DNA of 64,000 nt. Source: Polynucleobacter sp. (GTDB lineage: Bacteria > Pseudomonadota > Gammaproteobacteria > Burkholderiales > Burkholderiaceae_D). Below the pieces are notes generated by a model. The model saw nothing but the letters and a program-made list of their open reading frames with translations, was not told the origin of the DNA and did not search any database. Positions 1 through 64,000 of this stretch are shown in pieces. The stretch lies in contig JAIPCX010000011.1 of NCBI GenBank assembly GCA_021737945.1, positions 1 to 64,000 of the forward strand, read 5' to 3'. Every line of letters starts with the position of its first letter. Position 1 is the stretch's first letter. A program made the position numbers and the translations under genes.

Positions 1-3000
1 ACATCAAAATCATCCAGTGATCGATAGGTGAGCCCGTAGTACTGTCTTGTTGAGCAACCACTAGTACGCCATCTCTACCAGTATCTAAGACATTGTCGCC
101 GCCTATACCAGCCTGTACGAACAAGGCTTCAAGATCACCCTCTGCTTCGTAGTCAAAATACTCATAGACATACTCATCGCTTAACTGCAATTTATCAGTG
201 GAATCGTATCCAGTAAGCATGACTACAGCATCGTTCTCTATTCCGCTTAAGTTATAAATATCTTTCCCTGAACCTACCAGCCAATGGTTCTCGCCATCGA
301 ATTCTAGGTCAGTACTAACTGATGTGTCGAATTCCACTGCACTTATCTTTTCTTTAAAGCCTGCAGTGCTATCTGCCGCTCCCGCCTTGGCATTCATCCC
401 AAGATTAAAAATAGTCGTCGTGCCATCATCTGCATCTTGTAAGGCAAGTTTCTCTACGCGATAGTACGGTGCCTTGTAATCATATTGCTTGTATACATTG
501 AGCTCACCTTGGCTTTGCTGAATATATGTACCAGTTAAATCATTGTGGGTGTACTGCTTGTAGTCAATCTCTAATGATTTACCATCACTGCTTCTTGCTA
601 GTGTGATGTCGCTCCAAATATCCTTCACGCCCTCAATAAAAATACCGTCGTGGTTATTACTACCGCCTCGCGCACCCATTTCACGAATCGTTATTTTGTC
701 ATGCTCAATGTCCGTGGTGTCAGCTGCACTACGCAAATCACTCACCATACGCACTTCATACAAATCCGATCCTTGACCGCCAATGGCTATATCACCTTTA
801 ATTTCCGACCCCTTACCCGACAACACAATGATGTCGTCATCACGGCCACCCACAACAGCATCAGCGACTCCTGCCGTATCGATCAACTCGCCCATACGCT
901 GGCGCAAAAGTCCAACTCGGGTAACCGATTCAGCAGTGCCAGCCAATACACTCGAGTACGCGCTTCCAGCTAAAAGTTCAGCCGAGAGATCGGGTGCATT
1001 GTTAATAATTGGCTGACCCTGAACGACGAATGCCGAGACTTTGTAGTCGACATAGCGCTGCGTTATCTGGTCGTAATAGCTTGTTGTCGATGTACCGCTC
1101 TCAGTTTTGATATCGACTGCCACCTCATATGAGCTACTGCCAGACGTAATACTTAATGTCTTGGTGACATTATCAAAACCTGCAGTTACTAATGAAGTGC
1201 TATCACTTACAAATAAGAATTCATCTTTGACTAGATTGTCCCGGCCCACAAACTTTGCTGAATCGCCAGACAATTGGAAATCAATCACTTGCTCTTGCGC
1301 AGTGCTAGTGCTTCCACTGATTGCGCCATATCCAGAATCATCACCCAGTCGAACAAAAAATAAATCTTTTGCTCCAGAAGCGACGATAGTGTCACTACCA
1401 ACGCCACCTTCCAGAAGATTTACACCTGACAGCTCATTACCCGCTACCAGAATATCGTTACCGGATCCACCGACCAGAACGTCTTTGGCATCGCTACCAA
1501 TTAATAAATCATCGCCTTCAAAACCAGCTAACACCGCGCCGCTCGCACCAATCTGACTCGCATCAAGAAGGTCATTTTTTAAACTACCAAGCACACCTTC
1601 AATGGATGAAATCTCATCAAAAGCATCAAGCGATCTTTGTACGGTCGCGAAGCCATCTTCACCAGTATTGTCTTTGAGGGCTAGGACGACACCATTAAAT
1701 TCTCGCTCTTCAGACACGCCGCTTTCAGAAACAAGCATGACATCTTGAGTAGCGAATTCGTTTTCAGCACGGTAGTCTACGTAATCGACTGTTTCATTGG
1801 CATCGTCATCACCACCGTAAACAATATTGCCAACTACATTAAATGATCCTGGAGCAAATACCTCAGAATTCGCATCACTACCCATCAAAGTATCATCACC
1901 TGCACCAGCTACGATTCCGTTGAACCCTGCGTTGAACGTCACTGATCCTGCTTCCGCCAAATCAGTCCACACAGTTGTATCGGTTGGAAGTAAGAGACCC
2001 GTTCCATCTTCATCAAAAACAAAATAAACATCACCAGCACCATCAGGCAACACAAGCGTATTGAGTGGCCCAGTACCAGCCGTTAGAGATTCAAGATCTT
2101 CGATAGAATCTTCAGTGCTGACAATAAACTGACTTAATGGATCAATAACGGACTCCATGACGGACGTTAAGCCACCAAATTCGATTACATACCCTGCACC
2201 AGTGCCATATAGCTGAGGCCCCCAAACACCCGTTGCACCAATGTTCTCAGGGACATCATCCCAGAAAATTACATCTTCAGTCGTATGCACTTGAGAGACA
2301 ACATAGTCATAAGACGGATTGGAGCCATCGTAAACAGGGGCATGAAAATCGCTAAACTGACCAATCTCAGCTTCGATATTTTGAAATCCAGATGATTCTG
2401 CAAATACAGTATTTGTTTCTGGTCCAGACATCCACTTCCAGACACCTTCAGTGCCTGAATCACTAGCACCAAGCCAAATACCTTGATAACCTGAATCGCT
2501 ACCCCATCCCGTTATGTCTGAAGCATTGACAACCGACTTATGAACAAATTCATTTTCTTCCGATGATGTTATCGTTACCAAATATCCTTTTAAGCCTTGA
2601 TAATATTGTTGACCGGCGTACTCCAGAGCCTGTGTCCAGGTAACGTTATCAGACACCGCTTGATAGTAGTGTCCATTAGCAGGGTTAAAAACAACGCTCG
2701 AGTCATCTGGCATGTCAGTAGAATCTTCGACAGTAACGGATGCTGTAAGACCATTAACCGTCAGTGTCAAAATTTCATCCGCTTCGGTAATTCCATCATC
2801 ATTTAGTGCGATCGTGATTTGAGACAGTCCATTAACATCTATCGCTGAAGTACCATTCAATATGCCACCAACGATATCTTCTGGCGAAACTCCATTGATT
2901 TGATAATTGATAACCGTACCTGGAGCAATACTTGTTGTATCGATCGTGAAATTAACGCTATTGCCTTCAAAAACTGAAGCTTTATCACTGGTTAAAGTAT

Positions 3001-4465
3001 AAGCATTTATTGAGTCGCTGCTATCATCTAAAATTGTTACCTTGCCATAAGAAGCTAATGTAGAAACTGGCTGGTTAGAAGGAGTAATTATTATTGATTC
3101 TGAGCCTTCAACGTAGGAATCATTGACCGTTTGAATATATAATTTCGATACCGATTCACCGCTAGCGAAATGCAGTGTGTTTCCTAAGCTCGCAACCAAA
3201 GAACTGTCATATAAAAAATAATCCTCGCCACGACTAGCCGTACCTGAAATTTGTATAGGAATATCTACGCTACTTGATGCATCTCCCTGCCTGTAGAAAG
3301 TGAACACGAAACCATCGTTGCCTTCAATAGATGTACGAAGCTCATTTGCAGAATAAACCTGACCAAAACGCATTTGAGCGCTCTCAGGATTGCTGGACAA
3401 ATTCCATACCTCTGTTTCAAAATCATATCGGTAGGGATGCCACCCATAAACATTTTCTCCTACTGCGAATGATTTTTGTAAAACATATGTTTGACTATCA
3501 GTTGTCCAAGGATTTTCACTTACTACACTTGCAGACGCTACGCTAGCGCCGCCGCTGGCAATACCTTCAGTATTAACCTGAGTCCATGCGCCGTAACTTG
3601 CGTACGGACTATAAGTTTCAAAACTAGGTCCAGAACCTGCGGTTTCAAAAAGTTTAATTGCGTCAATGAGAATACTTGGTGAGGTATTTGATAAAAAGGA
3701 GGAATCCATTACAGTAGTAGAAGCTGAATTACCTTGTACTGTAAGCGTTAAGGTCTCATTTCCTTCAGTTAACTGATCGGCTTTAAGAGAGACATTAATT
3801 GTGGCTTGTCCAGCGCTGTCAACAGTCAGACTACCACTCGTAGTACCACTAACTAAATCCGCAGCCGTAATACCACTTATTGAATAGGGCACACTGGTGC
3901 CTGATGCAACATTGGTTGTGTTTAATGTGAAAGTAGCAGTTGATCCTTCATTTACACTAGAAGCAAGCGAGGTAAGAGTGTAGGTAGGCAACTCTATCTT
4001 TTGTACCATTGCGAAAAGCCCGCCCGGCCAAAGCATATTTACACCTGAATCTGCAGTGGATGATATGGTATTTTCATTTCCCGGACCCCTGACATAAACA
4101 TGATGCTCAGGAGAATAACTATCAGCTGTCCACCATTCATTCAACCTATTAACGCCTGATCCTAACAATTCATCTTTTGTCAAAAGTACGTATTGCGTAT
4201 TTCCTACAACGATCGACCTTGCATCGTCCTGACCTAGTTCTAATTCGGTTGCTGTTGTGTCTGATCCATTATTAAAAAGAACATCGAGTGCATCATGCGA
4301 AATTGCAACGCCCAAATTATTGGCCTGGGAGCTAGTAATATATAAATTGCCATTAAGGGTAATCGTAGTACTAAAAAAATTATCAATAAAAGTTTTCTTC
4401 TCCCAATCAGTGAGCCCAGATAGCATGGAAGTAGAGGGACTTAAGCCATAGTTGATCGTAACCAT
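1..4465 (-). CDS. Large RTX-type protein with Calx-beta-like repeats and a C-type-lectin-like domain (C-terminus outside window)
   Basis: One open frame runs from ATG at 4465 to the left edge, giving 1488 residues without a stop. The start has an AAGGAG Shine-Dalgarno 6 nt upstream. There is no N-terminal signal peptide, as expected for type I secretion with a C-terminal signal, which would lie outside the window. Two related repeats of about 85 residues (about 161-245 and 489-575) open with YTLTS and carry VNEGSTATF- or VFEGNSVNF-like strands. Between them a classical Calx-beta-like module (about 395-470) has FVFTFYRQG, GTASRGEDY and VEGSESI. Residues about 590-762 (from NPANGHYYQAV to YVIEFGG) look like a C-type lectin fold. 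From about 870 on there are scattered GGxGxD-like RTX nonapeptides such as GGSGNDILV and GGQGSDLYEV. A surface adhesin or S-layer-like role is inference. The exact ligand is unknown and the secretion genes are not in view. Confidence 0.9.
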   Translation of the reverse strand, partial: MVTINYGLSPSTSMLSGLTDWEKKTFIDNFFSTTITLNGNLYITSSQANNLGVAISHDALDVLFNNGSDTTATELELGQDDARSIVVGNTQYVLLTKDELLGSGVNRLNEWWTADSYSPEHHVYVRGPGNENTISSTADSGVNMLWPGGLFAMVQKIELPTYTLTSLASSVNEGSTATFTLNTTNVASGTSVPYSISGITAADLVSGTTSGSLTVDSAGQATINVSLKADQLTEGNETLTLTVQGNSASTTVMDSSFLSNTSPSILIDAIKLFETAGSGPSFETYSPYASYGAWTQVNTEGIASGGASVASASVVSENPWTTDSQTYVLQKSFAVGENVYGWHPYRYDFETEVWNLSSNPESAQMRFGQVYSANELRTSIEGNDGFVFTFYRQGDASSSVDIPIQISGTASRGEDYFLYDSSLVASLGNTLHFASGESVSKLYIQTVNDSYVEGSESIIITPSNQPVSTLASYGKVTILDDSSDSINAYTLTSDKASVFEGNSVNFTIDTTSIAPGTVINYQINGVSPEDIVGGILNGTSAIDVNGLSQITIALNDDGITEADEILTLTVNGLTASVTVEDSTDMPDDSSVVFNPANGHYYQAVSDNVTWTQALEYAGQQYYQGLKGYLVTITSSEENEFVHKSVVNASDITGWGSDSGYQGIWLGASDSGTEGVWKWMSGPETNTVFAESSGFQNIEAEIGQFSDFHAPVYDGSNPSYDYVVSQVHTTEDVIFWDDVPENIGATGVWGPQLYGTGAGYVIEFGGLTSVMESVIDPLSQFIVSTEDSIEDLESLTAGTGPLNTLVLPDGAGDVYFVFDEDGTGLLLPTDTTVWTDLAEAGSVTFNAGFNGIVAGAGDDTLMGSDANSEVFAPGSFNVVGNIVYGGDDDANETVDYVDYRAENEFATQDVMLVSESGVSEEREFNGVVLALKDNTGEDGFATVQRSLDAFDEISSIEGVLGSLKNDLLDASQIGASGAVLAGFEGDDLLIGSDAKDVLVGGSGNDILVAGNELSGVNLLEGGVGSDTIVASGAKDLFFVRLGDDSGYGAISGSTSTAQEQVIDFQLSGDSAKFVGRDNLVKDEFLFVSDSTSLVTAGFDNVTKTLSITSGSSSYEVAVDIKTESGTSTTSYYDQITQRYVDYKVSAFVVQGQPIINNAPDLSAELLAGSAYSSVLAGTAESVTRVGLLRQRMGELIDTAGVADAVVGGRDDDIIVLSGKGSEIKGDIAIGGQGSDLYEVRMVSDLRSAADTTDIEHDKITIREMGARGGSNNHDGIFIEGVKDIWSDITLARSSDGKSLEIDYKQYTHNDLTGTYIQQSQGELNVYKQYDYKAPYYRVEKLALQDADDGTTTIFNLGMNAKAGAADSTAGFKEKISAVEFDTSVSTDLEFDGENHWLVGSGKDIYNLSGIENDAVVMLTGYDSTDKLQLSDEYVYEYFDYEAEGDLEALFVQAGIGGDNVLDTGRDGVLVVAQQDSTTGSPIDHWMILM

Positions 4466-4471
4466 GCAGAA

Positions 4472-4494
4472 CTCCTTAAGAATTTAATTCTTAA
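4472..4494 (-). promoter_or_regulatory. Shine-Dalgarno and perfect 19-bp dyad before the RTX gene
   Basis: The ribosome binding site (CTCCTT on the plus strand, 4472-4477) abuts and overlaps a perfect dyad, TTAAGAATT-T-AATTCTTAA, at 4476-4494. In the mRNA it could form an AT-only hairpin that partly hides the Shine-Dalgarno, or it could be a DNA operator. The function is unknown. Confidence 0.45.
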
Positions 4495-4837
4495 ATAAAA
4501 ATAGAGGTGGATTCAAGTAGGTAGCGCAATTTTGTTGAAAGCCTAGATAATTTAGACACATTGGTATAGGGGTTCTTCTGCTTTTAACCAAAAAAACAGA
4601 TTCATACGCATCTCAAAGAATGAAAGTCATCATTTCTCTACCACCAAACATCTCACCTAATTGGATCAACCAGAGTTAATGCGGTTATCCAAGCTCATCA
4701 ACGAAGCATCTGCAGCACTTGGCTTATGTTTCCGTCTGGAATATTGATCAATCCTGAACAAATTTTCTCAAATGACTTTAAGTTAAAACCGATGTAATTT
4801 CAAGTCGAGTTTAAGTCAATACTTATTCAAATAATAA
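4495..4837. other. AT-rich intergenic region, no gene recognised
   Basis: This stretch has no convincing reading frame and is markedly AT-rich, especially 4780-4837. It probably contains the promoter of the RTX gene. No clear sigma-70 promoter, tRNA or terminator was recognised. Confidence 0.5.
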
Positions 4838-5062
4838 TTATCTTGATTTAATAATGATTAATGTCAAATTTGTGTCTTTTAAGACTCTGATTTTCTCGGC
4901 TAAAAAGGCAGGTTTGCCTTCTATTACATCAATGACATGAATCGTTGGCTGTTTTTGAAGCAGGGCAATTAGTTGGGCTTTGTCTTTGGGGATAGGATTT
5001 GACCTGTCTGGTTTTTTCAAGCCAACATCATCTAGAAACTCTGGCTCCGTTGGTTGATTCAT
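4838..5062 (-). CDS. Hypothetical 74-residue protein or gene remnant downstream of the IS fragment
   Basis: The frame begins at ATG 5062 (MNQPTEPEFLDDVGLKKPD) with a purine-rich GGAG/GGGGA stretch just upstream. It ends with a basic tail at 4838 in AT-rich DNA. The product would be soluble and mixed alpha/beta. I do not recognise a family. It overlaps the last codons of the acyltransferase-transposase fusion in another frame. It may be a displaced 3' fragment of a gene cut by the insertion sequence, or not translated at all. Confidence 0.25.
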   Translation of the reverse strand: MNQPTEPEFLDDVGLKKPDRSNPIPKDKAQLIALLQKQPTIHVIDVIEGKPAFLAEKIRVLKDTNLTLIIIKSR

Positions 5063-5236
5063 TTCCCCACTCCGACATGAACTCCAGTGGAGTTTTGTAA
5101 TCCAGACTGGAGTGCGGTCGAACTTCATTGTAGTGCTGACGCCAAGCCTCAATAATCACCTTGGCATGAGCACGGCTGTAAAACCAATTCATTGCTAAAC
5201 ATTCGTCTCTAAACTTGCCATTGAAGCTTTCGTTGG
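5028..5236 (-). mobile_element. 3' remnant of an IS3-family transposase (OrfB C-terminus)
   Basis: Codons from about 5234 down to 5080 encode ESFNGKFRDECL, then IIEAWRQHYNEVRPHSSLDY and KTPLEFM. This is the hallmark C-terminal end of the IS3-family OrfB integrase, including the Glu of the DDE triad within the ESFNGKF block. Nothing upstream of this block (OrfA, the first two Asp motifs, left inverted repeat) is present, so this is about 200 bp of a dead element. The right inverted repeat should lie near 5030-5060 but was not identified with certainty. Confidence 0.85.
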
Positions 5237-5744
5237 TGCCGCTGGGTGTTAGTAAGGGACCAATGCCACTTATTTTTCGTGAATAGTCCATGTAGGCCAT
5301 CAGGATGGGTACCTTCGCTTCAAGAGCGATGTAATAAAAGCCAGTTTTCCAATAACGTGTTTTGCTGCGAGTACCTTCCGGCGGAATGACCAGTTGGACT
5401 GGACCGTCTGCCTCAATCAGAGCTTGGGAAGATGCAGCAACCAAATTATTTGATTGTTCGCGATTGACAGCAATACCTCCCAGCCAACGCATTACTCCGC
5501 CGAACGGAGGTCGGAAAATACTAGCTTTGCCCATCCAGTAGATATTCAGGCGTAAAGCGAAAGCCACCATCAGTGTGAATGGAAGATCCCAATTACTCGT
5601 ATGCGGAGCGGCGATAAAAACACATTTACTCGCCTCGGCGGGAAGATGGCCTTCAATTTTCCAACCGCTTAAACGCAAAAAACTTATGGAAAATTGCCGC
5701 AACAGCGTATTGATGATGGGAGTTTTAAATATGGTCCTGTGCAT
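5028..5744 (-). pseudogene. 1-acyl-sn-glycerol-3-phosphate acyltransferase (PlsC-like) truncated and fused in frame to an IS3 transposase tail
   Basis: The first 169 residues are a PlsC/LPLAT-family membrane acyltransferase, which would transfer an acyl chain to lysophosphatidate or a similar acceptor at the inner membrane. The catalytic HX4D motif is HTSNWD (48-53) and the substrate motif is PPEGTRS (121-127). After TPSG (166-169) the usual short LPLAT C-terminal tail is missing. The frame instead continues into an IS3 OrfB tail (residues 171 to about 223) and ends at 238. All recognised LPLAT motifs precede the junction, so the product could keep activity, but loss of the native C-terminus makes pseudogene the safer label. 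The gene stands alone, divergent from uup. Confidence 0.8.
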
Positions 5745-5938
5745 TAATGAGAAAATTTTAGAAAGTTTTTCGACAGCTTAGCCCCTAGAATTAACACAGG
5801 TTCTAACGATTATAGCGTGTGGCGCAAGGGTTTAGATCAGATCTTCGTAGGTCGAACGTAGAGCTTCTAGTTACAATAGACGCCTTGCATAATCTTTAGA
5901 CTAAATTGCCGTGCCCGGCAGTTTGACCCACGCCTATC

Positions 5939-7843
5939 ATGTCTGTTATCTCAATTAGTAACGCTCAACTTGCTTTTGGCCATGTGGCTTTGTTAGACCA
6001 CACTGAATTTTCGCTCGAGGCGGGAGAGCGCATTGGTTTAATTGGCCGTAATGGTACTGGTAAATCTTCTTTGTTGAAGGTGATTGCGGGTCTGGCGAAA
6101 TTAGACGACGGGTTACTAAGTTTTCAGCAGGGATTGCGTATCGCGTATGTAGCGCAGGAGCCAGAATTTAATCCTCAGGCTAGCGTATTTGATACCGTTG
6201 CGGCGGGTGTTTCGAATGCACTGGAGTTGATTGCGCAATATGAGCAACTCACATCTGAGTTGGGTACGGATGATGACTCCGCTCTCTTAGAGAAGATGCA
6301 ACAACTGCAATCGAGTATCGATGTGGTAGACGGCTGGAATTTAGAAAATCGGGTTCAAACCACGCTGCAGAAATTGAATTTGGATCGTGAGCGTCTGGTG
6401 GGTACGCTGTCGGGCGGCATGAAAAAAAGAGTTGCCCTGGCGCGCGCTTTGGTCAGTGCACCTGATGTGCTTTTGCTAGACGAGCCAACCAACCATTTAG
6501 ATTTTTCTTCGATTGCCTGGCTAGAGGATTTACTAAAAGATTTTCGCGGTAGCCTGTTATTTATTACGCATGATCGACGCTTCCTCGATAACGTCGCTAC
6601 GCGTATCGTTGAACTCGATCGAGGTCGTTTGCAATCTTATCCGGGAAATTTCACTGCTTATCAAACACGAAAAATTGAACAGCAGGCTATCGAGGATATT
6701 GAAAGCGCGAAGTTTGACAAAGTACTCGCACAAGAAGAAGTGTGGATACGCAAAGGTGTCGAGGCAAGGCGCACTCGAAACGAAGGACGTGTCCGACGTC
6801 TGGAAGCATTGCGACTGGAGCGTTCACGACGTCGAGATCAACAAGGTCAAGTAAAGCTTGAACTGGCTGCCGGCGAACGTTCAGGAAAAATTGTCGCTGA
6901 GCTGATCGATGTTGATAAGTCCTATGACCACCGATTCATCGTGAAACACTTCAACGCCATTATTCAACGTGGCGACAAGATAGGTTTGATTGGTGTAAAT
7001 GGTGCGGGGAAAACGACCTTGCTGCGTTTGATACTCGGTGAAGAAACGCCGGATTCAGGTACAGTGCGCCAAGGCTCGCGTTTGCAGGTGGCTTATTTTG
7101 ATCAGATGCGTGAACAATTAAATGATGAGGCCAGTCTGGTAGAAACCATTGCCCCGGGTAGTGATTGGGTAGAGATCAACGGTCAGCGTAAGCATGTTAT
7201 GACTTATTTGGGTGATTTTCTCTTCGCGCCTGAACGAGCAAGGTCGCCAGTGAGGACATTATCGGGTGGTGAAAGAAATCGCCTACTGCTGGCGCGTTTG
7301 TTTGCGAAGCCTGCGAATGTTTTGGTATTAGATGAGCCGACTAATGATCTGGATATTGATACGCTAGAGTTACTTGAGCAATTACTCGAAGAATATGATG
7401 GAACCGTTTTTCTCGTCAGTCACGATCGAACCTTCCTCGACAATGTAGTAACGCAGGTTGTCGTAGCAGAGGGTGAAGGTGTTTGGAAAGAGTATGTCGG
7501 TGGTTATGCTGATTGGGAACGCGTAAGCCGTGCTTCAGAAAGTGCTTCTGCTAAAGAACTCTCTAAAACAGTGGTCAAGACTAAAGAGCTTGCTGCAGAA
7601 CCGACATCCAAAGCCAAAAAACTGAGTTTCAAAGAGCAGCGCGAACTTGAGCAGTTACCGCTGCTGATAGCGGCGCTGGAAGCTGAGCAAGCGACAATTT
7701 CTGAGCGCCTAGCCGATTCGACGATTTACGCAAAAGAACCTGCCGAGGCGCACAAGCTGAGTGAACGGTTTGCTGAAATCGATCAATTACTACTGGATAG
7801 CTTAGAGCGCTGGGAAATTATTGAGGCTAAAACTAAAAGTTAA
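5939..7843 (+). CDS. uup: ABC-F family ATPase Uup
   Basis: This 634-residue cytosolic protein has two ABC ATPase cassettes and no membrane segments, as in the ABC-F translation-factor family. Uup acts at the ribosome and also affects precise transposon excision and branched DNA stability. The first cassette has Walker A GRNGTGKS (36-43), signature LSGG (157-160) and LLLDEPTNHLD (178-188). The second has GVNGAGKTT (about 351-359), LSGGERN (about 441) and LDEPTNDLD (about 464). An arginine-rich linker (about 275-300) and a C-terminal charged coiled-coil region with KKLSFKEQRELEQLP are characteristic of Uup rather than EttA or YheS. Length and order are normal. It stands alone on the plus strand, facing the SirB1-like gene. 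Confidence 0.95.
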   Translation: MSVISISNAQLAFGHVALLDHTEFSLEAGERIGLIGRNGTGKSSLLKVIAGLAKLDDGLLSFQQGLRIAYVAQEPEFNPQASVFDTVAAGVSNALELIAQYEQLTSELGTDDDSALLEKMQQLQSSIDVVDGWNLENRVQTTLQKLNLDRERLVGTLSGGMKKRVALARALVSAPDVLLLDEPTNHLDFSSIAWLEDLLKDFRGSLLFITHDRRFLDNVATRIVELDRGRLQSYPGNFTAYQTRKIEQQAIEDIESAKFDKVLAQEEVWIRKGVEARRTRNEGRVRRLEALRLERSRRRDQQGQVKLELAAGERSGKIVAELIDVDKSYDHRFIVKHFNAIIQRGDKIGLIGVNGAGKTTLLRLILGEETPDSGTVRQGSRLQVAYFDQMREQLNDEASLVETIAPGSDWVEINGQRKHVMTYLGDFLFAPERARSPVRTLSGGERNRLLLARLFAKPANVLVLDEPTNDLDIDTLELLEQLLEEYDGTVFLVSHDRTFLDNVVTQVVVAEGEGVWKEYVGGYADWERVSRASESASAKELSKTVVKTKELAAEPTSKAKKLSFKEQRELEQLPLLIAALEAEQATISERLADSTIYAKEPAEAHKLSERFAEIDQLLLDSLERWEIIEAKTKS

Positions 7844-7854
7844 CATTGTTGAGA

Positions 7855-8709
7855 TTAGTTTAGCCTGCGTGAGGCTTCACGCAAATGCGCTACTTGTTGA
7901 CGTAGTAAGACAGCATCCGAAGCTTGTGGGCATTCTGCTAAATAAGCTTCGATATCATTCAAAGCCGCCTTAGGGCAATCCAGATTCGCGTAGGCTACGC
8001 CGCGATCGCGACGTTCAGTCATTTCATCCGGTAGCAGAATGACTAATCGCTGTTGAACATTTAAAAATTGCTGCCAGTGGGGATGTTCAGTAAATAAAGC
8101 TTTGAGGTTGCGCAGCATGCGCACCAGTATCGTTCGCGAGCTTGCATCAGTGAGATAGCTTGCAAGCGAAGGTTCATGTGGGCTGCGGCCTTGTGCAAAA
8201 TAAGGTTCTAGTCTTTCTTCTAGCTCCTCGCGTGAAAGGCTGTTGCCATTCACGGGGTCAAGAATAATGTCACCGCTGCTGACTGTGAGCTTCATCAGAA
8301 AGTGGCCGGGAAAAGAAATTCCCTTCACGCTTAATCCTATCTGACTGGCGAGTTCCATATAAATGACAGCAAGTGAAATCGGTATGCCACGTCGGCTGGC
8401 GAGTACTTTATGCAGATAGCTGTTCTCTGGATTGTAGTAATCATTGAGGTTGCCACCAAATCCCAGCTCTTGATAGAAAAAATTATTCAATAATCGTAGC
8501 TTGGGTATTTGCGCAATATCTTCTGGTAGGCGACGCTTTAAGCGGACCGCGAGTTTGTCCATCTCGAGTTGCGACTGATTGAGATCGATAGCAGGATCAT
8601 CATCTTGCGCAATGCTGAGTGCCGCTTCAAACAAAGGAATCTCTTTCTCTTCTTGAACTAGAGAAGAAAAATAATCCAGCGGTTTAACAGGTGAGTCGTA
8701 GTCAGCCAT
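7855..8709 (-). CDS. SirB1 family protein (transglutaminase-like and TPR)
   Basis: The 284-residue product begins at ATG 8709 (MADYDSPVKPLDYFSSL). Longer frames upstream would overlap murJ coding sequence. The N-terminal half is a transglutaminase-like SirB1 core, with NFFYQELGFGGN, LASRRGIPISLAVIYMELA and the GISFPGHFLMK block that carries the conserved His. The C-terminal part resembles a tetratricopeptide repeat (RDRGVAYANLDCPKAALNDIEAYL). The biochemical activity of the family is not established. It begins 5 bp after the murJ stop codon, so it is probably co-transcribed with murJ. Confidence 0.88.
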   Translation of the reverse strand: MADYDSPVKPLDYFSSLVQEEKEIPLFEAALSIAQDDDPAIDLNQSQLEMDKLAVRLKRRLPEDIAQIPKLRLLNNFFYQELGFGGNLNDYYNPENSYLHKVLASRRGIPISLAVIYMELASQIGLSVKGISFPGHFLMKLTVSSGDIILDPVNGNSLSREELEERLEPYFAQGRSPHEPSLASYLTDASSRTILVRMLRNLKALFTEHPHWQQFLNVQQRLVILLPDEMTERRDRGVAYANLDCPKAALNDIEAYLAECPQASDAVLLRQQVAHLREASRRLN

Positions 8710-8714
8710 AAGTT

Positions 8715-10265
8715 TTATGCTGATTCGCGTTTGAAATCGGTAATACGTAAACCCATGACTATCAGTGCTGCGAAATAACCCAGTGCACTGACAAGGACGA
8801 TTACCAAAAGTAATCCTATGCGCGTCCATGGTGATGCTTGCAGAGCTATCCAATCAAATTGTGATCCCATCCACAAGCCCGCGCCTGCCAAAATAAATAG
8901 AGCGCCAAGGATTTGAATAATGAATAGAGACCAGCCAGATTCGGGTTGATAAATTTTATTTTTTCTCAACATGATAAAAAGGAAAAAAGCGTTGAGTGTT
9001 GCGCCTAAACCTATGGATAACGCTAGTCCTGCATGGGCTATCCAGGGAACAAAAATTAAATTCATGAGCTGGGTTGCGATGAGTACACCTACACCAATTT
9101 TTACCGGTGTACTGATATCTTGCTTTGCATAAAAACCGGGAGCTAAAATTTTAACCAGTATTAACCCCATGAGTCCCACACCATATGCGATGAGTGCCTG
9201 CGCTGTCATATCTACAGATAAGGCGTCAAATCTTCCGTAATGAAACAGGGTGGCGGTAATCGGTACTGATAAAACCATCAACGCGATTGCAGCAGGCATT
9301 GCTAGAAGAAAGGTTAATCGCAGCCCCCAATCGAGTAATGAAGAGTATTCGCGTTGATCGCCACTGGCATTGGCCTGAGATAGGCTAGGTAAAAGAATAG
9401 TCCCTAAGGCGACACCCAATAATCCTGTAGGTAATTCCATTAGTCGATCTGCATACGATAGCCACGACACGCTTCCATCGGTGAGATGTGAAGCGATGTT
9501 GGTGTTAATGATGAGGCTAATCTGCGCGGCTGATACTGCAAAGGTGGCCGGTAGCATTTGCTTTAGTACTCGGCGAACACCTTCGTCAGACAGTATTTCA
9601 AACGGATTCAAACTAATACGTGGCAGCATGCCGATTTTGCTTAGTGCGGGGAGTTGCAGTGCTAGTTGTAAAACACCACCGATTACCACTGCAATAGCGA
9701 GAGCGAAAACGGGCTGTGACAATCTGGGCGCAATTAGTAGCGAGCAGAAAATGAATGAGAGGTTGAGTAAAACTGGCGTGAATGCAGGTACGCGAAATTC
9801 TCGCCATGTATTAAGTATGCCGCCCGCCAATGCTACTAGCGACATAAACAAAATGTAGGGGAACATGATGCGCGTCATTGATACCGAGAGCGACATAGCC
9901 AACGGATCGGACGCAAAGCCACTCGCCATGAGCAGCACGATAGCCGGCGAGGCAATTACGCCAATGATGGATGTGGCTAATAAGACCCAAAACATGACCG
10001 TGGCGACATGGTCAGCCAATATGCGAGTCGCACGTGGGCCGCGCTGATTTTTATACTCGGCGAGTATGGGTACAAAGGCTTGGGAGAATGCACCTTCGGC
10101 AAATAAGCGGCGTAGAAGGTTGGGAATTCGGAAGGCGACAAAAAAGGCGTCGGTGTAGACCGACGCGCCGAACGTTCGCGCGATCAGGAACTCGCGAACC
10201 AGTCCAGTGATGCGTGAGAGCATCGTCATGCCAGATACGGTGGCGAGCGTTTTGTGCAAATTCAT
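8715..10265 (-). CDS. murJ: Lipid II flippase MurJ (MviN)
   Basis: This 516-residue polytopic inner-membrane protein translocates lipid II to the periplasmic face for peptidoglycan synthesis. It has the diagnostic N-terminus ([18 protein letters not shown]) with the conserved Arg in TM1. [22 protein letters not shown] and about 14 predicted hydrophobic helices complete the MOP-superfamily fold. The length is typical. It is divergent from rpsT, with the murJ and rpsT start regions sharing the 10266-10539 interval, and is followed after 5 bp by the SirB1-like gene. The murJ-rpsT divergent pair is common in proteobacteria. Confidence 0.97.
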
Positions 10266-10450
10266 GGCAACCGATTATAGCGGGTGGCTTTTTGCGGCAG
10301 GTCGGCCGGATAGCTTGGTTTCTGGAGGCTTAACAAAGCGGCATCAATCTCAATGGATGCAAGTGTTGAATTATTTTCAAAAAGAAAATAAATCTATCTT
10401 TATTTCTACTATTTTCTTGTCCTGTGCCCATTGTCAGCTTTGCCAGATGT

Positions 10451-10479
10451 TTGCCCCGGTCATTAAAACCCGCTATAAT
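10451..10479 (+). promoter_or_regulatory. Sigma-70 promoter of rpsT
   Basis: TTGCCC at 10451-10456, a 17-bp spacer and a perfect TATAAT at 10474-10479. Transcription would start about 10487, giving a leader of about 53 nt before rpsT. Confidence 0.75.
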
Positions 10480-10539
10480 CTTCGTTTTTCGAAATTCCGC
10501 TCGGAGCAGTGCTCCCGGCTCTATACCAGGAACAAAACC

Positions 10540-10803
10540 ATGGCAAATACCGCACAAGCGCGTAAGCGCGCTAGGCAAGCTGTCAAGCTGAATGCGCACA
10601 ACTCAAGTCAGCGCTCGACGCTTCGCACCGCGATCAAAGCCGTCCGTAAAGCTATTGAGTCTGGCGACAAAGCGTCCGCTGCTCAAGTTTTTCAGGCATC
10701 AGTGTCCGTGATCGATCGTATCGCTGACAAGAGAATCATTCACAAAAATAAAGCAGCTCGTCACAAGAGCCGTCTTTCTGCCGCGATCAAAGCTTTAGCT
10801 TAA
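10540..10803 (+). CDS. rpsT: 30S ribosomal protein S20
   Basis: The 87-residue, strongly basic protein starts [13 protein letters not shown], the standard S20 N-terminus, at ATG 10540 after a CAGGAAC Shine-Dalgarno. It binds 16S rRNA in the body of the small subunit. The leader contains a small hairpin, GGAGC-AGT-GCTCC (10503-10515), just ahead of the ribosome binding site. This is a plausible site for feedback control, as S20 is autoregulated at translation in E. coli, but the link is inference. Two hairpins follow the gene. Confidence 0.98.
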
Positions 10804-10809
10804 TTTCGG

Positions 10810-10828
10810 GGCCTGAGTTATTCAGGCC
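10810..10828 (+). terminator. Hairpin after rpsT
   Basis: GGCCTGA and TCAGGCC flank a 5-nt loop 6 nt after the rpsT stop. There is no T-run directly after it, so it is more likely an RNA-stabilising or secondary hairpin than the main terminator. Confidence 0.5.
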
Positions 10829-10847
10829 TAGCAGTTAAAAGTATTTA

Positions 10848-10883
10848 AAAACCCGTCAGGTTACATGCCTGACGGGTTTTTTA
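10848..10883. terminator. Bidirectional intrinsic terminator between rpsT and the DUF192 gene
   Basis: A 13-bp stem AAAACCCGTCAGG / CCTGACGGGTTTT (10848-10860 with 10868-10880) has A and T flanks that serve both strands. The minus-strand DUF192 gene ends at 10881, so its stop codon touches the terminator. Confidence 0.9.
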
Positions 10884-11312
10884 TTTTGGTAGGCCACCAA
10901 CCTTAGTGCCGGGTTTGAGGTTCTTTTGTTTGAACCATCCCTGATTCATTTCGAGCGCATACCGCGCCGGTTTTTTTGTGCAGTGAGCATCTTGAGTCTG
11001 CGGCTGCATGTCTTCGATATTGATAATGGTGTCGGACTCGTCAATAAAGGCCACAGAGAGCGGTAGTGGCGTATTTTTCATCCACATACAGACCATCCGG
11101 CTTTCGGGAAACCGAAAGACCATACCTTCATTCGCTCCCATTTTTTCCCGGTACATCAGCCCTTGCGCGCGTTCTTCTTCCCTCAGTGCGACTTCTGCTT
11201 GAACGAGATGGATGCCGAGGTTGAGTGTCGTGACTGGAAAACGTTGTTGGGCATGCGCTTGAAAGCTGATAACTAGCTGCGCGCACAGCGCAGCGAACAG
11301 GATTTTTTTCAT
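10881..11312 (-). CDS. DUF192 family exported protein
   Basis: The 143-residue product starts at ATG 11312 with a clear signal peptide (MKKILFAALCAQLVISFQAHA, cleavage before QQ), so it is probably periplasmic. An upstream in-frame ATG at 11381 would bury the signal sequence. The DUF192 core shows EERAQGLMYREKM, GMVFRFPESRMVCMWMKNTPLPLSVAFID and ALEMNQGWFKQKNLKPG. The family has a small beta fold of unknown biochemical role and is widespread in proteobacteria. It is monocistronic, ends in the shared terminator, and lies downstream of rluE. Confidence 0.9.
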   Translation of the reverse strand: MKKILFAALCAQLVISFQAHAQQRFPVTTLNLGIHLVQAEVALREEERAQGLMYREKMGANEGMVFRFPESRMVCMWMKNTPLPLSVAFIDESDTIINIEDMQPQTQDAHCTKKPARYALEMNQGWFKQKNLKPGTKVGGLPK

Positions 11313-11412
11313 TATGGGTGATGTGGTTTGCCGAGATAGTGCGGAAACGGGTTTCAGCTTAGTCAATGTAGTCACACGCAATTTTTGTCGCTTGAATTTG
11401 TTTTTTGGAATT

Positions 11413-11449
11413 GTAACTGCGTAACTGACTAACTGACTAACTGAGTAAA
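11413..11449. repeat. Four tandem octamers with a 13-mer also found at 30775
   Basis: Four consecutive 8-bp units of form (G/C)TAACTG(A/C) occupy 11413-11444, followed by GTAAA. The last 13 bp, CTAACTGAGTAAA (11437-11449), recur exactly at 30775-30787, downstream of the EF-hand gene. Confidence 0.7.
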
Positions 11450-11471
11450 GGCATGAATCCTGAGGGCTTTC

Positions 11472-12032
11472 TTATCTCATCCATTCATCTTCACTGAGAA
11501 CTCGCCATTCGCCGGGCCACAGAGGCTGGCTGGCGAGGGAGAAGGGGCCGATCGAGCTTCTGATTAGCCTGAGTGTGGGTAAGCCAACGGCTGCAGTCAT
11601 TCGTCGTACCTGACGATTTTTGCCTTCAGTCAGCGTGATCGCTAGCCATGTATCCGGAATGCTTTTGCGTTCACGCACCGGTGGGTCGCGTTGCCATAGC
11701 CAGTTGGGTGATTCAATAAGGCTAGCTCGACAGCCACGGGTCGTGAAGTCGCGTAAATTAATAGGCTGCCTAAGGGCTTGAAGTTGGCTTTCAATCGGCG
11801 TGCCCTCGACTTGGACCAGATAGGTTTTTTCCTTGCCATAATCTGGATGACTGATCTCTTGTTGCAGTTGACCGTTATCCGTTAACAGCATCAAGCCTTC
11901 GCTGTCAGCATCCAGCCGTCCAGCTGGGTATACATTCGGTAAATCAATGTACGAAGCGAGTGTTTTGCGAGTTTCGTCAGCCGAGAACTGGCTCATTACA
12001 CCGTAAGGTTTATTAAATAAAATCAATGACAT
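11472..12032 (-). CDS. rluE: 23S rRNA pseudouridine synthase RluE
   Basis: This 186-residue RsuA/RluB-family synthase most resembles RluE, which makes pseudouridine 2457 in helix 89 of 23S rRNA. The catalytic block is PAGRLDADSEGLMLLT, with the nucleophilic Asp in GRLD. The family motif FNKPYGVMSQF is near the start, and EGKNRQVRRMTAAVGLPTLRLIR lies in the C-terminal half. It lacks an N-terminal S4 domain, as RluE does. There is no obvious Shine-Dalgarno before ATG 12032. It is divergent from icd. Confidence 0.92.
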   Translation of the reverse strand: MSLILFNKPYGVMSQFSADETRKTLASYIDLPNVYPAGRLDADSEGLMLLTDNGQLQQEISHPDYGKEKTYLVQVEGTPIESQLQALRQPINLRDFTTRGCRASLIESPNWLWQRDPPVRERKSIPDTWLAITLTEGKNRQVRRMTAAVGLPTLRLIRSSIGPFSLASQPLWPGEWRVLSEDEWMR

Positions 12033-12165
12033 GAGGAATTTTTTGGTGATTGTTGGTCATGTCTGATTAGGCGCGAAACTTATATAAATAGAGGTTATCC
12101 TGCGTATCGTGGCACACTTGTTTGTATGGCGAACTGCGAAATTCTAGTGCATAATGTGAAAAGCA

Positions 12166-12186
12166 GTCTTATGTCTTATATAAGAC
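12166..12186. promoter_or_regulatory. Candidate operator upstream of icd: direct repeat plus perfect palindrome
   Basis: GTCTTAT occurs at 12166-12172 and again as the first half of the perfect 14-bp palindrome GTCTTATATAAGAC at 12173-12186. There are thus three half-sites, two direct and one inverted. It lies 98 bp before the icd start and about 135 bp before rluE on the other side. A possible -10 (CATAAT, 12150-12155) sits just upstream, which would put the palindrome in the early transcribed region. The cognate regulator is unknown; a GntR-type factor is only a guess. Confidence 0.55.
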
Positions 12187-12283
12187 ACGCCAACAGCAGT
12201 GTGTAGAATTCAATTAAAGTGCTTTGCCGTTCACAAGACGCAAAATACAATTTCTGTATCCGCCAAAATCTTCGGAGATAACG

Positions 12284-13537
12284 ATGTATCAACATATTAA
12301 AGTGCCCGCCGAGGGTAAGAAAATTACGGTCAATGCTGACTATTCTCTCGATGTGCCCGATAACCCGGTGATTCCCTATATTGAAGGAGATGGCACGGGC
12401 GTTGATATTAGTCCTGTGATGATTAAGGTGATTGATGCCGCCGTCGCCAAGGCCTACGGCGGCAAACGCAAGATCAGCTGGATGGAAATTTACGCCGGCG
12501 AAAAATCGACCATGGTGTACGGTCCTGATGTGTGGCTGCCAGAAGAAACACTGAAAGTCCTGAAGGACTATGTCGTATCGATCAAAGGTCCTTTGACCAC
12601 GCCTGTCGGCGGCGGCATTCGTTCATTGAACGTTGCGCTGCGCCAGGAATTGGATCTGTATGTTTGTCTGCGTCCGGTTCGTTACTTCAAAGGTGTGCCT
12701 TCACCACTGCGTGAGCCAGAAAAAACTGACATGGTGATCTTCCGCGAGAATTCAGAAGATATCTACGCTGGCATCGAGTGGCAAGAAGGCACGGATGGCG
12801 CGAAAAAAGTTATCGATTTCCTGATTAAGGAAATGGGCGTGAAGAAGATTCGCTTCCCACAAACTTCAGGTATTGGTGTCAAGCCGGTGTCACGCGAAGG
12901 TACCGAACGACTGGTTCGCAAGGCCATTCAATACACGATTGATAACGACAAGCCTTCTCTGACGATCGTCCACAAAGGCAACATCATGAAGTACACCGAG
13001 GGTGGCTTCCGTGATTGGGCCTATGCACTAGCTCAAAAAGAGTTTGGCGCGACCCTGATTGATGGCGGTCCTTGGTGCACCTTTAAGAATCCTAAGACCG
13101 GTAAAGACATCATCGTCAAGGATTCGATCGCAGATGCATTCTTGCAGCAGATTTTGTTGCGTCCGAATGAGTACAGCGTCATCGCCACATTGAACTTAAA
13201 CGGTGATTACATCTCTGATGCTCTGGCAGCACAGGTTGGTGGTATCGGTATTGCGCCCGGTGCGAATTTGTCCGATTCGGTCGCGATGTTTGAAGCGACG
13301 CACGGTACAGCGCCTAAATATGCCGGTAAGGATTACGTTAACCCAGGTTCGCTGATTCTCTCGGCTGAGATGATGCTGCGCCACATGGGCTGGTTTGAGG
13401 CGGCTGACCTGGTGATTACTTCGATGGAGAAATCCATTACCTCCAGAAAAGTCACCTATGACTTTGCCCGTTTGATGGAAGGTGCGACGCAGATGTCTTG
13501 TTCAGGATTTGGCGACGTAATGATTTCAAATATGTAA
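12284..13537 (+). CDS. icd: NADP-dependent isocitrate dehydrogenase
   Basis: This cytosolic TCA-cycle enzyme oxidatively decarboxylates isocitrate to 2-oxoglutarate. The 417-residue form starts at ATG 12284 ([11 protein letters not shown]) behind CGGAGA; an upstream in-frame ATG at 12224 lacks support. The length and sequence match the E. coli homodimeric type. [16 protein letters not shown] includes Ser114, equivalent to E. coli Ser113, the site phosphorylated by Ace[12 protein letters not shown] carries the NADP-selecting Lys-Tyr pair. The preceding palindrome suggests dedicated transcriptional control, and an intrinsic terminator follows about 95 bp downstream. Confidence 0.98.
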
Positions 13538-13632
13538 TTAGTGAATTGGTTTAGCTCTTGCTCAATGCTCTGAGAAACTTATTTCAATAAAGTCTCAGGT
13601 CATTGCAGCGAGACGGACCTGCGCCAAAAAAT

Positions 13633-13661
13633 AAAAACCCCTGGTTTCGCCAGGGGTTTTT
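13633..13661. terminator. Bidirectional intrinsic terminator between icd and csp
   Basis: AAAAACCCCTGG and CCAGGGGTTTTT form a perfect stem around a TTTCG loop. It serves the convergent icd (plus) and cold-shock (minus) genes. Confidence 0.92.
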
Positions 13662-13681
13662 GAGAGGGGCCTAATGGGTAA

Positions 13682-13885
13682 TCAGGCGTTTTGGATGTTA
13701 GAAGCTTGCTTGCCTTTGGGGCCTTGCGTTACTTCGAACGATACTTTTTGCCCTTCTTTGAGGGTTTTGAAGCCATTCATCTGAATCGCGGAAAAGTGCG
13801 CGAACAGATCTTCGCCACCATCATCCGGAGTGATAAAACCGAAGCCTTTGGCGTCGTTAAACCACTTTACAGTACCAGTTGCCAT
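13682..13885 (-). CDS. CspA-family cold-shock protein
   Basis: The 67-residue product is a single cold-shock domain, a five-stranded OB fold that binds single-stranded RNA and DNA as a chaperone. RNP1 is KGFGFITP and RNP2 is DLFAHFSAI; the start is [14 protein letters not shown]. The upstream 13886-14044 region is non-coding and could hold the long structured leader typical of cold-shock genes, though no cold box was recognised. The paralogue identity (CspA, CspD or CspE) cannot be decided from the sequence alone. Confidence 0.95.
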
Positions 13886-14219
13886 AAAAAGCGTCTTTCT
13901 TTAAGAACGAATCACACGAGCCCTAAAAGCAAGAAGCCTCGCGTAACGCTGCCCCCTCTTATTATTGCTCCTCCTATATCAATTAGTGCCAACCCGCACA
14001 TTTATTGATCATTTGCATTGTTCGCGTAAAAAATCTAAAAGTCAAGTTAATTGCCAAAAGAACCAGACTTGGCGGAACTTATTGAGAATCCAGGATTGGC
14101 GGGCGTTTTCGAGCTAGCGCCCTGCGCATAGCGAGGAAAGCGCGTAATATCAATGCAAGTGTGTGGATATGACTGGTTTAACCTGTTACGCAGGTAGATG
14201 AAAGCATTAGAATAGAAGC
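13886..14219. other. Divergent intergenic region between csp and clpS
   Basis: These 334 bp contain the leader and promoter of the cold-shock gene on the minus strand and the clpS-clpA promoter on the plus strand. A minus-strand TTGACT hexamer lies at 14039-14044, giving a csp leader of 100 nt or more if used. No other gene or strong repeat was recognised. Confidence 0.5.
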
Positions 14220-14540
14220 ATGGCAACTAACGAAGAGAATGATAATGGCACGGCCCTGATTACCAAGGAGCAAAAGGAGGCAGTTAAGCCGCCTTCCATG
14301 TATCAGGTGCTGTTGCTAAACGATGATTACACCCCGATGGAATTCGTGGTCGCTATCATTCAAGAATATTTCAACAAAGACCGTGAGAACGCTACGCAAA
14401 TTATGTTGAAAGTGCATCGTGATGGTAAAGGATTGTGCGGGGTTTATCCCAAGGATATTGCCAGTACAAAAGTAGAGCTTGTTTTAACCCATGCCCGAAA
14501 GGCTGGGCACCCGCTGCAGTGTGTGATGGAGGAAGCATGA
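14220..14540 (+). CDS. clpS: ATP-dependent Clp protease adaptor ClpS
   Basis: The 106-residue adaptor hands N-end-rule substrates to ClpAP in the cytosol. The core [21 protein letters not shown] contains the NDDYTPM residues that form the N-degron pocket. [20 protein letters not shown] and the C-terminal [19 protein letters not shown] are canonical. The disordered N-terminal tail needed for ClpA loading is present. Its stop codon overlaps the clpA start (ATGA), so the two are translationally coupled. Confidence 0.97.
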
Positions 14541-16837
14541 TCGCCCAGGAACTTGAAGTTAGTTTGCACATGGCCTTTGTTGAGGCTCGACAAGCACGAC
14601 ATGAATTTATTACTGTCGAGCATCTCTTGCTTGCGCTACTAGACAATCCCTCAGCGGCAGAGGTTTTACGTGCGTGCGCAGTGAATGTTGATGATCTGCG
14701 CAAAACTCTCACCAACTTTATTACAGACAATACTCCGACGGTTCCCGGCACGAGCGAAGTCGACACTCAACCTACCTTGGGTTTTCAACGTGTCATTCAA
14801 CGTGCAATCATGCACGTACAGTCGGCTTCCAACGGTAAAAAAGAAGTCACAGGCGCCAACGTGCTAGTGGCTATTTTCGGTGAAAAAGATTCGCACGCTG
14901 TTTACTATCTGCATCAGCAGGGAGTAACTCGCCTCGATGTCGTTAACTTTATTTCTCACGGTGTGCGCAAGGATCAACAGTCCGAATCGCAAAAAGCACC
15001 CGAAGGCGTGGAAGAAAGTTCCTCCGAAGGTCAGCAAAAAGAAAGTGCGCTCGACCAATTTACACAAAATCTCAACAAGCTTGCAGCTGAAGGCAAGATC
15101 GATCCATTGATAGGTCGTGAAGCCGAAGTTGAGCGTGTGATTCAAACACTGTGCCGTCGCCGTAAAAACAATCCGTTGTTGGTGGGTGAAGCAGGTGTTG
15201 GTAAAACAGCGATTGCTGAAGGCCTTGCATGGCGTGTAACTCAAGGCGACGTGCCTGAGATTTTGCAAAATGCCGTGGTGTATTCGCTAGACATGGGCGC
15301 CTTGTTGGCCGGTACTAAATATCGCGGTGATTTCGAGCAGCGCTTGAAAGCGGTATTGAAGCAAATGAAAAACAGTCCCAATGGAATTTTGTTTATTGAT
15401 GAGATACACACCATCATCGGTGCAGGTTCTGCTTCGGGTGGTACGTTAGACGCTTCTAATCTATTGAAGCCGGCCCTCTCTAGTGGGCAGCTCAAATGTA
15501 TCGGCGCTACTACCTTTACTGAATACCGAGGTGTGTTTGAAAAAGACCACGCTCTGTCACGTCGTTTCCAAAAGATCGATGTGAATGAGCCGACGGTTGA
15601 GCAAACCATTCAGATTTTGCGTGGACTGAAATCACGCTTCGAGGAACATCATGGCGTGAAGTACTCCGCCTCAGCGCTGACATCAGCGGCTGAATTGGCT
15701 GCGCGCTTTATCAATGATAGGCATTTGCCTGATAAGGCTATCGATGTCATCGACGAGGCTGGTGCTGCTCAGCGCATTCTTCCAAAGTCAAAACAGAAAA
15801 AAACCATTGGCAAGTCAGAGATCGAGGACATTATTTCCAAGATAGCTCGCGTGCCAGCTGCGTCAGTCAATCAAGACGATCGTACTAAGTTGCAGACTAT
15901 CGATCGCGATCTGAAAAATGTCGTGTTTGGTCAGGATCCTGCAATTGAAGCCTTGGCAGCTGCCATCAAAATGGCGCGTGCTGGTTTGGGTAAAACGGAT
16001 AAGCCGATTGGTTCTTTCTTATTCTCTGGCCCTACAGGCGTAGGAAAAACCGAGGTCGCTAAACAACTCGCTTTCATCATGGGTATTGAGCTGATCCGCT
16101 TTGATATGTCCGAGTACATGGAGCGCCACGCCGTCAGTCGTTTGATTGGCGCGCCGCCAGGTTATGTAGGATTCGATCAGGGCGGTTTGTTGACCGAGGC
16201 TGTCACCAAAAAACCACATTCTGTTTTGCTGCTGGATGAGATAGAGAAGGCGCATCCGGATGTGTTCAACATTCTGTTGCAAGTTATGGATCATGGAACG
16301 CTCACGGATAACAATGGCCGCAAAGCTGACTTCCGTAACGTGATCATCATCATGACCACCAATGCCGGAGCTGAAAGTCTGCAGAAGCGCACCATGGGCT
16401 TCACCGAGTCTAAGCAAGCTGGCGATGAAATGATTGATATCAAGCGTATGTTTACGCCTGAGTTCCGTAATCGCTTGGATGCGATCATCAGCTTTAAGGC
16501 GCTGGATGAAGAAATTATCCTGCGCGTGGTTGATAAGTTCCTCATGCAACTGGAAGAGCAACTGCATGAGAAGAAAGTCGATGCCGTATTCAGCGAATCA
16601 TTGCGTCAATTCCTAGGTAAGAAAGGTTTTGATCCATTGATGGGCGCTCGTCCTATGTCGCGACTGATTCAAGACATGATTCGCAAAGCACTGGCGGATG
16701 AACTCTTGTTTGGTAAATTGATGTCGGGTGGACGTGTCACCGTTGATCTAGACGATCAAGATAACGTCAAACTGGACTTTGCTGAGAGTGATACACCACC
16801 ACCCGCAGCGCCACAAGAAACAGTAGAAGTTGAATGA
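14537..16837 (+). CDS. clpA: ATP-dependent Clp protease ATP-binding subunit ClpA
   Basis: This 766-residue AAA+ unfoldase of the ClpAP protease starts at ATG 14537 ([19 protein letters not shown]). GGAGGA lies just upstream and the start overlaps the clpS stop. An in-frame extension back to 14435 would only re-read clpS. The N domain (1 to about 145) is the ClpS docking site. The first AAA module has GEAGVGKT (about 217) and the second GPTGVGKT (about 498). A short acidic and proline-rich C-terminus ends the protein. ClpP is not encoded in this window. Confidence 0.98.
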
Positions 16838-16870
16838 TGATCTAGTTTTTGTTTAGATTGGAGCTTCATA

Positions 16871-16899
16871 AAAAACCCTGAGCTTGCTCAGGGTTTTTT
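16871..16899. terminator. Bidirectional intrinsic terminator after clpA
   Basis: AAAAACCCTGAGC and GCTCAGGGTTTTT form the stem, 34 bp after the clpA stop. The minus-strand M48-like gene ends 47 bp beyond. Confidence 0.9.
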
Positions 16900-16945
16900 G
16901 TTTTCTGCACTGCGAATCGAGATAGCTATTTCTAGGTAGGTAGCT

Positions 16946-18091
16946 TTAAGGAACCAACGCTTTTTTCGCTGACTGTTTTTGTCGAATCTCTTTCATCGTC
17001 GATTGGATCACGCTTTGTCTACCTTCTGTCCAAGGGTGTAGCGCTGGGTAAGTGTTTGCTTGAGATGCGTTTGGGATTTGCGCTAGCTTTTGCATCACGC
17101 GTGTAAAGCTAGCGAGGTCGTAACCCGCGCGAGCCAACATAAAAAGAGCCAGTCGATCGGCATCCTGATCCATTTTTTCAGGCGTTATCTTTATTCCATT
17201 GCTACTGTTAGCAGCCACTTGGTCAGGTTTAAACAACAACAAATTATCGATAACGATGGATAGCGTAGCCATTTGTTGTAACTGTTTGGCGTGCTGCAAA
17301 ACATTGTGCGCTATCTCGCGCGCAATGATGACGGCCACGTCTTCATCCGTAGAGAGCCAATCAAGCAAGCCGCGGGTGAGTAATATTCGACGTCCATCTG
17401 CATAAGCATTTACGTTCTGAGTATTGCCGACATCAATAGCAAAAGCACAGGCCAGAGTCAGCGGCACGTTAACCGTTATGGGTTGATTCTGCCGTATGAC
17501 AGTAATGTTTATCTCAGTCAGATTTTTAAGAATGGGTGACAGCATGCGAGCTGCCTCGGGTTCAGCTTGCGGGCCGGTAGGTATAGTGATGTCTTGAATC
17601 GTTTGCAAAATATCGCCGCGTTTAAGACCTGCGCGCATTGCACCACTGCCATCGAGTATCTGCATCACTTGTAACCGCTCGTCGAGACCAAGGCTCTGTC
17701 GAGCCGCAACTGACAGTTCAGGTGGATAAGAGTATTGATTTTTTGCGGTAAACCCAAGCAGTGGTCGTGCTTGGGTTCGGCAAAGCACCGCATTTTTAAT
17801 AATCAGTGGAGCGGCGATACGGTAAATGTGTTCCTGTCGTTCCAGCAGAGTATCAATGACAGGGTCGCGTATAGTAATCGATGATGCGCCATTAACTTTA
17901 CTGGGTGAGTTTTGAGATACCGATGGTGAAGCAGGGGTAGAAGGTGACGTCGATGTAGTTGAATTTAGAGGAACCTGATTACAGGCGCCGAGAAATGTGA
18001 ATAGAAATGGAAATAAAAATAGCGGCGATAGCACAGAGCGACTAGGTCGGAGATAGCGACGGCATGTCATTGTAAAACTTGCCAGCGGCAC
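16946..18091 (-). CDS. PDZ plus M48-peptidase-like lipoprotein with a degenerate zinc site
   Basis: The 381-residue product starts at GTG 18091 behind a strong GGGAGG. The N-terminus has a hydrophobic stretch ending in the lipobox LGAC, so it is probably lipid-anchored. A Ser/Thr/Pro-rich linker follows. Next is a PDZ-like segment (about 125-215; LQVMQILDGSGAMRAGLKRGD), then an M48-like peptidase region. Where active M48 proteins have HExxH, this reads REIAH (in VAVIIAREIAHNVLQH). The downstream ExEAD-type third-ligand motif reads DQDAD. The first zinc His and the third-ligand Glu are thus both replaced, so a non-proteolytic role is likely. It is the last gene of the ribF-ileS-lspA-coaBC-dut run, 12 bp after dut. 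Confidence 0.8.
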   Translation of the reverse strand: MPLASFTMTCRRYLRPSRSVLSPLFLFPFLFTFLGACNQVPLNSTTSTSPSTPASPSVSQNSPSKVNGASSITIRDPVIDTLLERQEHIYRIAAPLIIKNAVLCRTQARPLLGFTAKNQYSYPPELSVAARQSLGLDERLQVMQILDGSGAMRAGLKRGDILQTIQDITIPTGPQAEPEAARMLSPILKNLTEINITVIRQNQPITVNVPLTLACAFAIDVGNTQNVNAYADGRRILLTRGLLDWLSTDEDVAVIIAREIAHNVLQHAKQLQQMATLSIVIDNLLLFKPDQVAANSSNGIKITPEKMDQDADRLALFMLARAGYDLASFTRVMQKLAQIPNASQANTYPALHPWTEGRQSVIQSTMKEIRQKQSAKKALVP

Positions 18092-18103
18092 GATAACCTC
18101 CCG

Positions 18104-18553
18104 TTATTTTTTTCCAGTACTTCCAAAGCCACCTGCTCCACGATCGCTCTCTTCGAATGAATCAACCACTCTAAATCCTACCTGCAGCACCGGCACAATA
18201 ACTAGTTGTGCCAATCGCTCCATGGGGTTTAAGACGAATGCCGTCGCACCACGATTCCAGGTCGAAACCATCAACTCACCTTGATAATCTGAATCGATCA
18301 GTCCCACCAGATTACCCAATACGATACCGTGTTTATGACCGAGTCCGCTACGTGGAAGAATCATCGCTGCATAAGCAGGATCAGCAATATGAATCGCCAG
18401 TCCAGTTGGAATTAAATGCGTGCTGCCAGGCTCAATACTAAGTGGCGCTTCAATACACGCGCGAAGATCAAGCCCTGCGCTACCGGCGGTTGCGTAGTTG
18501 GGTAGTTGGTCGCGCATGCGCGCATCGATAATTTTTAGGTCTATGGTTTTCAT
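18104..18553 (-). CDS. dut: dUTP diphosphatase
   Basis: This homotrimeric cytosolic enzyme hydrolyses dUTP to dUMP and PPi, keeping uracil out of DNA and supplying dTMP synthesis. The 149-residue form starts at ATG 18553 ([18 protein letters not shown]), which matches E. coli-type Dut; a longer frame overlaps coaBC. All five motifs are visible, among them [28 protein letters not shown] and the C-terminal [10 protein letters not shown]. It lies 10 bp after coaBC. The coaBC-dut pairing is widely conserved. Confidence 0.97.
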
Positions 18554-18563
18554 GTTGTGGCAT

Positions 18564-19751
18564 TTACAGACGGTGGGCAATTTCTTCTATAAGTTGGACA
18601 GCAAGCTTTTCTTTGCTCGCACGTGCTAGGTTCTTGTGGCCCTTAGCATCAAACAAAACGAGTTCGTTATCGTCTTTACCAAAGGTCTGGTGCCCAATAT
18701 TACCGACCAGTAGAGGAATACGTTTTTTTTCACGCTTAGCTGCACCATGCTCGAGAAGATTTTCAGACTCGGCAGCAAATCCTACACAGTAGGGCGGCGA
18801 TGCTAAGGCAGCGACCTCAGCCAAGATGTCAGGATTTTGTTCGAAAGTGAGAGAGGGTAGTTGGCTGTCTTGTTTTTTTATTTTTTGTGAACTTACATCA
18901 CTAACACGCCAATCGGCGACCGCAGCAACGGCGATAAATAGCTGTTGGCCCGCAACGTTAGCCATCACAGCATCGCGCATTTCTAGCGCCGTCGTTACCG
19001 GTAATACCGTGATACCTGCAGGTGCTTGTAATGATGTTGGTCCAGAGACTAGCGTTACCTCAGCTCCCGCAGCCCACGCGGCACGCGCAATTGCGTAGCC
19101 CATCTTACCGGAGGATAGATTGGTGATGCCGCGAACTGGATCAATTGGCTCGAACGTGGGGCCAGCTGTAATCAATACTCTTTTACCTGCTAGCAGTTTG
19201 GGCTGAAAAAAAGCGGAGAGTGACTCCAGCAGTTGTTCTGGCTCGAGCATGCGGCCCAAGCCCGTTTCGCCACAGGCTTGATCACCGGCAGCAGGACCTA
19301 AAAGAGTAATGCCATCTTTTTTAAGTTGCACGGCATTGCGTTGCGTAGCGGGGTTGTCCCACATCTCAACGTTCATCGCTGGCGCTACTAAAAGCGGTAC
19401 GTTGGCTGGGCGAGCTAAGCAAAGAGTAGAAAGTAGATCATCAGCAGCACCATGCACGAGTTTGCGCATGAAATCTGCAGAGCAAGGAGCAATCAGTATC
19501 GCATCAGCATGACGTGATAAATCAATGTGCGCCATGTTGTTGGAGATGCGACTATCCCACTGATCAGTAAATACAGGTTTGCCGGAAAGTGCTTGCAGTG
19601 TCACGGGTGTGATGAAATGACGTGCTGCTTCTGTCATCACGACTTGGCAACTTGCACCGGCTTTTACCAAGCCACGTGCTAACTCGGCCGCCTTGTAACA
19701 GGCAATGCCACCAGTCAGACCCAAGACTATATTTTTTCCGGCGAGGCTCAT
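18564..19751 (-). CDS. coaBC: Bifunctional phosphopantothenoylcysteine decarboxylase/synthetase
   Basis: This 395-residue flavoprotein performs two steps of coenzyme A synthesis: CoaB joins phosphopantothenate to cysteine using CTP, and CoaC decarboxylates the product. The N-terminal CoaC half has [20 protein letters not shown] and [17 protein letters not shown], with the substrate-clamp loop [10 protein letters not shown]. The CoaB half (from about 190) has [25 protein letters not shown] and the basic KREKKR motif near 335. It is part of the ribF-to-dut run, 17 bp after lspA. Confidence 0.97.
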
Positions 19752-19768
19752 GATTGCATGGACTTTCG

Positions 19769-20248
19769 CTAACGATTAACTCGACGTAGTTCATCGAGTA
19801 TAAACAATACTGCACCTAGAGTAATTGCACTATCCGCCACATTGAAAGCAGGCCAATGAAAACCACCGACATGAAAATCCAGAAAATCGATGACGTAGCC
19901 GTAGGCTATACGATCAATAAGGTTGCCGAGTGCACCACCGAGTATCAAGGTCATAGCCCAGCAAAACAGGCGCTGGCCTGAATGGCGCTTGAGCATCCAG
20001 ATAATTAACAGGGATGCGAGCAAGGACACGCCTGCAAAAAAATAGCGTTGCCACCCAGGTTGATCTGCCAAAAAGCTAAACGCTGCGCCGCGGTTATAGA
20101 CCATCACCAAATTGAAGAAGGAGGTGACGGTATCGGACTGACCAAATACCATCATCCTGCTAAGTGTGATTTTACTCAGCTGATCAAGTAGCACAATGAT
20201 CATCGCAATACCCAACCAGAGTGTCAGACCTGCTGATTTTTTTGGCAT
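19769..20248 (-). CDS. lspA: Lipoprotein signal peptidase II
   Basis: This 159-residue aspartyl protease with four transmembrane helices removes signal peptides from prolipoproteins at the inner membrane. The catalytic aspartates are Asp121 (in VIDFLDFH) and Asp139 (in FNVADSAI). Asn109 in GNLIDR and YNRGAAFSFL are the other family blocks. It sits between ileS and coaBC; the ileS-lspA pairing is conserved in most proteobacteria. It would process the several lipoproteins seen elsewhere in the window. Confidence 0.98.
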   Translation of the reverse strand: MPKKSAGLTLWLGIAMIIVLLDQLSKITLSRMMVFGQSDTVTSFFNLVMVYNRGAAFSFLADQPGWQRYFFAGVSLLASLLIIWMLKRHSGQRLFCWAMTLILGGALGNLIDRIAYGYVIDFLDFHVGGFHWPAFNVADSAITLGAVLFILDELRRVNR

Positions 20249-20276
20249 AGTGAGATTCGTGTCAACTTGTAAGAGG

Positions 20277-23138
20277 TTAAGCTATGCGACGTTTTTCGCC
20301 AGCGCCAAATAAATTGGCATGACAGCGTCCGCACAGTCCAGGATGTTCAGCATGCGCACCGACGTCGGCGCGGTAGTGCCAGCAGCGCTCACATTTTTTA
20401 TACGTTGATGCTTTTACGACGATTTTTTCTTCCGCAGCAGAACTGCACGCTGTAACGGTCGCAGCCGATGTAATTAAAACAAATTTCAGATCGTCACCAA
20501 GTTCATGCAGAAGTGCGAGCTTGTCACCACTTGCATGCACATCGACTTCTGCTTGCAGCGAGGAGCCGATCGAGCCAGAGACACGAAGCTCTTCCAGTTG
20601 CTTGAGTACTTCAGCGCGGATTTCTTGAATTGATTGAAATTTTTGTAGCAGAGCTTCTGATTCGCTAATCAGAGGCAAGCTATAGAACGTTTGCGTAAAA
20701 ATCGTTTCATCACTTTGCTGGTGCATCTCTTTACTAGCAAACACCGACCAAGCTTCTTCGGCAGTAAATGAAAGGATCGGTGCCATTAAGCGCAGCAAGC
20801 TTTGAGTGATATGCCAAATAGCCGTTTGTGCTGAGCGACGCGCCAACGAGGTTGTGCCACCTGTGTACAAACGATCTTTTAAAATATCGAGATAAAAACC
20901 GCCCAAGTCTTCAGAGCAGTACATTTGTAATTTTGCGATAACAGGATGAAATTCGTATTCTTCAAAATGCTGACGAATTTCGCCTTGTAATTGATTCATG
21001 CGCGCCAGTGCATAACGATCAATTTCTACTAGCTGATCGATGGCGATCGCATCGGTCGCAGGATTGAAATCGGAGGTATTGGCGAGTAAGAAGCGCAGCG
21101 TGTTACGTATGCGGCGATAACTCTCTACAACGCGTTTTAAAATTTCATCTGAAATCGATAGCTCACCCGAGTAATCGGTAGCGGCTACCCACAAGCGAAG
21201 AATCTCTGCGCCTAGCGAGTCAGAGACTTTTTGTGGTGCGACAACGTTGCCCTTAGACTTGGACATCTTCTTGCCTTCGCCATCCACCACAAAGCCATGC
21301 GTAAGCAAGGCTTTGTAAGGGGCGCAGCCATTCAGCATGGATGATGTCAGCAGAGATGAATGGAACCAACCTCGATGTTGATCTGAACCTTCTAAATACA
21401 AATCAGCAGGGAAGTGTGATTCATTGGCGTGCGAGCCACGCAAGACGGTTTGGTGAGTCGTACCTGAATCAAACCACACATCCAAAGTATCGCGATTTTT
21501 TTCATAATGCGCAGCATCGCTACTCAGAAAACTTGGTAGATCTAAGCTGTGCCATGCTTCGATGCCGTGCTGCTCAACGAGCTTCGCAACCTTTTCTAAA
21601 AGCGCCGGAGTTTCAGGATGTAGTTCGCCCGTTTCTTTGTGTACAAAAAACGCCATCGGCACGCCCCATTGGCGCTGACGCGATAGCGTCCAGTCAGGAC
21701 GATTGGCGATCATGCCATGCAAGCGCGCTTTACCCCACGAAGGAAAGAAACGCGTCGCTTCAATAGAGCTTAGTGCTGTTTCACGTAGCGATGCAATGAC
21801 TTGCTTAGGTTTATTGTCCATGCTGGCAAACCATTGCGAGGTGGCGCGATAAACGATAGGCGTTTTGTGGCGCCAGCAATGCATGTAGCTGTGATCAAAC
21901 ATCACTAGCTTAAATAAATGACCGGCCGCTTCAAGCGCGCCACAAATAGGTTTCGATGCTTCCCATATTGTCATGCCCCCAAACAGAGCAAGCGACGAGG
22001 CATAGCGACCATCACCCATCACTGGGCTGAGTATCTGATCATCTTTCATGCCATGCGCTTTGCACGATGCGTAATCTTCAATGCCATAAGCAGGCGCCGA
22101 GTGCACGATACCGGTACCTGCATCGGTAGTGACGTAGTCACCCAAATAGATCGGCGACAAGCGATCGTAAGCTTTATCGGTGGTGTAAAGTGGGTGATGA
22201 AAATTAATTTGAGCTAATGCCTGACCAGTACACGAGGCGATAACTTCGCCTTGTAAGCCGTAGCGCGTTAAACAGTTCTCGACCAAATCCTGCGCGAGGA
22301 TTAACAGAATTTTTTCACCCTGACGATCCGCCTGTACCAATGCATAAGTAAATTCAGGATGAACATTTAATGCTTGATTCGATGGGATAGTCCAAGGCGT
22401 CGTTGTCCAGATAACGACATACCCTTTTGGGGATGGTAACGACGTTAAGCCAAAGGCTTTTGCAACTCGTTCAGGTTCTGCGAAAGGGAATGCAACATCA
22501 ATCGCTGGGTCGCGTTTGTCTTGGTACTCAACTTCAGCTTCAGCCAAAGCCGACCCGCAATCAAAACACCAATTAACCGGTTTTAATCCGCGGTATATAA
22601 AGCCTTTATCGAGAATGCTGCCCAGCGCACGAATCTCATCGGCTTCATTGCTAAAGTTCATGGTGGTGTAAGGATTATCCCAATCACCCAACACGCCGAG
22701 GCGGATAAAATCTTTTTTCTGGCGCTCGATTTGTTCTGTTGCATAAGAACGCGATTTGCTCAGTACTTCAGCCGTCGGTAAATTTTTACCGTACTGTTTT
22801 TCAATCTGAATTTCAATTGGCATGCCATGACAGTCCCAGCCAGGTACATACTGCGCGTCGAAGCCTTCCAGTTGCCGCGTTTTGACAATCATGTCTTTGA
22901 GTATCTTGTTAACAGCGTGACCGATGTGAATGTCGCCGTTCGCATACGGAGGGCCATCATGCAAGATGAACTTAGGACGACCGGCTGACGCCTTGCGTAT
23001 ACGCTTATAAATAGTTTTCTTTTGCCATTCAGCGACCCATTGAGGTTCACGCTTGGCGAGATCACCGCGCATAGGGAAGACGGTCTCGGTCATGTTGACC
23101 GGATATTTATTTTCGTTTTTTTTACTATTTTCAGACAT
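20277..23138 (-). CDS. ileS: Isoleucyl-tRNA synthetase
   Basis: This class I aminoacyl-tRNA synthetase has 953 residues from ATG 23138 ([16 protein letters not shown]). The upstream in-frame ATG at 23204 would overlap ribF. HIGH is at 71-74 (DIHIGH) and the KMSKS loop at about 622-626. The CP1 editing domain has [19 protein letters not shown], with the conserved editing threonines. A C-terminal zinc-binding segment, [12 protein letters not shown] followed by CGRC, marks the bacterial type. The start is 4 bp after the ribF stop. Confidence 0.98.
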
Positions 23139-23142
23139 GGGT

Positions 23143-24096
23143 TCAGGTGAGGGAAAGGGTCTCAAAAAAATCGCGTGCTGCACGAGCATCCGCAGCGATG
23201 GCATCCGTTAGTGTGTCTAGGTCAGTATATTTTTCTTCATCACGTAGTTTGTGCAAGAACTCGACACGTACCAATTTGCCGTAGCAATTGGCATCGTAAT
23301 CGAAGACATGCACTTCAAGCAGCATGCGACCATCATCTTCAACCGTGGGGCGCACACCAAGACTAGCGACTGCTGGCAAGGGGGCAGCGCTAAGCCCATG
23401 TACCTGAACCACAAAGATGCCATTCAATACGGGATGGCGATGTCCTATACGTAGATTCAAGGTTGGAAAGCCAAGAGTGCGTCCTAGTTTTTGACCATGC
23501 AGAACGCGACCGGAAATGGAATATCCAGAACCTAGTAAATCTTTCGCTTGAGTGAAATCACCGCTTTGTAACGCGGCACGCACAGCAGATGACGAAATGC
23601 GTGTGCTGTTGTGAGTGACGGTGGCGAGTGATTTGACTTCAAATCCTAATTTCTCCCCAGCTGCGAGCAACATAGAAAAATCACCGCTACGTTTTGCGCC
23701 AAAACGGAAATCATCACCCACGATGAGAAACTTCACGTGCAAGCCATCCACCAGTAGCTTTTGAATAAAATCGTCAGCACTCATTGCCGCGAAGTGCGCA
23801 TTGAAATGTTCAACCATCACGTGGTCTACGCCAGCAGCCTCTAGTGCTTGTAGCTTGTCGCGCAGGTTAGCAACGCGTGATGGAAGTTGGCCCGCATGTC
23901 CAGCTAGCTCGGCAAAAAACTCGCGCGGATGCGGCTCAAATGTCATGACGGCAGACTCGATTCCGAGACGGCTAGCGGCGTCGCGTACCTCCGCCAGCAA
24001 GGCCTGATGTCCTAGATGCACACCATCGAAATTACCAATAGTGAGCGCGCACGGGCGGCGTGCGTTGGCGTTAGGAAGTCCGCGGAAAACTTTCAT
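23143..24096 (-). CDS. ribF: Bifunctional riboflavin kinase/FAD synthetase
   Basis: The 317-residue enzyme phosphorylates riboflavin to FMN and adenylylates it to FAD. The N-terminal FAD synthetase domain has [14 protein letters not shown] (HxGH-type) and SSSAVRAAL. The C-terminal riboflavin kinase domain has [11 protein letters not shown] and the GIFVVQV strand, with [14 protein letters not shown] near the end. It starts the ribF-ileS-lspA-coaBC-dut transcription run. No FMN riboswitch is visible in the 190 bp upstream. Confidence 0.97.
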
Positions 24097-24286
24097 GGCG
24101 GGCGCTGTGGACTGTTGCAGTGAGAAAGCCCTCGATTATAGTGGTTTCAGAGCGCCGACTGGCTGTAACTTGTGCTTTTGGCCGGAGATGAGCGCTTACT
24201 AATTTACGAAGATTAAATGGCCGCTCGATAGTCGTTAAGCCGTCATTAGCGCGCAAGCCTGAACTTGGAATTTTTTATCGCCGGAT

Positions 24287-25012
24287 TTACATCCCATCCC
24301 AGATCGATTGCAGGGCAGCCATGGCGGCCAGGCCAGCGGTTTCGGTACGTAATACGCGTTCGCCCATAGTTAGGCACAAAGCCCCGTGTTTAATCGCCGC
24401 TTGCTCTTCCGCTGGGGTCAGGCCACCCTCAGGCCCGATAATTAAGGTAACTGCTTGTGCAGGATGGTGTTTGGCCCAGCCCGACAACGATTGTGTGCCA
24501 CGTGGAGACAGCAACAAGCGGGGATGTAAATCTTGCTGCGCTATCCAGCTAAAAAAAGGCAGTGGCTCGCTAAGGTGGGGCAATCGGTTACGACCACACT
24601 GTTCTGAAGCTGCTGCCAAAACACCCTGCCAATGGCTCATTTTTTTGGTGGCTCGCTCAGCGTTAAGCCGAATCACAGAGCGCTCAGATAGCAGCGGCTG
24701 AATCGAGGTTGCCCCCAGTTCAACAGCTTTCTCCATGATCCAGTCCATTTTGCTGCCTTCCGGAAGCACCTGAGCCAGCGCCAGACCATGGGCGGGTTCC
24801 GCTTCGCGAGCGGAAAAGGTCTTTAAACGAACCTCAACCCGTTTTTTTTCTATGTGCTCGATGCTAGCGGCGTATTCACCACCTTCGCCGTTAAATAGCG
24901 TGATGACCCCGCCTTCCTTTAAGCGCAAAACCTGAATGTGATGCGCAATCGCATCCGGCAAGCTCAGCAACACGTTGAGCTCTAAGGGCTGAGGGCAATA
25001 AAAGCGAGGCAT
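24287..25012 (-). CDS. rsmE: 16S rRNA (uracil1498-N3)-methyltransferase RsmE
   Basis: This 241-residue SPOUT-family methyltransferase uses S-adenosylmethionine to methylate U1498 of 16S rRNA. The C-terminal trefoil-knot domain shows LIIGPEGGLTPAEEQAA and the LTMGERVLRTETAGLAA SAM-binding loop. An N-terminal PUA-like domain has HHIQVLRLKEGGVITLFNGEGGEY. Length is normal. It is divergent from tkt and stands apart from ribF by about 190 bp with no recognised feature. Confidence 0.96.
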   Translation of the reverse strand: MPRFYCPQPLELNVLLSLPDAIAHHIQVLRLKEGGVITLFNGEGGEYAASIEHIEKKRVEVRLKTFSAREAEPAHGLALAQVLPEGSKMDWIMEKAVELGATSIQPLLSERSVIRLNAERATKKMSHWQGVLAAASEQCGRNRLPHLSEPLPFFSWIAQQDLHPRLLLSPRGTQSLSGWAKHHPAQAVTLIIGPEGGLTPAEEQAAIKHGALCLTMGERVLRTETAGLAAMAALQSIWDGM

Positions 25013-25170
25013 AGATTAAGGTCGATGGCGTAGGTCGGCACAGGGTTTTAGACTAAGAACCATTGTAAGCGGGCTGCCATTGTCTGGTAACATTTAAGGT
25101 TTTCCGGTTTGCGCTGCAGATCTAGGCTTGCAAGCTAAATTTCACGTAGTTCTACTGCATTTTTCGCAAC

Positions 25171-27165
25171 ATGACTTCTTCTTCCGTTGATACCCAAATG
25201 GCTAATGCGATTCGCGCGCTAGCCATGGATGCAGTACAAAAAGCTAATTCCGGACATCCCGGTATGCCCATGGGCATGGCAGAGATCGCAGTCGCACTCT
25301 GGGGCAAGCACTTGCGACATAACCCTGCCGATCCCAAATGGATGGATCGCGATCGCTTTGTGGTCTCGAACGGTCATGGTTCCATGCTTTTGTATGCACT
25401 TTTGCATCTTTCGGGTTACGACCTGTCCATGGATGAGTTACGAGCATTTCGTCAACTGCACTCAAAAACGCCGGGGCACCCTGAAGTTGACGTCACACCG
25501 GGAGTCGAAACGACCACGGGACCTTTGGGCCAAGGCATTACCAATGCCGTTGGTATGGCACTCGCTGAAGAACTCTTGGCTGCAGAATTTAATAAGCCCG
25601 GTTTTGATGTCATTAATCACCAAACCTTTGTGTTTATCGGTGATGGTTGTTTGATGGAAGGCATCAGTCACGAAGCGTGCTCCCTTGCAGGTACGCTGAA
25701 GCTTTCAAAACTGGTCGTGCTGTACGACGACAATGGTATTTCTATCGACGGCAAAGTCGATGGTTGGTTCCGCGATGACAGCCCTAAGCGTTTCGAAGCC
25801 TATGGCTGGAATGTGCTGCCGAATGTGGATGGCCATGATGTCGCTGCACTGGACGCGGCGATAGCGAAAGCTAAAAAGTCAGATCGTCCTACACTGATTT
25901 GCTGTAAGACTGTGATCGGTAAAGGTGCCCCCGCCATGCAGGGTACGGACAAAGTTCACGGGTCGGCGTTAGGCGATGCTGAAATTGCTGCAACCCGTGC
26001 AGCGATAGGTTGGCCACATGCACCGTTTGAAATTCCTGCTGATGTCTATGCTGCTTGGGATGCTAAGAAAAAAGGTGCTGCACTTCAGTCGGAATGGACA
26101 ACTCAATTTAAATCGTATCAACAAAAATTTCCTGCTGAAGCCGCTGCACTCGAGCGCCGCATGAAAGGTGAGCTGCCCGCCGATTATGAGCAATTAGTGG
26201 CGCGCATGATTGTGGCATGTGTCGATAAAAAAGAGACGATTGCAACGCGCAAGGCAAGTCAAAACGCTATTCAAGCACTCGCTCCTTCCTTACCTGAATT
26301 GTTGGGTGGTTCCGCCGATCTCACCGGCTCCAATCTCACCAATTGGAAAGAATGTATTGCGGTTCGTGCGGGGCAACCTGGCAACCATATTAACTATGGT
26401 GTTCGTGAATTTGGTATGAGTGCCATCATGAATGGCATAGCACTCCATGGTGGTTACATTCCGTTTGGCGCGACCTTCCTAACGTTCTCTGATTACAGCC
26501 GTAACGCACTGCGTATGGCGGCGTTGATGAAGCTGCGTTCAATCTTTGTGTTCACGCATGATTCGATTGGTTTGGGTGAAGACGGACCTACGCACCAGTC
26601 AGTTGAACAAGTGTCTAGTTTGCGTTTGATTCCAAATCTTGATAATTGGCGTCCGTGTGACACGGTGGAATCAGCGGTGGCTTGGGCGCAAGCGATCAGC
26701 CGCAAGAATGGACCAACAACATTGATTTTTTCGCGGCAAAACTTGCCGTTCATGGAGCGTACTCAAACTCAAGTCGATGCAATTCGGCGTGGTGGCTACA
26801 TACTCAAGGATGCAGCGAATGCAAAAGCTGTACTGATTGCTACCGGTTCAGAAATCGAGCTAGCGATGAAGTCAGCAGAGGCTTTGAGTGCAGAAGGAAT
26901 TCCGGTGCGAGTGGTTTCCATGCCAAGCACCGATGTGTTTGACCGTCAGGATGCAGCCTACAAGGCGAGCGTCCTGCCCAAGGGCTTGCCGCGCGTTGCG
27001 GTAGAGGCGGGTGTTACCGATTTTTGGTTTAAGTATGTCGGACTAGATGGTGCGGTTGTGGGTATTGATACCTTTGGTGAATCCGCTCCAGCTGGCCAGT
27101 TGTTCAAGCATTTTGGTTTCACGACCGAGAACGTCGTGGCTACTGTCAAATCAGTACTTCACTGA
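25171..27165 (+). CDS. tkt: Transketolase
   Basis: This 664-residue thiamine-diphosphate enzyme of the pentose phosphate and (if present) Calvin pathways transfers two-carbon ketol units between sugar phosphates. The ThDP-binding motif is [18 protein letters not shown]. The first active-site block is [15 protein letters not shown] with [11 protein letters not shown], and [14 protein letters not shown] follows. The pyrimidine domain includes [17 protein letters not shown] and [14 protein letters not shown]. It is 44 bp upstream of gapA, the same order seen in Burkholderiales central carbon loci. Confidence 0.98.
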
Positions 27166-27209
27166 TTTGCAAAGAGACCCATTTTTATTACAAGTTTTAG
27201 GAGATCCTA

Positions 27210-28220
27210 ATGACCATCAAAGTTGCCATCAATGGCTATGGCCGCATCGGCCGCAACGTCCTTCGTGCACATTACGAAGGCGGTAAGAAAAATGATATTC
27301 AAATTGTTGCGATCAATGATCTCGGTAATGCCGAAACAAATGCACATTTAACCCGTTACGACACCGCACACGGAAAATTCCCTGGCACAGTGGTTGTTGA
27401 TGGCGACCATATGATTGTCAACGGAGACAAAATTCGTGTTTTTGCGCAGCGTAACCCTGCCGATATTCCTTGGGGTGAGTTGGGCGTTGATGTGGTGTTG
27501 GAATGTACTGGCTTTTTCACCACCAAAGAAAAAGCTTCAGCGCATATTAAAGGCGGTGCAAAGAAAGTCATCATCTCTGCACCGGGCGGTAAAGACGTTG
27601 ATGCTACCGTCGTTTTTGGGGTGAATCAGAATGTACTTAAATCATCCGATACCGTCATTTCAAATGCTTCTTGCACGACCAATTGCTTGGCTCCATTGGT
27701 TAAGCCTTTGCACGACAAAATTGGATTAGTGAATGGTTTGATGACCACAGTGCATGCTTACACCAATGACCAAGTGCTGACCGATGTTATGCACGAAGAT
27801 TTGCGTCGCGCGCGTTCAGCAACGCAATCGATGATCCCAACTAAAACCGGCGCAGCCACTGCCGTAGGGCTGGTACTGCCTGAATTGAATGGCAAGCTCG
27901 ATGGCTACGCGATCCGCGTCCCCACCATTAACGTATCTATCGTTGATCTTTCTTTCATTGCGGCGCGCGACACCACCGATGATGAAGTGAATGCCATCAT
28001 GAAAGAAGCCGCTAACGGTGCGCTTAAAGGCATCCTGACCTACAACACCGAGCCTCTAGTCTCCGTGGATTACAACCATAACCCAGCATCGAGTAATTTC
28101 GATTCCACCCTGACCAAAGTCTCTGGGCGCCTCGTTAAAGTCTCCTCTTGGTATGACAATGAATGGGGCTTCTCGAACCGTATGTTAGATACGACTATTG
28201 CTTTGATGGGTGCGAAGTAA
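27210..28220 (+). CDS. gapA: Glyceraldehyde-3-phosphate dehydrogenase
   Basis: The 336-residue type I GAPDH oxidises and phosphorylates glyceraldehyde-3-phosphate with NAD. The Rossmann motif is [11 protein letters not shown] (8-18), the nucleophile is Cys155 (SNASCTTNC) and the general base His182 ([10 protein letters not shown]). The Shine-Dalgarno AGGAG lies within a small dyad, TTAGGAGATCCTAA (27196-27209), touching the start codon. The last 18 codons, from [10 protein letters not shown] to the stop, are repeated twice more downstream (see the repeat entry). The gene itself looks intact. Confidence 0.98.
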
Positions 28221-28519
28221 GTAAGAGCACAGTAGCCCCATTCATTGCGGCGCAGGGTAACCCGAAGGGTTGGCCGTAGCCACAATCGAGGGCCGCATTA
28301 GCGGCAATTGATTATCAGGCTTCTCGAACCGTATGTTAGATACGACTATCGCTTTGATGGGTGCGAAGTAAGTAAGAGCACAGTAGCCCCATTTATTGCG
28401 GCGCAGGGTAACCCGAAGGGTTGGCCGTAGCCACAGGCCGCGTTAGCGGCGATCGATAAGTGGGCTTCTCCATTCGTATCTTGGATATGATGGCGGCTTA
28501 GATGGGTGCGAAGTAAGTA
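28167..28519 (+). repeat. Three tandem copies of the gapA 3' end and its downstream flank
   Basis: Copy 1 starts inside gapA at 28167, copy 2 at 28318 (period 151 bp) and a shorter, diverged copy 3 at 28463 (period 145 bp, ends about 28519). Copies 1 and 2 are nearly identical. Copy 2 has a synonymous ATT to ATC change and lacks about 6 bp near the second GGCCGC, yet still encodes the full terminal peptide of GapA with its stop. Copy 3 has several substitutions and an internal TAG. Each unit contains a GC-rich inverted motif (AACCC-GAA-GGGTT). No start codon or ribosome site precedes copies 2 and 3, so they are not expected to be translated. Confidence 0.92.
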
Positions 28520-28537
28520 GGAAGTAAATCATTGCAA

Positions 28538-28566
28538 AAAGGGCCGCATAAATTATGCGGCCCTTT
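28538..28566. terminator. Bidirectional intrinsic terminator after gapA
   Basis: AAAGGGCCGCAT and ATGCGGCCCTTT form a perfect 12-bp stem around a 5-nt loop. It lies between the gapA repeat array and the convergent DUF799 lipoprotein gene. Confidence 0.88.
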
Positions 28567-28594
28567 GCTTTTGTAGTGCAGTTACTAGTCTGCG

Positions 28595-29248
28595 TTATTT
28601 CCCGATTAATTTCTCATAGTTGGGTGAGCGTGGTCCCGGTAACAAACCTGCGTTAAATAAGCGAAAGCTTGTTTGGCGGGCGACTTGATAACCCGGGTCG
28701 CCGATATTGTTAGCCACTTGTTGAATGAGTGCGCTAACGAGTATGCCAACAATTCCATTACCACTCGAGTCTCTATTTTCAGAGTTTGATGCTTTTGCGC
28801 TGCCACGCCAAAGTGAACGTCCAGTGCGAGCATCAATCAACTCGGCGCTTGCAGAGACAATCACGTCACTACTAATCACTCGGTAAGTTGCGCCGTATTC
28901 TTCCACCTTTATATACAGTATGGCGTCAGAACCAAATATCTCGGCGATTTTTGCCGGCGACGCATTGTGCATCTCACCCGGCTCGGTCAGACCATTTTCA
29001 CGAAACGTTTGATCGACCAAGGCCACTGGAAAAACATAATAGCCAAGTTCAGCCAACGGTCGAGTGACGGTAGCCATCATGCTGTAGGTGCCGCGAACGT
29101 CAGGCGATAAATTCAGAGGTGGTAGCACGACAATTGAGCGTGGCTTACTTTCTCTGATGGCCGAATAATCATACGATTTTTGTGAAGCGCATCCTGTCAG
29201 CATTGCGGCAATACTCAGGACTGCAATAATAAAAAAATGTCGTGTCAT
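28595..29248 (-). CDS. DUF799 (GNA1162-type) lipoprotein
   Basis: The 217-residue product has a signal peptide and lipobox LTGC (lipidated Cys20). It belongs to the DUF799 family, of which the meningococcal antigen GNA1162 is a member. Visible blocks are RSIVVLPPLNLSPDVRGTYSMMATVTRPLAELGYYVFPVALVDQ and SDAILYIKVEEYGATYRVISSDV. It is the third gene of a CsgG-DUF4810-DUF799 operon, 9 bp after its neighbour. The combination suggests an envelope-spanning lipoprotein complex, but no biochemical role is established. Confidence 0.9.
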   Translation of the reverse strand: MTRHFFIIAVLSIAAMLTGCASQKSYDYSAIRESKPRSIVVLPPLNLSPDVRGTYSMMATVTRPLAELGYYVFPVALVDQTFRENGLTEPGEMHNASPAKIAEIFGSDAILYIKVEEYGATYRVISSDVIVSASAELIDARTGRSLWRGSAKASNSENRDSSGNGIVGILVSALIQQVANNIGDPGYQVARQTSFRLFNAGLLPGPRSPNYEKLIGK

Positions 29249-29257
29249 CTGAGTTCC

Positions 29258-29611
29258 TTATTTCTTAAATCGAGCAATGAGGCGATCCATGTAGGAGCGC
29301 GATTCGGGAAATAAAGTTTTTTCGTTTTGAAACGAAGCCACTGCCCGCTCAGGATTTCCAGTCTCGAAATACAAATAACCCAGATGGGCGTAATACCCCG
29401 GAGGGAGTGTGCGATTAGCTGCACGAGCCTTTTCACCATCTGCCTCAAGAGTAGCTAGCTGTTCTTGAGGCGAGGTTTTTGCCGCCGTGTTGTACATTGC
29501 GTAGACTTGATCTTCATAGCTTCCCCATTGATACAGCCCATGGGTTCCGGTGCTACAGGCAGTTAAGAGCAAGCCAGCACAGAGTGCCGCAAGTTTGGAT
29601 AATTTTTTCAT
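29258..29611 (-). CDS. DUF4810 lipoprotein
   Basis: The 117-residue product has a signal peptide and lipobox LTAC (Cys19). It has the family core GLYQWGSYEDQVYAMYN followed by a TPR-like C-terminal half (LPPGYYAHLGYLYFETGNPERAVASFQNEKTLFPES). The function is unknown. It is the middle gene of the three-lipoprotein operon, 13 bp after the CsgG-like gene. Confidence 0.9.
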   Translation of the reverse strand: MKKLSKLAALCAGLLLTACSTGTHGLYQWGSYEDQVYAMYNTAAKTSPQEQLATLEADGEKARAANRTLPPGYYAHLGYLYFETGNPERAVASFQNEKTLFPESRSYMDRLIARFKK

Positions 29612-29624
29612 GGATTCTTCCCCA

Positions 29625-30299
29625 TTAGCTTTCGGGTTTCCATGCGCCGCGCTCTATACCTTCAACTAGGCGATTAACAGCTTCACGTATCGCCAAGTCA
29701 AGAACCTTGCCATTCAACGTAGAGTCATAGCTTGCTGTTCCACCAAAGCCGATAATTTCACGGTTGGATAGGGCGTATTCACCGGCGCCTTGAACTGAAA
29801 ATATGACCTCTGATGTGAGTACATTAACGACGTTGATGCTAACTTTTGAATAGGCCACCTGAGTTTTTCCGCGACCCAGAATGCCGAACAGTTGCTGATC
29901 GCCAGTCTCTTTTCTGCCGAATTCAGTGACATCACCGGTGAGCACGAATTGAGCACCTTTTAGTGCTTGGTCTTTGTTACGTAATTTGGCCTCTTGCTGA
30001 ATTTCAGTCATGTTTTCGCGATCTAAAACTACAAATCGATTCGATTGCTGCAAGTGGGTGACCAAGATAGTTTTTGCTTGAGAACCAAGGCGGTCCACAC
30101 CGTCTGAAAATAGACCTCGTAGGAAAGTAGATCGATTATCGAATTTGCCTACGGAAATAGGATTTTTGGGTCCGCTGTAAGGCGTAGCGGCAGAGGTAAC
30201 TTGTTTGGGAGCGACCGTTGTTGAAGTTTCGGTGGCGCAGCTAACCAAAAACATGATCGGGATCATGACAAGCAGGCGTTTAAGTTGAGTGATCAGCAT
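29625..30299 (-). CDS. CsgG/HfaB-family outer-membrane lipoprotein
   Basis: The 224-residue protein starts at ATG 30299 with a signal sequence and lipobox LVSC (Cys21). The CsgG fold is shown by PISVGKFDNRSTFLRGLFSDGVDRLGSQAKTILVTHLQQSNRFVVLDREN and ALKGAQFVLTGDVTEFGRKETG. The region after about 130 could provide the transmembrane beta-hairpin of a CsgG-like pore. No curlin genes (csgA, csgB, csgE, csgF) are nearby, so the cargo is not curli as far as this window shows. It leads the three-gene lipoprotein operon. Confidence 0.88.
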   Translation of the reverse strand: MLITQLKRLLVMIPIMFLVSCATETSTTVAPKQVTSAATPYSGPKNPISVGKFDNRSTFLRGLFSDGVDRLGSQAKTILVTHLQQSNRFVVLDRENMTEIQQEAKLRNKDQALKGAQFVLTGDVTEFGRKETGDQQLFGILGRGKTQVAYSKVSINVVNVLTSEVIFSVQGAGEYALSNREIIGFGGTASYDSTLNGKVLDLAIREAVNRLVEGIERGAWKPES

Positions 30300-30842
30300 C
30301 TTTGGCTTTCAGCGATAAGGAGAAATAGAAATTTTCGAACGGGAACAAGTTATTATAAAAATAATTGTTATCGGTGTGATGCCTGCGTTGTCCATCTACA
30401 ACGAGAATTAAGGATTTGCTGAGCTATAGCGAATTTTATTGCAAGTCAGCACGCTATGGGTTGCTTGATCAAGTAGTTCAATCTGTTGGCTTTGGGTAAT
30501 TATTTACGAAGCTGCTGGCTACTAATTTGCTGCTAGTAAGTTCAAATTTTCCACGATTGATCAGCTGAAAATCTGCTGTCAACAGGGAGAGAAAATTTCC
30601 TTGTCATCGCTTTATAACAAGCAAATAGATGTTATTGCAGGGATTACATTTGGGATGTGAATGTCCAGCAATTGGGTGACATGTTGATCATGATTCAGTT
30701 TCAATGTCTTTTTAGTGCCTATTCATATCCGCTTGGTCAAGTTCCGATAATAAAAATAAGCAATCTCGAATTCACTAACTGAGTAAACCCATACGAAAAA
30801 AAACGCCGCTAATTAGCGGCATTTAATTTCGTCGAATTAGAC
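30300..30842. other. 543-bp intergenic region before the CsgG-like operon
   Basis: No reading frame of note. Upstream of the CsgG-like gene, 30344-30369 holds an AT-rich imperfect dyad (AACAA-g-TTATT and AATAATTGTT), a possible operator. The 13-mer CTAACTGAGTAAA at 30775-30787 matches 11437-11449. The terminator of the EF-hand gene occupies 30796-30820. The rest shows nothing recognisable. Confidence 0.5.
30796..30820 (-). terminator. Intrinsic terminator of the EF-hand gene
   Basis: GCCGCTAATTAGCGGC (30805-30820) is a perfect dyad followed on the minus strand by GTTTTTTTT. It lies 22 bp beyond the stop codon. Confidence 0.85.
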
Positions 30843-31196
30843 TCAGCCTTTTTTGAAGAAAGCCATGATTTCTTTTGCATCTAGAGTGCCGTCTTTGTCG
30901 GTATCAAGCGCGTCAAATTTTTTCGCGATTTCTTTGTGCTTAATTTCCTTTTTGTCGATGGTACTGTCGCCGTCCTTGTCGGCCATCAACACTTTATGAG
31001 CGTTGATTTCGGCCTGATCGATAGTGCCATCTTTGTCGGTGTCAATAATATCGAAGTGTTTTGATAACATTTTAAATGCCTTAACTTCGCTTTTGTCTAG
31101 CGTGCCATCACCATCTTTGTCGGCTTTTTTTACTTCGGTAGCCAAAACAGTAGTAGTGCAAAGCAGCATAGCGATAGTTAATATTTTCTTTTTCAT
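30843..31196 (-). CDS. Exported protein with four EF-hand calcium-binding loops
   Basis: The 117-residue protein has a signal peptide (MKKKILTIAMLLCTTTVLA) and then almost only EF-hands. Four 12-residue loops with the canonical Asp/Gly/Glu pattern lie at 26-37 (DKDGDGTLDKSE), 52-63 (DTDKDGTIDQAE), 73-84 (DKDGDSTIDKKE) and 98-109 (DTDKDGTLDAKE). All have an acidic residue at position 12. It is probably a periplasmic calcium-binding protein. The target is unknown. It is monocistronic with its own terminator. Confidence 0.9.
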   Translation of the reverse strand: MKKKILTIAMLLCTTTVLATEVKKADKDGDGTLDKSEVKAFKMLSKHFDIIDTDKDGTIDQAEINAHKVLMADKDGDSTIDKKEIKHKEIAKKFDALDTDKDGTLDAKEIMAFFKKG

Positions 31197-31373
31197 AACT
31201 TATTCTCCAGTCTGGGGTTTGAATTGTTGACAACTTCAACATTAGAAATGTATCAAAATATTTGTGTGTTTGCACAAACCCTCAAATTTGCCCAGGCCTT
31301 TTGTCTTTTTGGTAAGGTAAACCGCCATTACTTATCTTATTTCTCGCAATGCTGAATTTTTAATAAAGGAAGC

Positions 31374-34112
31374 TTACTTAGGTAGCTGCTGTATTGCTTC
31401 ATGCCAAAGTTGTCGGACTGCGTTGCGCTGCGACTCAACAGAGGGAGATAGTTCAATACGCGCTTTGTCAGCACCCATTAATCGAATCTGGTGCTGTAAT
31501 TTTCGAAAGTCGCGATACGCATCGGCAGCAGTTTCGGCCAATGATGCATTGATTAAATGTAATTGCCCGAGTAATTTCAATAGTGCGATATTGCCTATAT
31601 CAGCAGTCAACTGTGGATAGTGAGCGGCGTGGTGAAGTATCAAGTACTGAACAATAAATTCAATATCAATCATTCCACCCGAATCATGTTTCAAGTCGAA
31701 TAACTCAGATTGATTCGGATGGGCATCATGCATACGCTGCCGCATAGTCAGCACTTCATGTATCAATTCTTTTTGATCGCGCGGCATCTTCAATAACTCA
31801 GCACGGAGAGTCTCAAAGCGAGCGCCTATCGCGGCATCTCCCGCGCAGAATCGGGCGCGGGTTAAAGCTTGGTGTTCCCATACCCACGCAGATTCGCGTT
31901 GATATTTTTCAAATGCGGTAAAAGACGACACTAAAAGGCCGCTCGCTCCGTCAGGACGAAGTGCAATATCCACATCAAACAAAATTCCTGCAGATGTGTG
32001 ACTAGTCATCCAGGTGATAAAGCGTTGCGCTAGCCGCGCATAAAGAGCAGGTGCTTCGGGATCATCATCTTCATACAAGAAAATAATGTCTAAATCTGAG
32101 GCATAGCCTAATTCTTTACCTCCGAGTTTTCCGTAAGCGATAACGGCGAATCGAGGAGCCCCTGTATGCTGAGTAGGTAGACTTTTCCAGACGGTCTCCA
32201 GTACGATTTCGATTACTAAATCAGCGAGGGCAGACAAATAATCCGCCAGTCTCTGAATGCTTAATAAACCGTCGATATCTTTTGCCAGCAAGCGAAAGAG
32301 CTGAGCATGATGCTGTTCGCGTAACACATCCATTTGTCGTTCGGTGTCACCGCTAAAAGCAGCGACTTGTCTGCGACACTCGCTCGTAAATTCGTTCCAA
32401 TCCGGTTCTGCTTGCAAGCTTTCGTCATCCAACAATTCATCTAACAATACGGGATGGCGGGTTAAATATTTTGCAGCCCATTCGCTGGCCGCCATCATAC
32501 GTATTAGGCGCTTAAGCGTATGGGGATACTCTGTCAATAAAGAGAGATAGGCTGATCGACGAGCGATAGTTTCAAAAAAATCGATCAGCCGATACAAGGT
32601 ACTGGAGTGTGATTCAGTTTGTTCGGCGATGATTGGTAACGCAGCGATAAGTAAGGCATGTAGCTGTGTTCTGCGTTGTTCTGAAAGAGATCGAATGCGA
32701 TTTGAGTTCCACGAAGCGAACAGATTATTGGCAGAGAGTGTGGGTTCATCAAATTCTATCGAGGTAAGATAATTTGACAGCGTCTCGGGATCGGCATCGT
32801 CGAAAATCGTGGAATTGGAAGTTAACTCCGACTCATTGGTGGGCGATTGAGTCGAATTTTTTTCAACAAAAATAATGTCAAATTGAGCGGCAACCCGTGC
32901 TCGTCGGTATTCAAGGTCGGACACCATCGCCGCCGCATCAGTAAAACCAGCCATGTTGGCGATAATCAGTTGATCTTCTGCTGAGGCTGGCAGCACATGA
33001 GTTTGTGCATCATCCAGATATTGCACGCGATGTTCTATGTTTCGCAGAAAGGCGTAGTCGTCTAATAATTGCTCAGTTGTGGATGAAGGTAAGAGTTTTC
33101 GTTCCGATAAAGTATGCAGCGTTTTACGAGTGGAGCGATCACGTAACTCAGGATCGCGACCACCACGTATGAGCTGAAACACTTGCGCTAGAAATTCGAT
33201 TTCACGTATACCGCCACGCCCAAGCTTGACGTTAACAGTACGTTCCGGATGACGTGTTTCTTGTCTAATCACATCGGCGCGTATCTGTGCATGCATGCTG
33301 CGTAGTGCATCGATAGAACCGAAATCTAAATAGCGACGGTACACAAAAGGACGCACGGTGGCGTCCAGAGCCGCGATGTCCTCACTACGTCCCGTCAGTG
33401 CACGCGCTTTAACCCAAGCGTAACGTTCCCATTCGCGCCCTTGAACCATCAAATAGTTTTCCAGCATGCTCAAACTAGCGGCTAGTGGTCCTGAACCTCC
33501 GTTAGGACGCAAGGCCATGTCGACTCGGAAGCTGAATCCATCTTCAGTCACTTCAGCCAGGTCAGCAATTAATCGTTTTCCAAGTCTGATGAAGAATTCG
33601 TGATTCGATAGCGAACGTTGGTCAGCTTCTGTGGTGACGGTCTCTCCCTCTTCAAGGTAGACAAAAATGAGATCAATGTCGGACGACACATTCAGTTCGC
33701 CGCCGCCCAGCTTGCCCATGCCGATCACCATCATGTGTTGTGCTTGGCCAGACTCTTCGCCCGTTGGTATACCGTGTTTGGCACACAGTTGATGATATTG
33801 ATCCTCCAGGTGAGAACGAATCGCAAATTCAGCAAAACCTGAGATCGCAGCTAAAACTTCGTCCAGAGTGGCCTTTCCGCTGATGTCACGATGGACGATG
33901 GCCGCCACTAATAAATTGCGCAGGCGACGCATAGCGGCCGGTAAAGACACATTATTTTGCCGCTGCGCGTTAAGCAGCTGTCCAAAATCAAGCTGGTCAA
34001 GCGATAATTCAGCCAGGTGTTCTAATGCGGGGGCGTGAGTCGGCTTGGCAGCCAGCCATCGCTGAAGGAAGCGTGAGCTATTCACGACGGTTAGGGGCGA
34101 TGGTAAGGTCAT
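31374..34112 (-). CDS. glnE: Glutamine synthetase adenylyltransferase/deadenylase
   Basis: This bifunctional enzyme adds or removes AMP on glutamine synthetase in response to PII and glutamine. The 912-residue form is taken from ATG 34112 (MTLPSPLTVV). A TTG 14 codons upstream (34154) is in frame but has no Shine-Dalgarno. Two nucleotidyltransferase domains are visible: MGKLGGGELNVSSDIDLIFVY in the N-terminal half and YGKLGGKELGYASDLDIIFLY in the C-terminal half. The linker GRGGIREIEFLAQVFQLI and the terminal MIDIEFIVQYLILHHA are also typical. The N-terminus is slightly shorter than in E. coli. It is divergent from yhdP. Confidence 0.95.
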   Translation of the reverse strand: MTLPSPLTVVNSSRFLQRWLAAKPTHAPALEHLAELSLDQLDFGQLLNAQRQNNVSLPAAMRRLRNLLVAAIVHRDISGKATLDEVLAAISGFAEFAIRSHLEDQYHQLCAKHGIPTGEESGQAQHMMVIGMGKLGGGELNVSSDIDLIFVYLEEGETVTTEADQRSLSNHEFFIRLGKRLIADLAEVTEDGFSFRVDMALRPNGGSGPLAASLSMLENYLMVQGREWERYAWVKARALTGRSEDIAALDATVRPFVYRRYLDFGSIDALRSMHAQIRADVIRQETRHPERTVNVKLGRGGIREIEFLAQVFQLIRGGRDPELRDRSTRKTLHTLSERKLLPSSTTEQLLDDYAFLRNIEHRVQYLDDAQTHVLPASAEDQLIIANMAGFTDAAAMVSDLEYRRARVAAQFDIIFVEKNSTQSPTNESELTSNSTIFDDADPETLSNYLTSIEFDEPTLSANNLFASWNSNRIRSLSEQRRTQLHALLIAALPIIAEQTESHSSTLYRLIDFFETIARRSAYLSLLTEYPHTLKRLIRMMAASEWAAKYLTRHPVLLDELLDDESLQAEPDWNEFTSECRRQVAAFSGDTERQMDVLREQHHAQLFRLLAKDIDGLLSIQRLADYLSALADLVIEIVLETVWKSLPTQHTGAPRFAVIAYGKLGGKELGYASDLDIIFLYEDDDPEAPALYARLAQRFITWMTSHTSAGILFDVDIALRPDGASGLLVSSFTAFEKYQRESAWVWEHQALTRARFCAGDAAIGARFETLRAELLKMPRDQKELIHEVLTMRQRMHDAHPNQSELFDLKHDSGGMIDIEFIVQYLILHHAAHYPQLTADIGNIALLKLLGQLHLINASLAETAADAYRDFRKLQHQIRLMGADKARIELSPSVESQRNAVRQLWHEAIQQLPK

Positions 34113-34215
34113 TATGTTGTCAGGTAATTTGGCTAGAGTTTGCGTCGTCGGCAAGAGGGCCGGTATGCTCGATGTAATACTATGATACTAACGAAGCAAG
34201 GAAGCTGTCCTGCCG

Positions 34216-37200
34216 ATGTCGAGCGATCCACAATCTAAAAACTCAATTGCGCGCGTATTGGCCACCGGATGGCGCGCAATCTCAGCGAGTTATGAATCAG
34301 CAAACCGCATCACGCATCACGCGCTCGGTTGGTTGCTTATAACGCTCGTCATTTTTTATTTCGCATTCTGCGCTGCATTTCTATCGTTACGCTACCTCAT
34401 CCTTCCCAATATCGATCACTACCAGCCAGAAGTCGAGCAGTTAGCCAGTCATTTTCTTGGTAGGCCAGTCACTATAAACGCCATTCACGCAGACTGGAGT
34501 GGTCTGAATCCTCGTCTGCAATTAGATAATTTAATTATCTATAACCAGCAAGGCGAGCGCGCATTAATTTTGCCCAGTGTTTCTGCCACAGTTTCGTGGT
34601 GGTCAGCAGTGACTGCGCAACTTCGATTGGCTCAACTAGAAATACTACGTCCCGATTTAGAAATTGAGCGAAATAAAGAAGGAAAAATTTTCGTTGGCGG
34701 CATTCCGATTGACATTGAAAAACAAGATCAAGGTAGTGGGCTAGATTGGTTATTAGCTCAGCATCAAATTGTCATTCGTGATGGCTGGGTACGCTGGCGC
34801 GATGCCTTACGAGATGCGCCTGATCTGACCCTGAGTCGTGTCAGTTTCGTGCTCCAAAATCAATGGCTAACGCATAAAGCAGTGCTAAATGCGACCCCTC
34901 CTGCAGAGCTAGCCGCTCCAATCGACGTGAGGGCCGAATTTAAACATCCCGCCTTTGCAGCGCGTGCTTCGGACATTAATCAATGGGTAGGTGAGCTATT
35001 TGTTGATTGGCGCAATACGAATCTTGAGGCTTGGAAGCCTTACGTTACTTGGCCGTATAAAGTAGCCGGTGGCACGGGCGCTATCCGTTCATGGTTGCGA
35101 TTTGATCATCGCATTATTGTTAACGTCACGGCAGATCTGGATCTCGAAAATCTGTCAGTGCAATTGAGTGATGAGCTTGATCCTCTCAAGTTAGTGTCAG
35201 TCAGCGGTCGAGTATCAGCGGGTGAGGTGGTCTCTGGGTTAAAACAAAAAATATTTTCATTTGGTGCTCATGGGTACGCGATTACCTTATCGAATTTTTC
35301 CTTGCGAACCGATCAAGGTGAAGTCCTACCTTCAACCACAGCTCATCATTTTTATACCGCTTCGCGAGATGGTCGCGACGAACACCACGAATTACAAATC
35401 ACGGAACTTGATTTGGAAGCCTTGTCACGCTTAGCTGGTCATTTGCCGCTGTCCTTAACCGAGCGTCAGATGCTGGCCGATTTCGCGCCACGTGGACAGC
35501 TACATGATTTTCTCGCGAGTTGGGATGGCAACCTTCCTGGTGCTGGCAAATACCGACTGAGTGGCAAATTCGCTGGTTTGGCTTTACGCCCACAATCTGA
35601 GCGAGAGGCATCAGCTACTGTTGTAGCACGCAGTGCCGTACCAGGATTTGAGGGTTTGTCAGGTGAAATCGATGCAACGCAGGAGGGTGGCACTGCGAAG
35701 TTGAGTGGTAAGGGCGTCGTTTTTTATGTGTCGGATATTTTGAATAATCCCACCTTGTCGTTCGAAGATTTGGTATTGGATGCTAATTGGTCGCTGCGGG
35801 AACGTAATCGTCTGATGATGAAAATTGCGAATATGAATTTCGCTCAGGCGGGTATCAAAGGCTCGCTAGAGGGTTCTCATTCCTTACCGTTACCGTTTAA
35901 TAAAAACAAATTGGGTGAAATTGATGTGCAGTTGCATATTCCTGTCTTGGAACTGACCCGAGTCGGTGGATTTTTACCGGCGGGCATACCTCAGCTAACT
36001 CGAGATTGGATCAGTCGTGCCTTGTTAGATGGTCAGGCACAAGATGTGCAACTTGCTGTTAAGGGTGAGTTAGATAAATTTCCATTTCAGTCGAAACGCG
36101 CGGGTGAAAAATCAACCGGCGTCTTCAAAATTAATGCGCGTATTAATGACGCGACGCTGAATCCGGCGCCATTTGAATTTGCTCAAGATAAACGAACACC
36201 ACTCTGGCCCCCGATTGAAAACATTAAAGGCACGCTCTCGCTCGACCAAGCCCGTATCCAGGTTCGTGCCGATAGTGCTCGCGTAGCGGGTGTGCAAATT
36301 TCGGGCGTCGATGCGGTCATTCCTGACTATGTGTCACCTCGCGCTGTTTTAGATTTGAATGGGACGGCGAATGGCTCGCTTCAGTCTATGCTAAACGTTG
36401 TGAACAGCACGCCTATTGCTGGATGGATCGATAACATTACTGAAGAGTCGAGAGCGACAGGTAATGCGCGAGTGGCCTTGCAACTTCAAGTGCCGTTGAC
36501 GGCAGGTGTGCAGCCGACTGTTCAGGGCAATCTGCGGTTTCAAGGAAATGAAGTTCAGCTCTGGCGTTCTTTACCTAGCATTCAAAACGCTAGCGGTGAA
36601 TTATCATTTTCTGATCATGGTTTTCAGATCAATGGAGTTCAGGGCGGATTCTTAGGCGGTAACGTTCTGATTAATGGCGGCACACAGAAAGACGGCACTG
36701 TGCTAACCCGATTGGATGGCTCTGTGACAGTCGATGGTATTGCGCGTGGTTTAAACGTACCCAGCATACGCAGACTCAGCAAAAAAATATCGGGTGGTAC
36801 GCGTTACTCTGCGATGTTACGGATAAAAAATCAGCGGCCGGAGTTGACTATTGATTCCTCTTTAGTTGGTGTGGTGCTCGATCTTCCGGCGCCACTCATT
36901 AAGAACACGGGCGATGCATTGCCGTTACGTTTTGTGATGTCGGCACTGAACTCTGCTGATCCTACAATCCAGCAAGAAGAAATAAAAATCAATTTAGGTA
37001 AAAGTATGTCGGCGCGCTATGTGCGTCAGCGAATTAATGCGCGCAATGCTCCCTGGAAGCTTGCCCGCGGAGGTATTGGCGTTAACTTGCCGCCGCCGCA
37101 GCCAGAAAATGGGGTGGGTATCAATATTAATTTGCCGTCCGTGGATATCGATGCTTGGCGTTCGACTATTACGCTTTTAACGAGTGATCAAACAGGTGGT

Positions 37201-38370
37201 ACGGAGAGCAGCGCTGGCTCTATGGACTACAACAGTTTTGTCGCTCCGGACATGATAGGTATTCGTAGCAGTGAATTGATATTGGCGAATCGGGTTCTCA
37301 CCAACGCAGTGTTGGGTGCTTCACGTCAACGCGATGGCTGGCAATTTAATATTCATTCCGATCAAGCGAATGGGCATGCTAGTTGGGATGATCCATGGTT
37401 TGAGCGTGGTGCAGGAAAATTCACAGCGAATTTCACCTCATTGGTTATTCCTCAGTCGGATGCGTCTGAAGTGACTGAGCTGTTGAGCGGCAAAAAAACC
37501 TCGCGTGAATTACCTGGTCTCGATGTGGTTGCCGATAATTTTCAGCTCAGAGGTATGTCGCTAGGTCGGCTTGAGTTAAGTGCAACCAATGCTGGTCTGG
37601 GCCCAGGCAGAGAGTGGCGAATTAGTAAGCTCGTCATCGTCAATCCTGATGCCATATTGCGTGCCACGGGTAAGTGGCAAGTGTTTGCAGCAGATAGTCT
37701 CTCGACGATGATTTATGAAATGGAGATTAACGATGCTGGGCGTATGCTGGATCGGATCGGCTTTGAAAAAACTTTGCGTGGTGGTAAAGGTCGTATTGAA
37801 GGCGAGGTTAGTTGGAAAGGATCGCCTGATTCATTTGATTTTCCTTCGATGAACGGAAACCTCAGCCTTAAGATTGCATCAGGTCAGTTTTTGAAAGCAG
37901 ATCCCGGAGTGGCGAAGCTATTGAACGTGATGAGCTTGCAATCACTACCTCGGCGATTGACGCTGGATTTTCGTGACATTTTTTCTGAGGGTTTTGCATT
38001 TGATAGCATGGCTAGCACTGCCGTTATCGCGCGTGGCGTTTTAAAAACAGATACCTTTAAGATGCGCGGAGTGAACGCCGTTGTGTTGATGGATGGTACC
38101 GTTGATTTAAACGATGAAACGCAAAATTTAAATGTCGTGGTCATTCCAGAACTAAATGCCGGTGGTGCATCCGTGGTGTACGGATTAGCGATTAATCCTG
38201 TGGTTGGTTTGGGATCATTTTTAGCACAGTTATTTTTGCGTAGTCCTTTGTCACAAGCATTAACGCAGGAGTATCAGGTGACGGGTCCATGGAAAGATCC
38301 CGTCGTAAAGAAAGCCACGTCTAAACGCAAGCTACCTGCCGTCGAAGCCGAGAGGCCTGCTCAGCAATGA
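34216..38370 (+). CDS. yhdP: YhdP family AsmA-like envelope protein
   Basis: This 1384-residue protein has one N-terminal membrane helix (about 35-60; LGWLLITLVIFYFAFCAAF) and a very long periplasmic beta-rich body. It has the C-terminal block (DGTVDLNDETQNLNVVVIPELNAGGASVVYGLAINPVVGLGSFLAQLFLRSPLSQALTQ region) typical of YhdP/TIGR02099. In E. coli YhdP acts with TamB and YdbH in phospholipid transport to the outer membrane. The order glnE, then yhdP, nitrilase, tldD is typical of betaproteobacteria. AAGGAAG upstream serves as ribosome site. The nitrilase gene follows 3 bp later. Confidence 0.93.
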   Translation: MSSDPQSKNSIARVLATGWRAISASYESANRITHHALGWLLITLVIFYFAFCAAFLSLRYLILPNIDHYQPEVEQLASHFLGRPVTINAIHADWSGLNPRLQLDNLIIYNQQGERALILPSVSATVSWWSAVTAQLRLAQLEILRPDLEIERNKEGKIFVGGIPIDIEKQDQGSGLDWLLAQHQIVIRDGWVRWRDALRDAPDLTLSRVSFVLQNQWLTHKAVLNATPPAELAAPIDVRAEFKHPAFAARASDINQWVGELFVDWRNTNLEAWKPYVTWPYKVAGGTGAIRSWLRFDHRIIVNVTADLDLENLSVQLSDELDPLKLVSVSGRVSAGEVVSGLKQKIFSFGAHGYAITLSNFSLRTDQGEVLPSTTAHHFYTASRDGRDEHHELQITELDLEALSRLAGHLPLSLTERQMLADFAPRGQLHDFLASWDGNLPGAGKYRLSGKFAGLALRPQSEREASATVVARSAVPGFEGLSGEIDATQEGGTAKLSGKGVVFYVSDILNNPTLSFEDLVLDANWSLRERNRLMMKIANMNFAQAGIKGSLEGSHSLPLPFNKNKLGEIDVQLHIPVLELTRVGGFLPAGIPQLTRDWISRALLDGQAQDVQLAVKGELDKFPFQSKRAGEKSTGVFKINARINDATLNPAPFEFAQDKRTPLWPPIENIKGTLSLDQARIQVRADSARVAGVQISGVDAVIPDYVSPRAVLDLNGTANGSLQSMLNVVNSTPIAGWIDNITEESRATGNARVALQLQVPLTAGVQPTVQGNLRFQGNEVQLWRSLPSIQNASGELSFSDHGFQINGVQGGFLGGNVLINGGTQKDGTVLTRLDGSVTVDGIARGLNVPSIRRLSKKISGGTRYSAMLRIKNQRPELTIDSSLVGVVLDLPAPLIKNTGDALPLRFVMSALNSADPTIQQEEIKINLGKSMSARYVRQRINARNAPWKLARGGIGVNLPPPQPENGVGININLPSVDIDAWRSTITLLTSDQTGGTESSAGSMDYNSFVAPDMIGIRSSELILANRVLTNAVLGASRQRDGWQFNIHSDQANGHASWDDPWFERGAGKFTANFTSLVIPQSDASEVTELLSGKKTSRELPGLDVVADNFQLRGMSLGRLELSATNAGLGPGREWRISKLVIVNPDAILRATGKWQVFAADSLSTMIYEMEINDAGRMLDRIGFEKTLRGGKGRIEGEVSWKGSPDSFDFPSMNGNLSLKIASGQFLKADPGVAKLLNVMSLQSLPRRLTLDFRDIFSEGFAFDSMASTAVIARGVLKTDTFKMRGVNAVVLMDGTVDLNDETQNLNVVVIPELNAGGASVVYGLAINPVVGLGSFLAQLFLRSPLSQALTQEYQVTGPWKDPVVKKATSKRKLPAVEAERPAQQ

Positions 38371-38373
38371 GAA

Positions 38374-39186
38374 ATGACCATGCAAACCACGATTAAAGTC
38401 GCCGCCGTGCAAATGGTGTCGACACCGCTCCCAGAAGAAAACAAACAAATCGCGGCTCGTTGTATTCATGAGGCGGCACAACAGGGCGCAAATTTGGTCT
38501 TGTTACCTGAGTACTGGGCCATCCTCGGTCAGCACGATACCGACAAACTAGCTCATGCTGAAACACTGGGTAACGGGCCATTACAAGAATTCATGTCAAC
38601 GATGGCGCGCGAGTGCGGCATCTGGCTAATCGGCGGCACCATTCCTCTGGTATCTGATGAAGAAGGTAAAGTTCGGAATACCCTTTTAGCGTATGGCCCA
38701 GATGGACAACTTGCTACGCATTACGACAAGATTCATTTGTTTGGTTTTTCTCGCGGTACAGAAGCCTTTGATGAGTCGCGCACCATAGTGGCAGGCGATG
38801 ACGTTGCGGTGCTTCAGACATCGCAACTGAGAGTGGGGCTCTCAATTTGCTACGACCTGCGTTTTCCTGAGTTGTATCGAGCGATGGGTTTGTGTGATCT
38901 GCTGGTCGTGCCCGCTGCGTTTACCTATACGACCGGCCAGGCGCACTGGGAAATTTTGCTTAGAGCGCGCGCGATCGAAAACCAATGTTTTGTCTTGGCT
39001 GCGGCCCAAGGTGGCAAGCATGTGACCGGCCGTCGCACCTGGGGCCACAGTATGTTGGTGGATCCGTGGGGCGAGATTCTTATCCAAAAGCCTGAAGGTG
39101 AAGGTGTGGTGATGGGCGAGCTCGATCTAGCCCAACTCGCCAGCGTGCGAGCCAGTTTGCCAGCCCTGCAACATCGTCGTCTGTGA
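38374..39186 (+). CDS. Carbon-nitrogen hydrolase (Nit1/Nit2-like amidase)
   Basis: The 270-residue nitrilase-superfamily amidase has the Glu-Lys-Cys triad: Glu46 (LLPEYW), Lys119 (HYDKIHLF) and Cys159 (SICYDLRFPELYRAM). The sequence resembles Nit1/Nit2-type deaminated glutathione amidase or omega-amidase, repair enzymes acting on side products of transamination. The exact substrate is not settled. It is 3 bp after yhdP and so co-transcribed. A start at the second Met (38380) is equally possible. Confidence 0.9.
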   Translation: MTMQTTIKVAAVQMVSTPLPEENKQIAARCIHEAAQQGANLVLLPEYWAILGQHDTDKLAHAETLGNGPLQEFMSTMARECGIWLIGGTIPLVSDEEGKVRNTLLAYGPDGQLATHYDKIHLFGFSRGTEAFDESRTIVAGDDVAVLQTSQLRVGLSICYDLRFPELYRAMGLCDLLVVPAAFTYTTGQAHWEILLRARAIENQCFVLAAAQGGKHVTGRRTWGHSMLVDPWGEILIQKPEGEGVVMGELDLAQLASVRASLPALQHRRL

Positions 39187-39334
39187 CTATTTTGGCAGCA
39201 CTTCTTTAAGGTTTTAGCAGCCCCTTGCTAATCCCCGGATTTTTCTCAGGTTTTGAGCACGGCGCACAGCGCAAATCAAGCCTATCCAGTATCATCAGGG
39301 TTCTGTCCTTACGCTCTATCAGCCAAACTATCCT

Positions 39335-40795
39335 ATGAAGCTTATTGAACCCAATCTCGTCACTCACAAGGCAGCTCGCGATATCCTGCTTACTCCCAAT
39401 GGACTCGATGAAGGCCATTTGTTGAAAGTACTCGGATCGATATTTACCCACCGCGTTGACTATGCCGATTTGTATTTTCAATTTACGCGTAGCGAGAGTT
39501 GGAGTTTGGAAGAAAGCATCGTAAAAACGGGTAGCTTTTCGATTGATCAAGGTGTGGGTGTTCGAGCTGTTTCAGGTGACCGCACTGCGTTTTCCTATTC
39601 TGACGAAATTTCAGAAACAGCCTTACTTGATGCTGCAGCTGCGACCCGAACGATTGCGCGTCAAGGTGCCGGAAAAATTAAAGTCGCCTCGCGTGTCAAA
39701 CCTGCAGGCGCACGTTCGCTGTATCTGCCTAAAGATCCGTTTGTCTCGCTTGATGCAACCGCTAAAGTCCAGCTGCTGGAAAAAATTGAACGTATCGCAC
39801 GCGCTAAAGATCCGCGCATCGTTCAAGTAATGGCTGGGTTAGCTGGAGAGCAAGACGTTGTTTTAGTCGTGCGTAGCGATGGTGTGATAGCTGCAGATAT
39901 TCGTCCTTTAGTACGTTTGTCATTGACCGTGATCGCTGAGCAGAACGGTCGTCGTGAAGTAGGTACTTTTGGTGGTGGCGGTCGTTATGATTTTTCATAT
40001 TTTTCAGAAGAATTGATTGAAAAATACGCCAGTGAGGCGGTCAATTCCGCATTGGTGAATCTCGAGTCGCGCCCCGCACCTGCAGGCCCAATGACGGTTG
40101 TACTTGGCCCAGGCTGGCCCGGTGTGTTGTTGCATGAAGCGATTGGTCATGGTCTAGAGGGTGATTTCAATCGCAAAGGTTCCAGTGCGTTTTCAGGTCG
40201 TATCGGTGAACGTGTCGCTGCGCGTGGAGTAACGGTAGTCGATGACGGAACGATTAAAGATCGTCGCGGCTCGCTGAATGTGGATGATGAAGGTAACGCT
40301 ACACAATGCACGACCTTGATTGAAGACGGCATTTTGCGCGCCTACATTCAAGACACGCTGAATGCACGCTTAATGAAAATGCCACCAACCGGTAATGGTC
40401 GTCGTGAATCGTATGCGCACCTGCCTATGCCGCGCATGACCAACACCTATATGCTGGCTGGCGACCGTGATCCGGGCGAGATACTCGAGTCCGTTAAAAA
40501 TGGTTTGTATGCTGTGAATTTTGGTGGTGGTCAGGTCGATATTACCAACGGAAAATTTGTTTTCTCAGCCAGCGAAGCGTGGATGATCGAAGATGGCAAG
40601 TTGTCTTATCCAGTTAAAGGCGCGACCCTGATTGGTAACGGTCCGGACGTTCTGAATCGTGTTTCCATGATTGGTAATGACATGCGTCTGGACTCAGGTG
40701 TTGGTACCTGCGGTAAAGATGGTCAGAGCGTCCCAGTCGGCGTGGGTCAGCCTACCTTACGCATTGAAGACTTAACTGTTGGTGGTACCGCCTGA
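39335..40795 (+). CDS. tldD: Metalloprotease TldD
   Basis: The 486-residue subunit of the TldD/TldE heterodimer degrades unfolded peptides inside its cavity. It is known for processing microcin B17 and CcdA in E. coli. The zinc motif is HEAIGH (267-272, in VLLHEAIGHGLEGDFNRKG). FSASEAWMIEDGKLSYPVKGATLIGNGP and the C-terminal TCGKDGQSVPVGVGQP are canonical. The partner tldE (pmbA) is not in this window. A stem-loop overlaps the stop codon. There is a 148-bp gap from the nitrilase gene. Confidence 0.97.
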   Translation: MKLIEPNLVTHKAARDILLTPNGLDEGHLLKVLGSIFTHRVDYADLYFQFTRSESWSLEESIVKTGSFSIDQGVGVRAVSGDRTAFSYSDEISETALLDAAAATRTIARQGAGKIKVASRVKPAGARSLYLPKDPFVSLDATAKVQLLEKIERIARAKDPRIVQVMAGLAGEQDVVLVVRSDGVIAADIRPLVRLSLTVIAEQNGRREVGTFGGGGRYDFSYFSEELIEKYASEAVNSALVNLESRPAPAGPMTVVLGPGWPGVLLHEAIGHGLEGDFNRKGSSAFSGRIGERVAARGVTVVDDGTIKDRRGSLNVDDEGNATQCTTLIEDGILRAYIQDTLNARLMKMPPTGNGRRESYAHLPMPRMTNTYMLAGDRDPGEILESVKNGLYAVNFGGGQVDITNGKFVFSASEAWMIEDGKLSYPVKGATLIGNGPDVLNRVSMIGNDMRLDSGVGTCGKDGQSVPVGVGQPTLRIEDLTVGGTA

Positions 40796-40806
40796 TTTCA
40801 GGCGGT
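40787..40806 (+). terminator. Hairpin overlapping the tldD stop codon
   Basis: ACCGCCTG and CAGGCGGT form an 8-bp stem around ATTT, followed by only TTC. It may end or stabilise the tldD transcript. It is a weak terminator by sequence. Confidence 0.5.
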
Positions 40807-40928
40807 TTCATCCCCGGTGAGATGACCAATGGCGATGAATAAAAGTTACTGATTAAATAACAAGGCTTGCCAAGTACTGGGATTTGTAGCACCATCGCAT
40901 TTCCGGTTGGCCCTGCCGATGAAACAAA

Positions 40929-41000
40929 ATGTTCAAACTGAGTTTTTTCTTTGATTTTTACTTTAGCTACCCCAGCCAGTCGGCGGTGGAGAAGCGGTAA
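40929..41000 (+). CDS. aroG leader peptide, Phe/Tyr-rich (attenuation)
   Basis: The 23-residue frame ATG 40929 to TAA 40998-41000 starts MFKLSFFFDFYFSYPSQS. Residues 2-14 contain six Phe and two Tyr, as in enteric pheL (IPFFFAFFFTFP). It lies between tldD and aroG and ends 33 bp before an intrinsic terminator. The Shine-Dalgarno is poor (GATGAA at best), and an overlapping short frame from ATG 40919 also has two Phe codons. The composition and position argue strongly for a sensor of charged tRNA-Phe and tRNA-Tyr. Stalling at codons 6-14 (40944-40970) would mask 40972-40977 and free 40982-40987. Confidence 0.75.
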   Translation: MFKLSFFFDFYFSYPSQSAVEKR

Positions 41001-41032
41001 GTTCATTGAGAAGCGCAGCGAACCGAATCTTT

Positions 41033-41064
41033 AAAAACCGCCAGGAATGGCGGTTTTTGTTTTT
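41033..41064 (+). terminator. Attenuator terminator upstream of aroG
   Basis: AAAAACCGCCA (41033-41043), loop GGAA, TGGCGGTTTTT (41048-41058), then GTTTTT. The terminator ends 24 bp before the aroG ATG. The leader segment GGCGGT at 40982-40987 can pair with ACCGCC (41037-41042) as antiterminator. A third option pairs 40972-40977 (CCAGCC) with 40982-40986 (GGCGG). The three are mutually exclusive, as attenuation requires. Confidence 0.8.
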
Positions 41065-41088
41065 AAGCGAATTATTCCTGGAGAGACC

Positions 41089-42150
41089 ATGCCACGTACC
41101 GACGACTTAAGGATTAGAGAATTGAAGGAACTGACGCCGCCGTCGCATCTGATCCGGGAACTCCCTTGTTCAGAAAAAATTGCTACCGTCACGGCTAATG
41201 CACGCACGGCGCTGCATCGCATACTGCACGGTCAAGACGATCGTTTGCTGGTGGTGATTGGCCCATGTTCGATTCATGATACCAAAGCGGCGATGGAATA
41301 TGCGCATCGACTGATTGTTGAAAGAGAGCGCTTAAAAGACGATTTAGAAATTGTGATGCGCGTGTATTTTGAAAAACCGCGCACCACCGTGGGTTGGAAA
41401 GGATTGATTAACGATCCTCATCTCGACGGTAGTTTCCAAATTAACGATGGTTTGCGTATTGCACGCGAACTGTTGATGAACATTAATGAATTGGGTTTGC
41501 CAGCAGGTAGTGAATTTCTCGACGTGATCAGCCCGCAATACATTGCCGATTTGATCAGCTGGGGCGCTATCGGTGCTCGTACTACTGAATCACAAGTTCA
41601 TCGAGAACTGGCCTCGGGATTGTCGTGCCCGGTCGGATTCAAAAATGGAACCGATGGCAATATAAAAATCGCTGTCGATGCTATCAAAGCCGCATCGCAG
41701 CCGCATCACTTTTTATCAGTCACCAAAGCGGGTCATTCAGCCATTGTTTCGACGAATGGTAATGAAGATTGTCACATTATTTTGCGTGGTGGTAAGGCGC
41801 CTAATTACGACGCTGCCAGTGTTGATGCGGCCTGTAAAGACATCGCAGCATCCGGTTTAGCTTCGCATCTAATGATCGATGCATCACACGCGAATAGCTC
41901 GAAAAAACCTGAAAACCAAGTGCCCGTATGTGCTGATATCGCAGGACAAGTTGCAAAGGGTGATGATCGTATTATTGGTTTGATGATCGAGTCACATCTA
42001 GTCGGAGGCCGTCAGGATTTAGTGGCTGGTAAAGAACTCACCTACGGTCAATCCATCACCGATGGCTGTATCGATTGGGATAGCAGTATTACTGTCTTAA
42101 ACGGTCTTGCTCAGGCAGTACGAGAACGCAGATTGGCAAAAAGAGATTGA
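41089..42150 (+). CDS. aroG: 3-deoxy-7-phosphoheptulonate (DAHP) synthase
   Basis: This class I, AroFGH-type enzyme condenses phosphoenolpyruvate with erythrose-4-phosphate, the committed step of aromatic amino acid synthesis. The 353-residue form starts at ATG 41089 (MPRTDDLRIRELKEL) behind CTGGAGAG; the upstream in-frame ATG at 41047 lies inside the terminator. Family blocks are VVIGPCSIHD, YFEKPRTTVGWKGLINDP, GAIGARTTESQ, SCPVGFKNGTDG and DASHANSSKKPENQ. Sensitivity to Phe or Tyr cannot be read with certainty. The leader peptide and terminator directly upstream suggest transcription attenuation by Phe/Tyr supply. Confidence 0.97.
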   Translation: MPRTDDLRIRELKELTPPSHLIRELPCSEKIATVTANARTALHRILHGQDDRLLVVIGPCSIHDTKAAMEYAHRLIVERERLKDDLEIVMRVYFEKPRTTVGWKGLINDPHLDGSFQINDGLRIARELLMNINELGLPAGSEFLDVISPQYIADLISWGAIGARTTESQVHRELASGLSCPVGFKNGTDGNIKIAVDAIKAASQPHHFLSVTKAGHSAIVSTNGNEDCHIILRGGKAPNYDAASVDAACKDIAASGLASHLMIDASHANSSKKPENQVPVCADIAGQVAKGDDRIIGLMIESHLVGGRQDLVAGKELTYGQSITDGCIDWDSSITVLNGLAQAVRERRLAKRD

Positions 42151-42175
42151 TTGATAATCTCTGCCGAAAAAAACT

Positions 42176-42206
42176 AAAGGCCATGCGATGCATGGCCTTT
42201 TTTTTA
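42176..42206. terminator. Bidirectional intrinsic terminator between aroG and yajQ
   Basis: AAAGGCCATGC and GCATGGCCTTT flank a tiny loop and are followed by T-runs on the plus strand. The convergent genes end on either side. Confidence 0.9.
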
Positions 42207-42218
42207 TAACTAACGTTT

Positions 42219-42704
42219 TTAGTCGCGGAAGTTTTCAAATTCGAGCGGAAGATCCGTCACTTCTTTTTTCAGCAAAGCGATGGTCGCTTGCAGATCATCA
42301 CGCTTGGTACCAGTCACGCGCAGTGCATCGCCCTGAATACTCGCCTGAACTTTGATCTTGCTATCTTTAATAATGCGTTGAATTTTCTTGGCTGATTCAG
42401 TCTCAATACCGTTTTTAATCTTAATGATCTGTTTGACCTTATCACCGCCAATTTTCTCAATTTTTCCTAAATCAAGAAAACGGATATCGACATTCCGTTT
42501 TGCCATCTTGGTCGTCAGCACATCACGTACTTGGCCGAGTTGAAATTCGCTATCGGCATACGCTGTTAGCTCATGTTCTTTTTGCTCGACGCGAGCGTCA
42601 CTGCCTTTAAAATCAAAGCGGGTAGTAATTTCTTTGTTGGCTTGATCAACGGCGTTTTTAACTTCAACCTGATCTGCTTCGGATACAACGTCAAATGATG
42701 GCAT
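42219..42704 (-). CDS. yajQ: YajQ family nucleotide-binding protein
   Basis: The 161-residue cytosolic protein starts [37 protein letters not shown], the standard YajQ opening. It contains [59 protein letters not shown]-type sequence across its two RRM-like folds. Some members bind cyclic di-GMP, others bind tRNA or nucleotides; which applies here is unknown. GGAGGATCACCCC precedes the start. It is divergent from murB. Confidence 0.95.
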
Positions 42705-42765
42705 GGGGTGATCCTCCTGAATGCCGCATATTTTAGCCGAAAATTTTTACGCCGCAGCCCAACGG

Positions 42766-42781
42766 TATAATCGGGCGGCTA
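42766..42781 (+). promoter_or_regulatory. Possible murB -10 element very close to the start codon
   Basis: A perfect TATAAT at 42766-42771 ends only 9 bp before ATG 42781. If used, transcription would begin about 2-3 nt before the start codon, giving a leaderless mRNA. There is no clear -35 and no Shine-Dalgarno. Confidence 0.4.
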
Positions 42782-43821
42782 TGAATACCGCTACTTCACA
42801 GGCCCCAGCGATCGCTAGTCACTGGCCTCTTCAGACCTTAAACACCTTTGGTATTGCCGCCACCGCGCGCGCCTATCTGCGGGTGTCGTCGGCTGCGGAT
42901 CTACAAGCTGTACGCGCTAATCCTGCTTTATCGGCATTGCCGCGCTTAGTGCTGGGTGGTGGAAGTAATATTGTTTTGAGTGCAGACTTTGATGGCTTGG
43001 TACTGCACCTAGTTAATCAAGGAAAAATGATTGTGAGTGAAGATGACACTCACATCGTTGTACGTGCTCAAGCGGGTGAGAATTGGCATGAGTTTGTGCA
43101 GTGGACGCTCGTGCAGAATTTACCTGGGCTAGAAAATCTTTCATTGATACCCGGTAGTGTCGGTGCAGCCCCCATACAAAATATTGGCGCTTACGGAAGC
43201 GAGCTGAAAGAGTGTTTTCATTCACTGACTTACTTTGATTTTTCAACCGGCGAGGTCTGCATGCTCGATCGTGAGACCTGCCGTTTTGGCTATCGCGATA
43301 GTATTTTTAAACATGAGTTACGTGATCGTGCGGTAATACTCGACATTAGTTTTGCGCTGCCTAAGCAATGGCAACCTAATCTGAGCTATGCCGAACTAGC
43401 GAATGAGTTATCAGCGAATGGGTTAGTAACTACTACTGCGCGTGATATTTCGGAAGCCGTGATTGCGATCCGTCGTCGCAAGTTGCCTGATCCATCGGTC
43501 ATTGGCAATGCAGGAAGTTTTTTTAAAAATCCTGTCGTTTCAAAAGAAATCCATACTGAACTGTTAAAAAAATATCCTCAACTGGTCAGTTATGCTCAAC
43601 CCGATGGCAGCGTCAAGCTGGCGGCGGGCTGGATGATAGATCACTGTGGTTGGAAGGGTAAATCTTTAGGTGCGGCAGGGGTTCATGAAAAGCAGGCGCT
43701 AGTATTAATCAATCGGGGCGGAGCGAGTGGTGCTGATGTGTTGAAGTTAGCGCAAGCTATACAAGAGGATGTTCGACTGCGTTTTGGTGTGACTCTGGAG
43801 ATCGAACCAGTACTCGTCTAA
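42781..43821 (+). CDS. murB: UDP-N-acetylenolpyruvoylglucosamine reductase
   Basis: This cytosolic FAD enzyme uses NADPH to form UDP-N-acetylmuramate for peptidoglycan. The 346-residue form starts at ATG 42781 (MNTATSQAPAIASHWPLQTLNTFG); an in-frame ATG at 42721 is possible but not better supported. The FAD-binding loop is VLGGGSNIVLS and LIPGSVGAAPIQNIGAYGSE follows. The catalytic serine block is GNAGSFFKNP and AAGWMIDHCGWKGKSLGAAGVHEKQALVLIN is the type I C-terminus. It stands alone and has its own terminator. Confidence 0.97.
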   Translation: MNTATSQAPAIASHWPLQTLNTFGIAATARAYLRVSSAADLQAVRANPALSALPRLVLGGGSNIVLSADFDGLVLHLVNQGKMIVSEDDTHIVVRAQAGENWHEFVQWTLVQNLPGLENLSLIPGSVGAAPIQNIGAYGSELKECFHSLTYFDFSTGEVCMLDRETCRFGYRDSIFKHELRDRAVILDISFALPKQWQPNLSYAELANELSANGLVTTTARDISEAVIAIRRRKLPDPSVIGNAGSFFKNPVVSKEIHTELLKKYPQLVSYAQPDGSVKLAAGWMIDHCGWKGKSLGAAGVHEKQALVLINRGGASGADVLKLAQAIQEDVRLRFGVTLEIEPVLV

Positions 43822-43849
43822 AAAAATCCCGGACTAGCCAGGATTTTTT
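43821..43849 (+). terminator. Intrinsic terminator of murB
   Basis: AAAAAATCC-C-GG and CC-A-GGATTTTTT form a stem with one mismatch. It begins at the murB stop codon and ends in six T residues. Confidence 0.75.
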
Positions 43850-43898
43850 AGTGCTATCGATTAAGTATCGTCAGTTAAGTATCTCCAACGCTGTACGA

Positions 43899-44213
43899 TT
43901 AACCAAAGTGACAAACATAATCGACCAGTTCACTGACTTCGATTTCAAAACTTGAATTCTCCGGCACGCTAAAACTCTGCCCGCCTTCATAGGTTTTCCA
44001 GTCAGTTTCGCCTTTGACGCGCGCTCTGCATTTACCGGCCGTGATCTCCATGATTTCAGGAACGCCAGTATTAAATACCAATGTCGATGGCAAAATCACG
44101 CCCACCGATTTTTTGCTGCCATCAGCAAGAATAACGGTATGCGAAATGCACTTACCATCAAAGAAAATATTTGATTTTTTAACTACGGACGCATGGTCGA
44201 ATTGAGTGCTCAT
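43899..44213 (-). CDS. ppnP: Pyrimidine/purine nucleoside phosphorylase PpnP
   Basis: The 104-residue cupin-fold protein (formerly DUF1255/YaiE) phosphorolyses a broad range of nucleosides. The family pattern is clear: VILADGSKKSVGVILPSTLVFNTGVPEIMEITAGKCRARVKGETDWKTYEGGQSFSVP, distributed over the whole length, and a terminal VDYVCHFG. It lies 35 bp downstream of argG on the same strand and may share that transcript, though its own role is nucleoside salvage. Confidence 0.93.
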   Translation of the reverse strand: MSTQFDHASVVKKSNIFFDGKCISHTVILADGSKKSVGVILPSTLVFNTGVPEIMEITAGKCRARVKGETDWKTYEGGQSFSVPENSSFEIEVSELVDYVCHFG

Positions 44214-44248
44214 AATAATCCTCGTAATTTTTTAGTTTATTTTCCGCA

Positions 44249-45481
44249 TTATTTTCCACGTTTGATGCGCGCGTTCGCAGCGATACGCATACGTAAGGCA
44301 TTCAACTTAATGAAGCCACCGGCATCAGCTTGATCGTACGCGCCTCCATCTTCATCAAAGGTAGCGATAGTTTGATCAAATAACGAATCCGTTTTCGAAT
44401 CGCGCGACACCACGATCACATTGCCTTTGTATAGTTTGATGCGAACCCAGCCATTCACATTTTTCTGCGTGTGATCAATGAGGGTTTGCAGTGCCAAGCG
44501 TTCTGGTGACCACCAGTAGCCGTTGTAAATCAGTGAGGCATAACGTGGCATCAAATCATCTTTAAGATGGGCGACTTCACGATCCAGCGTGATGGATTCA
44601 ATCGCGCGATGGGCACGCAGCATGATGGTGCCGCCGGGTGTTTCATAGCAGCCGCGCGATTTCATGCCGACGTAGCGATTTTCTACTAAGTCTAGGCGAC
44701 CAATGCCATGCTTACCACCCAAACGATTTAATTCAGTAAGAACCGCGGCAGGCGAGAGCTGTTTGCCGTTTAAGGCAACGATATCCCCGTGCTCAAATTC
44801 GACATCTAGATATTCCGCTGCGTCCGGTGCGGCTTCAGGGCTAACGGTCCAACGCCACATCGCTTCTTCAGCCTCTGCGCCTGGATTTTCGAGATGACGA
44901 CCTTCAAAACTGATATGTAGCAGGTTGGCGTCCATGGAATAGGGTGCGCCACCTTTTTTGTGTTTCATGTCGATATCGATACCGGCATCTTCAGCGTACT
45001 TGAGTAATTTTTCACGCGAGAGCAAATCCCATTCGCGCCATGGAGCAATGATTTTTACATTCGGCATCAGTGCATACGCACCCAATTCAAAACGGACTTG
45101 ATCATTACCTTTGCCGGTCGCGCCGTGGGAAATGGTATCTGCACCTGTTTCACGCGCGATATCAATTAAGCGTTTAGCGATCAGTGGGCGGGCGATCGAT
45201 GTGCCGAGCAAGTATTCGCCTTCGTATACGGTGTTGGCACGGAACATAGGGAAGACAAAATCGCGCACAAACTCTTCGCGCAAATCATCGATGTAAATAT
45301 TTTTTGGATTGATGCCGAATTTCAGCGCTTTTGCACGTGCCGGCTCTAACTCTTCACCCTGACCCAGATCGGCAGTGAAGGTGACGATCTCGCAGTGATA
45401 ATTATCTTGTAGCCATTTGAGAATGACCGAGGTATCCAGTCCGCCCGAATAGGCGAGGACGACTTTTTTGATGTCGCTCAT
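44249..45481 (-). CDS. argG: Argininosuccinate synthase
   Basis: This cytosolic enzyme joins citrulline and aspartate with ATP in arginine synthesis. The 410-residue form starts at ATG 45481 ([24 protein letters not shown]) behind AAGGAAAG. The PP-loop motif is AYSGGLDTS (9-17). [28 protein letters not shown] and [13 protein letters not shown] are family blocks. It follows argF by 113 bp on the same strand, so the arginine genes form one cluster. Confidence 0.97.
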
Positions 45482-45594
45482 TTGCTTACTTTCCTTGATT
45501 TTCAAACGAATTAGAGAGAACTTAGTTAATGCGAAATTGTTGGCTAGTCAGTACTATTGAGCGCAGATGTCATCAATCTCATGCGGAAAAAATT

Positions 45595-46506
45595 TTAAAC
45601 TCGGCCGAGTACTAAATATTCGAGTAAAGCTTTTTGTACATGCAGGCGATTTTCTGCTTCTTCCCACACAACGGATTGCGGACCATCGATGACTTCGGCA
45701 GACACTTCTTCGCCTCGATGCGCAGGTAAGCAATGCATGAACAAAGCTTGTTTATTAGCGCGCTTCATTTTGGCACCGTCAACGATCCATCCATCAAATG
45801 CTTTTAGTCGCGCAGCGTTTTCTTGTTCGTAGCCCATGCTGGTCCAGACATCAGTCGTGACTAAATTAGCTCCCTCACACGCATCGCTAGGGTCTTTGAA
45901 TACGGTGTAGCGTTGGTTGGCTGGTGATACCAAGGCAGGGTTGATGTCATACCCTGCAGGCGTCGATACGTTGACATGAAAGCCAAACACTTCCGCTGCT
46001 TGCAACCAGGAGTACAACATGTTGTTGGCATCACCGACCCAGGCGACGGTCTTGCCAGTAATCGAGCCACGATGCTCGATATACGTAAACACGTCTGCAA
46101 AAACCTGACAGGGATGATGTTCATTCGTCAGACCATTAATCACTGGCACACGTGAGTTACGCGAAAAGCGATCGATGATTTCTTGTCCAAAGGTGCGGAT
46201 CATGATGATGTCGCACATGCGTGACATAACTTGTGCCGCATCTTCGACGGGTTCGCCACGGCCTAACTGGCTGTCGCGTGTATTCAGGTAGATGGCCGCG
46301 CCCCCCAGCTGGTGCATACCGGCCTCGAACGACAAGCGGGTGCGCGTGGAATTTTTTTCGAACACCATCACGAGCGTCCGATCCAGTAGCGGATGGTAGG
46401 GCTCGTAGTTTTTAAATTTGCGTTTGATGATCTTCGTGCGCTCGATGAGGTACTCATACTCATCAAGCGAGAAATCAGCAAACTGCAGATAGTGTTTGAT
46501 TGCCAT
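45595..46506 (-). CDS. argF: Ornithine carbamoyltransferase
   Basis: This enzyme makes citrulline from ornithine and carbamoyl phosphate. The 303-residue form starts at ATG 46506 (MAIKHYLQFADFSLDEYEYLIER), as in other Burkholderiales. The carbamoyl-phosphate motif is FEKNSTRTRLSFE and the ornithine-side motif HCLPAHRGEE. HHPCQVFADVFT and WVGDANNMLYSW are also canonical. No Shine-Dalgarno is visible. A stable hairpin with a T-run lies 10 nt before the start (see the next entry). Confidence 0.97.
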   Translation of the reverse strand: MAIKHYLQFADFSLDEYEYLIERTKIIKRKFKNYEPYHPLLDRTLVMVFEKNSTRTRLSFEAGMHQLGGAAIYLNTRDSQLGRGEPVEDAAQVMSRMCDIIMIRTFGQEIIDRFSRNSRVPVINGLTNEHHPCQVFADVFTYIEHRGSITGKTVAWVGDANNMLYSWLQAAEVFGFHVNVSTPAGYDINPALVSPANQRYTVFKDPSDACEGANLVTTDVWTSMGYEQENAARLKAFDGWIVDGAKMKRANKQALFMHCLPAHRGEEVSAEVIDGPQSVVWEEAENRLHVQKALLEYLVLGRV

Positions 46507-46516
46507 AAATGAAAAA

Positions 46517-46591
46517 CGGCGGCTCCGGGCTGGAAGCCACCGTATCGTTTTAACTCCTTGGATTATAAGGGGTTTTAGCCCTTCTGGGCAG
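46517..46591 (-). promoter_or_regulatory. argF promoter and terminator-like hairpin in its 5' leader
   Basis: On the minus strand, CTGCCC (46586-46591), 18 bp, then a perfect TATAAT (46567-46562) make a plausible promoter that starts near 46555. Its transcript passes through a strong hairpin (plus-strand positions 46517-46526 paired with 46532-46542) followed by GTTTTTC before reaching the argF ATG. The same hairpin could simply terminate the rsgA transcript. Either way the argF leader carries an intrinsic-terminator shape. Confidence 0.55.
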
Positions 46592-46604
46592 TCTCCCCAG
46601 AGCC

Positions 46605-47495
46605 TCAATACAATTTCTGTGAGGCTTCGTGCAACAACTGCCGGTACAGATCGTGACGCGCTGGGTTGATTTGTCCGGCTTTTACAGCCGCCAGCAGCGC
46701 GCAATCGGGTTCGTTAACATGGTGACAGTTATAAAAGCGGCAAAGTCCTAAATGCGCTTCGAATTCGGGGAAGGCGCGCTCTAGCATGCCCTCACTCAAA
46801 TGATAAAGACCAAATTCCTGAAATCCCGGGGAGTCGATAATGCTGCTGTTTTCATCCAAAGTTAACAGACGGGTAAACGTGGTGGTGTGTTTGCCGCTGT
46901 CTAAGCGTTGCGAAATTTCAGTGACCGCCATGTCGGCATCCGGCACTAGCAAATTAACCAGCGACGATTTACCCATGCCCGATTGACCGATCAATATGGT
47001 CGATTGCCCGGTAAGTAGGGGTAAAAGTTGAGCGCGCGTTTCTTCTGGGTGCAAACGCGCACTCATTTCATGAACGGGGTAACCCAATTCGGCGTAGAGT
47101 TTTAAGCGCTCACGCGCTGCGTTCAAGCGCGGTTCAAGATCAATTTTATTCAGTAGTAAATGCGCTGCAATACCTGTGGCATTTGCTGCGACTAGTGCGC
47201 GCGAAATCAGATCATCACTAAACCCTGGTTCCGTAGCAACGACGATAAATAACTGGCTAACGTTGGCGGCTAGTAGTTTGGATTTGTACTGGTCCGAGCG
47301 ATACAGCAGGGTAGTGCGAGGAAGAATTTCTTCGATCACGCCTTGATCCGGCGAGGTTTCTTTGAACCGTACTCGATCGCCGGTGGCGATATCACTTTTT
47401 TTCCCGCGCGTTACACACAGATACAGCTTGTCTTCTGACTGAGCCAGATAATGTCGGCCATGTGCAGCAATGATCAGGCCGTTATGCTCGGTCAT
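46605..47495 (-). CDS. rsgA: Ribosome small-subunit-dependent GTPase A
   Basis: This 296-residue circularly permuted GTPase (YjeQ) proof-reads late 30S maturation. An N-terminal OB fold precedes the G domain, in which the order is permuted: NKID (G4, 116-119), GQSGMGKS (G1, 170-177), DSPG (G3, 221-224). The C-terminal zinc cluster shows [14 protein letters not shown]. It is the third gene of an M48-protease, pterin dehydratase, rsgA run, starting 3 bp after its neighbour. Confidence 0.97.
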
Positions 47496-47498
47496 ACA

Positions 47499-47846
47499 TT
47501 AGCTAAAGTGATGGGTAAACACATCATCAATTTTGGCGGCGCAGATAAAATCATTATCAGAGATGCCACCTTTGCCGTTGTTGACTGAATGGGTACTGTA
47601 ATGAACCGTGCAATAGTTATAGCCGACTAACAATTCAGGGTGGTGGTCTTGCTCATGAATGAGAATGGCGATGGCATTCACAAATGCCATCGTCTGGTGG
47701 TAATCAGTAAATCGAAACCGACGAACGAGTTGGCCTTGCTCTAGCGCCCACTCTGGCAAAACAATCAGAGCTTGTGTAATGCGCTCAGGAGTAGCCGACT
47801 GCTCCAGATGGCGGCAGGATTGCTGGAGCAGTTCGGCTCGATTCAT
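47499..47846 (-). CDS. Pterin-4a-carbinolamine dehydratase (PhhB-like)
   Basis: The 115-residue protein belongs to the PCD/DCoH family, which dehydrates 4a-hydroxytetrahydrobiopterin made by aromatic amino acid hydroxylases. The active-site block is EQDHHPELLVGYNYCTVHYSTH, with the paired His residues. No phenylalanine hydroxylase gene is in the window, so the substrate source is open. It lies between the M48 protease gene (7 bp) and rsgA (3 bp), a conserved arrangement in Burkholderiales. Confidence 0.93.
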   Translation of the reverse strand: MNRAELLQQSCRHLEQSATPERITQALIVLPEWALEQGQLVRRFRFTDYHQTMAFVNAIAILIHEQDHHPELLVGYNYCTVHYSTHSVNNGKGGISDNDFICAAKIDDVFTHHFS

Positions 47847-47853
47847 GCGGTCA

Positions 47854-49110
47854 TTAGCTCGCTAGCAAACGCTGAATACGCGCGCTGGCAGGTGGGTGTG
47901 AATCATAAAACGCAGAATGCAGAGGGTCTGGCGTAAGTGTTGAGGCATTGTCTTCGTATAGTTTGACCAATGCCGAAACCAGATCGTGAGAGTTACTGTG
48001 TTTAGCAGCGAATGCATCAGCCTCAAATTCATTTTTGCGCGATGTCAGCGACAGTAACGGCGAAAGAAGAAAGGTGAACAAGGGTAGCGTAAACATAAAT
48101 AAAATCAGCGCCATCGCATCATTACTCGCATCCATCATGGGCAATACGCCCAGGCCCAGATAAAACCACGTTTGATTTTTCAAAAATCCCAGTAGCGCTA
48201 AAAAGCCCAGCGAGATGATGAACATTACGGCTATGCGCTTAACTACGTGATTTAGTTTGAAGTGACCCAGCTCGTGCGCAAGTACGGCTTCAATTTCATT
48301 CGGTGCCAGACGTGAAAGCAAGGTATCGAAAAAAACGATACGTTTAGCAGAGCCAAAGCCGGAAAAATACGCATTGCCATGAGCGCTGCGGCGCGAACCA
48401 TCCATGACGAATAAGCCCTTGCTGGCAAAGCCTACGCGCTGCATCAATCCTTCTATGCGGCTTTTCAAGCTCTCGTCAGACAGCGGAGTAAATTTATTAA
48501 ATAGAGGTGCGATCAGATTTTGATACAGACCCAGCATGAGTATTTGAAATCCACACCAAATCAGCCAGGCGTATAACCACCATAATGATCCTGCTTGCTC
48601 CATCACTGTCAGTGTGACCCAAAGCAGGGGTAGACCAATTGCAGCGCCGATCAGGCTGTGCTTAATCATGTCTGAGAAAAACAGTCCGGGTGTCATTTTA
48701 TTAAAGCCGAACTTTTCTTCCAGGCGAAACTGTTTGTAGTAATCCAGTGGCAGATCAATGATTTCTGAAATGATGGCGACGGCAGCGATCAAACCAATTT
48801 GATACAGCATGCCCGGGCCAGTAAAACTGATAATGCTGAGTGATAGCCATTGCAAGCCGCCGAGTAGCGTAAAGCCTATTAATACAGCGGCATTCACCAC
48901 CAATAGCACCAGCTTGAGCTGAGTCTTGGCGATAGTGTAATCAGCCGCTTTTTGGTGAGCTTCGAGTGGAATTTTTTGCGCAAATTGCTCAGGTACTGCT
49001 GCACGATGTTGCGCAACATAGCGGATATGGCGTGTTGACAGCCACATTTTGACCATGAGAGTCGCCAGCACGAAGGCGGCAAAAAGCAGGGAGAAGCTTT
49101 GTGGGTCCAT
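47854..49110 (-). CDS. Ste24-type M48 zinc metalloprotease
   Basis: The 418-residue integral membrane protease has several hydrophobic helices and the intact zinc motif HELGH (about 278-282, in [17 protein letters not shown]). The third ligand region is [13 protein letters not shown]-like ([11 protein letters not shown]). The overall layout matches CAAX prenyl protease 1/Ste24 homologues; bacterial members probably act in membrane protein quality control. It contrasts with the degenerate M48-like lipoprotein at 16946. It is divergent from orn, with only 56 bp between start codons. Confidence 0.93.
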
Positions 49111-49166
49111 GTGAGAAAATAGTAACTATTGTTGAAATGAAGATTAAACCACTTAGGAAACAGATT

Positions 49167-49763
49167 ATGTCACAAGCACCAGAAGTCGATAGCGGAGCAG
49201 TCGGCTCAGTTACACCCGCTGTGCCGAATGAAATGAATCTGGTCTGGATCGATATGGAAATGACCGGTCTCAACCCTGATCACGATCGGGTTATTGAGCT
49301 GGCAGCCATTGTGACGGATGCGGAATTGAATGTCCTGGCCGAAGGGCCGGTTTTTACGATTCATCAGTCCGATCAAGTGTTAGATGGTATGGATGCGTGG
49401 AACAAAGGGACGCATGGTCGTTCCGGCCTGATTGATAGGGTAAAGGCATCAACTACGACGGAAGAACAAGCATCGGCTGCGATGATTGAATTTTTAAAAG
49501 TCTATGTTCCAGCAGGTAAATCGCCTATGTGTGGCAATTCGATTTGTCAGGATCGTCGTTTTATGGCGCGCCATATGCCGACCCTGGAAGAGTTTTTCCA
49601 TTATCGAAATATTGATGTGTCTACGCTTAAAGAATTGTGTCGACGCTGGAAGCCTGAATTGATCGCAGGTTTCAAGAAACATCAATTGCACACGGCACTA
49701 GCTGATATTCGCGAATCGGTCGAAGAACTTCGTTACTACCGCGAGCATTTTATTAGCGTGTAA
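49167..49763 (+). CDS. orn: Oligoribonuclease
   Basis: This 3'-5' exoribonuclease of the DEDDh family finishes degradation of very short RNAs, notably pGpG from cyclic di-GMP. The 198-residue form starts at ATG 49167 ([14 protein letters not shown]) after AGGAAA; a start at [12 protein letters not shown] is also possible. Catalytic residues lie in WIDMEMTGL (Asp29 and Glu31), [11 protein letters not shown] and [10 protein letters not shown]. The N-terminal extension of about 22 residues before [12 protein letters not shown] is longer than in E. coli. Confidence 0.96.
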
Positions 49764-49806
49764 ATTGTAGGATAGGTATAAAATTTTTTATGAATGTGGT
49801 GTCGCT

Positions 49807-50508
49807 ATGTTAAAGCTTAGAAAATCCGAAGATCGTGGTATTGCCAATCATGGTTGGCTCAAGAGTTATCACTCGTTTTCATTTGCCAGTTATTACGATC
49901 CTCAATACACGGGCTGGGGAAACCTATTGGTGATCAATGAAGATAGAGTCGCTCCCGGCCGAGGTTTTGGTAAGCATGGTCACCAAAACATGGAGATCAT
50001 CAGCTACGTTCTCTCAGGTGAGTTAGCGCACCAAGATAGTATGGGTAATGTGAAAAGTATTCCGCCGGGGGATGTGCAGCGTATGAGTGCAGGAACAGGC
50101 GTGATGCATAGTGAGTTTAATCATGCACCAGACCAAACTACGCATTTTTTACAAATATGGATAGAGCCTAACGTTGCCAACATCCCGCCCAGCTATGAAC
50201 AAAAGACCATTCCTGCGACAACCAAAGAAGGTAGTTTGAAGTTGATTGCTTCGCCGGATGGGGCGGGTGATTCTGTCGTCATACATGCTAATGCCAAACT
50301 ATATGCCGGATTATTCGACGGCGATCAGCAAACACAGTTAGCGCTGGATCCACAACGGAAAGCCTACGTTCATTTGATCAAGGGTGATCTTGAAGTCAAT
50401 GGACAAAAATTAACAACAGGTGATGCGCTGATGATTGAACAAGAACATCAATTGCATCTGAGTCAGGGTCATCAAGCCGAAGTATTAGTATTTGACTTGG
50501 CGCCCTGA
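49807..50508 (+). CDS. Pirin family protein (YhaK/YhhW-like bicupin)
   Basis: The 233-residue bicupin has the pirin N-terminal block (HSFSFASYYDPQYTGWGNLLVINED). Metal ligands are His57, His59, His102 and Glu104 in GKHGHQNMEII and VMHSEFNH, so a metal site is intact. Some relatives cleave quercetin in vitro, but the physiological role is unclear. It follows orn by 43 bp and is convergent with the UPF0149 gene. Confidence 0.92.
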   Translation: MLKLRKSEDRGIANHGWLKSYHSFSFASYYDPQYTGWGNLLVINEDRVAPGRGFGKHGHQNMEIISYVLSGELAHQDSMGNVKSIPPGDVQRMSAGTGVMHSEFNHAPDQTTHFLQIWIEPNVANIPPSYEQKTIPATTKEGSLKLIASPDGAGDSVVIHANAKLYAGLFDGDQQTQLALDPQRKAYVHLIKGDLEVNGQKLTTGDALMIEQEHQLHLSQGHQAEVLVFDLAP

Positions 50509-50535
50509 GCAAGCTTGAGTTCGAGTTCGTCAATA

Positions 50536-51132
50536 TCAGTGCAAATTCGCTTTGCGTCGCTGTAGCCAAAACCGATGAATCTGCGGGATAGAGGCTTCGA
50601 TTTCAACGGCGAGTTTGTGACATTTAGCCGGATCATCGATCTGGCTAATTTCATCATCACCAATTTCCTCCGCGCCGAGCAAATGTATCGCACGAAGTAA
50701 TTCTGCTTGGGGTGATTGCAGCAGCAAATCCCACGTCTCGTCGCGTAGTGACATGCCCTCAACAAATCCCCAGGCCCAGGCTTCTGCGTCGAGTATGGAT
50801 TGACCTTTCCATTGGTGTTCGCAAAACAGTGGTTCGAAATCATTCGGTGCGACTTCAAAGGTGAGCTTAATGTCTTCCAGCGTGCGGAATATCAATTGCT
50901 CAATATGCTTGGCCTGTTCCGGATTACGAAATTTCGGGCTATCTTCAGGCTCAGGACCCCAGACCCTCGGTAACCACTCGTCAGGGCGTATGGCGTCAGG
51001 ACCTAGAGCTATACAGGTCAGGAAGCCATGCAAAGCATCCATAGTCATCGCTTCGTCGCTGCATCGGTCAGATAACAGGAAGCGGTCAAGTTCGTCGAAC
51101 TCTTGTTCTGATAATAACTGTTCGTTGGACAT
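50536..51132 (-). CDS. UPF0149 (YecA/YgfB) family protein
   Basis: The 198-residue product starts at ATG 51132 (MSNEQLLSEQEFDELDRFLLSD); a longer frame to 51207 would run nearly into srkA. The family core is MDALHGFLTCIALGPDAIRPDEWLPRVWG, and AWAWGFVEGMSLRDETWDLLLQ. It is all-helical. It lacks the C-terminal SEC-C zinc motif of some YecA proteins. The function is unknown. It is divergent from srkA. Confidence 0.88.
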   Translation of the reverse strand: MSNEQLLSEQEFDELDRFLLSDRCSDEAMTMDALHGFLTCIALGPDAIRPDEWLPRVWGPEPEDSPKFRNPEQAKHIEQLIFRTLEDIKLTFEVAPNDFEPLFCEHQWKGQSILDAEAWAWGFVEGMSLRDETWDLLLQSPQAELLRAIHLLGAEEIGDDEISQIDDPAKCHKLAVEIEASIPQIHRFWLQRRKANLH

Positions 51133-51231
51133 GAGACTCTCGAAAAAAGGAATAGAGATCAGTTTAACCGCTTGCGGCAAAGACCATGAGTTTGTCATCG
51201 GATTCATATTATTCAGACTACAATCGGCCGC

Positions 51232-52221
51232 ATGAATTCAACTCCCGAATACACATTTGCAGGACTTGGGCCAGATACCGTGCTGGATGCTCTCGACACG
51301 GTGGGGTTGCAGGGTGATGGCCGCTTACTCGCATTGAACAGCTATGAAAATCGCGTCTATCAAGTGGGTCTTGATCAGGGGGCGCCTATCATCGTCAAAT
51401 TTTATCGTCCGAATCGCTGGAGCGATGAAGCTATCATTGAAGAACATCAATTTTGTGATGAATTAGTTGCTGATGAAATACCGGTTGTCGCGCCAATGAT
51501 TGTGCAGAATGGAATGCTGCATCGATATCAAGGTTATCGTTTCGCCGTCTTTGTACGTCAAGGTGGACGAACGCCGGAATTAGATCAACCCGGTCGATTG
51601 GAATGGATAGGTCGTTTCATGGGGCGTATTCATGCGACAGGCGCCAGAAAAAATTATGTTCATAGAGATAACTTAGACATAGCGAGCTTTGGCGAACGAC
51701 CCAGAGCCTGGTTGTTAGAGCACGATTTCATTCCACAAGAATTACGACAGAGTTGGGTGAGTATCACTGAGCAAGCGTTGCAGGGTGTACGTCATTGTTA
51801 TGAGCGTGCAGGCGATATACGTCTTTTGCGGCTGCATGGTGATTGCCATCCTGGTAATTTGCTATGGACAGATCAGGGGCCCCATTTTGTTGATTTTGAT
51901 GACAGTCGTATGGGTCCCGCCATTCAAGATCTTTGGATGCTGCTGTCGGGCGATCGAGCCGAGATGAGCCGTCAGCTAAGCGATGTGCTGGCCGGCTACG
52001 AGAGTTTTTTTGAATTTGATCAGCGTGAGTTGTATTTGTTAGAAGCGTTGCGCACGCTTAGGTTATTACATTACTCGGCGTGGTTAGCTATGCGCTGGGA
52101 GGACCCGGCGTTTCCTATGGCTTTCCCTTGGTTTAATACAGTTCGTTATTGGCAAGATCGTATTCTCGAGTTGCGGGAGCAAGTCGCCTTGATGGATGAG
52201 CCTCCTCTCTGGCCAATTTGA
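51232..52221 (+). CDS. srkA: Stress response kinase SrkA (YihE-like)
   Basis: The 329-residue protein is an APH/choline-kinase-fold Ser/Thr kinase of the SrkA type, linked in E. coli to protection from death under envelope stress. The N-lobe has ENRVYQVGLDQGAPIIVKFYRP with the ATP-binding Lys. The catalytic loop is LRLHGDCHPGNLLW (about 199-212) and the metal site VDFDDSRMGPAIQDLWMLL. The length is normal. Its stop codon lies inside an FNR-type box that serves the next gene, uspA. Confidence 0.94.
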   Translation: MNSTPEYTFAGLGPDTVLDALDTVGLQGDGRLLALNSYENRVYQVGLDQGAPIIVKFYRPNRWSDEAIIEEHQFCDELVADEIPVVAPMIVQNGMLHRYQGYRFAVFVRQGGRTPELDQPGRLEWIGRFMGRIHATGARKNYVHRDNLDIASFGERPRAWLLEHDFIPQELRQSWVSITEQALQGVRHCYERAGDIRLLRLHGDCHPGNLLWTDQGPHFVDFDDSRMGPAIQDLWMLLSGDRAEMSRQLSDVLAGYESFFEFDQRELYLLEALRTLRLLHYSAWLAMRWEDPAFPMAFPWFNTVRYWQDRILELREQVALMDEPPLWPI

Positions 52222-52231
52222 TCGAGGTCAA
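52218..52231 (+). promoter_or_regulatory. FNR-type box upstream of uspA
   Basis: TTGAT-CGAG-GTCAA (centre 52224.5) overlaps the srkA stop codon. A -10-like TAGAGT at 52253-52258 fits a class II FNR promoter with the box near -41.5 and a start about 52266. Confidence 0.7.
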
Positions 52232-52290
52232 TTTTTTTACAGTGTGCTTTGCTAGAGTCATTGGAAGTCAAATCACTCTGAGGAGTTGTT

Positions 52291-52728
52291 ATGTTTAAAA
52301 AAATTCTTGTACCAACCGATGGATCGCCTATCTCTGAAAAATCAGCCAAGGCGGCGCTAGAGTTTGCGGCCATTAACAAGGCGAGTATTGTCGTGTTGTC
52401 AGTGGCGCAGTCGTATCCCTACATGCTCATGCCAGAGGCGGGTGCGATGTTGGATTTATCGATATACGAAGAAGCGCAAGATCAAGCAGCTCAAGCGAAT
52501 GCCACTAAAATAAAAATCTTAGCTGAGAACGCCAAGGTGGATTTTGAAATCGTTGTGAGGCGCGGAACTCATCCTTATGAAGAAATCATTGCAACAGCAA
52601 ACGAAAAGCATTGCGATGTGATTTGGATTGCCTCGCACGGCCGTCGCGGTCTCGATAAGCTCTTGTTAGGCAGTGAAACACAGCGCGTATTGGCGCACTC
52701 GGTACTGCCGGTCGTGGTGTATCGCTAG
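52291..52728 (+). CDS. Universal stress protein UspA family
   Basis: The 145-residue single-domain Usp starts MFKKILVPTDGSPISEKSAKAALEFA after a GAGGAG site. The ATP-binding pattern is ASHGRRGLDKLLLGSETQRVLAHS. The upstream FNR box suggests induction on oxygen limitation, as reported for some Usp genes of other bacteria. It is tail-to-tail with a tandem-domain Usp, 8 bp away. Confidence 0.94.
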   Translation: MFKKILVPTDGSPISEKSAKAALEFAAINKASIVVLSVAQSYPYMLMPEAGAMLDLSIYEEAQDQAAQANATKIKILAENAKVDFEIVVRRGTHPYEEIIATANEKHCDVIWIASHGRRGLDKLLLGSETQRVLAHSVLPVVVYR

Positions 52729-52736
52729 CGAACTAT

Positions 52737-53576
52737 TTAGTGCGACATTAGTACCGGTATTGTCATCGATAGCAGGATCTCGCGCGTTGCTCCACCGAGT
52801 ACCATTTCACGAAAACGGGTGTGCCCATAGCCACCCATGACAATCAAATCCATAGTTTCATCAGCACAGTAAGACAATAAAGCTTCGCCTTCATTAACGC
52901 GTGTGTCACGACAGATAACATTTACCTTGATCCCGTGACGCGATAAGTACAGTGCGATATCTGCACCGGGTTGTTCTCCATGAGTTTCTGGATTAACGGT
53001 GGGATTAAAGATCACGATATCTGTTTGGCTGCTGCGCTTGAGTAGTGGTAATGCATTCATAATTGCGCGCGTCGCCGTCATGCTGGCATCCCAAGCCACC
53101 GCTATTTTCGTAGGCAAGCCGCTAAATTTTCGGTTGTGGGGCATGATGAGTACTGGACGAACACAGTCCATAACGATCGACTCTGGAAAATCAGACATCA
53201 CGCCCGGCACGCCGCATGCGGGATCAAACTGGCCCACTACCACTAAGTCTGCGTAGCGCGCCTGCAGTGCCATGCCACTCACAGCGTCATCATCCATCAA
53301 ACGTCGTTCAACAGAGCTCACTCGCGTCTGTTTCAACAAGGCAGTGAAATCATCTAAACTTTTATTCGCGTATGCGCGTAAATTTCTCAGGTGATGGTCG
53401 AATGCCGGATCATTCTGATTAAAAGCACCTTCCTCAAATACTAAGTGCGACACGCCTGTCATGGCAGTTCCGATGAGGTGAGCCTGATTGTCTTCGGCAA
53501 TCGCTGCAGCGAGGCGTATGCGTTCAACGGCTGGAGCTGTCTGGTCAACATGCACCAATATTGATTTATACGACAT
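52737..53576 (-). CDS. Tandem-domain universal stress protein
   Basis: The 279-residue protein has two Usp folds. The first (1 to about 145) opens MSYKSILVHVDQTAPAVERIRLAAAIA. The second (about 155-279) opens PTKIAVAWDASMTATRAI and has the nucleotide loop MGGYGHTRFREMVLGGATREIL. Only the second domain keeps the G-x2-G-x9-G pattern. GAAGGA precedes the start at 53576. A near-consensus FNR box lies 137-150 bp upstream. It is convergent with uspA. Confidence 0.93.
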   Translation of the reverse strand: MSYKSILVHVDQTAPAVERIRLAAAIAEDNQAHLIGTAMTGVSHLVFEEGAFNQNDPAFDHHLRNLRAYANKSLDDFTALLKQTRVSSVERRLMDDDAVSGMALQARYADLVVVGQFDPACGVPGVMSDFPESIVMDCVRPVLIMPHNRKFSGLPTKIAVAWDASMTATRAIMNALPLLKRSSQTDIVIFNPTVNPETHGEQPGADIALYLSRHGIKVNVICRDTRVNEGEALLSYCADETMDLIVMGGYGHTRFREMVLGGATREILLSMTIPVLMSH

Positions 53577-53932
53577 GAAAAATCCTTCTTTTCCGAATGC
53601 TCATTGGTAGATGCTAGTTTGCGCACGACTTTTATTCATTAAAAAACTAAGTACACAACACGATGCATGTTCGGATGGTAGATGAGAATGAAGATTTGAT
53701 GTTTCCAAAAATTTGACTCAAATCAAATTTTGTCTAGGGGGGCGTACGGTGGTCATTATTTGAACCATGCATACATTGATAAAGATTAGCACCCGGTTAG
53801 TTTTGACTTAACTCAAGGTAAATGATGAGCAGCCTCACTAGACGTAGTCCGGCCTAAGAACTGTGGTCACCACAGATGTGGAGGTTACAATCGGAAACTA
53901 CACGTTAATCTCAGACTCTCTGACCTTCTGAT
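53577..53932. promoter_or_regulatory. Divergent control region with two FNR-type boxes
   Basis: These 356 bp lie between the tandem Usp gene (minus) and the TauE-like/ccoI unit (plus) and contain no gene. TTGAC-TCAA-ATCAA at 53713-53726 is a near-perfect box; for the minus strand it sits near -41.5 of a start about 53678, with CATTCT as a possible -10. TTGAC-TTAA-CTCAA at 53803-53816 is weaker; for the plus strand a TAGACG hexamer at 53839-53844 is at the matching distance. Each direction may have its own box. Confidence 0.6.
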
Positions 53933-54700
53933 GTGAATCTACTTGCACTAGTCCCCATTTTTCTTATCGGCCTTTTAGGTGGCGTGCATTGCGTAGGAAT
54001 GTGCGGCGGTATTATTGGCGCTTTTTCTGTCGCAGGTCCTCCTGCGAAGACTTTTCCCATTGCAGTTATTACCCAGACTCGCCCAGTAGGTTTTCCTGCT
54101 GCGGGGAGTTTGCGCATACTGGCGTTTAATCTGGGGCGCATAACCAGCTACATGGTGGCGGGTGCTGTGGCGGGTTTGTTAGGCAGTATTCCAGCGTTGA
54201 TCCAGATAACAACACTGCAAAGCATAGGCTACTGGTTGGCGAACGTGCTGTTGATAGCACTCGGTCTCACCTTGATGAATATATGGCATGGCTTAGCGCG
54301 CATTGAGTCCGTCGGGCTATGGTTGTGGCGTCGCGTGCAGCCTTTAATTAGTCGTTTTCTTCCGGTTGAAACGATGTGGCAGGCGGCTGCCTTGGGTAGT
54401 CTGTGGGGCTGGGTACCTTGTGGCATGGTCTACAGCGTACTGATGACCGCGCTACTCACCGGCTCCGCATTGCATGGAGCGCTGGTGATGTTAGCGTTTG
54501 GTGTAGGCACATTACCTTTACTATTTTCTATGGGACTGTTGGGTACGCGCTTACAGGCTAATTTACAAAAGCCGTCTGTCAGAATGTTCGCAGGCTTAGT
54601 GGTATTGAGCTTTGGATTATTAGGTATGTTTCGACTATCGACAGGTATATCGCATGGCTGGTTAGATGCTGTATGCATTACGCCTTCGATGAATCGATGA
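53933..54700 (+). CDS. TauE/SafE-like membrane protein linked to cbb3 oxidase copper supply
   Basis: The 255-residue polytopic protein starts at GTG 53933 (MNLLALVPIFLIGLLGGVHCVGMCGGIIGAFS). The start has no good Shine-Dalgarno, but GVHCVGMCGG is the conserved N-terminal motif of this branch and fixes the reading frame. About six hydrophobic helices follow, with LGSLWGWVPCGMVYSVLMTALLTGSA as second motif. This branch is typically found beside ccoI-ccoS. A role in copper or cofactor supply is inferred from context and the Cys/His/Met motif, not shown. ccoI begins 4 bp after its stop. Confidence 0.85.
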   Translation: MNLLALVPIFLIGLLGGVHCVGMCGGIIGAFSVAGPPAKTFPIAVITQTRPVGFPAAGSLRILAFNLGRITSYMVAGAVAGLLGSIPALIQITTLQSIGYWLANVLLIALGLTLMNIWHGLARIESVGLWLWRRVQPLISRFLPVETMWQAAALGSLWGWVPCGMVYSVLMTALLTGSALHGALVMLAFGVGTLPLLFSMGLLGTRLQANLQKPSVRMFAGLVVLSFGLLGMFRLSTGISHGWLDAVCITPSMNR

Positions 54701-54704
54701 ACTG

Positions 54705-57182
54705 ATGAGCCGCGTACCAATGAAATCATCCACGCCTTGTTTTCACTGCGGTCTTCCGGTACCTGAGAGCGGTCACTGGTCTGTGCGCGTTGATGCGATC
54801 GAGCAGCCGATGTGTTGTCCGGGATGTCAGGCGGTAGCGCAAGCCATTGTCGATTCAGGGCTAACGACTTACTACAGCAGTCGCCAACAATTACCCGAGG
54901 GCGTTGCTGCACCGCTGCCTGAAGCATTGAGTTTGTATGACAGCCCCGAACTAGCAGCGCAATTTACTAATGACGCTGGCGATGCTCAAGCGATGTTATC
55001 GATCGAAGGCATACGTTGTTCGGCGTGCGTTTGGTTGATTGAAAAACGACTATCGCAAGTGCCGGGGTTAAAGAGTGCGAATCTGAATGTGGCGACCGAA
55101 AAGCTGCAAGTGACATGGGATGCGGCACTATCCAAACCCAGCGACATTATTCGCGTGGTACGCGAAGTTGGGTATGTCGCTTATCCGTTTGATCCGATTC
55201 AGCATGGTGACTTATTGCGCAAAAATGCGCGTACGATGTTCAAGCGACTATTTGTCGCTGGCCTGTCGATGATGCAGGTCATGATGTATGCCGTACCGGT
55301 TTACTGGGCTGATGCCGGAAGCATGGAGTCCGATTTAGAACAATTGATGCGCTGGGCAAGTTTACTGTTGACCCTGCCTGCAGTGATGTATTCAGCGCAG
55401 CCGTTTTTTCGTGGCGCGTGGACCGACATTAAAGTACGCACACCAGGTATGGATGTACCCGTTACACTGGGTATCTCCGCAGCGTTTATTGGCAGTGCGT
55501 GGTCAACGATTAATGGTGGTGGTGACGTTTATTTTGATTCCATCACGATGTTTATTTTTTTGTTGCTGGCGAGTCGCTATGTTGAACTGGTGGCGCGTCG
55601 TCGCGCGGCGGCTTCGTTAGAAAAACTTCAATACGCATTGCCAGAATCGGCGCATCTCATGCTCGGTTATCCAGCGAGTCGAAATACGACGATCGTTGCT
55701 GCGTCAACACTGCGCTCTGGCGACATCATACTCAGCAAGCCCGGCGAGGCAATTCCAGTTGATAGCCTCATCATCGATGGAGAAACCACGATCGATCTAT
55801 CGTTGCTCACAGGTGAAAGCCACCCGCAGCCCAGACGACTTGGCGAATCAGTAGCAAGCGGCGCGGTGAATATCAGTCAGCCCGTGACACTGCGTGTAGA
55901 GAAAGTCGCCAGAGACAGTACCTTGGCAGCACTGATTCGTTTGATTGAAAGTGCGGGGCAAGGTAAGCCAACCCTTGCGCAGTGGGCCGATCGAGTGGCG
56001 GCATGGTTTGTTGGTGCGCTGTTAGTGTTTGCCTTAGTTGTGTTGGCATTTTGGAGCTGGCATGACGCAACGCGTGCATGGCCCATCGCGATTGCTGTAT
56101 TAGTCGTCTCTTGTCCGTGTGCCTTGTCACTAGCAACACCATCGGCACTCGCCGCAGTCACTGATCGATTACTCAGACAAGGCGTGCTGGTGATACAACC
56201 GCATGTGATCGAGACGCTGTATCGCGCTACCCATGTGGTCTTAGATAAAACAGGTACGTTGACTGAAGGTCGACCTCAGCTAAGACAAACAGTCACTCTG
56301 GGTGAGGCGAGTCGCGAACAGGTGTTACACATAGCCGCCGCACTGGAGTCGGGTAGTGCGCATCCTTTGTCGCGTGCTTTAGTGGAAGCAGCAGAGCAGC
56401 GTTCAGCAAGGAATGTCGATGTTGAGGCGATCACGCATTATGTCGGGCAGGGCTTGGAAGGAATGATAGCCGGCGAGCTTTATCGCATAGGCAGTCATGC
56501 CTTTGTTTCTGCGCTCTCGGGTGTGGGAGTCGCTGCAAACGAACCGAACGACATGACCTGCATTTATTTAGGTAAGGCATCGGTTTGGTTAGCACGATTT
56601 GATGTGTCGGATGCTTTGAAGCCAGATGCCCAGGCTGTGATTACTTATTTTCAGTCACTGGGTAAGCAAGTCATTCTGCTGTCAGGTGATGCGCCGGGCA
56701 TCGTTCGCCGTATGGCTGATACGCTGGGTATAGACGATGCACACGGTGGCATGTTGCCGCAGCAAAAACTTGAATTCGTTCAGCAATTACAAAGTCAAGG
56801 TGCACGCGTGGTGATGGTGGGTGATGGGATGAATGATGCTGCTGTTTTACGCGCTGCCGACGTATCGTTCGCTATGGGATCGGGTGCGGCATTAGCGCAA
56901 TCGCATGCCGATGCAGTGCTGTTATCTGCCAAGCTTTCATCGCTGATAGACGCAGCAGAAGCAGCCGCTGCCTGCATGACGGTGATACGACAAAACTTAG
57001 CGTGGGCCACACTCTACAATCTGGTGGCTATACCCGCAGCGGCATTCGGCTTACTCGCGCCGTGGATGGCGGGTTTGGGTATGTCAGTGAGTTCGGCTGT
57101 TGTGGTGATAAATGCACTGCGCCTTGAGCGCTTACCAAGCCATTCACCGCGTCATTCACATTATTTGCTTAAGGCTCGCTGA
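54705..57182 (+). CDS. ccoI: Copper-translocating P-type ATPase CcoI (FixI)
   Basis: The 825-residue P1B ATPase delivers copper for assembly of cbb3 cytochrome oxidase. An N-terminal cysteine cluster (CFHCG at 12-16 and CCPGC at 37-41) precedes the heavy-metal domain GIRCSAC (102-108). The membrane site is SCPCALSLATP (CPC at about 470). Phosphorylation motif DKTGTLTEG (about 515) and GDGMNDAAVL (about 706) complete the pump. The start is ATG 54705 (MSRVPMKSS); Met6 is an alternative. Its last base is shared with the ccoS start (TGATG). Confidence 0.96.
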   Translation: MSRVPMKSSTPCFHCGLPVPESGHWSVRVDAIEQPMCCPGCQAVAQAIVDSGLTTYYSSRQQLPEGVAAPLPEALSLYDSPELAAQFTNDAGDAQAMLSIEGIRCSACVWLIEKRLSQVPGLKSANLNVATEKLQVTWDAALSKPSDIIRVVREVGYVAYPFDPIQHGDLLRKNARTMFKRLFVAGLSMMQVMMYAVPVYWADAGSMESDLEQLMRWASLLLTLPAVMYSAQPFFRGAWTDIKVRTPGMDVPVTLGISAAFIGSAWSTINGGGDVYFDSITMFIFLLLASRYVELVARRRAAASLEKLQYALPESAHLMLGYPASRNTTIVAASTLRSGDIILSKPGEAIPVDSLIIDGETTIDLSLLTGESHPQPRRLGESVASGAVNISQPVTLRVEKVARDSTLAALIRLIESAGQGKPTLAQWADRVAAWFVGALLVFALVVLAFWSWHDATRAWPIAIAVLVVSCPCALSLATPSALAAVTDRLLRQGVLVIQPHVIETLYRATHVVLDKTGTLTEGRPQLRQTVTLGEASREQVLHIAAALESGSAHPLSRALVEAAEQRSARNVDVEAITHYVGQGLEGMIAGELYRIGSHAFVSALSGVGVAANEPNDMTCIYLGKASVWLARFDVSDALKPDAQAVITYFQSLGKQVILLSGDAPGIVRRMADTLGIDDAHGGMLPQQKLEFVQQLQSQGARVVMVGDGMNDAAVLRAADVSFAMGSGAALAQSHADAVLLSAKLSSLIDAAEAAAACMTVIRQNLAWATLYNLVAIPAAAFGLLAPWMAGLGMSVSSAVVVINALRLERLPSHSPRHSHYLLKAR

Positions 57183-57367
57183 TGGAAGCGCTGTACTTGT
57201 TGATTCCCTTGTCTGTCGTCGTTGTCTTTGCTGCACTGTGGATTTTTTTTCGTGCGATGGATGGCGGTCAGTTCGATGACCTAGAAGGCCCGGGCATGCG
57301 AATACTGCAGGATGACGACAGCGCTCACCCCGAGACTGAGGAGTCACAAGTACATAACAAGAAATAA
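57182..57367 (+). CDS. ccoS: cbb3-type oxidase assembly protein CcoS
   Basis: The 61-residue protein has one N-terminal membrane helix (LYLLIPLSVVVVFAALWIFFRAM) and the family motif DGGQFDDLEGPGMRIL. It is needed to insert heme and copper in the CcoN subunit. It overlaps ccoI by one base and is 110 bp before ccoN. Confidence 0.95.
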   Translation: MEALYLLIPLSVVVVFAALWIFFRAMDGGQFDDLEGPGMRILQDDDSAHPETEESQVHNKK

Positions 57368-57400
57368 CTTAAGGCGAGTTCCCCTCCCATCGGGTCAAAT

Positions 57401-57414
57401 TTGACTCATGTCAA
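57401..57414 (+). promoter_or_regulatory. FNR/FixK-type box upstream of ccoN
   Basis: TTGAC-TCAT-GTCAA, a perfect dyad (centre 57407.5), lies 63 bp before the ccoN start. A TAACCT hexamer at 57437-57442 fits a class II promoter with start about 57449. Confidence 0.8.
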
Positions 57415-57477
57415 GGAAATTTGCCCAATTGAAACGTAACCTTCAGGCATCTTCGTCCGATACCAGAGGGAGTCTTT

Positions 57478-58905
57478 GTGGATACAGCACTGAACTACAA
57501 CTACAAGGTCGTCAAGCAATTTGCCGTGGCGACCGTAGTGTGGGGGGTGGTGGGCATGTTAGTCGGGGTGATCATCGCCGCCCAACTCGCCTGGCCAGCA
57601 CTGAATTTTGATACTGCTTGGTTGACGTATGGTCGCTTACGGCCCTTACACACTAACGCAGTGATTTTTGCCTTTGGTGGTTCGGCGTTGTTTGCAACCT
57701 CTTACTACGTGGTGCAACGAACCTGTCAGGTGCGTTTGTTTTCCGATGCGCTGGCCTCGTTCACCTTTTGGGGCTGGCAGCTGGTTATTGTGGCCGCTGC
57801 GATTACTCTTCCTCTCGGTTTCACCACTGGCAAGGAATACGCTGAACTCGAATGGCCAATTGATATTTTGATCGCGCTGGTGTGGGTGTCGTATGCGGTA
57901 GTTTTCTTTGGCACGCTGTGGAAACGCAAGACATCCCACATTTATGTAGCTAATTGGTTTTATGGCGCCTTCATTTTGACGGTCGCCATTTTGCATATTG
58001 TGAATTCAGCAGCCATGCCAGCCTCGCTGACTAAATCCTACTCAGCCTACACCGGCGTACAAGATGCAATGATCCAGTGGTGGTACGGTCACAATGCAGT
58101 TGGTTTTTTCCTTACCGCAGGCTTCTTGGGCATGATGTATTACTTCATTCCTAAACAAGCTGAACGCCCCGTATTTTCATATCGCCTGTCTATTGTTCAC
58201 TTCTGGGCTTTGATATTTACCTACATGTGGGCAGGCCCGCATCATCTGCATTACACCGCATTGCCTGATTGGGCACAGTCGCTCGGCATGGTCTTCTCGT
58301 TGATTCTATTGGCCCCAAGTTGGGGTGGCATGATCAACGGCATCATGACGCTCTCGGGTGCGTGGCATAAATTGCGTGATGATCCTATTTTGAAATTCCT
58401 CGTTGTCTCCTTATCTTTCTACGGCATGTCGACCTTCGAAGGTCCGATGATGTCGATCAAAACAGTCAATGCGTTGTCGCATTACACCGATTGGACTGTG
58501 GGTCACGTTCACTCGGGTGCGCTGGGATGGGTGGGCTTCATCTCCATGGGTTCGATCTACTACCTGCTGCCGCGTTTATCAGGCAAAACAGAAATGTGGA
58601 GCAAGCGATTAATCGAGGTGCACTTCTGGGTGGCGACGATCGGCATCGTGTTGTACATCGCTTCGATGTGGATTGCTGGCGTGATGCAAGGATTGATGTG
58701 GCGCGCAGTGAATACCGATGGCACGCTGACCTATACCTTTGTTGAAAGTGTTAAGGCGACCTTCCCTTATTACGTTGTTCGTCTTTCAGGTGGCCTCTTA
58801 TATTTAGCAGGCATGCTGATCATGGCCTACAACAGCTACAAGACAGTCATTGACAGTAAACCGGTAGATACCCGTATACCTGCGCTGACTGGCGCTCACG
58901 CCTGA
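57478..58905 (+). CDS. ccoN: cbb3-type cytochrome c oxidase subunit I (CcoN)
   Basis: The 475-residue catalytic subunit carries heme b, heme b3 and CuB in the inner membrane and reduces oxygen with high affinity. It starts at GTG 57478 ([20 protein letters not shown]) behind AGAGGGAG. Heme and copper ligands are visible: His58 ([10 protein letters not shown]), His205 in YGHNAVGFF, the histidine pair in [13 protein letters not shown], and a further pair in the [15 protein letters not shown] segment. Twelve transmembrane helices are expected. It leads ccoNOQP-GH. Confidence 0.97.
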
Positions 58906-58920
58906 GTAAAGGAGATAACA

Positions 58921-59535
58921 ATGAAATTTACTCATGATCAAATCGAACGCAAACCCTGGCTGCTGATACTGCTGGTGATTTTAGTGGTCAGCATTGGTGG
59001 TCTGGTTGAAATTGTTCCGCTGTTCTTCCAAAAATCAACCACGGAACCGGTAGCAGGTTTGACGGTTTATAGTCCGCTGCGATTAGCAGGACGGGATATC
59101 TATGTTCGTGAGGGCTGCTACAACTGTCACTCGCAGATGATTCGTCCTTTCCGTGCCGAGACTGAACGCTATGGACATTATTCAGTGGCTGGCGAATTTG
59201 TTTACGACCGGCCATTTCAGTGGGGCTCAAAGCGTACCGGCCCAGATCTGGCTAGGGTTGGTGGTCGCTATAGCGATGATTGGCATCGTACGCATTTAAA
59301 TAATCCGCGTGACTTGGTACCTGAATCAAATATGCCTGCGTATCCTTGGTTGGCAACAGCTAACCTGGATCCACAATCAGTCGTTGCACATCTAAAAGCA
59401 CTTAAGCGCTTAGGCGATCCGTATACCGATGAGGAAATTGCGGCCGCTGCTAAAGAGTTAGAAGGAAAAACGGAGCAGGACGCGTTAGTGGCTTATCTGC
59501 AGGGTCTGGGTATACACATCAAGGCACGGAGATAA
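58921..59535 (+). CDS. ccoO: cbb3-type cytochrome c oxidase subunit II (CcoO)
   Basis: The 204-residue monoheme cytochrome c has one N-terminal membrane anchor (about 12-35) and a periplasmic domain. The heme site is CYNCH (66-70), and Met is probably the distal ligand in [10 protein letters not shown]. It passes electrons from CcoP to CcoN. It is 15 bp after ccoN, behind AAGGAG. Confidence 0.97.
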
Positions 59536-59537
59536 TC

Positions 59538-59726
59538 ATGGACCTCATTCAATGGGTATCAGATGTACGCAGTGTTGTAACGGTCATTTGCATGACCACC
59601 TTTATCGGCATCGTGATTTGGGCGTATAGCGCATCACGCAAGAAGGATTTTGATGAGGCAGCGATGCTGCCTTTTGCCGACGATGAATCACTTACCGCCA
59701 AAGTGAAGGAGCCCCATCATGGCTGA
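59538..59726 (+). CDS. ccoQ: cbb3-type oxidase subunit CcoQ
   Basis: The 62-residue single-helix protein (helix about 12-31, VVTVICMTTFIGIVIWAYS) ends in an acidic tail with FDEAAMLPFADDE, the family signature. It stabilises the cbb3 complex. It overlaps ccoP by 8 bp. Confidence 0.93.
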   Translation: MDLIQWVSDVRSVVTVICMTTFIGIVIWAYSASRKKDFDEAAMLPFADDESLTAKVKEPHHG

Positions 59727-60651
59727 TTTCACGAGTGGGTTCTGGGAAATCTACATTACGGTATTAACGATCGTCTCCGTGTTTGGATGTGCGTGGCTGT
59801 TGTGGTCACAATCGACTATCAAAACGTCGGTATCGAAGGATGGTCATGTTGAAACAACCGGGCACTCGTGGGACGAAGGTCTGGAAGAATTAAATAATCC
59901 TATGCCGCGTTGGTGGATGTGGCTTTTCTATATCACCATTGTCTTTGGTTTGGCTTATCTATTCCTTTATCCCGGACTAGGTACCTACGCTGGTAAATTA
60001 GGTTGGGCATCAAAGAGTCAGTACGAAGAAGAATTAAAACTCGCTGATGAAGAATATGGCCCGTTGTTTGCCAAGTATCAGCAAGTCGATATGAAGACGC
60101 TCGCTGCTGATCCACAAGCGCACGCTATCGGGGAGCGTTTGTTCCTCACGTATTGTGCTCAATGTCATGGCTCCGATGCGCGCGGTAACAAAGGTTATCC
60201 GAATTTAACGGATCGTGATTGGCTGCATGGTGGTGAACCTGAGGCGATCAAAGCGACCCTGTTGAAGGGTCGTAACGGCGCCATGCCACCGATGGGTGCT
60301 GCAGTAGGCACGGAGAAAGATATAGAAAATGTAGCTCACTATGTGCTGTCTTTGTCCGATTCAGCTGCTGATCCGATTAAGGCCGCTGTAGGTAAAGAGA
60401 AATTTGCTGCATGTGCCGCATGTCACGGTGCTGACGGTAAAGGAAATACCGCTATGGGTGCTCCAAACTTAACGGATAAAACGTGGCTGTACGGCGGCAG
60501 TGTTACCACTATCATGGAAACCATACGTGGCGGTCGTAACAATGTGATGCCAGCGTTTGCTGAATTTCTCGGCGAAGCTAAAGTTCACGTGTTGAGCGCT
60601 TATGTTTGGGGCTTGTCGAATAACTCGACCTTACCTGCTGCAAGCAAGTGA
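59719..60651 (+). CDS. ccoP: cbb3-type cytochrome c oxidase subunit III (CcoP)
   Basis: The 310-residue diheme cytochrome c is the electron entry point. Two N-terminal helices (about 8-30 and 66-88) anchor it. Heme sites are CAQCH (146-150) and CAACH (232-236), with Met ligands in GAMPPMG and NVMPAFAEFL. The N-terminal segment HSWDEGLEELNNPMPRWWMWLF is the CcoP signature. It overlaps ccoQ. Confidence 0.97.
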   Translation: MADFTSGFWEIYITVLTIVSVFGCAWLLWSQSTIKTSVSKDGHVETTGHSWDEGLEELNNPMPRWWMWLFYITIVFGLAYLFLYPGLGTYAGKLGWASKSQYEEELKLADEEYGPLFAKYQQVDMKTLAADPQAHAIGERLFLTYCAQCHGSDARGNKGYPNLTDRDWLHGGEPEAIKATLLKGRNGAMPPMGAAVGTEKDIENVAHYVLSLSDSAADPIKAAVGKEKFAACAACHGADGKGNTAMGAPNLTDKTWLYGGSVTTIMETIRGGRNNVMPAFAEFLGEAKVHVLSAYVWGLSNNSTLPAASK

Positions 60652-60671
60652 GTGAGTAGCAAAGGGTATTC

Positions 60672-62072
60672 ATGGAAAGTGCATCACCCCAAGTCGCCGT
60701 AATTAAAATGTATCAAGCGCGGGAAGAAATCTACCCGCGCGAAATACAAGGGCGATACGCCAGCCTGCGCTGGTTTTTTGTCTGGGCCACGCAATTGCTT
60801 TTTTATGGATTGCCCTGGTTCTCGTGGAATGACAGGCAGGCGGTGCTGTTTGATCTTGGCGCGCGTAAGTTCTATATCTTTGGCATTGTTTTATGGCCGC
60901 AGGATTTTATTTATCTGGCGGCGCTGTTAATCATCAGTGCCTACTCTCTGTTTTTATTCACCGCTATTTTCGGGCGTGTCTGGTGCGGCTTTGCTTGTCC
61001 GCAGACGGTGTATACCGAAATTTTCATGTGGATAGAACGCAAAATTGAAGGTGATCGTAGCGCACGCATACGCTTGGATCGTCAGCCGGCCTCATTTGGA
61101 AAATTTTCCAGAAAATTAGCGAAGCACCTGAGTTGGGGCGCCTTAGCTTTATGGACAGGATTTACGTTTGTCGGTTACTTCACTCCTATTACGGTATTGG
61201 CGAATGAAGTATCTACCCTGACGCTAGGTCCATGGGAAGGGTTCTGGGTTTTGTTCTACTCCTTTGCGACATATGGCAATGCGGGCTGGATGCGTGAACA
61301 AGTCTGTAAATACATGTGTCCTTATGCGCGTTTTCAAAGCGCCATGTTTGATAAAGATAGTTTGATCATTACTTATGATGCGGGTCGTGGTGAACCACGT
61401 GGGGCGCGACACAAAGATGATCCTTCTGCTGCAAAAGCCTTAGGCGATTGCATCGACTGTTCCATGTGCGTGCAAGTGTGCCCAACGGGGATCGACATCC
61501 GTAAAGGCTTGCAGTATGAATGCATAGGTTGTGCAGCTTGCGTTGATGCGTGTAATAGCGTCATGGATAAAATAGGCGCTCCGCGTGGCCTGGTGCGCTA
61601 TTGGACTGATCATGCGATGGTCAACCGCTGGACGGCTGAACAAATTTTCAGTCACATGTTTCGTCCGCGAGTCCTCATTTACAGCACTGTTTTGCTTGTT
61701 ATTGTGAGCGTTTTCTTCGGAACACTCTTAACTCGAACGCCAGTAAAGATGGATGTTATTCGTGATCGTGGCTCGATGGGTCGTGAGATAGAAAACGGCA
61801 TGATAGAAAACGTGTACCGTTTGCAGTTAATGAATACGGACGAATCTGCGCATCATTATCGAATTAGCGTCAGCGGTATTGACAGCATAAAGCTACAAGG
61901 CGCAGGTGAGTTTGCGCTTAATGGTACGGAGTCGCGAGCGGTGGCAGTGAATGTTCGGGTAGACGAAGCTCAAGGTGAAAAAGGCTCGAATAAAATTTGG
62001 TTTACCTTAGTCGATATCGACAACCCCGATATCCATGTGAAAGAAAAAGCAGTATTTTTTGTGCCGCGCTGA
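60672..62072 (+). CDS. ccoG: cbb3 oxidase accessory iron-sulfur protein CcoG (RdxA/FixG)
   Basis: The 466-residue polytopic protein holds two 4Fe-4S clusters and is a cupric reductase in cbb3 assembly. Cysteine motifs are CGFACP (105-110), CKYMCP (about 214), and a ferredoxin pair CIDCSMCVQVCPTG (about 260) and CIGCAACVDACN (about 283). The C-terminal periplasmic immunoglobulin-like domain spans about 350-466. It follows ccoP by 20 bp. Confidence 0.96.
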   Translation: MESASPQVAVIKMYQAREEIYPREIQGRYASLRWFFVWATQLLFYGLPWFSWNDRQAVLFDLGARKFYIFGIVLWPQDFIYLAALLIISAYSLFLFTAIFGRVWCGFACPQTVYTEIFMWIERKIEGDRSARIRLDRQPASFGKFSRKLAKHLSWGALALWTGFTFVGYFTPITVLANEVSTLTLGPWEGFWVLFYSFATYGNAGWMREQVCKYMCPYARFQSAMFDKDSLIITYDAGRGEPRGARHKDDPSAAKALGDCIDCSMCVQVCPTGIDIRKGLQYECIGCAACVDACNSVMDKIGAPRGLVRYWTDHAMVNRWTAEQIFSHMFRPRVLIYSTVLLVIVSVFFGTLLTRTPVKMDVIRDRGSMGREIENGMIENVYRLQLMNTDESAHHYRISVSGIDSIKLQGAGEFALNGTESRAVAVNVRVDEAQGEKGSNKIWFTLVDIDNPDIHVKEKAVFFVPR

Positions 62073-62084
62073 ACTGGAAAAATC

Positions 62085-62606
62085 ATGACAACATTAAATG
62101 CGCTCGATAAACAGGTGGCTCCTTGGTACAAACATCGCTGGCCTTGGTTCTTAATGCTAGGCCCTTTTGTCGTATTAGTTGCGGGTTTTATAACGATGGG
62201 GATTTCATTTTCTGGCGCTGATGCATTAGTGGTAGATGACTACTACAAACAAGGTAAGGCGATTAATCAAGATTTACGACGTGATAGGGTGGCTTCGACT
62301 TTGGGATTACAGTTTTCGCTGCGTTACGATGCTGCTTCGGGCAATTTGGTCGGTGCCATGAAAGGTCTTACCAATCAATTGCCACTGACGTTGTTGTTAG
62401 TTCATCCCACCGTACCGCAGAAAGATAAGCGCATGGTAGTGACACCCGATGCAGAAGGAATTTTTTCACTATCCTTGCCTATGCTAGAGCGTGCGCATTG
62501 GCAGGTACAGATAGAAGATGCGGAACGCAGCTGGCGACTTCAGGGCGACTGGAGCTGGCCGCAGCAACATACGATAGACATCAGCCCGTTGCAGGACAAG
62601 GCATAA
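62085..62606 (+). CDS. ccoH: cbb3 oxidase assembly protein CcoH (FixH)
   Basis: The 173-residue protein has one N-terminal helix (about 20-45, FLMLGPFVVLVAGFITMGISF) and the FixH signature DALVVDDYYKQGKAINQDLRRDRVA. The rest is a periplasmic beta domain. It acts in assembly of the cbb3 complex. It is 12 bp after ccoG and 24 bp before a small membrane-protein gene. Confidence 0.93.
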   Translation: MTTLNALDKQVAPWYKHRWPWFLMLGPFVVLVAGFITMGISFSGADALVVDDYYKQGKAINQDLRRDRVASTLGLQFSLRYDAASGNLVGAMKGLTNQLPLTLLLVHPTVPQKDKRMVVTPDAEGIFSLSLPMLERAHWQVQIEDAERSWRLQGDWSWPQQHTIDISPLQDKA

Positions 62607-62630
62607 GATGCATTTGAGGGAGGCCGAATC

Positions 62631-62870
62631 ATGTTGAAACTAGCGATGTCGGTATTGTGGCCGTCGTTTATGGCGGCGATTCTTGCAGAGGGGTTTTTCT
62701 TTTCGATTTTTGATCCGGTCGATTTGATGCTCATCCGGGGTCACATCGATTTACCGCCGATTGCAGCCTACACGATTGGTTTTTTCTTTTTCTGGGTGTT
62801 TTGCTCGTTAGCGAGCATGTTGAGTATTTATCTGTTCAGCACAGAAGCACCTCGCCAGCCGCCGTTTTAG
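62631..62870 (+). CDS. Small two-helix membrane protein at the end of the cco cluster
   Basis: The 79-residue product has two hydrophobic segments (about 5-27 and 45-68; the second includes IGFFFFWVFCSLASMLSIYLF) and an ILAEGFFFSIFDPVDL loop. I do not recognise a named family. It starts at ATG 62631, follows ccoH by 24 bp, and is convergent with fnr 13 bp away. Its position suggests a role in cbb3 oxidase assembly or regulation, but that is inference only. Confidence 0.7.
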   Translation: MLKLAMSVLWPSFMAAILAEGFFFSIFDPVDLMLIRGHIDLPPIAAYTIGFFFFWVFCSLASMLSIYLFSTEAPRQPPF

Positions 62871-62883
62871 CTCAACAGATAGA

Positions 62884-63642
62884 TCAATCGCAGATTTCAG
62901 TGCCTGCTGCCAGAGCTTTCATTCGTGTTAAGTCCAGTAATTCGATCTCACGATTAGCGACTCGGAGTAAGCCTTGTTTTTTCAATCGCGATAATAATCG
63001 GCTGATACTTTCAATCGTCAACCCAAGATAGTTACCAATCTCTTCGCGCGACATACGCAGCTGAAAGGTCGTCGATGAATAGCCGCGTGCGGCATAGCGT
63101 GAAGATAAATTAATCAAAAATGCAGCAAAGCGCTGCTCGGCGCGCATATTTCCAAGTAGTAGCATGACATTTTGTTCGCGAGTGATCTCTTGACTCATCA
63201 TTCGATGAAAGTGATGCAGCAAACTAGGAATGGTGCCAAATAATTCCTCCAGTCGTGCGAATGGAATTTCACAGACTTCACTATCCTCAAGCGCCATCGC
63301 ATCACAATGATGATGCTCTGTACTGATCGCATCCATACCCAGCAGTTCCCCCGCCATCTGAAAACCAGTGACTTGTTGCTCACCTGCTGGACTAACTTGG
63401 AAGGTTTTGAAATGGCCGAGTCGTATCGCGTAAAGATTCGTAAAGTGATCGCCGATACGGTAGAGATGAGTATCCTTAGGAATCTTGCGGCGGCGTCCAA
63501 TGATGTCATCGAGCCGAGTCATATCCGATTCACCTAAGCCCATGGGCAGACAAAGCTGATGCATGCTGCACGCAGAACAACTCGCTTTGAGAGCACTGAT
63601 GTTGAGGTTAGGACTGGGTGTAATGGCTACAGGCTGGCTCAT
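62884..63642 (-). CDS. fnr: FNR-family oxygen-sensing transcription regulator
   Basis: The 252-residue regulator belongs to the CRP/FNR family and carries four cysteines suited to bind a 4Fe-4S cluster: Cys22, Cys25, Cys31 (CSACSMHQLC) and Cys113. Loss of the cluster with oxygen would inactivate it. The sensor fold (about 45-150) precedes the dimer helix and a helix-turn-helix with SREEIGNYLGLTIESISRLLSRL, whose E-SxSR recognition pattern fits TTGAT half-sites. Boxes of that type lie before uspA and ccoN and at 53713-53726. No box was seen before fnr itself. Confidence 0.95.
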   Translation of the reverse strand: MSQPVAITPSPNLNISALKASCSACSMHQLCLPMGLGESDMTRLDDIIGRRRKIPKDTHLYRIGDHFTNLYAIRLGHFKTFQVSPAGEQQVTGFQMAGELLGMDAISTEHHHCDAMALEDSEVCEIPFARLEELFGTIPSLLHHFHRMMSQEITREQNVMLLLGNMRAEQRFAAFLINLSSRYAARGYSSTTFQLRMSREEIGNYLGLTIESISRLLSRLKKQGLLRVANREIELLDLTRMKALAAGTEICD

Positions 63643-63730
63643 GAAACATTTTGGAATAAATAGTGGGGCAAATTTAACCGATTTGTGTCTCTGCGGCTAG
63701 CCTGATTCATGATTGGCAGATTTTGGGGCG

Positions 63731-64000
<270 letters not shown>

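Follow-up and report, generated by a model that had tools for sequence, protein, structure and literature searches.

A probable Phe/Tyr leader peptide attenuator in front of the DAHP synthase gene aroG of a Polynucleobacter strain and its relatives

The window, that is, the whole stretch of 64,000 nucleotides of Polynucleobacter DNA analysed here, contains an aroG gene that was identified by the profiles NCBIfam NF006723 (594.2 bits, against a cut-off of 568) and Pfam DAHP_synth_1. The gene upstream of aroG is tldD (39335-40795), and the leader sits in the gap between the two (Table 1). The initial annotation had described a 23-codon frame whose residues 2-14 include 6 Phe and 2 Tyr, followed by an intrinsic terminator 24 bp in front of aroG, and both were confirmed at their coordinates. 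The aromatic residues of the leader are F2, F6, F7, F8, F10 and F12, together with Y11 and Y14. The terminator (41032-41064) has a stem of 12 pairs at 41032-41059, a loop of 4 and a T tail reaching to 41064, and its end is separated by 24 bp from the ATG of aroG (41089). The three words on which the proposed alternative pairings depend, GGCGGT (40982-40987), ACCGCC (41037-41042) and CCAGCC (40972-40977), were likewise correct in letters and position. The region combines a short frame, clustered codons for end products of the pathway and an intrinsic terminator before the gene.

Table 1. Coordinates of the features of the tldD-aroG gap and of aroG in the window
Feature	Position	Strand	Basis
-35-like element TTGCCA of putative leader promoter	40867-40872	+	recurrence in f1
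-10-like element CACCAT, 17 nt after the -35-like element	40890-40895	+	by-eye comparison, inferred
Leader peptide frame MFKLSFFFDFYFSYPSQSAVEKR, 23 codons, coordinates with the stop	40929-41000	+	translation, conservation in relatives
Control-codon cluster F6-Y14 (Phe, Tyr)	40944-40970	+	translation and stall model
Segment 1 (CCCCAGCC), possible pairing partner of segment 2	40970-40977	+	predicted fold; conserved, not covarying
Segment 2 (GGCGGT), copy of word in terminator 3' arm	40982-40987	+	
Segment 3, terminator 5' arm, contains ACCGCC (41037-41042)	41032-41043	+	
Segment 4, terminator 3' arm (41048-41059) and T tail	41048-41064	+	
aroG, type I 3-deoxy-7-phosphoheptulonate (DAHP) synthase	41089-42150	+	NCBIfam and Pfam profile matches

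The region 40929-41070 folds with -44.8 kcal/mol, compared to -33.7 +/- 3.5 kcal/mol for dinucleotide shuffles (z -3.2), and none of 200 shuffles was as stable; for the longer stretch 40860-41070 the fold was less striking (z -1.74, 6 of 200 shuffles as stable). The pattern GGCGG, 25-55 nt, CCGCC, 3-14 nt, GGCGG-N-TTTT occurs once in the 2.97 Mb genome, at this site, and its backward-read control not at all, the pattern having been composed after the site was seen and fitted to it. Scanning 40700-41200 for terminators gave 1 hit versus 0.7 expected in shuffles. Taken singly, neither the terminator of the window nor the 6-bp helix between segments 2 and 3 would be strong evidence, and it is the comparison with relatives that carries the case. 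Of note, the end of tldD (40787-40806) can form a hairpin of its own over the stop codon, ACCGCCTG-ATTT-CAGGCGGT, in which the ACCGCC/GGCGGT words of the attenuator recur and which is followed by a weak T tail. Elsewhere in the window, the Rfam cspA thermoregulator (RF01766) was matched at 13631-14051 on the minus strand, with 78.6 bits against a gathering score of 78.

For the family of the window (f1), we took the best 80 of 567 AroG relatives from named genomes, of which 79 were used since L001 comes without upstream sequence. The titles are mostly of Oxalobacteraceae genera and some give only a higher group, and all were counted as f1. A leader was called when a frame of 10-45 codons with at least 4 aromatic residues in 9 was followed by a terminator. 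This rule was passed by 80 of the 80 loci in or near f1 (the window and the 79 from the best 80 of 567), including the degraded L077. A clear Phe/Tyr-rich frame was present in 78 of the 79 relatives with upstream sequence, again from the best 80 of 567; in L077, from a metagenome assembly, the leader is degraded or frame-shifted. The leaders were compared by a codon-split listing, as a MAFFT alignment of whole leaders was useless owing to length differences and long alternative starts. Most f1 leader peptides share a core like FYFS(Y/N)S..AVE. GGCGGT is retained in L035, L044, L047 and L069 despite a different reading frame over the word, and because it persists under an altered frame, it is the RNA word and not the peptide that is kept in these four. 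L085, a locus of the same family from the 2.2 Mb genome G101, has lost both the leader and the terminator, and aroG starts about 36 nt after tldD.

At the level of the order, Burkholderiales, matches were obtained in at least 154 of 200 genomes. From these, 109 loci were examined (29 of 30 among the matches listed and 80 hand-picked), and in some cases two of the genes belong to a single genome; L081, which is the window itself, was not counted. The rule was passed by 37 of these 109 further aroG loci, and 72 of 109 were not called as having a leader. In all, leaders were found in 12 families (f1, f3, f4, f9, f10, f12, f19, f22, f29, f31, f43 and f49). L170 has a terminator with the usual words before aroG and no aromatic frame called by the rule, and is perhaps a natural loss of the leader. 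In the class-level set, matches came from 103 of 143 genomes, and 40 hand-picked stretches were scanned in a way slightly different from the order-level rule. Outside the order but within the class, the leader arrangement was found in 1 of 40 loci (L195), the terminator of which was missed by the automatic scan and seen by eye; L231, also outside the order, has an aromatic-rich frame, with no terminator found. The initial annotation had made its proposal depend on a conserved Phe/Tyr-rich frame and alternative pairing in relatives, and leader, terminator and the pairings of segments 2 with 3 (2:3) and 3 with 4 (3:4) do recur in 12 families, with letters changed on both pairing sides in some of these leader-bearing families.

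The 2:3 pairing, the putative antiterminator, was followed in 171 distinct leader-terminator sequences. GGCGG at most 30 nt after the last aromatic codon, together with CCGCC in the terminator 5' arm, was found in 165 of them, with 7-17 nt between the last aromatic codon and GGCGG in 161 sequences; in shuffled stretches GGCGG was found in 4.3%. In 79 of the 165, the bases immediately preceding GGCGG and immediately following CCGCC are able to pair, compared to a mean of 58.2 and a highest value of 72 in 2000 shuffles, and two other flanking positions were without such an excess (77 versus a mean of 69.8, highest 81, and 88 versus a mean of 89.0). Because the shuffles ignore shared ancestry, the flanking-base excess is moderate evidence only. 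More telling are three of the six sequences without the standard words, which have been altered on both sides together and remain complementary: L254 (11 bp, one G-U), L263 (13 bp, two G-U) and L253 (5 bp). The remaining non-standard sequences have 7 bp (L110), a broken helix (L293) and 6 bp (the degraded L077), and the arms of all six were cut by hand.

That the antiterminator has only 6 bp had been named as a weak point, and this is indeed its length in the window, reached by 3.5% of shuffles. In other families, ungapped search gives helices of 5-8 bp, and L254 and L263 reach 11-13 bp. Taken locus by locus, no more than 5% of shuffles equalled the best 2:3 helix in 56 of 66 distinct f1 leaders and in 20 of 33 leaders of other families, and this helix test alone failed (shuffle value >0.05) in 10 of 66 and 13 of 33, respectively (23/99). 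Judged by the word pair in 165 of the 171 distinct sequences and its recurrence in 12 families, a 2:3 pairing that would exclude the terminator pairing 3:4, as initially proposed, is conserved in the relatives, with the proviso that the shuffles take no account of ancestry.

The initial annotation had also stated that the Phe/Tyr codons lie where stalling would free segment 2. We modelled a stalled ribosome on the assumption that 13 nt separate its front edge from the start of the A-site codon. In this model, a ribosome stalled anywhere from F6 to Y14 of the window gives 2:3 pairing with a probability of 0.94-0.96, compared to 0.08 at P15 and 0.00 at S16. In 98 of 99 distinct peptides, the last codon with a 2:3 probability of at least 0.5 lay no more than 2 codons away from the last aromatic one, and in the exception at +4. 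This fit and the short distance are built in to some extent, because only the sequence following the last aromatic codon was searched for segment 2. In f12, f49, f29 and f19, a ribosome on the final aromatic codon gives a modelled 2:3 probability of only 0.00-0.35; this codon would be slightly too close, and therefore earlier codons would have to act in these families. The modelled limit of antitermination thus falls at or near the last aromatic codon, and the control codons are predicted to be positioned such that a stalled ribosome leaves segment 2 free.

The remaining pairing of the proposed switch, between segments 1 and 2 (1:2), stands on weaker ground: it is predicted in the window and conserved in f1, but it is without compensatory changes and not general across families. 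This was examined in the 46 distinct f1 cores in which GGCGGT is preceded by exactly 26 nt. The pairs UCCA:UGGA and CC:GG are intact in 39-46 of these 46, never with both sides changed, and the neighbouring G:C pair in 29 of 46. The short 1:2 hairpin of the window has -9.1 kcal/mol and the whole leader fold -27.4 kcal/mol. By itself, 1:2 is no competitor of 2:3 in folding, and segment 2 is held only when the upstream leader is free as well. In a partition-function model of the untranslated window leader, segment 2 is paired upstream with a probability of 0.82 and with segment 3 with 0.01, and with a ribosome at codon 2 the 2:3 pairing rises to 0.86. In f3, f12 and f31 the untranslated leader favours 2:3 in the model (0.99, 0.66 and 0.82, respectively), so a protector fold would be limited to some lineages. 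Given these three families and the lack of compensatory changes in f1, the 1:2 hairpin is not supported as a general part of the attenuator. It would also be unnecessary for the basic switch, since a ribosome completing the frame would itself cover segment 2.

The frame, the terminator, the complementary words, and their conservation and spacing can be read directly from the sequences, and we consider it very probable on this basis that the region 40929-41064 is a ribosome-mediated transcription attenuator of the leader-peptide class before aroG. The mechanism that we infer, with its promoter, stalling, switch and sensed amino acid, would be as follows. A promoter in the tldD-aroG gap would make a leader RNA of about 160 nt, the 23-codon frame of which would be translated. 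When charged tRNA-Phe, and possibly tRNA-Tyr, is plentiful, the ribosome would reach the stop codon and cover segment 2; segments 3 and 4 would then form the terminator (41032-41064), and aroG would not be transcribed. When the ribosome stalls in the F6-Y14 cluster, its front edge would stay short of segment 2 (GGCGGT), which would be free to pair with the ACCGCC word in segment 3 while segment 4 is still untranscribed, so that no terminator forms and aroG is read. In f1, the whole untranslated leader may in addition fold on itself and hold segment 2, favouring termination.

Which amino acids are sensed can be approached through the codons. Phe sensing by the window leader is likely, and dual sensing of tRNA-Phe and tRNA-Tyr at aroG is what the codon content would suggest. 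It is quite conceivable, at somewhat below even chances, that the same attenuator answers Phe alone and that the Tyr codons are passengers of an FYF-type core. Phe outnumbers Tyr by about 2:1 in f1 leaders (4.9 versus 2.5 per leader), and aroR of C. glutamicum, with Phe-Tyr-Phe, reportedly answers Phe and not Tyr, as described in the part of PMC11802643 that was consulted. However, the last aromatic codon before segment 2 in the window is a Tyr codon, at which a stall is fully effective in the model, and a Tyr codon lies two codons after the Phe of an FS anchor in 52 of the 80 f1 leaders with this anchor.

Trp codons were surveyed as well. They accompany the Phe/Tyr run in 26 of 26 called rows of f22 (22 distinct loci; L310-L313 repeat the leaders of L301, L299, L303 and L292), in 28 of 29 leaders of f49, with FWFS in 22 of the 29, and in 12 of 16 leaders of f31. 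In f1, Trp occurs in 9 of 66 distinct leaders, and there is none in the window leader. Several rows of this survey repeat order-level loci, and the f31 rows exclude L087, L088 and L092, which were covered earlier. Rows not called amounted to 5 of 21 in f31, 1 of 30 in f49 and 4 of 30 in f22, three of the latter with short upstream sequence; the f31 loci L243, L245 and L250 have an aromatic frame, with no terminator found. In several f22 genomes (G022, G152, G397, G399-G401 and G415-G418) there are two adjacent DAHP synthase matches on one strand, and in the four pairs of which the second gene was examined (L310-L313), the leader called lies before the first gene. We lean slightly towards a DAHP synthase attenuator, widespread in the order, that in its ancestral or fullest version would respond to Phe, Tyr and Trp together, with the window leader as one branch. 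The set of sensed amino acids would then have changed by codon gain and loss, because Trp is mostly absent in f1.

Of 84 f1 loci, 73 have TTGCCA at a distance of 60-150 nt before the last aromatic codon, and in the f1 examples compared by eye it is followed after about 17-18 nt by words like TATAGT, CACTAT or CACCAT, so these words probably form a promoter in the tldD-aroG gap. A scan of 40700-41200 with a generic sigma-70 consensus found no site. The poor Shine-Dalgarno sequence, which the initial annotation counted among its weak points, is true of the window and is the rule in f1: a Shine-Dalgarno-like word precedes 2 of 84 f1 leaders (absent in 82/84), compared to 83 of 84 aroG starts. In L035, L044 and L047, the leader ATG is located 6 nt after a TATAGT-type -10-like word, and because of this closeness these leaders may be translated without an untranslated region.

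Codon choice in the leaders is biased. Phe is encoded by TTT in 230 of 325 codons of distinct f1 leaders versus 98 of 502 codons when aroG itself is counted in L002-L080, and in other families in 87 of 150 leader codons versus 7 of 90 in an aroG subset. The FS anchor is present in 80 of 84 f1 leaders, and in all 80 Phe is TTT and Ser is AGC. The f1 core TTTTACTTTAGC (40956-40967 in the window) is near-invariant, silent positions included, for which pairing gives only a partial explanation; the outer pairs are intact in 28 to 42 of the 46 distinct cores. According to theory presented in the part of PMC1183508 that was consulted, sensitivity depends on the choice of synonymous regulatory codons and on a high share of regulatory codons. 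The near-invariant core could also mean that the terminated leader RNA is in addition a trans-acting small RNA. This would fit with the constant TTT and AGC of the FS anchor, seen in all 80 f1 leaders that have it even though aroG prefers TTC, and with the weak pairing of the TTTTACTTT part of the leader in the predicted fold. We consider it improbable, as TTT is enriched in other families with other cores too, and because of this a translational or low-structure reason may suffice for TTT.

Strong conservation of the peptide FYFS(Y/N)S..AVE within f1 would also be expected if the nascent peptide arrests the ribosome upon a free aromatic compound, in the manner of TnaC, rather than by way of uncharged tRNA. 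This we judge to be improbable: the peptide ends differ between families (for example PLAEEG, FWFSVPGG and PKPLAAGR) while aromatic content and RNA words stay, RNA pairing accounts for part of the peptide conservation in f1, and the four f1 leaders that use another frame over GGCGGT still keep the RNA word. Finally, an intergenic terminator that by chance lies beside a random Phe-rich frame can be dismissed, even if U-rich stretches encode Phe by default and almost one terminator is expected in shuffles of 40700-41200, in view of the recurrence across 12 families versus 1 of 40 loci outside the order, and spacing and complementary words beyond shuffles.

An attenuator of this kind has known counterparts. 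The enteric pheL-pheA system has a Phe leader with alternative pairings and a terminator. The corresponding Rfam family, Phe_leader (RF01859), was the best sub-threshold match in a 301-base search, at full length and on the right strand (24.8 bits, E 0.039), and with a gathering score of 55 bits, membership in this family was rejected. Twenty leader loci of other families gave no Rfam match at gathering scores either. Unlike pheL, the window leader precedes aroG and not pheA, and its control codons include Tyr and, in relatives, Trp. The ilvGMEDA and thr attenuators answer several amino acids, the branched-chain ones or Thr/Ile. They resemble the window leader in that one leader has codons for several amino acids of one pathway, but the window leader has aromatic codons instead of branched-chain or Thr/Ile ones. 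Both are among the attenuated E. coli operons named in the part of PMC1183508 consulted.

The closest described system that we found, by analogy, is aroR of C. glutamicum, an aromatic leader peptide that is reported to control a DAHP synthase by ribosome stalling. The aroR study is said to be that of Neshat et al. 2014, and a 2004 survey reportedly covered attenuators in proteobacteria. In the section consulted of the review PMC11802643, on which the likeness rests, aroR is described as a Phe-Tyr-Phe leader before the aroF (DAHP synthase) operon; it differs in that it belongs to an actinobacterium and that only Phe-Tyr-Phe is described. A search of the full-text literature, a corpus that excludes most subscription journals, gave no report of an aromatic leader before aroG in this group, and the portions consulted of PMC2965389, PMC5688073 and PMC12125101, supplementary tables excluded, do not mention a leader of the window type. 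According to the consulted portion of PMC5688073, its Table S3 lists 82 short 5'UTR transcripts of Burkholderia cenocepacia, and this list might include the aroG leader. We regard the window leader as a member of a known attenuator class that is newly described at this place, and possibly as a branch of a three-amino-acid variant.

If true, this would mean that in these bacteria DAHP synthase, which catalyses the first step of the aromatic pathway, is under translation-based control. A Phe/Tyr/Trp leader would be well matched to a gene that serves the synthesis of all three aromatic amino acids, and one such leader would gauge the total aromatic supply for the first common step. The leaders form a natural series that differs in Phe, Tyr and Trp at similar geometry, and this series could be used to test which codons of a mixed leader are sensed.
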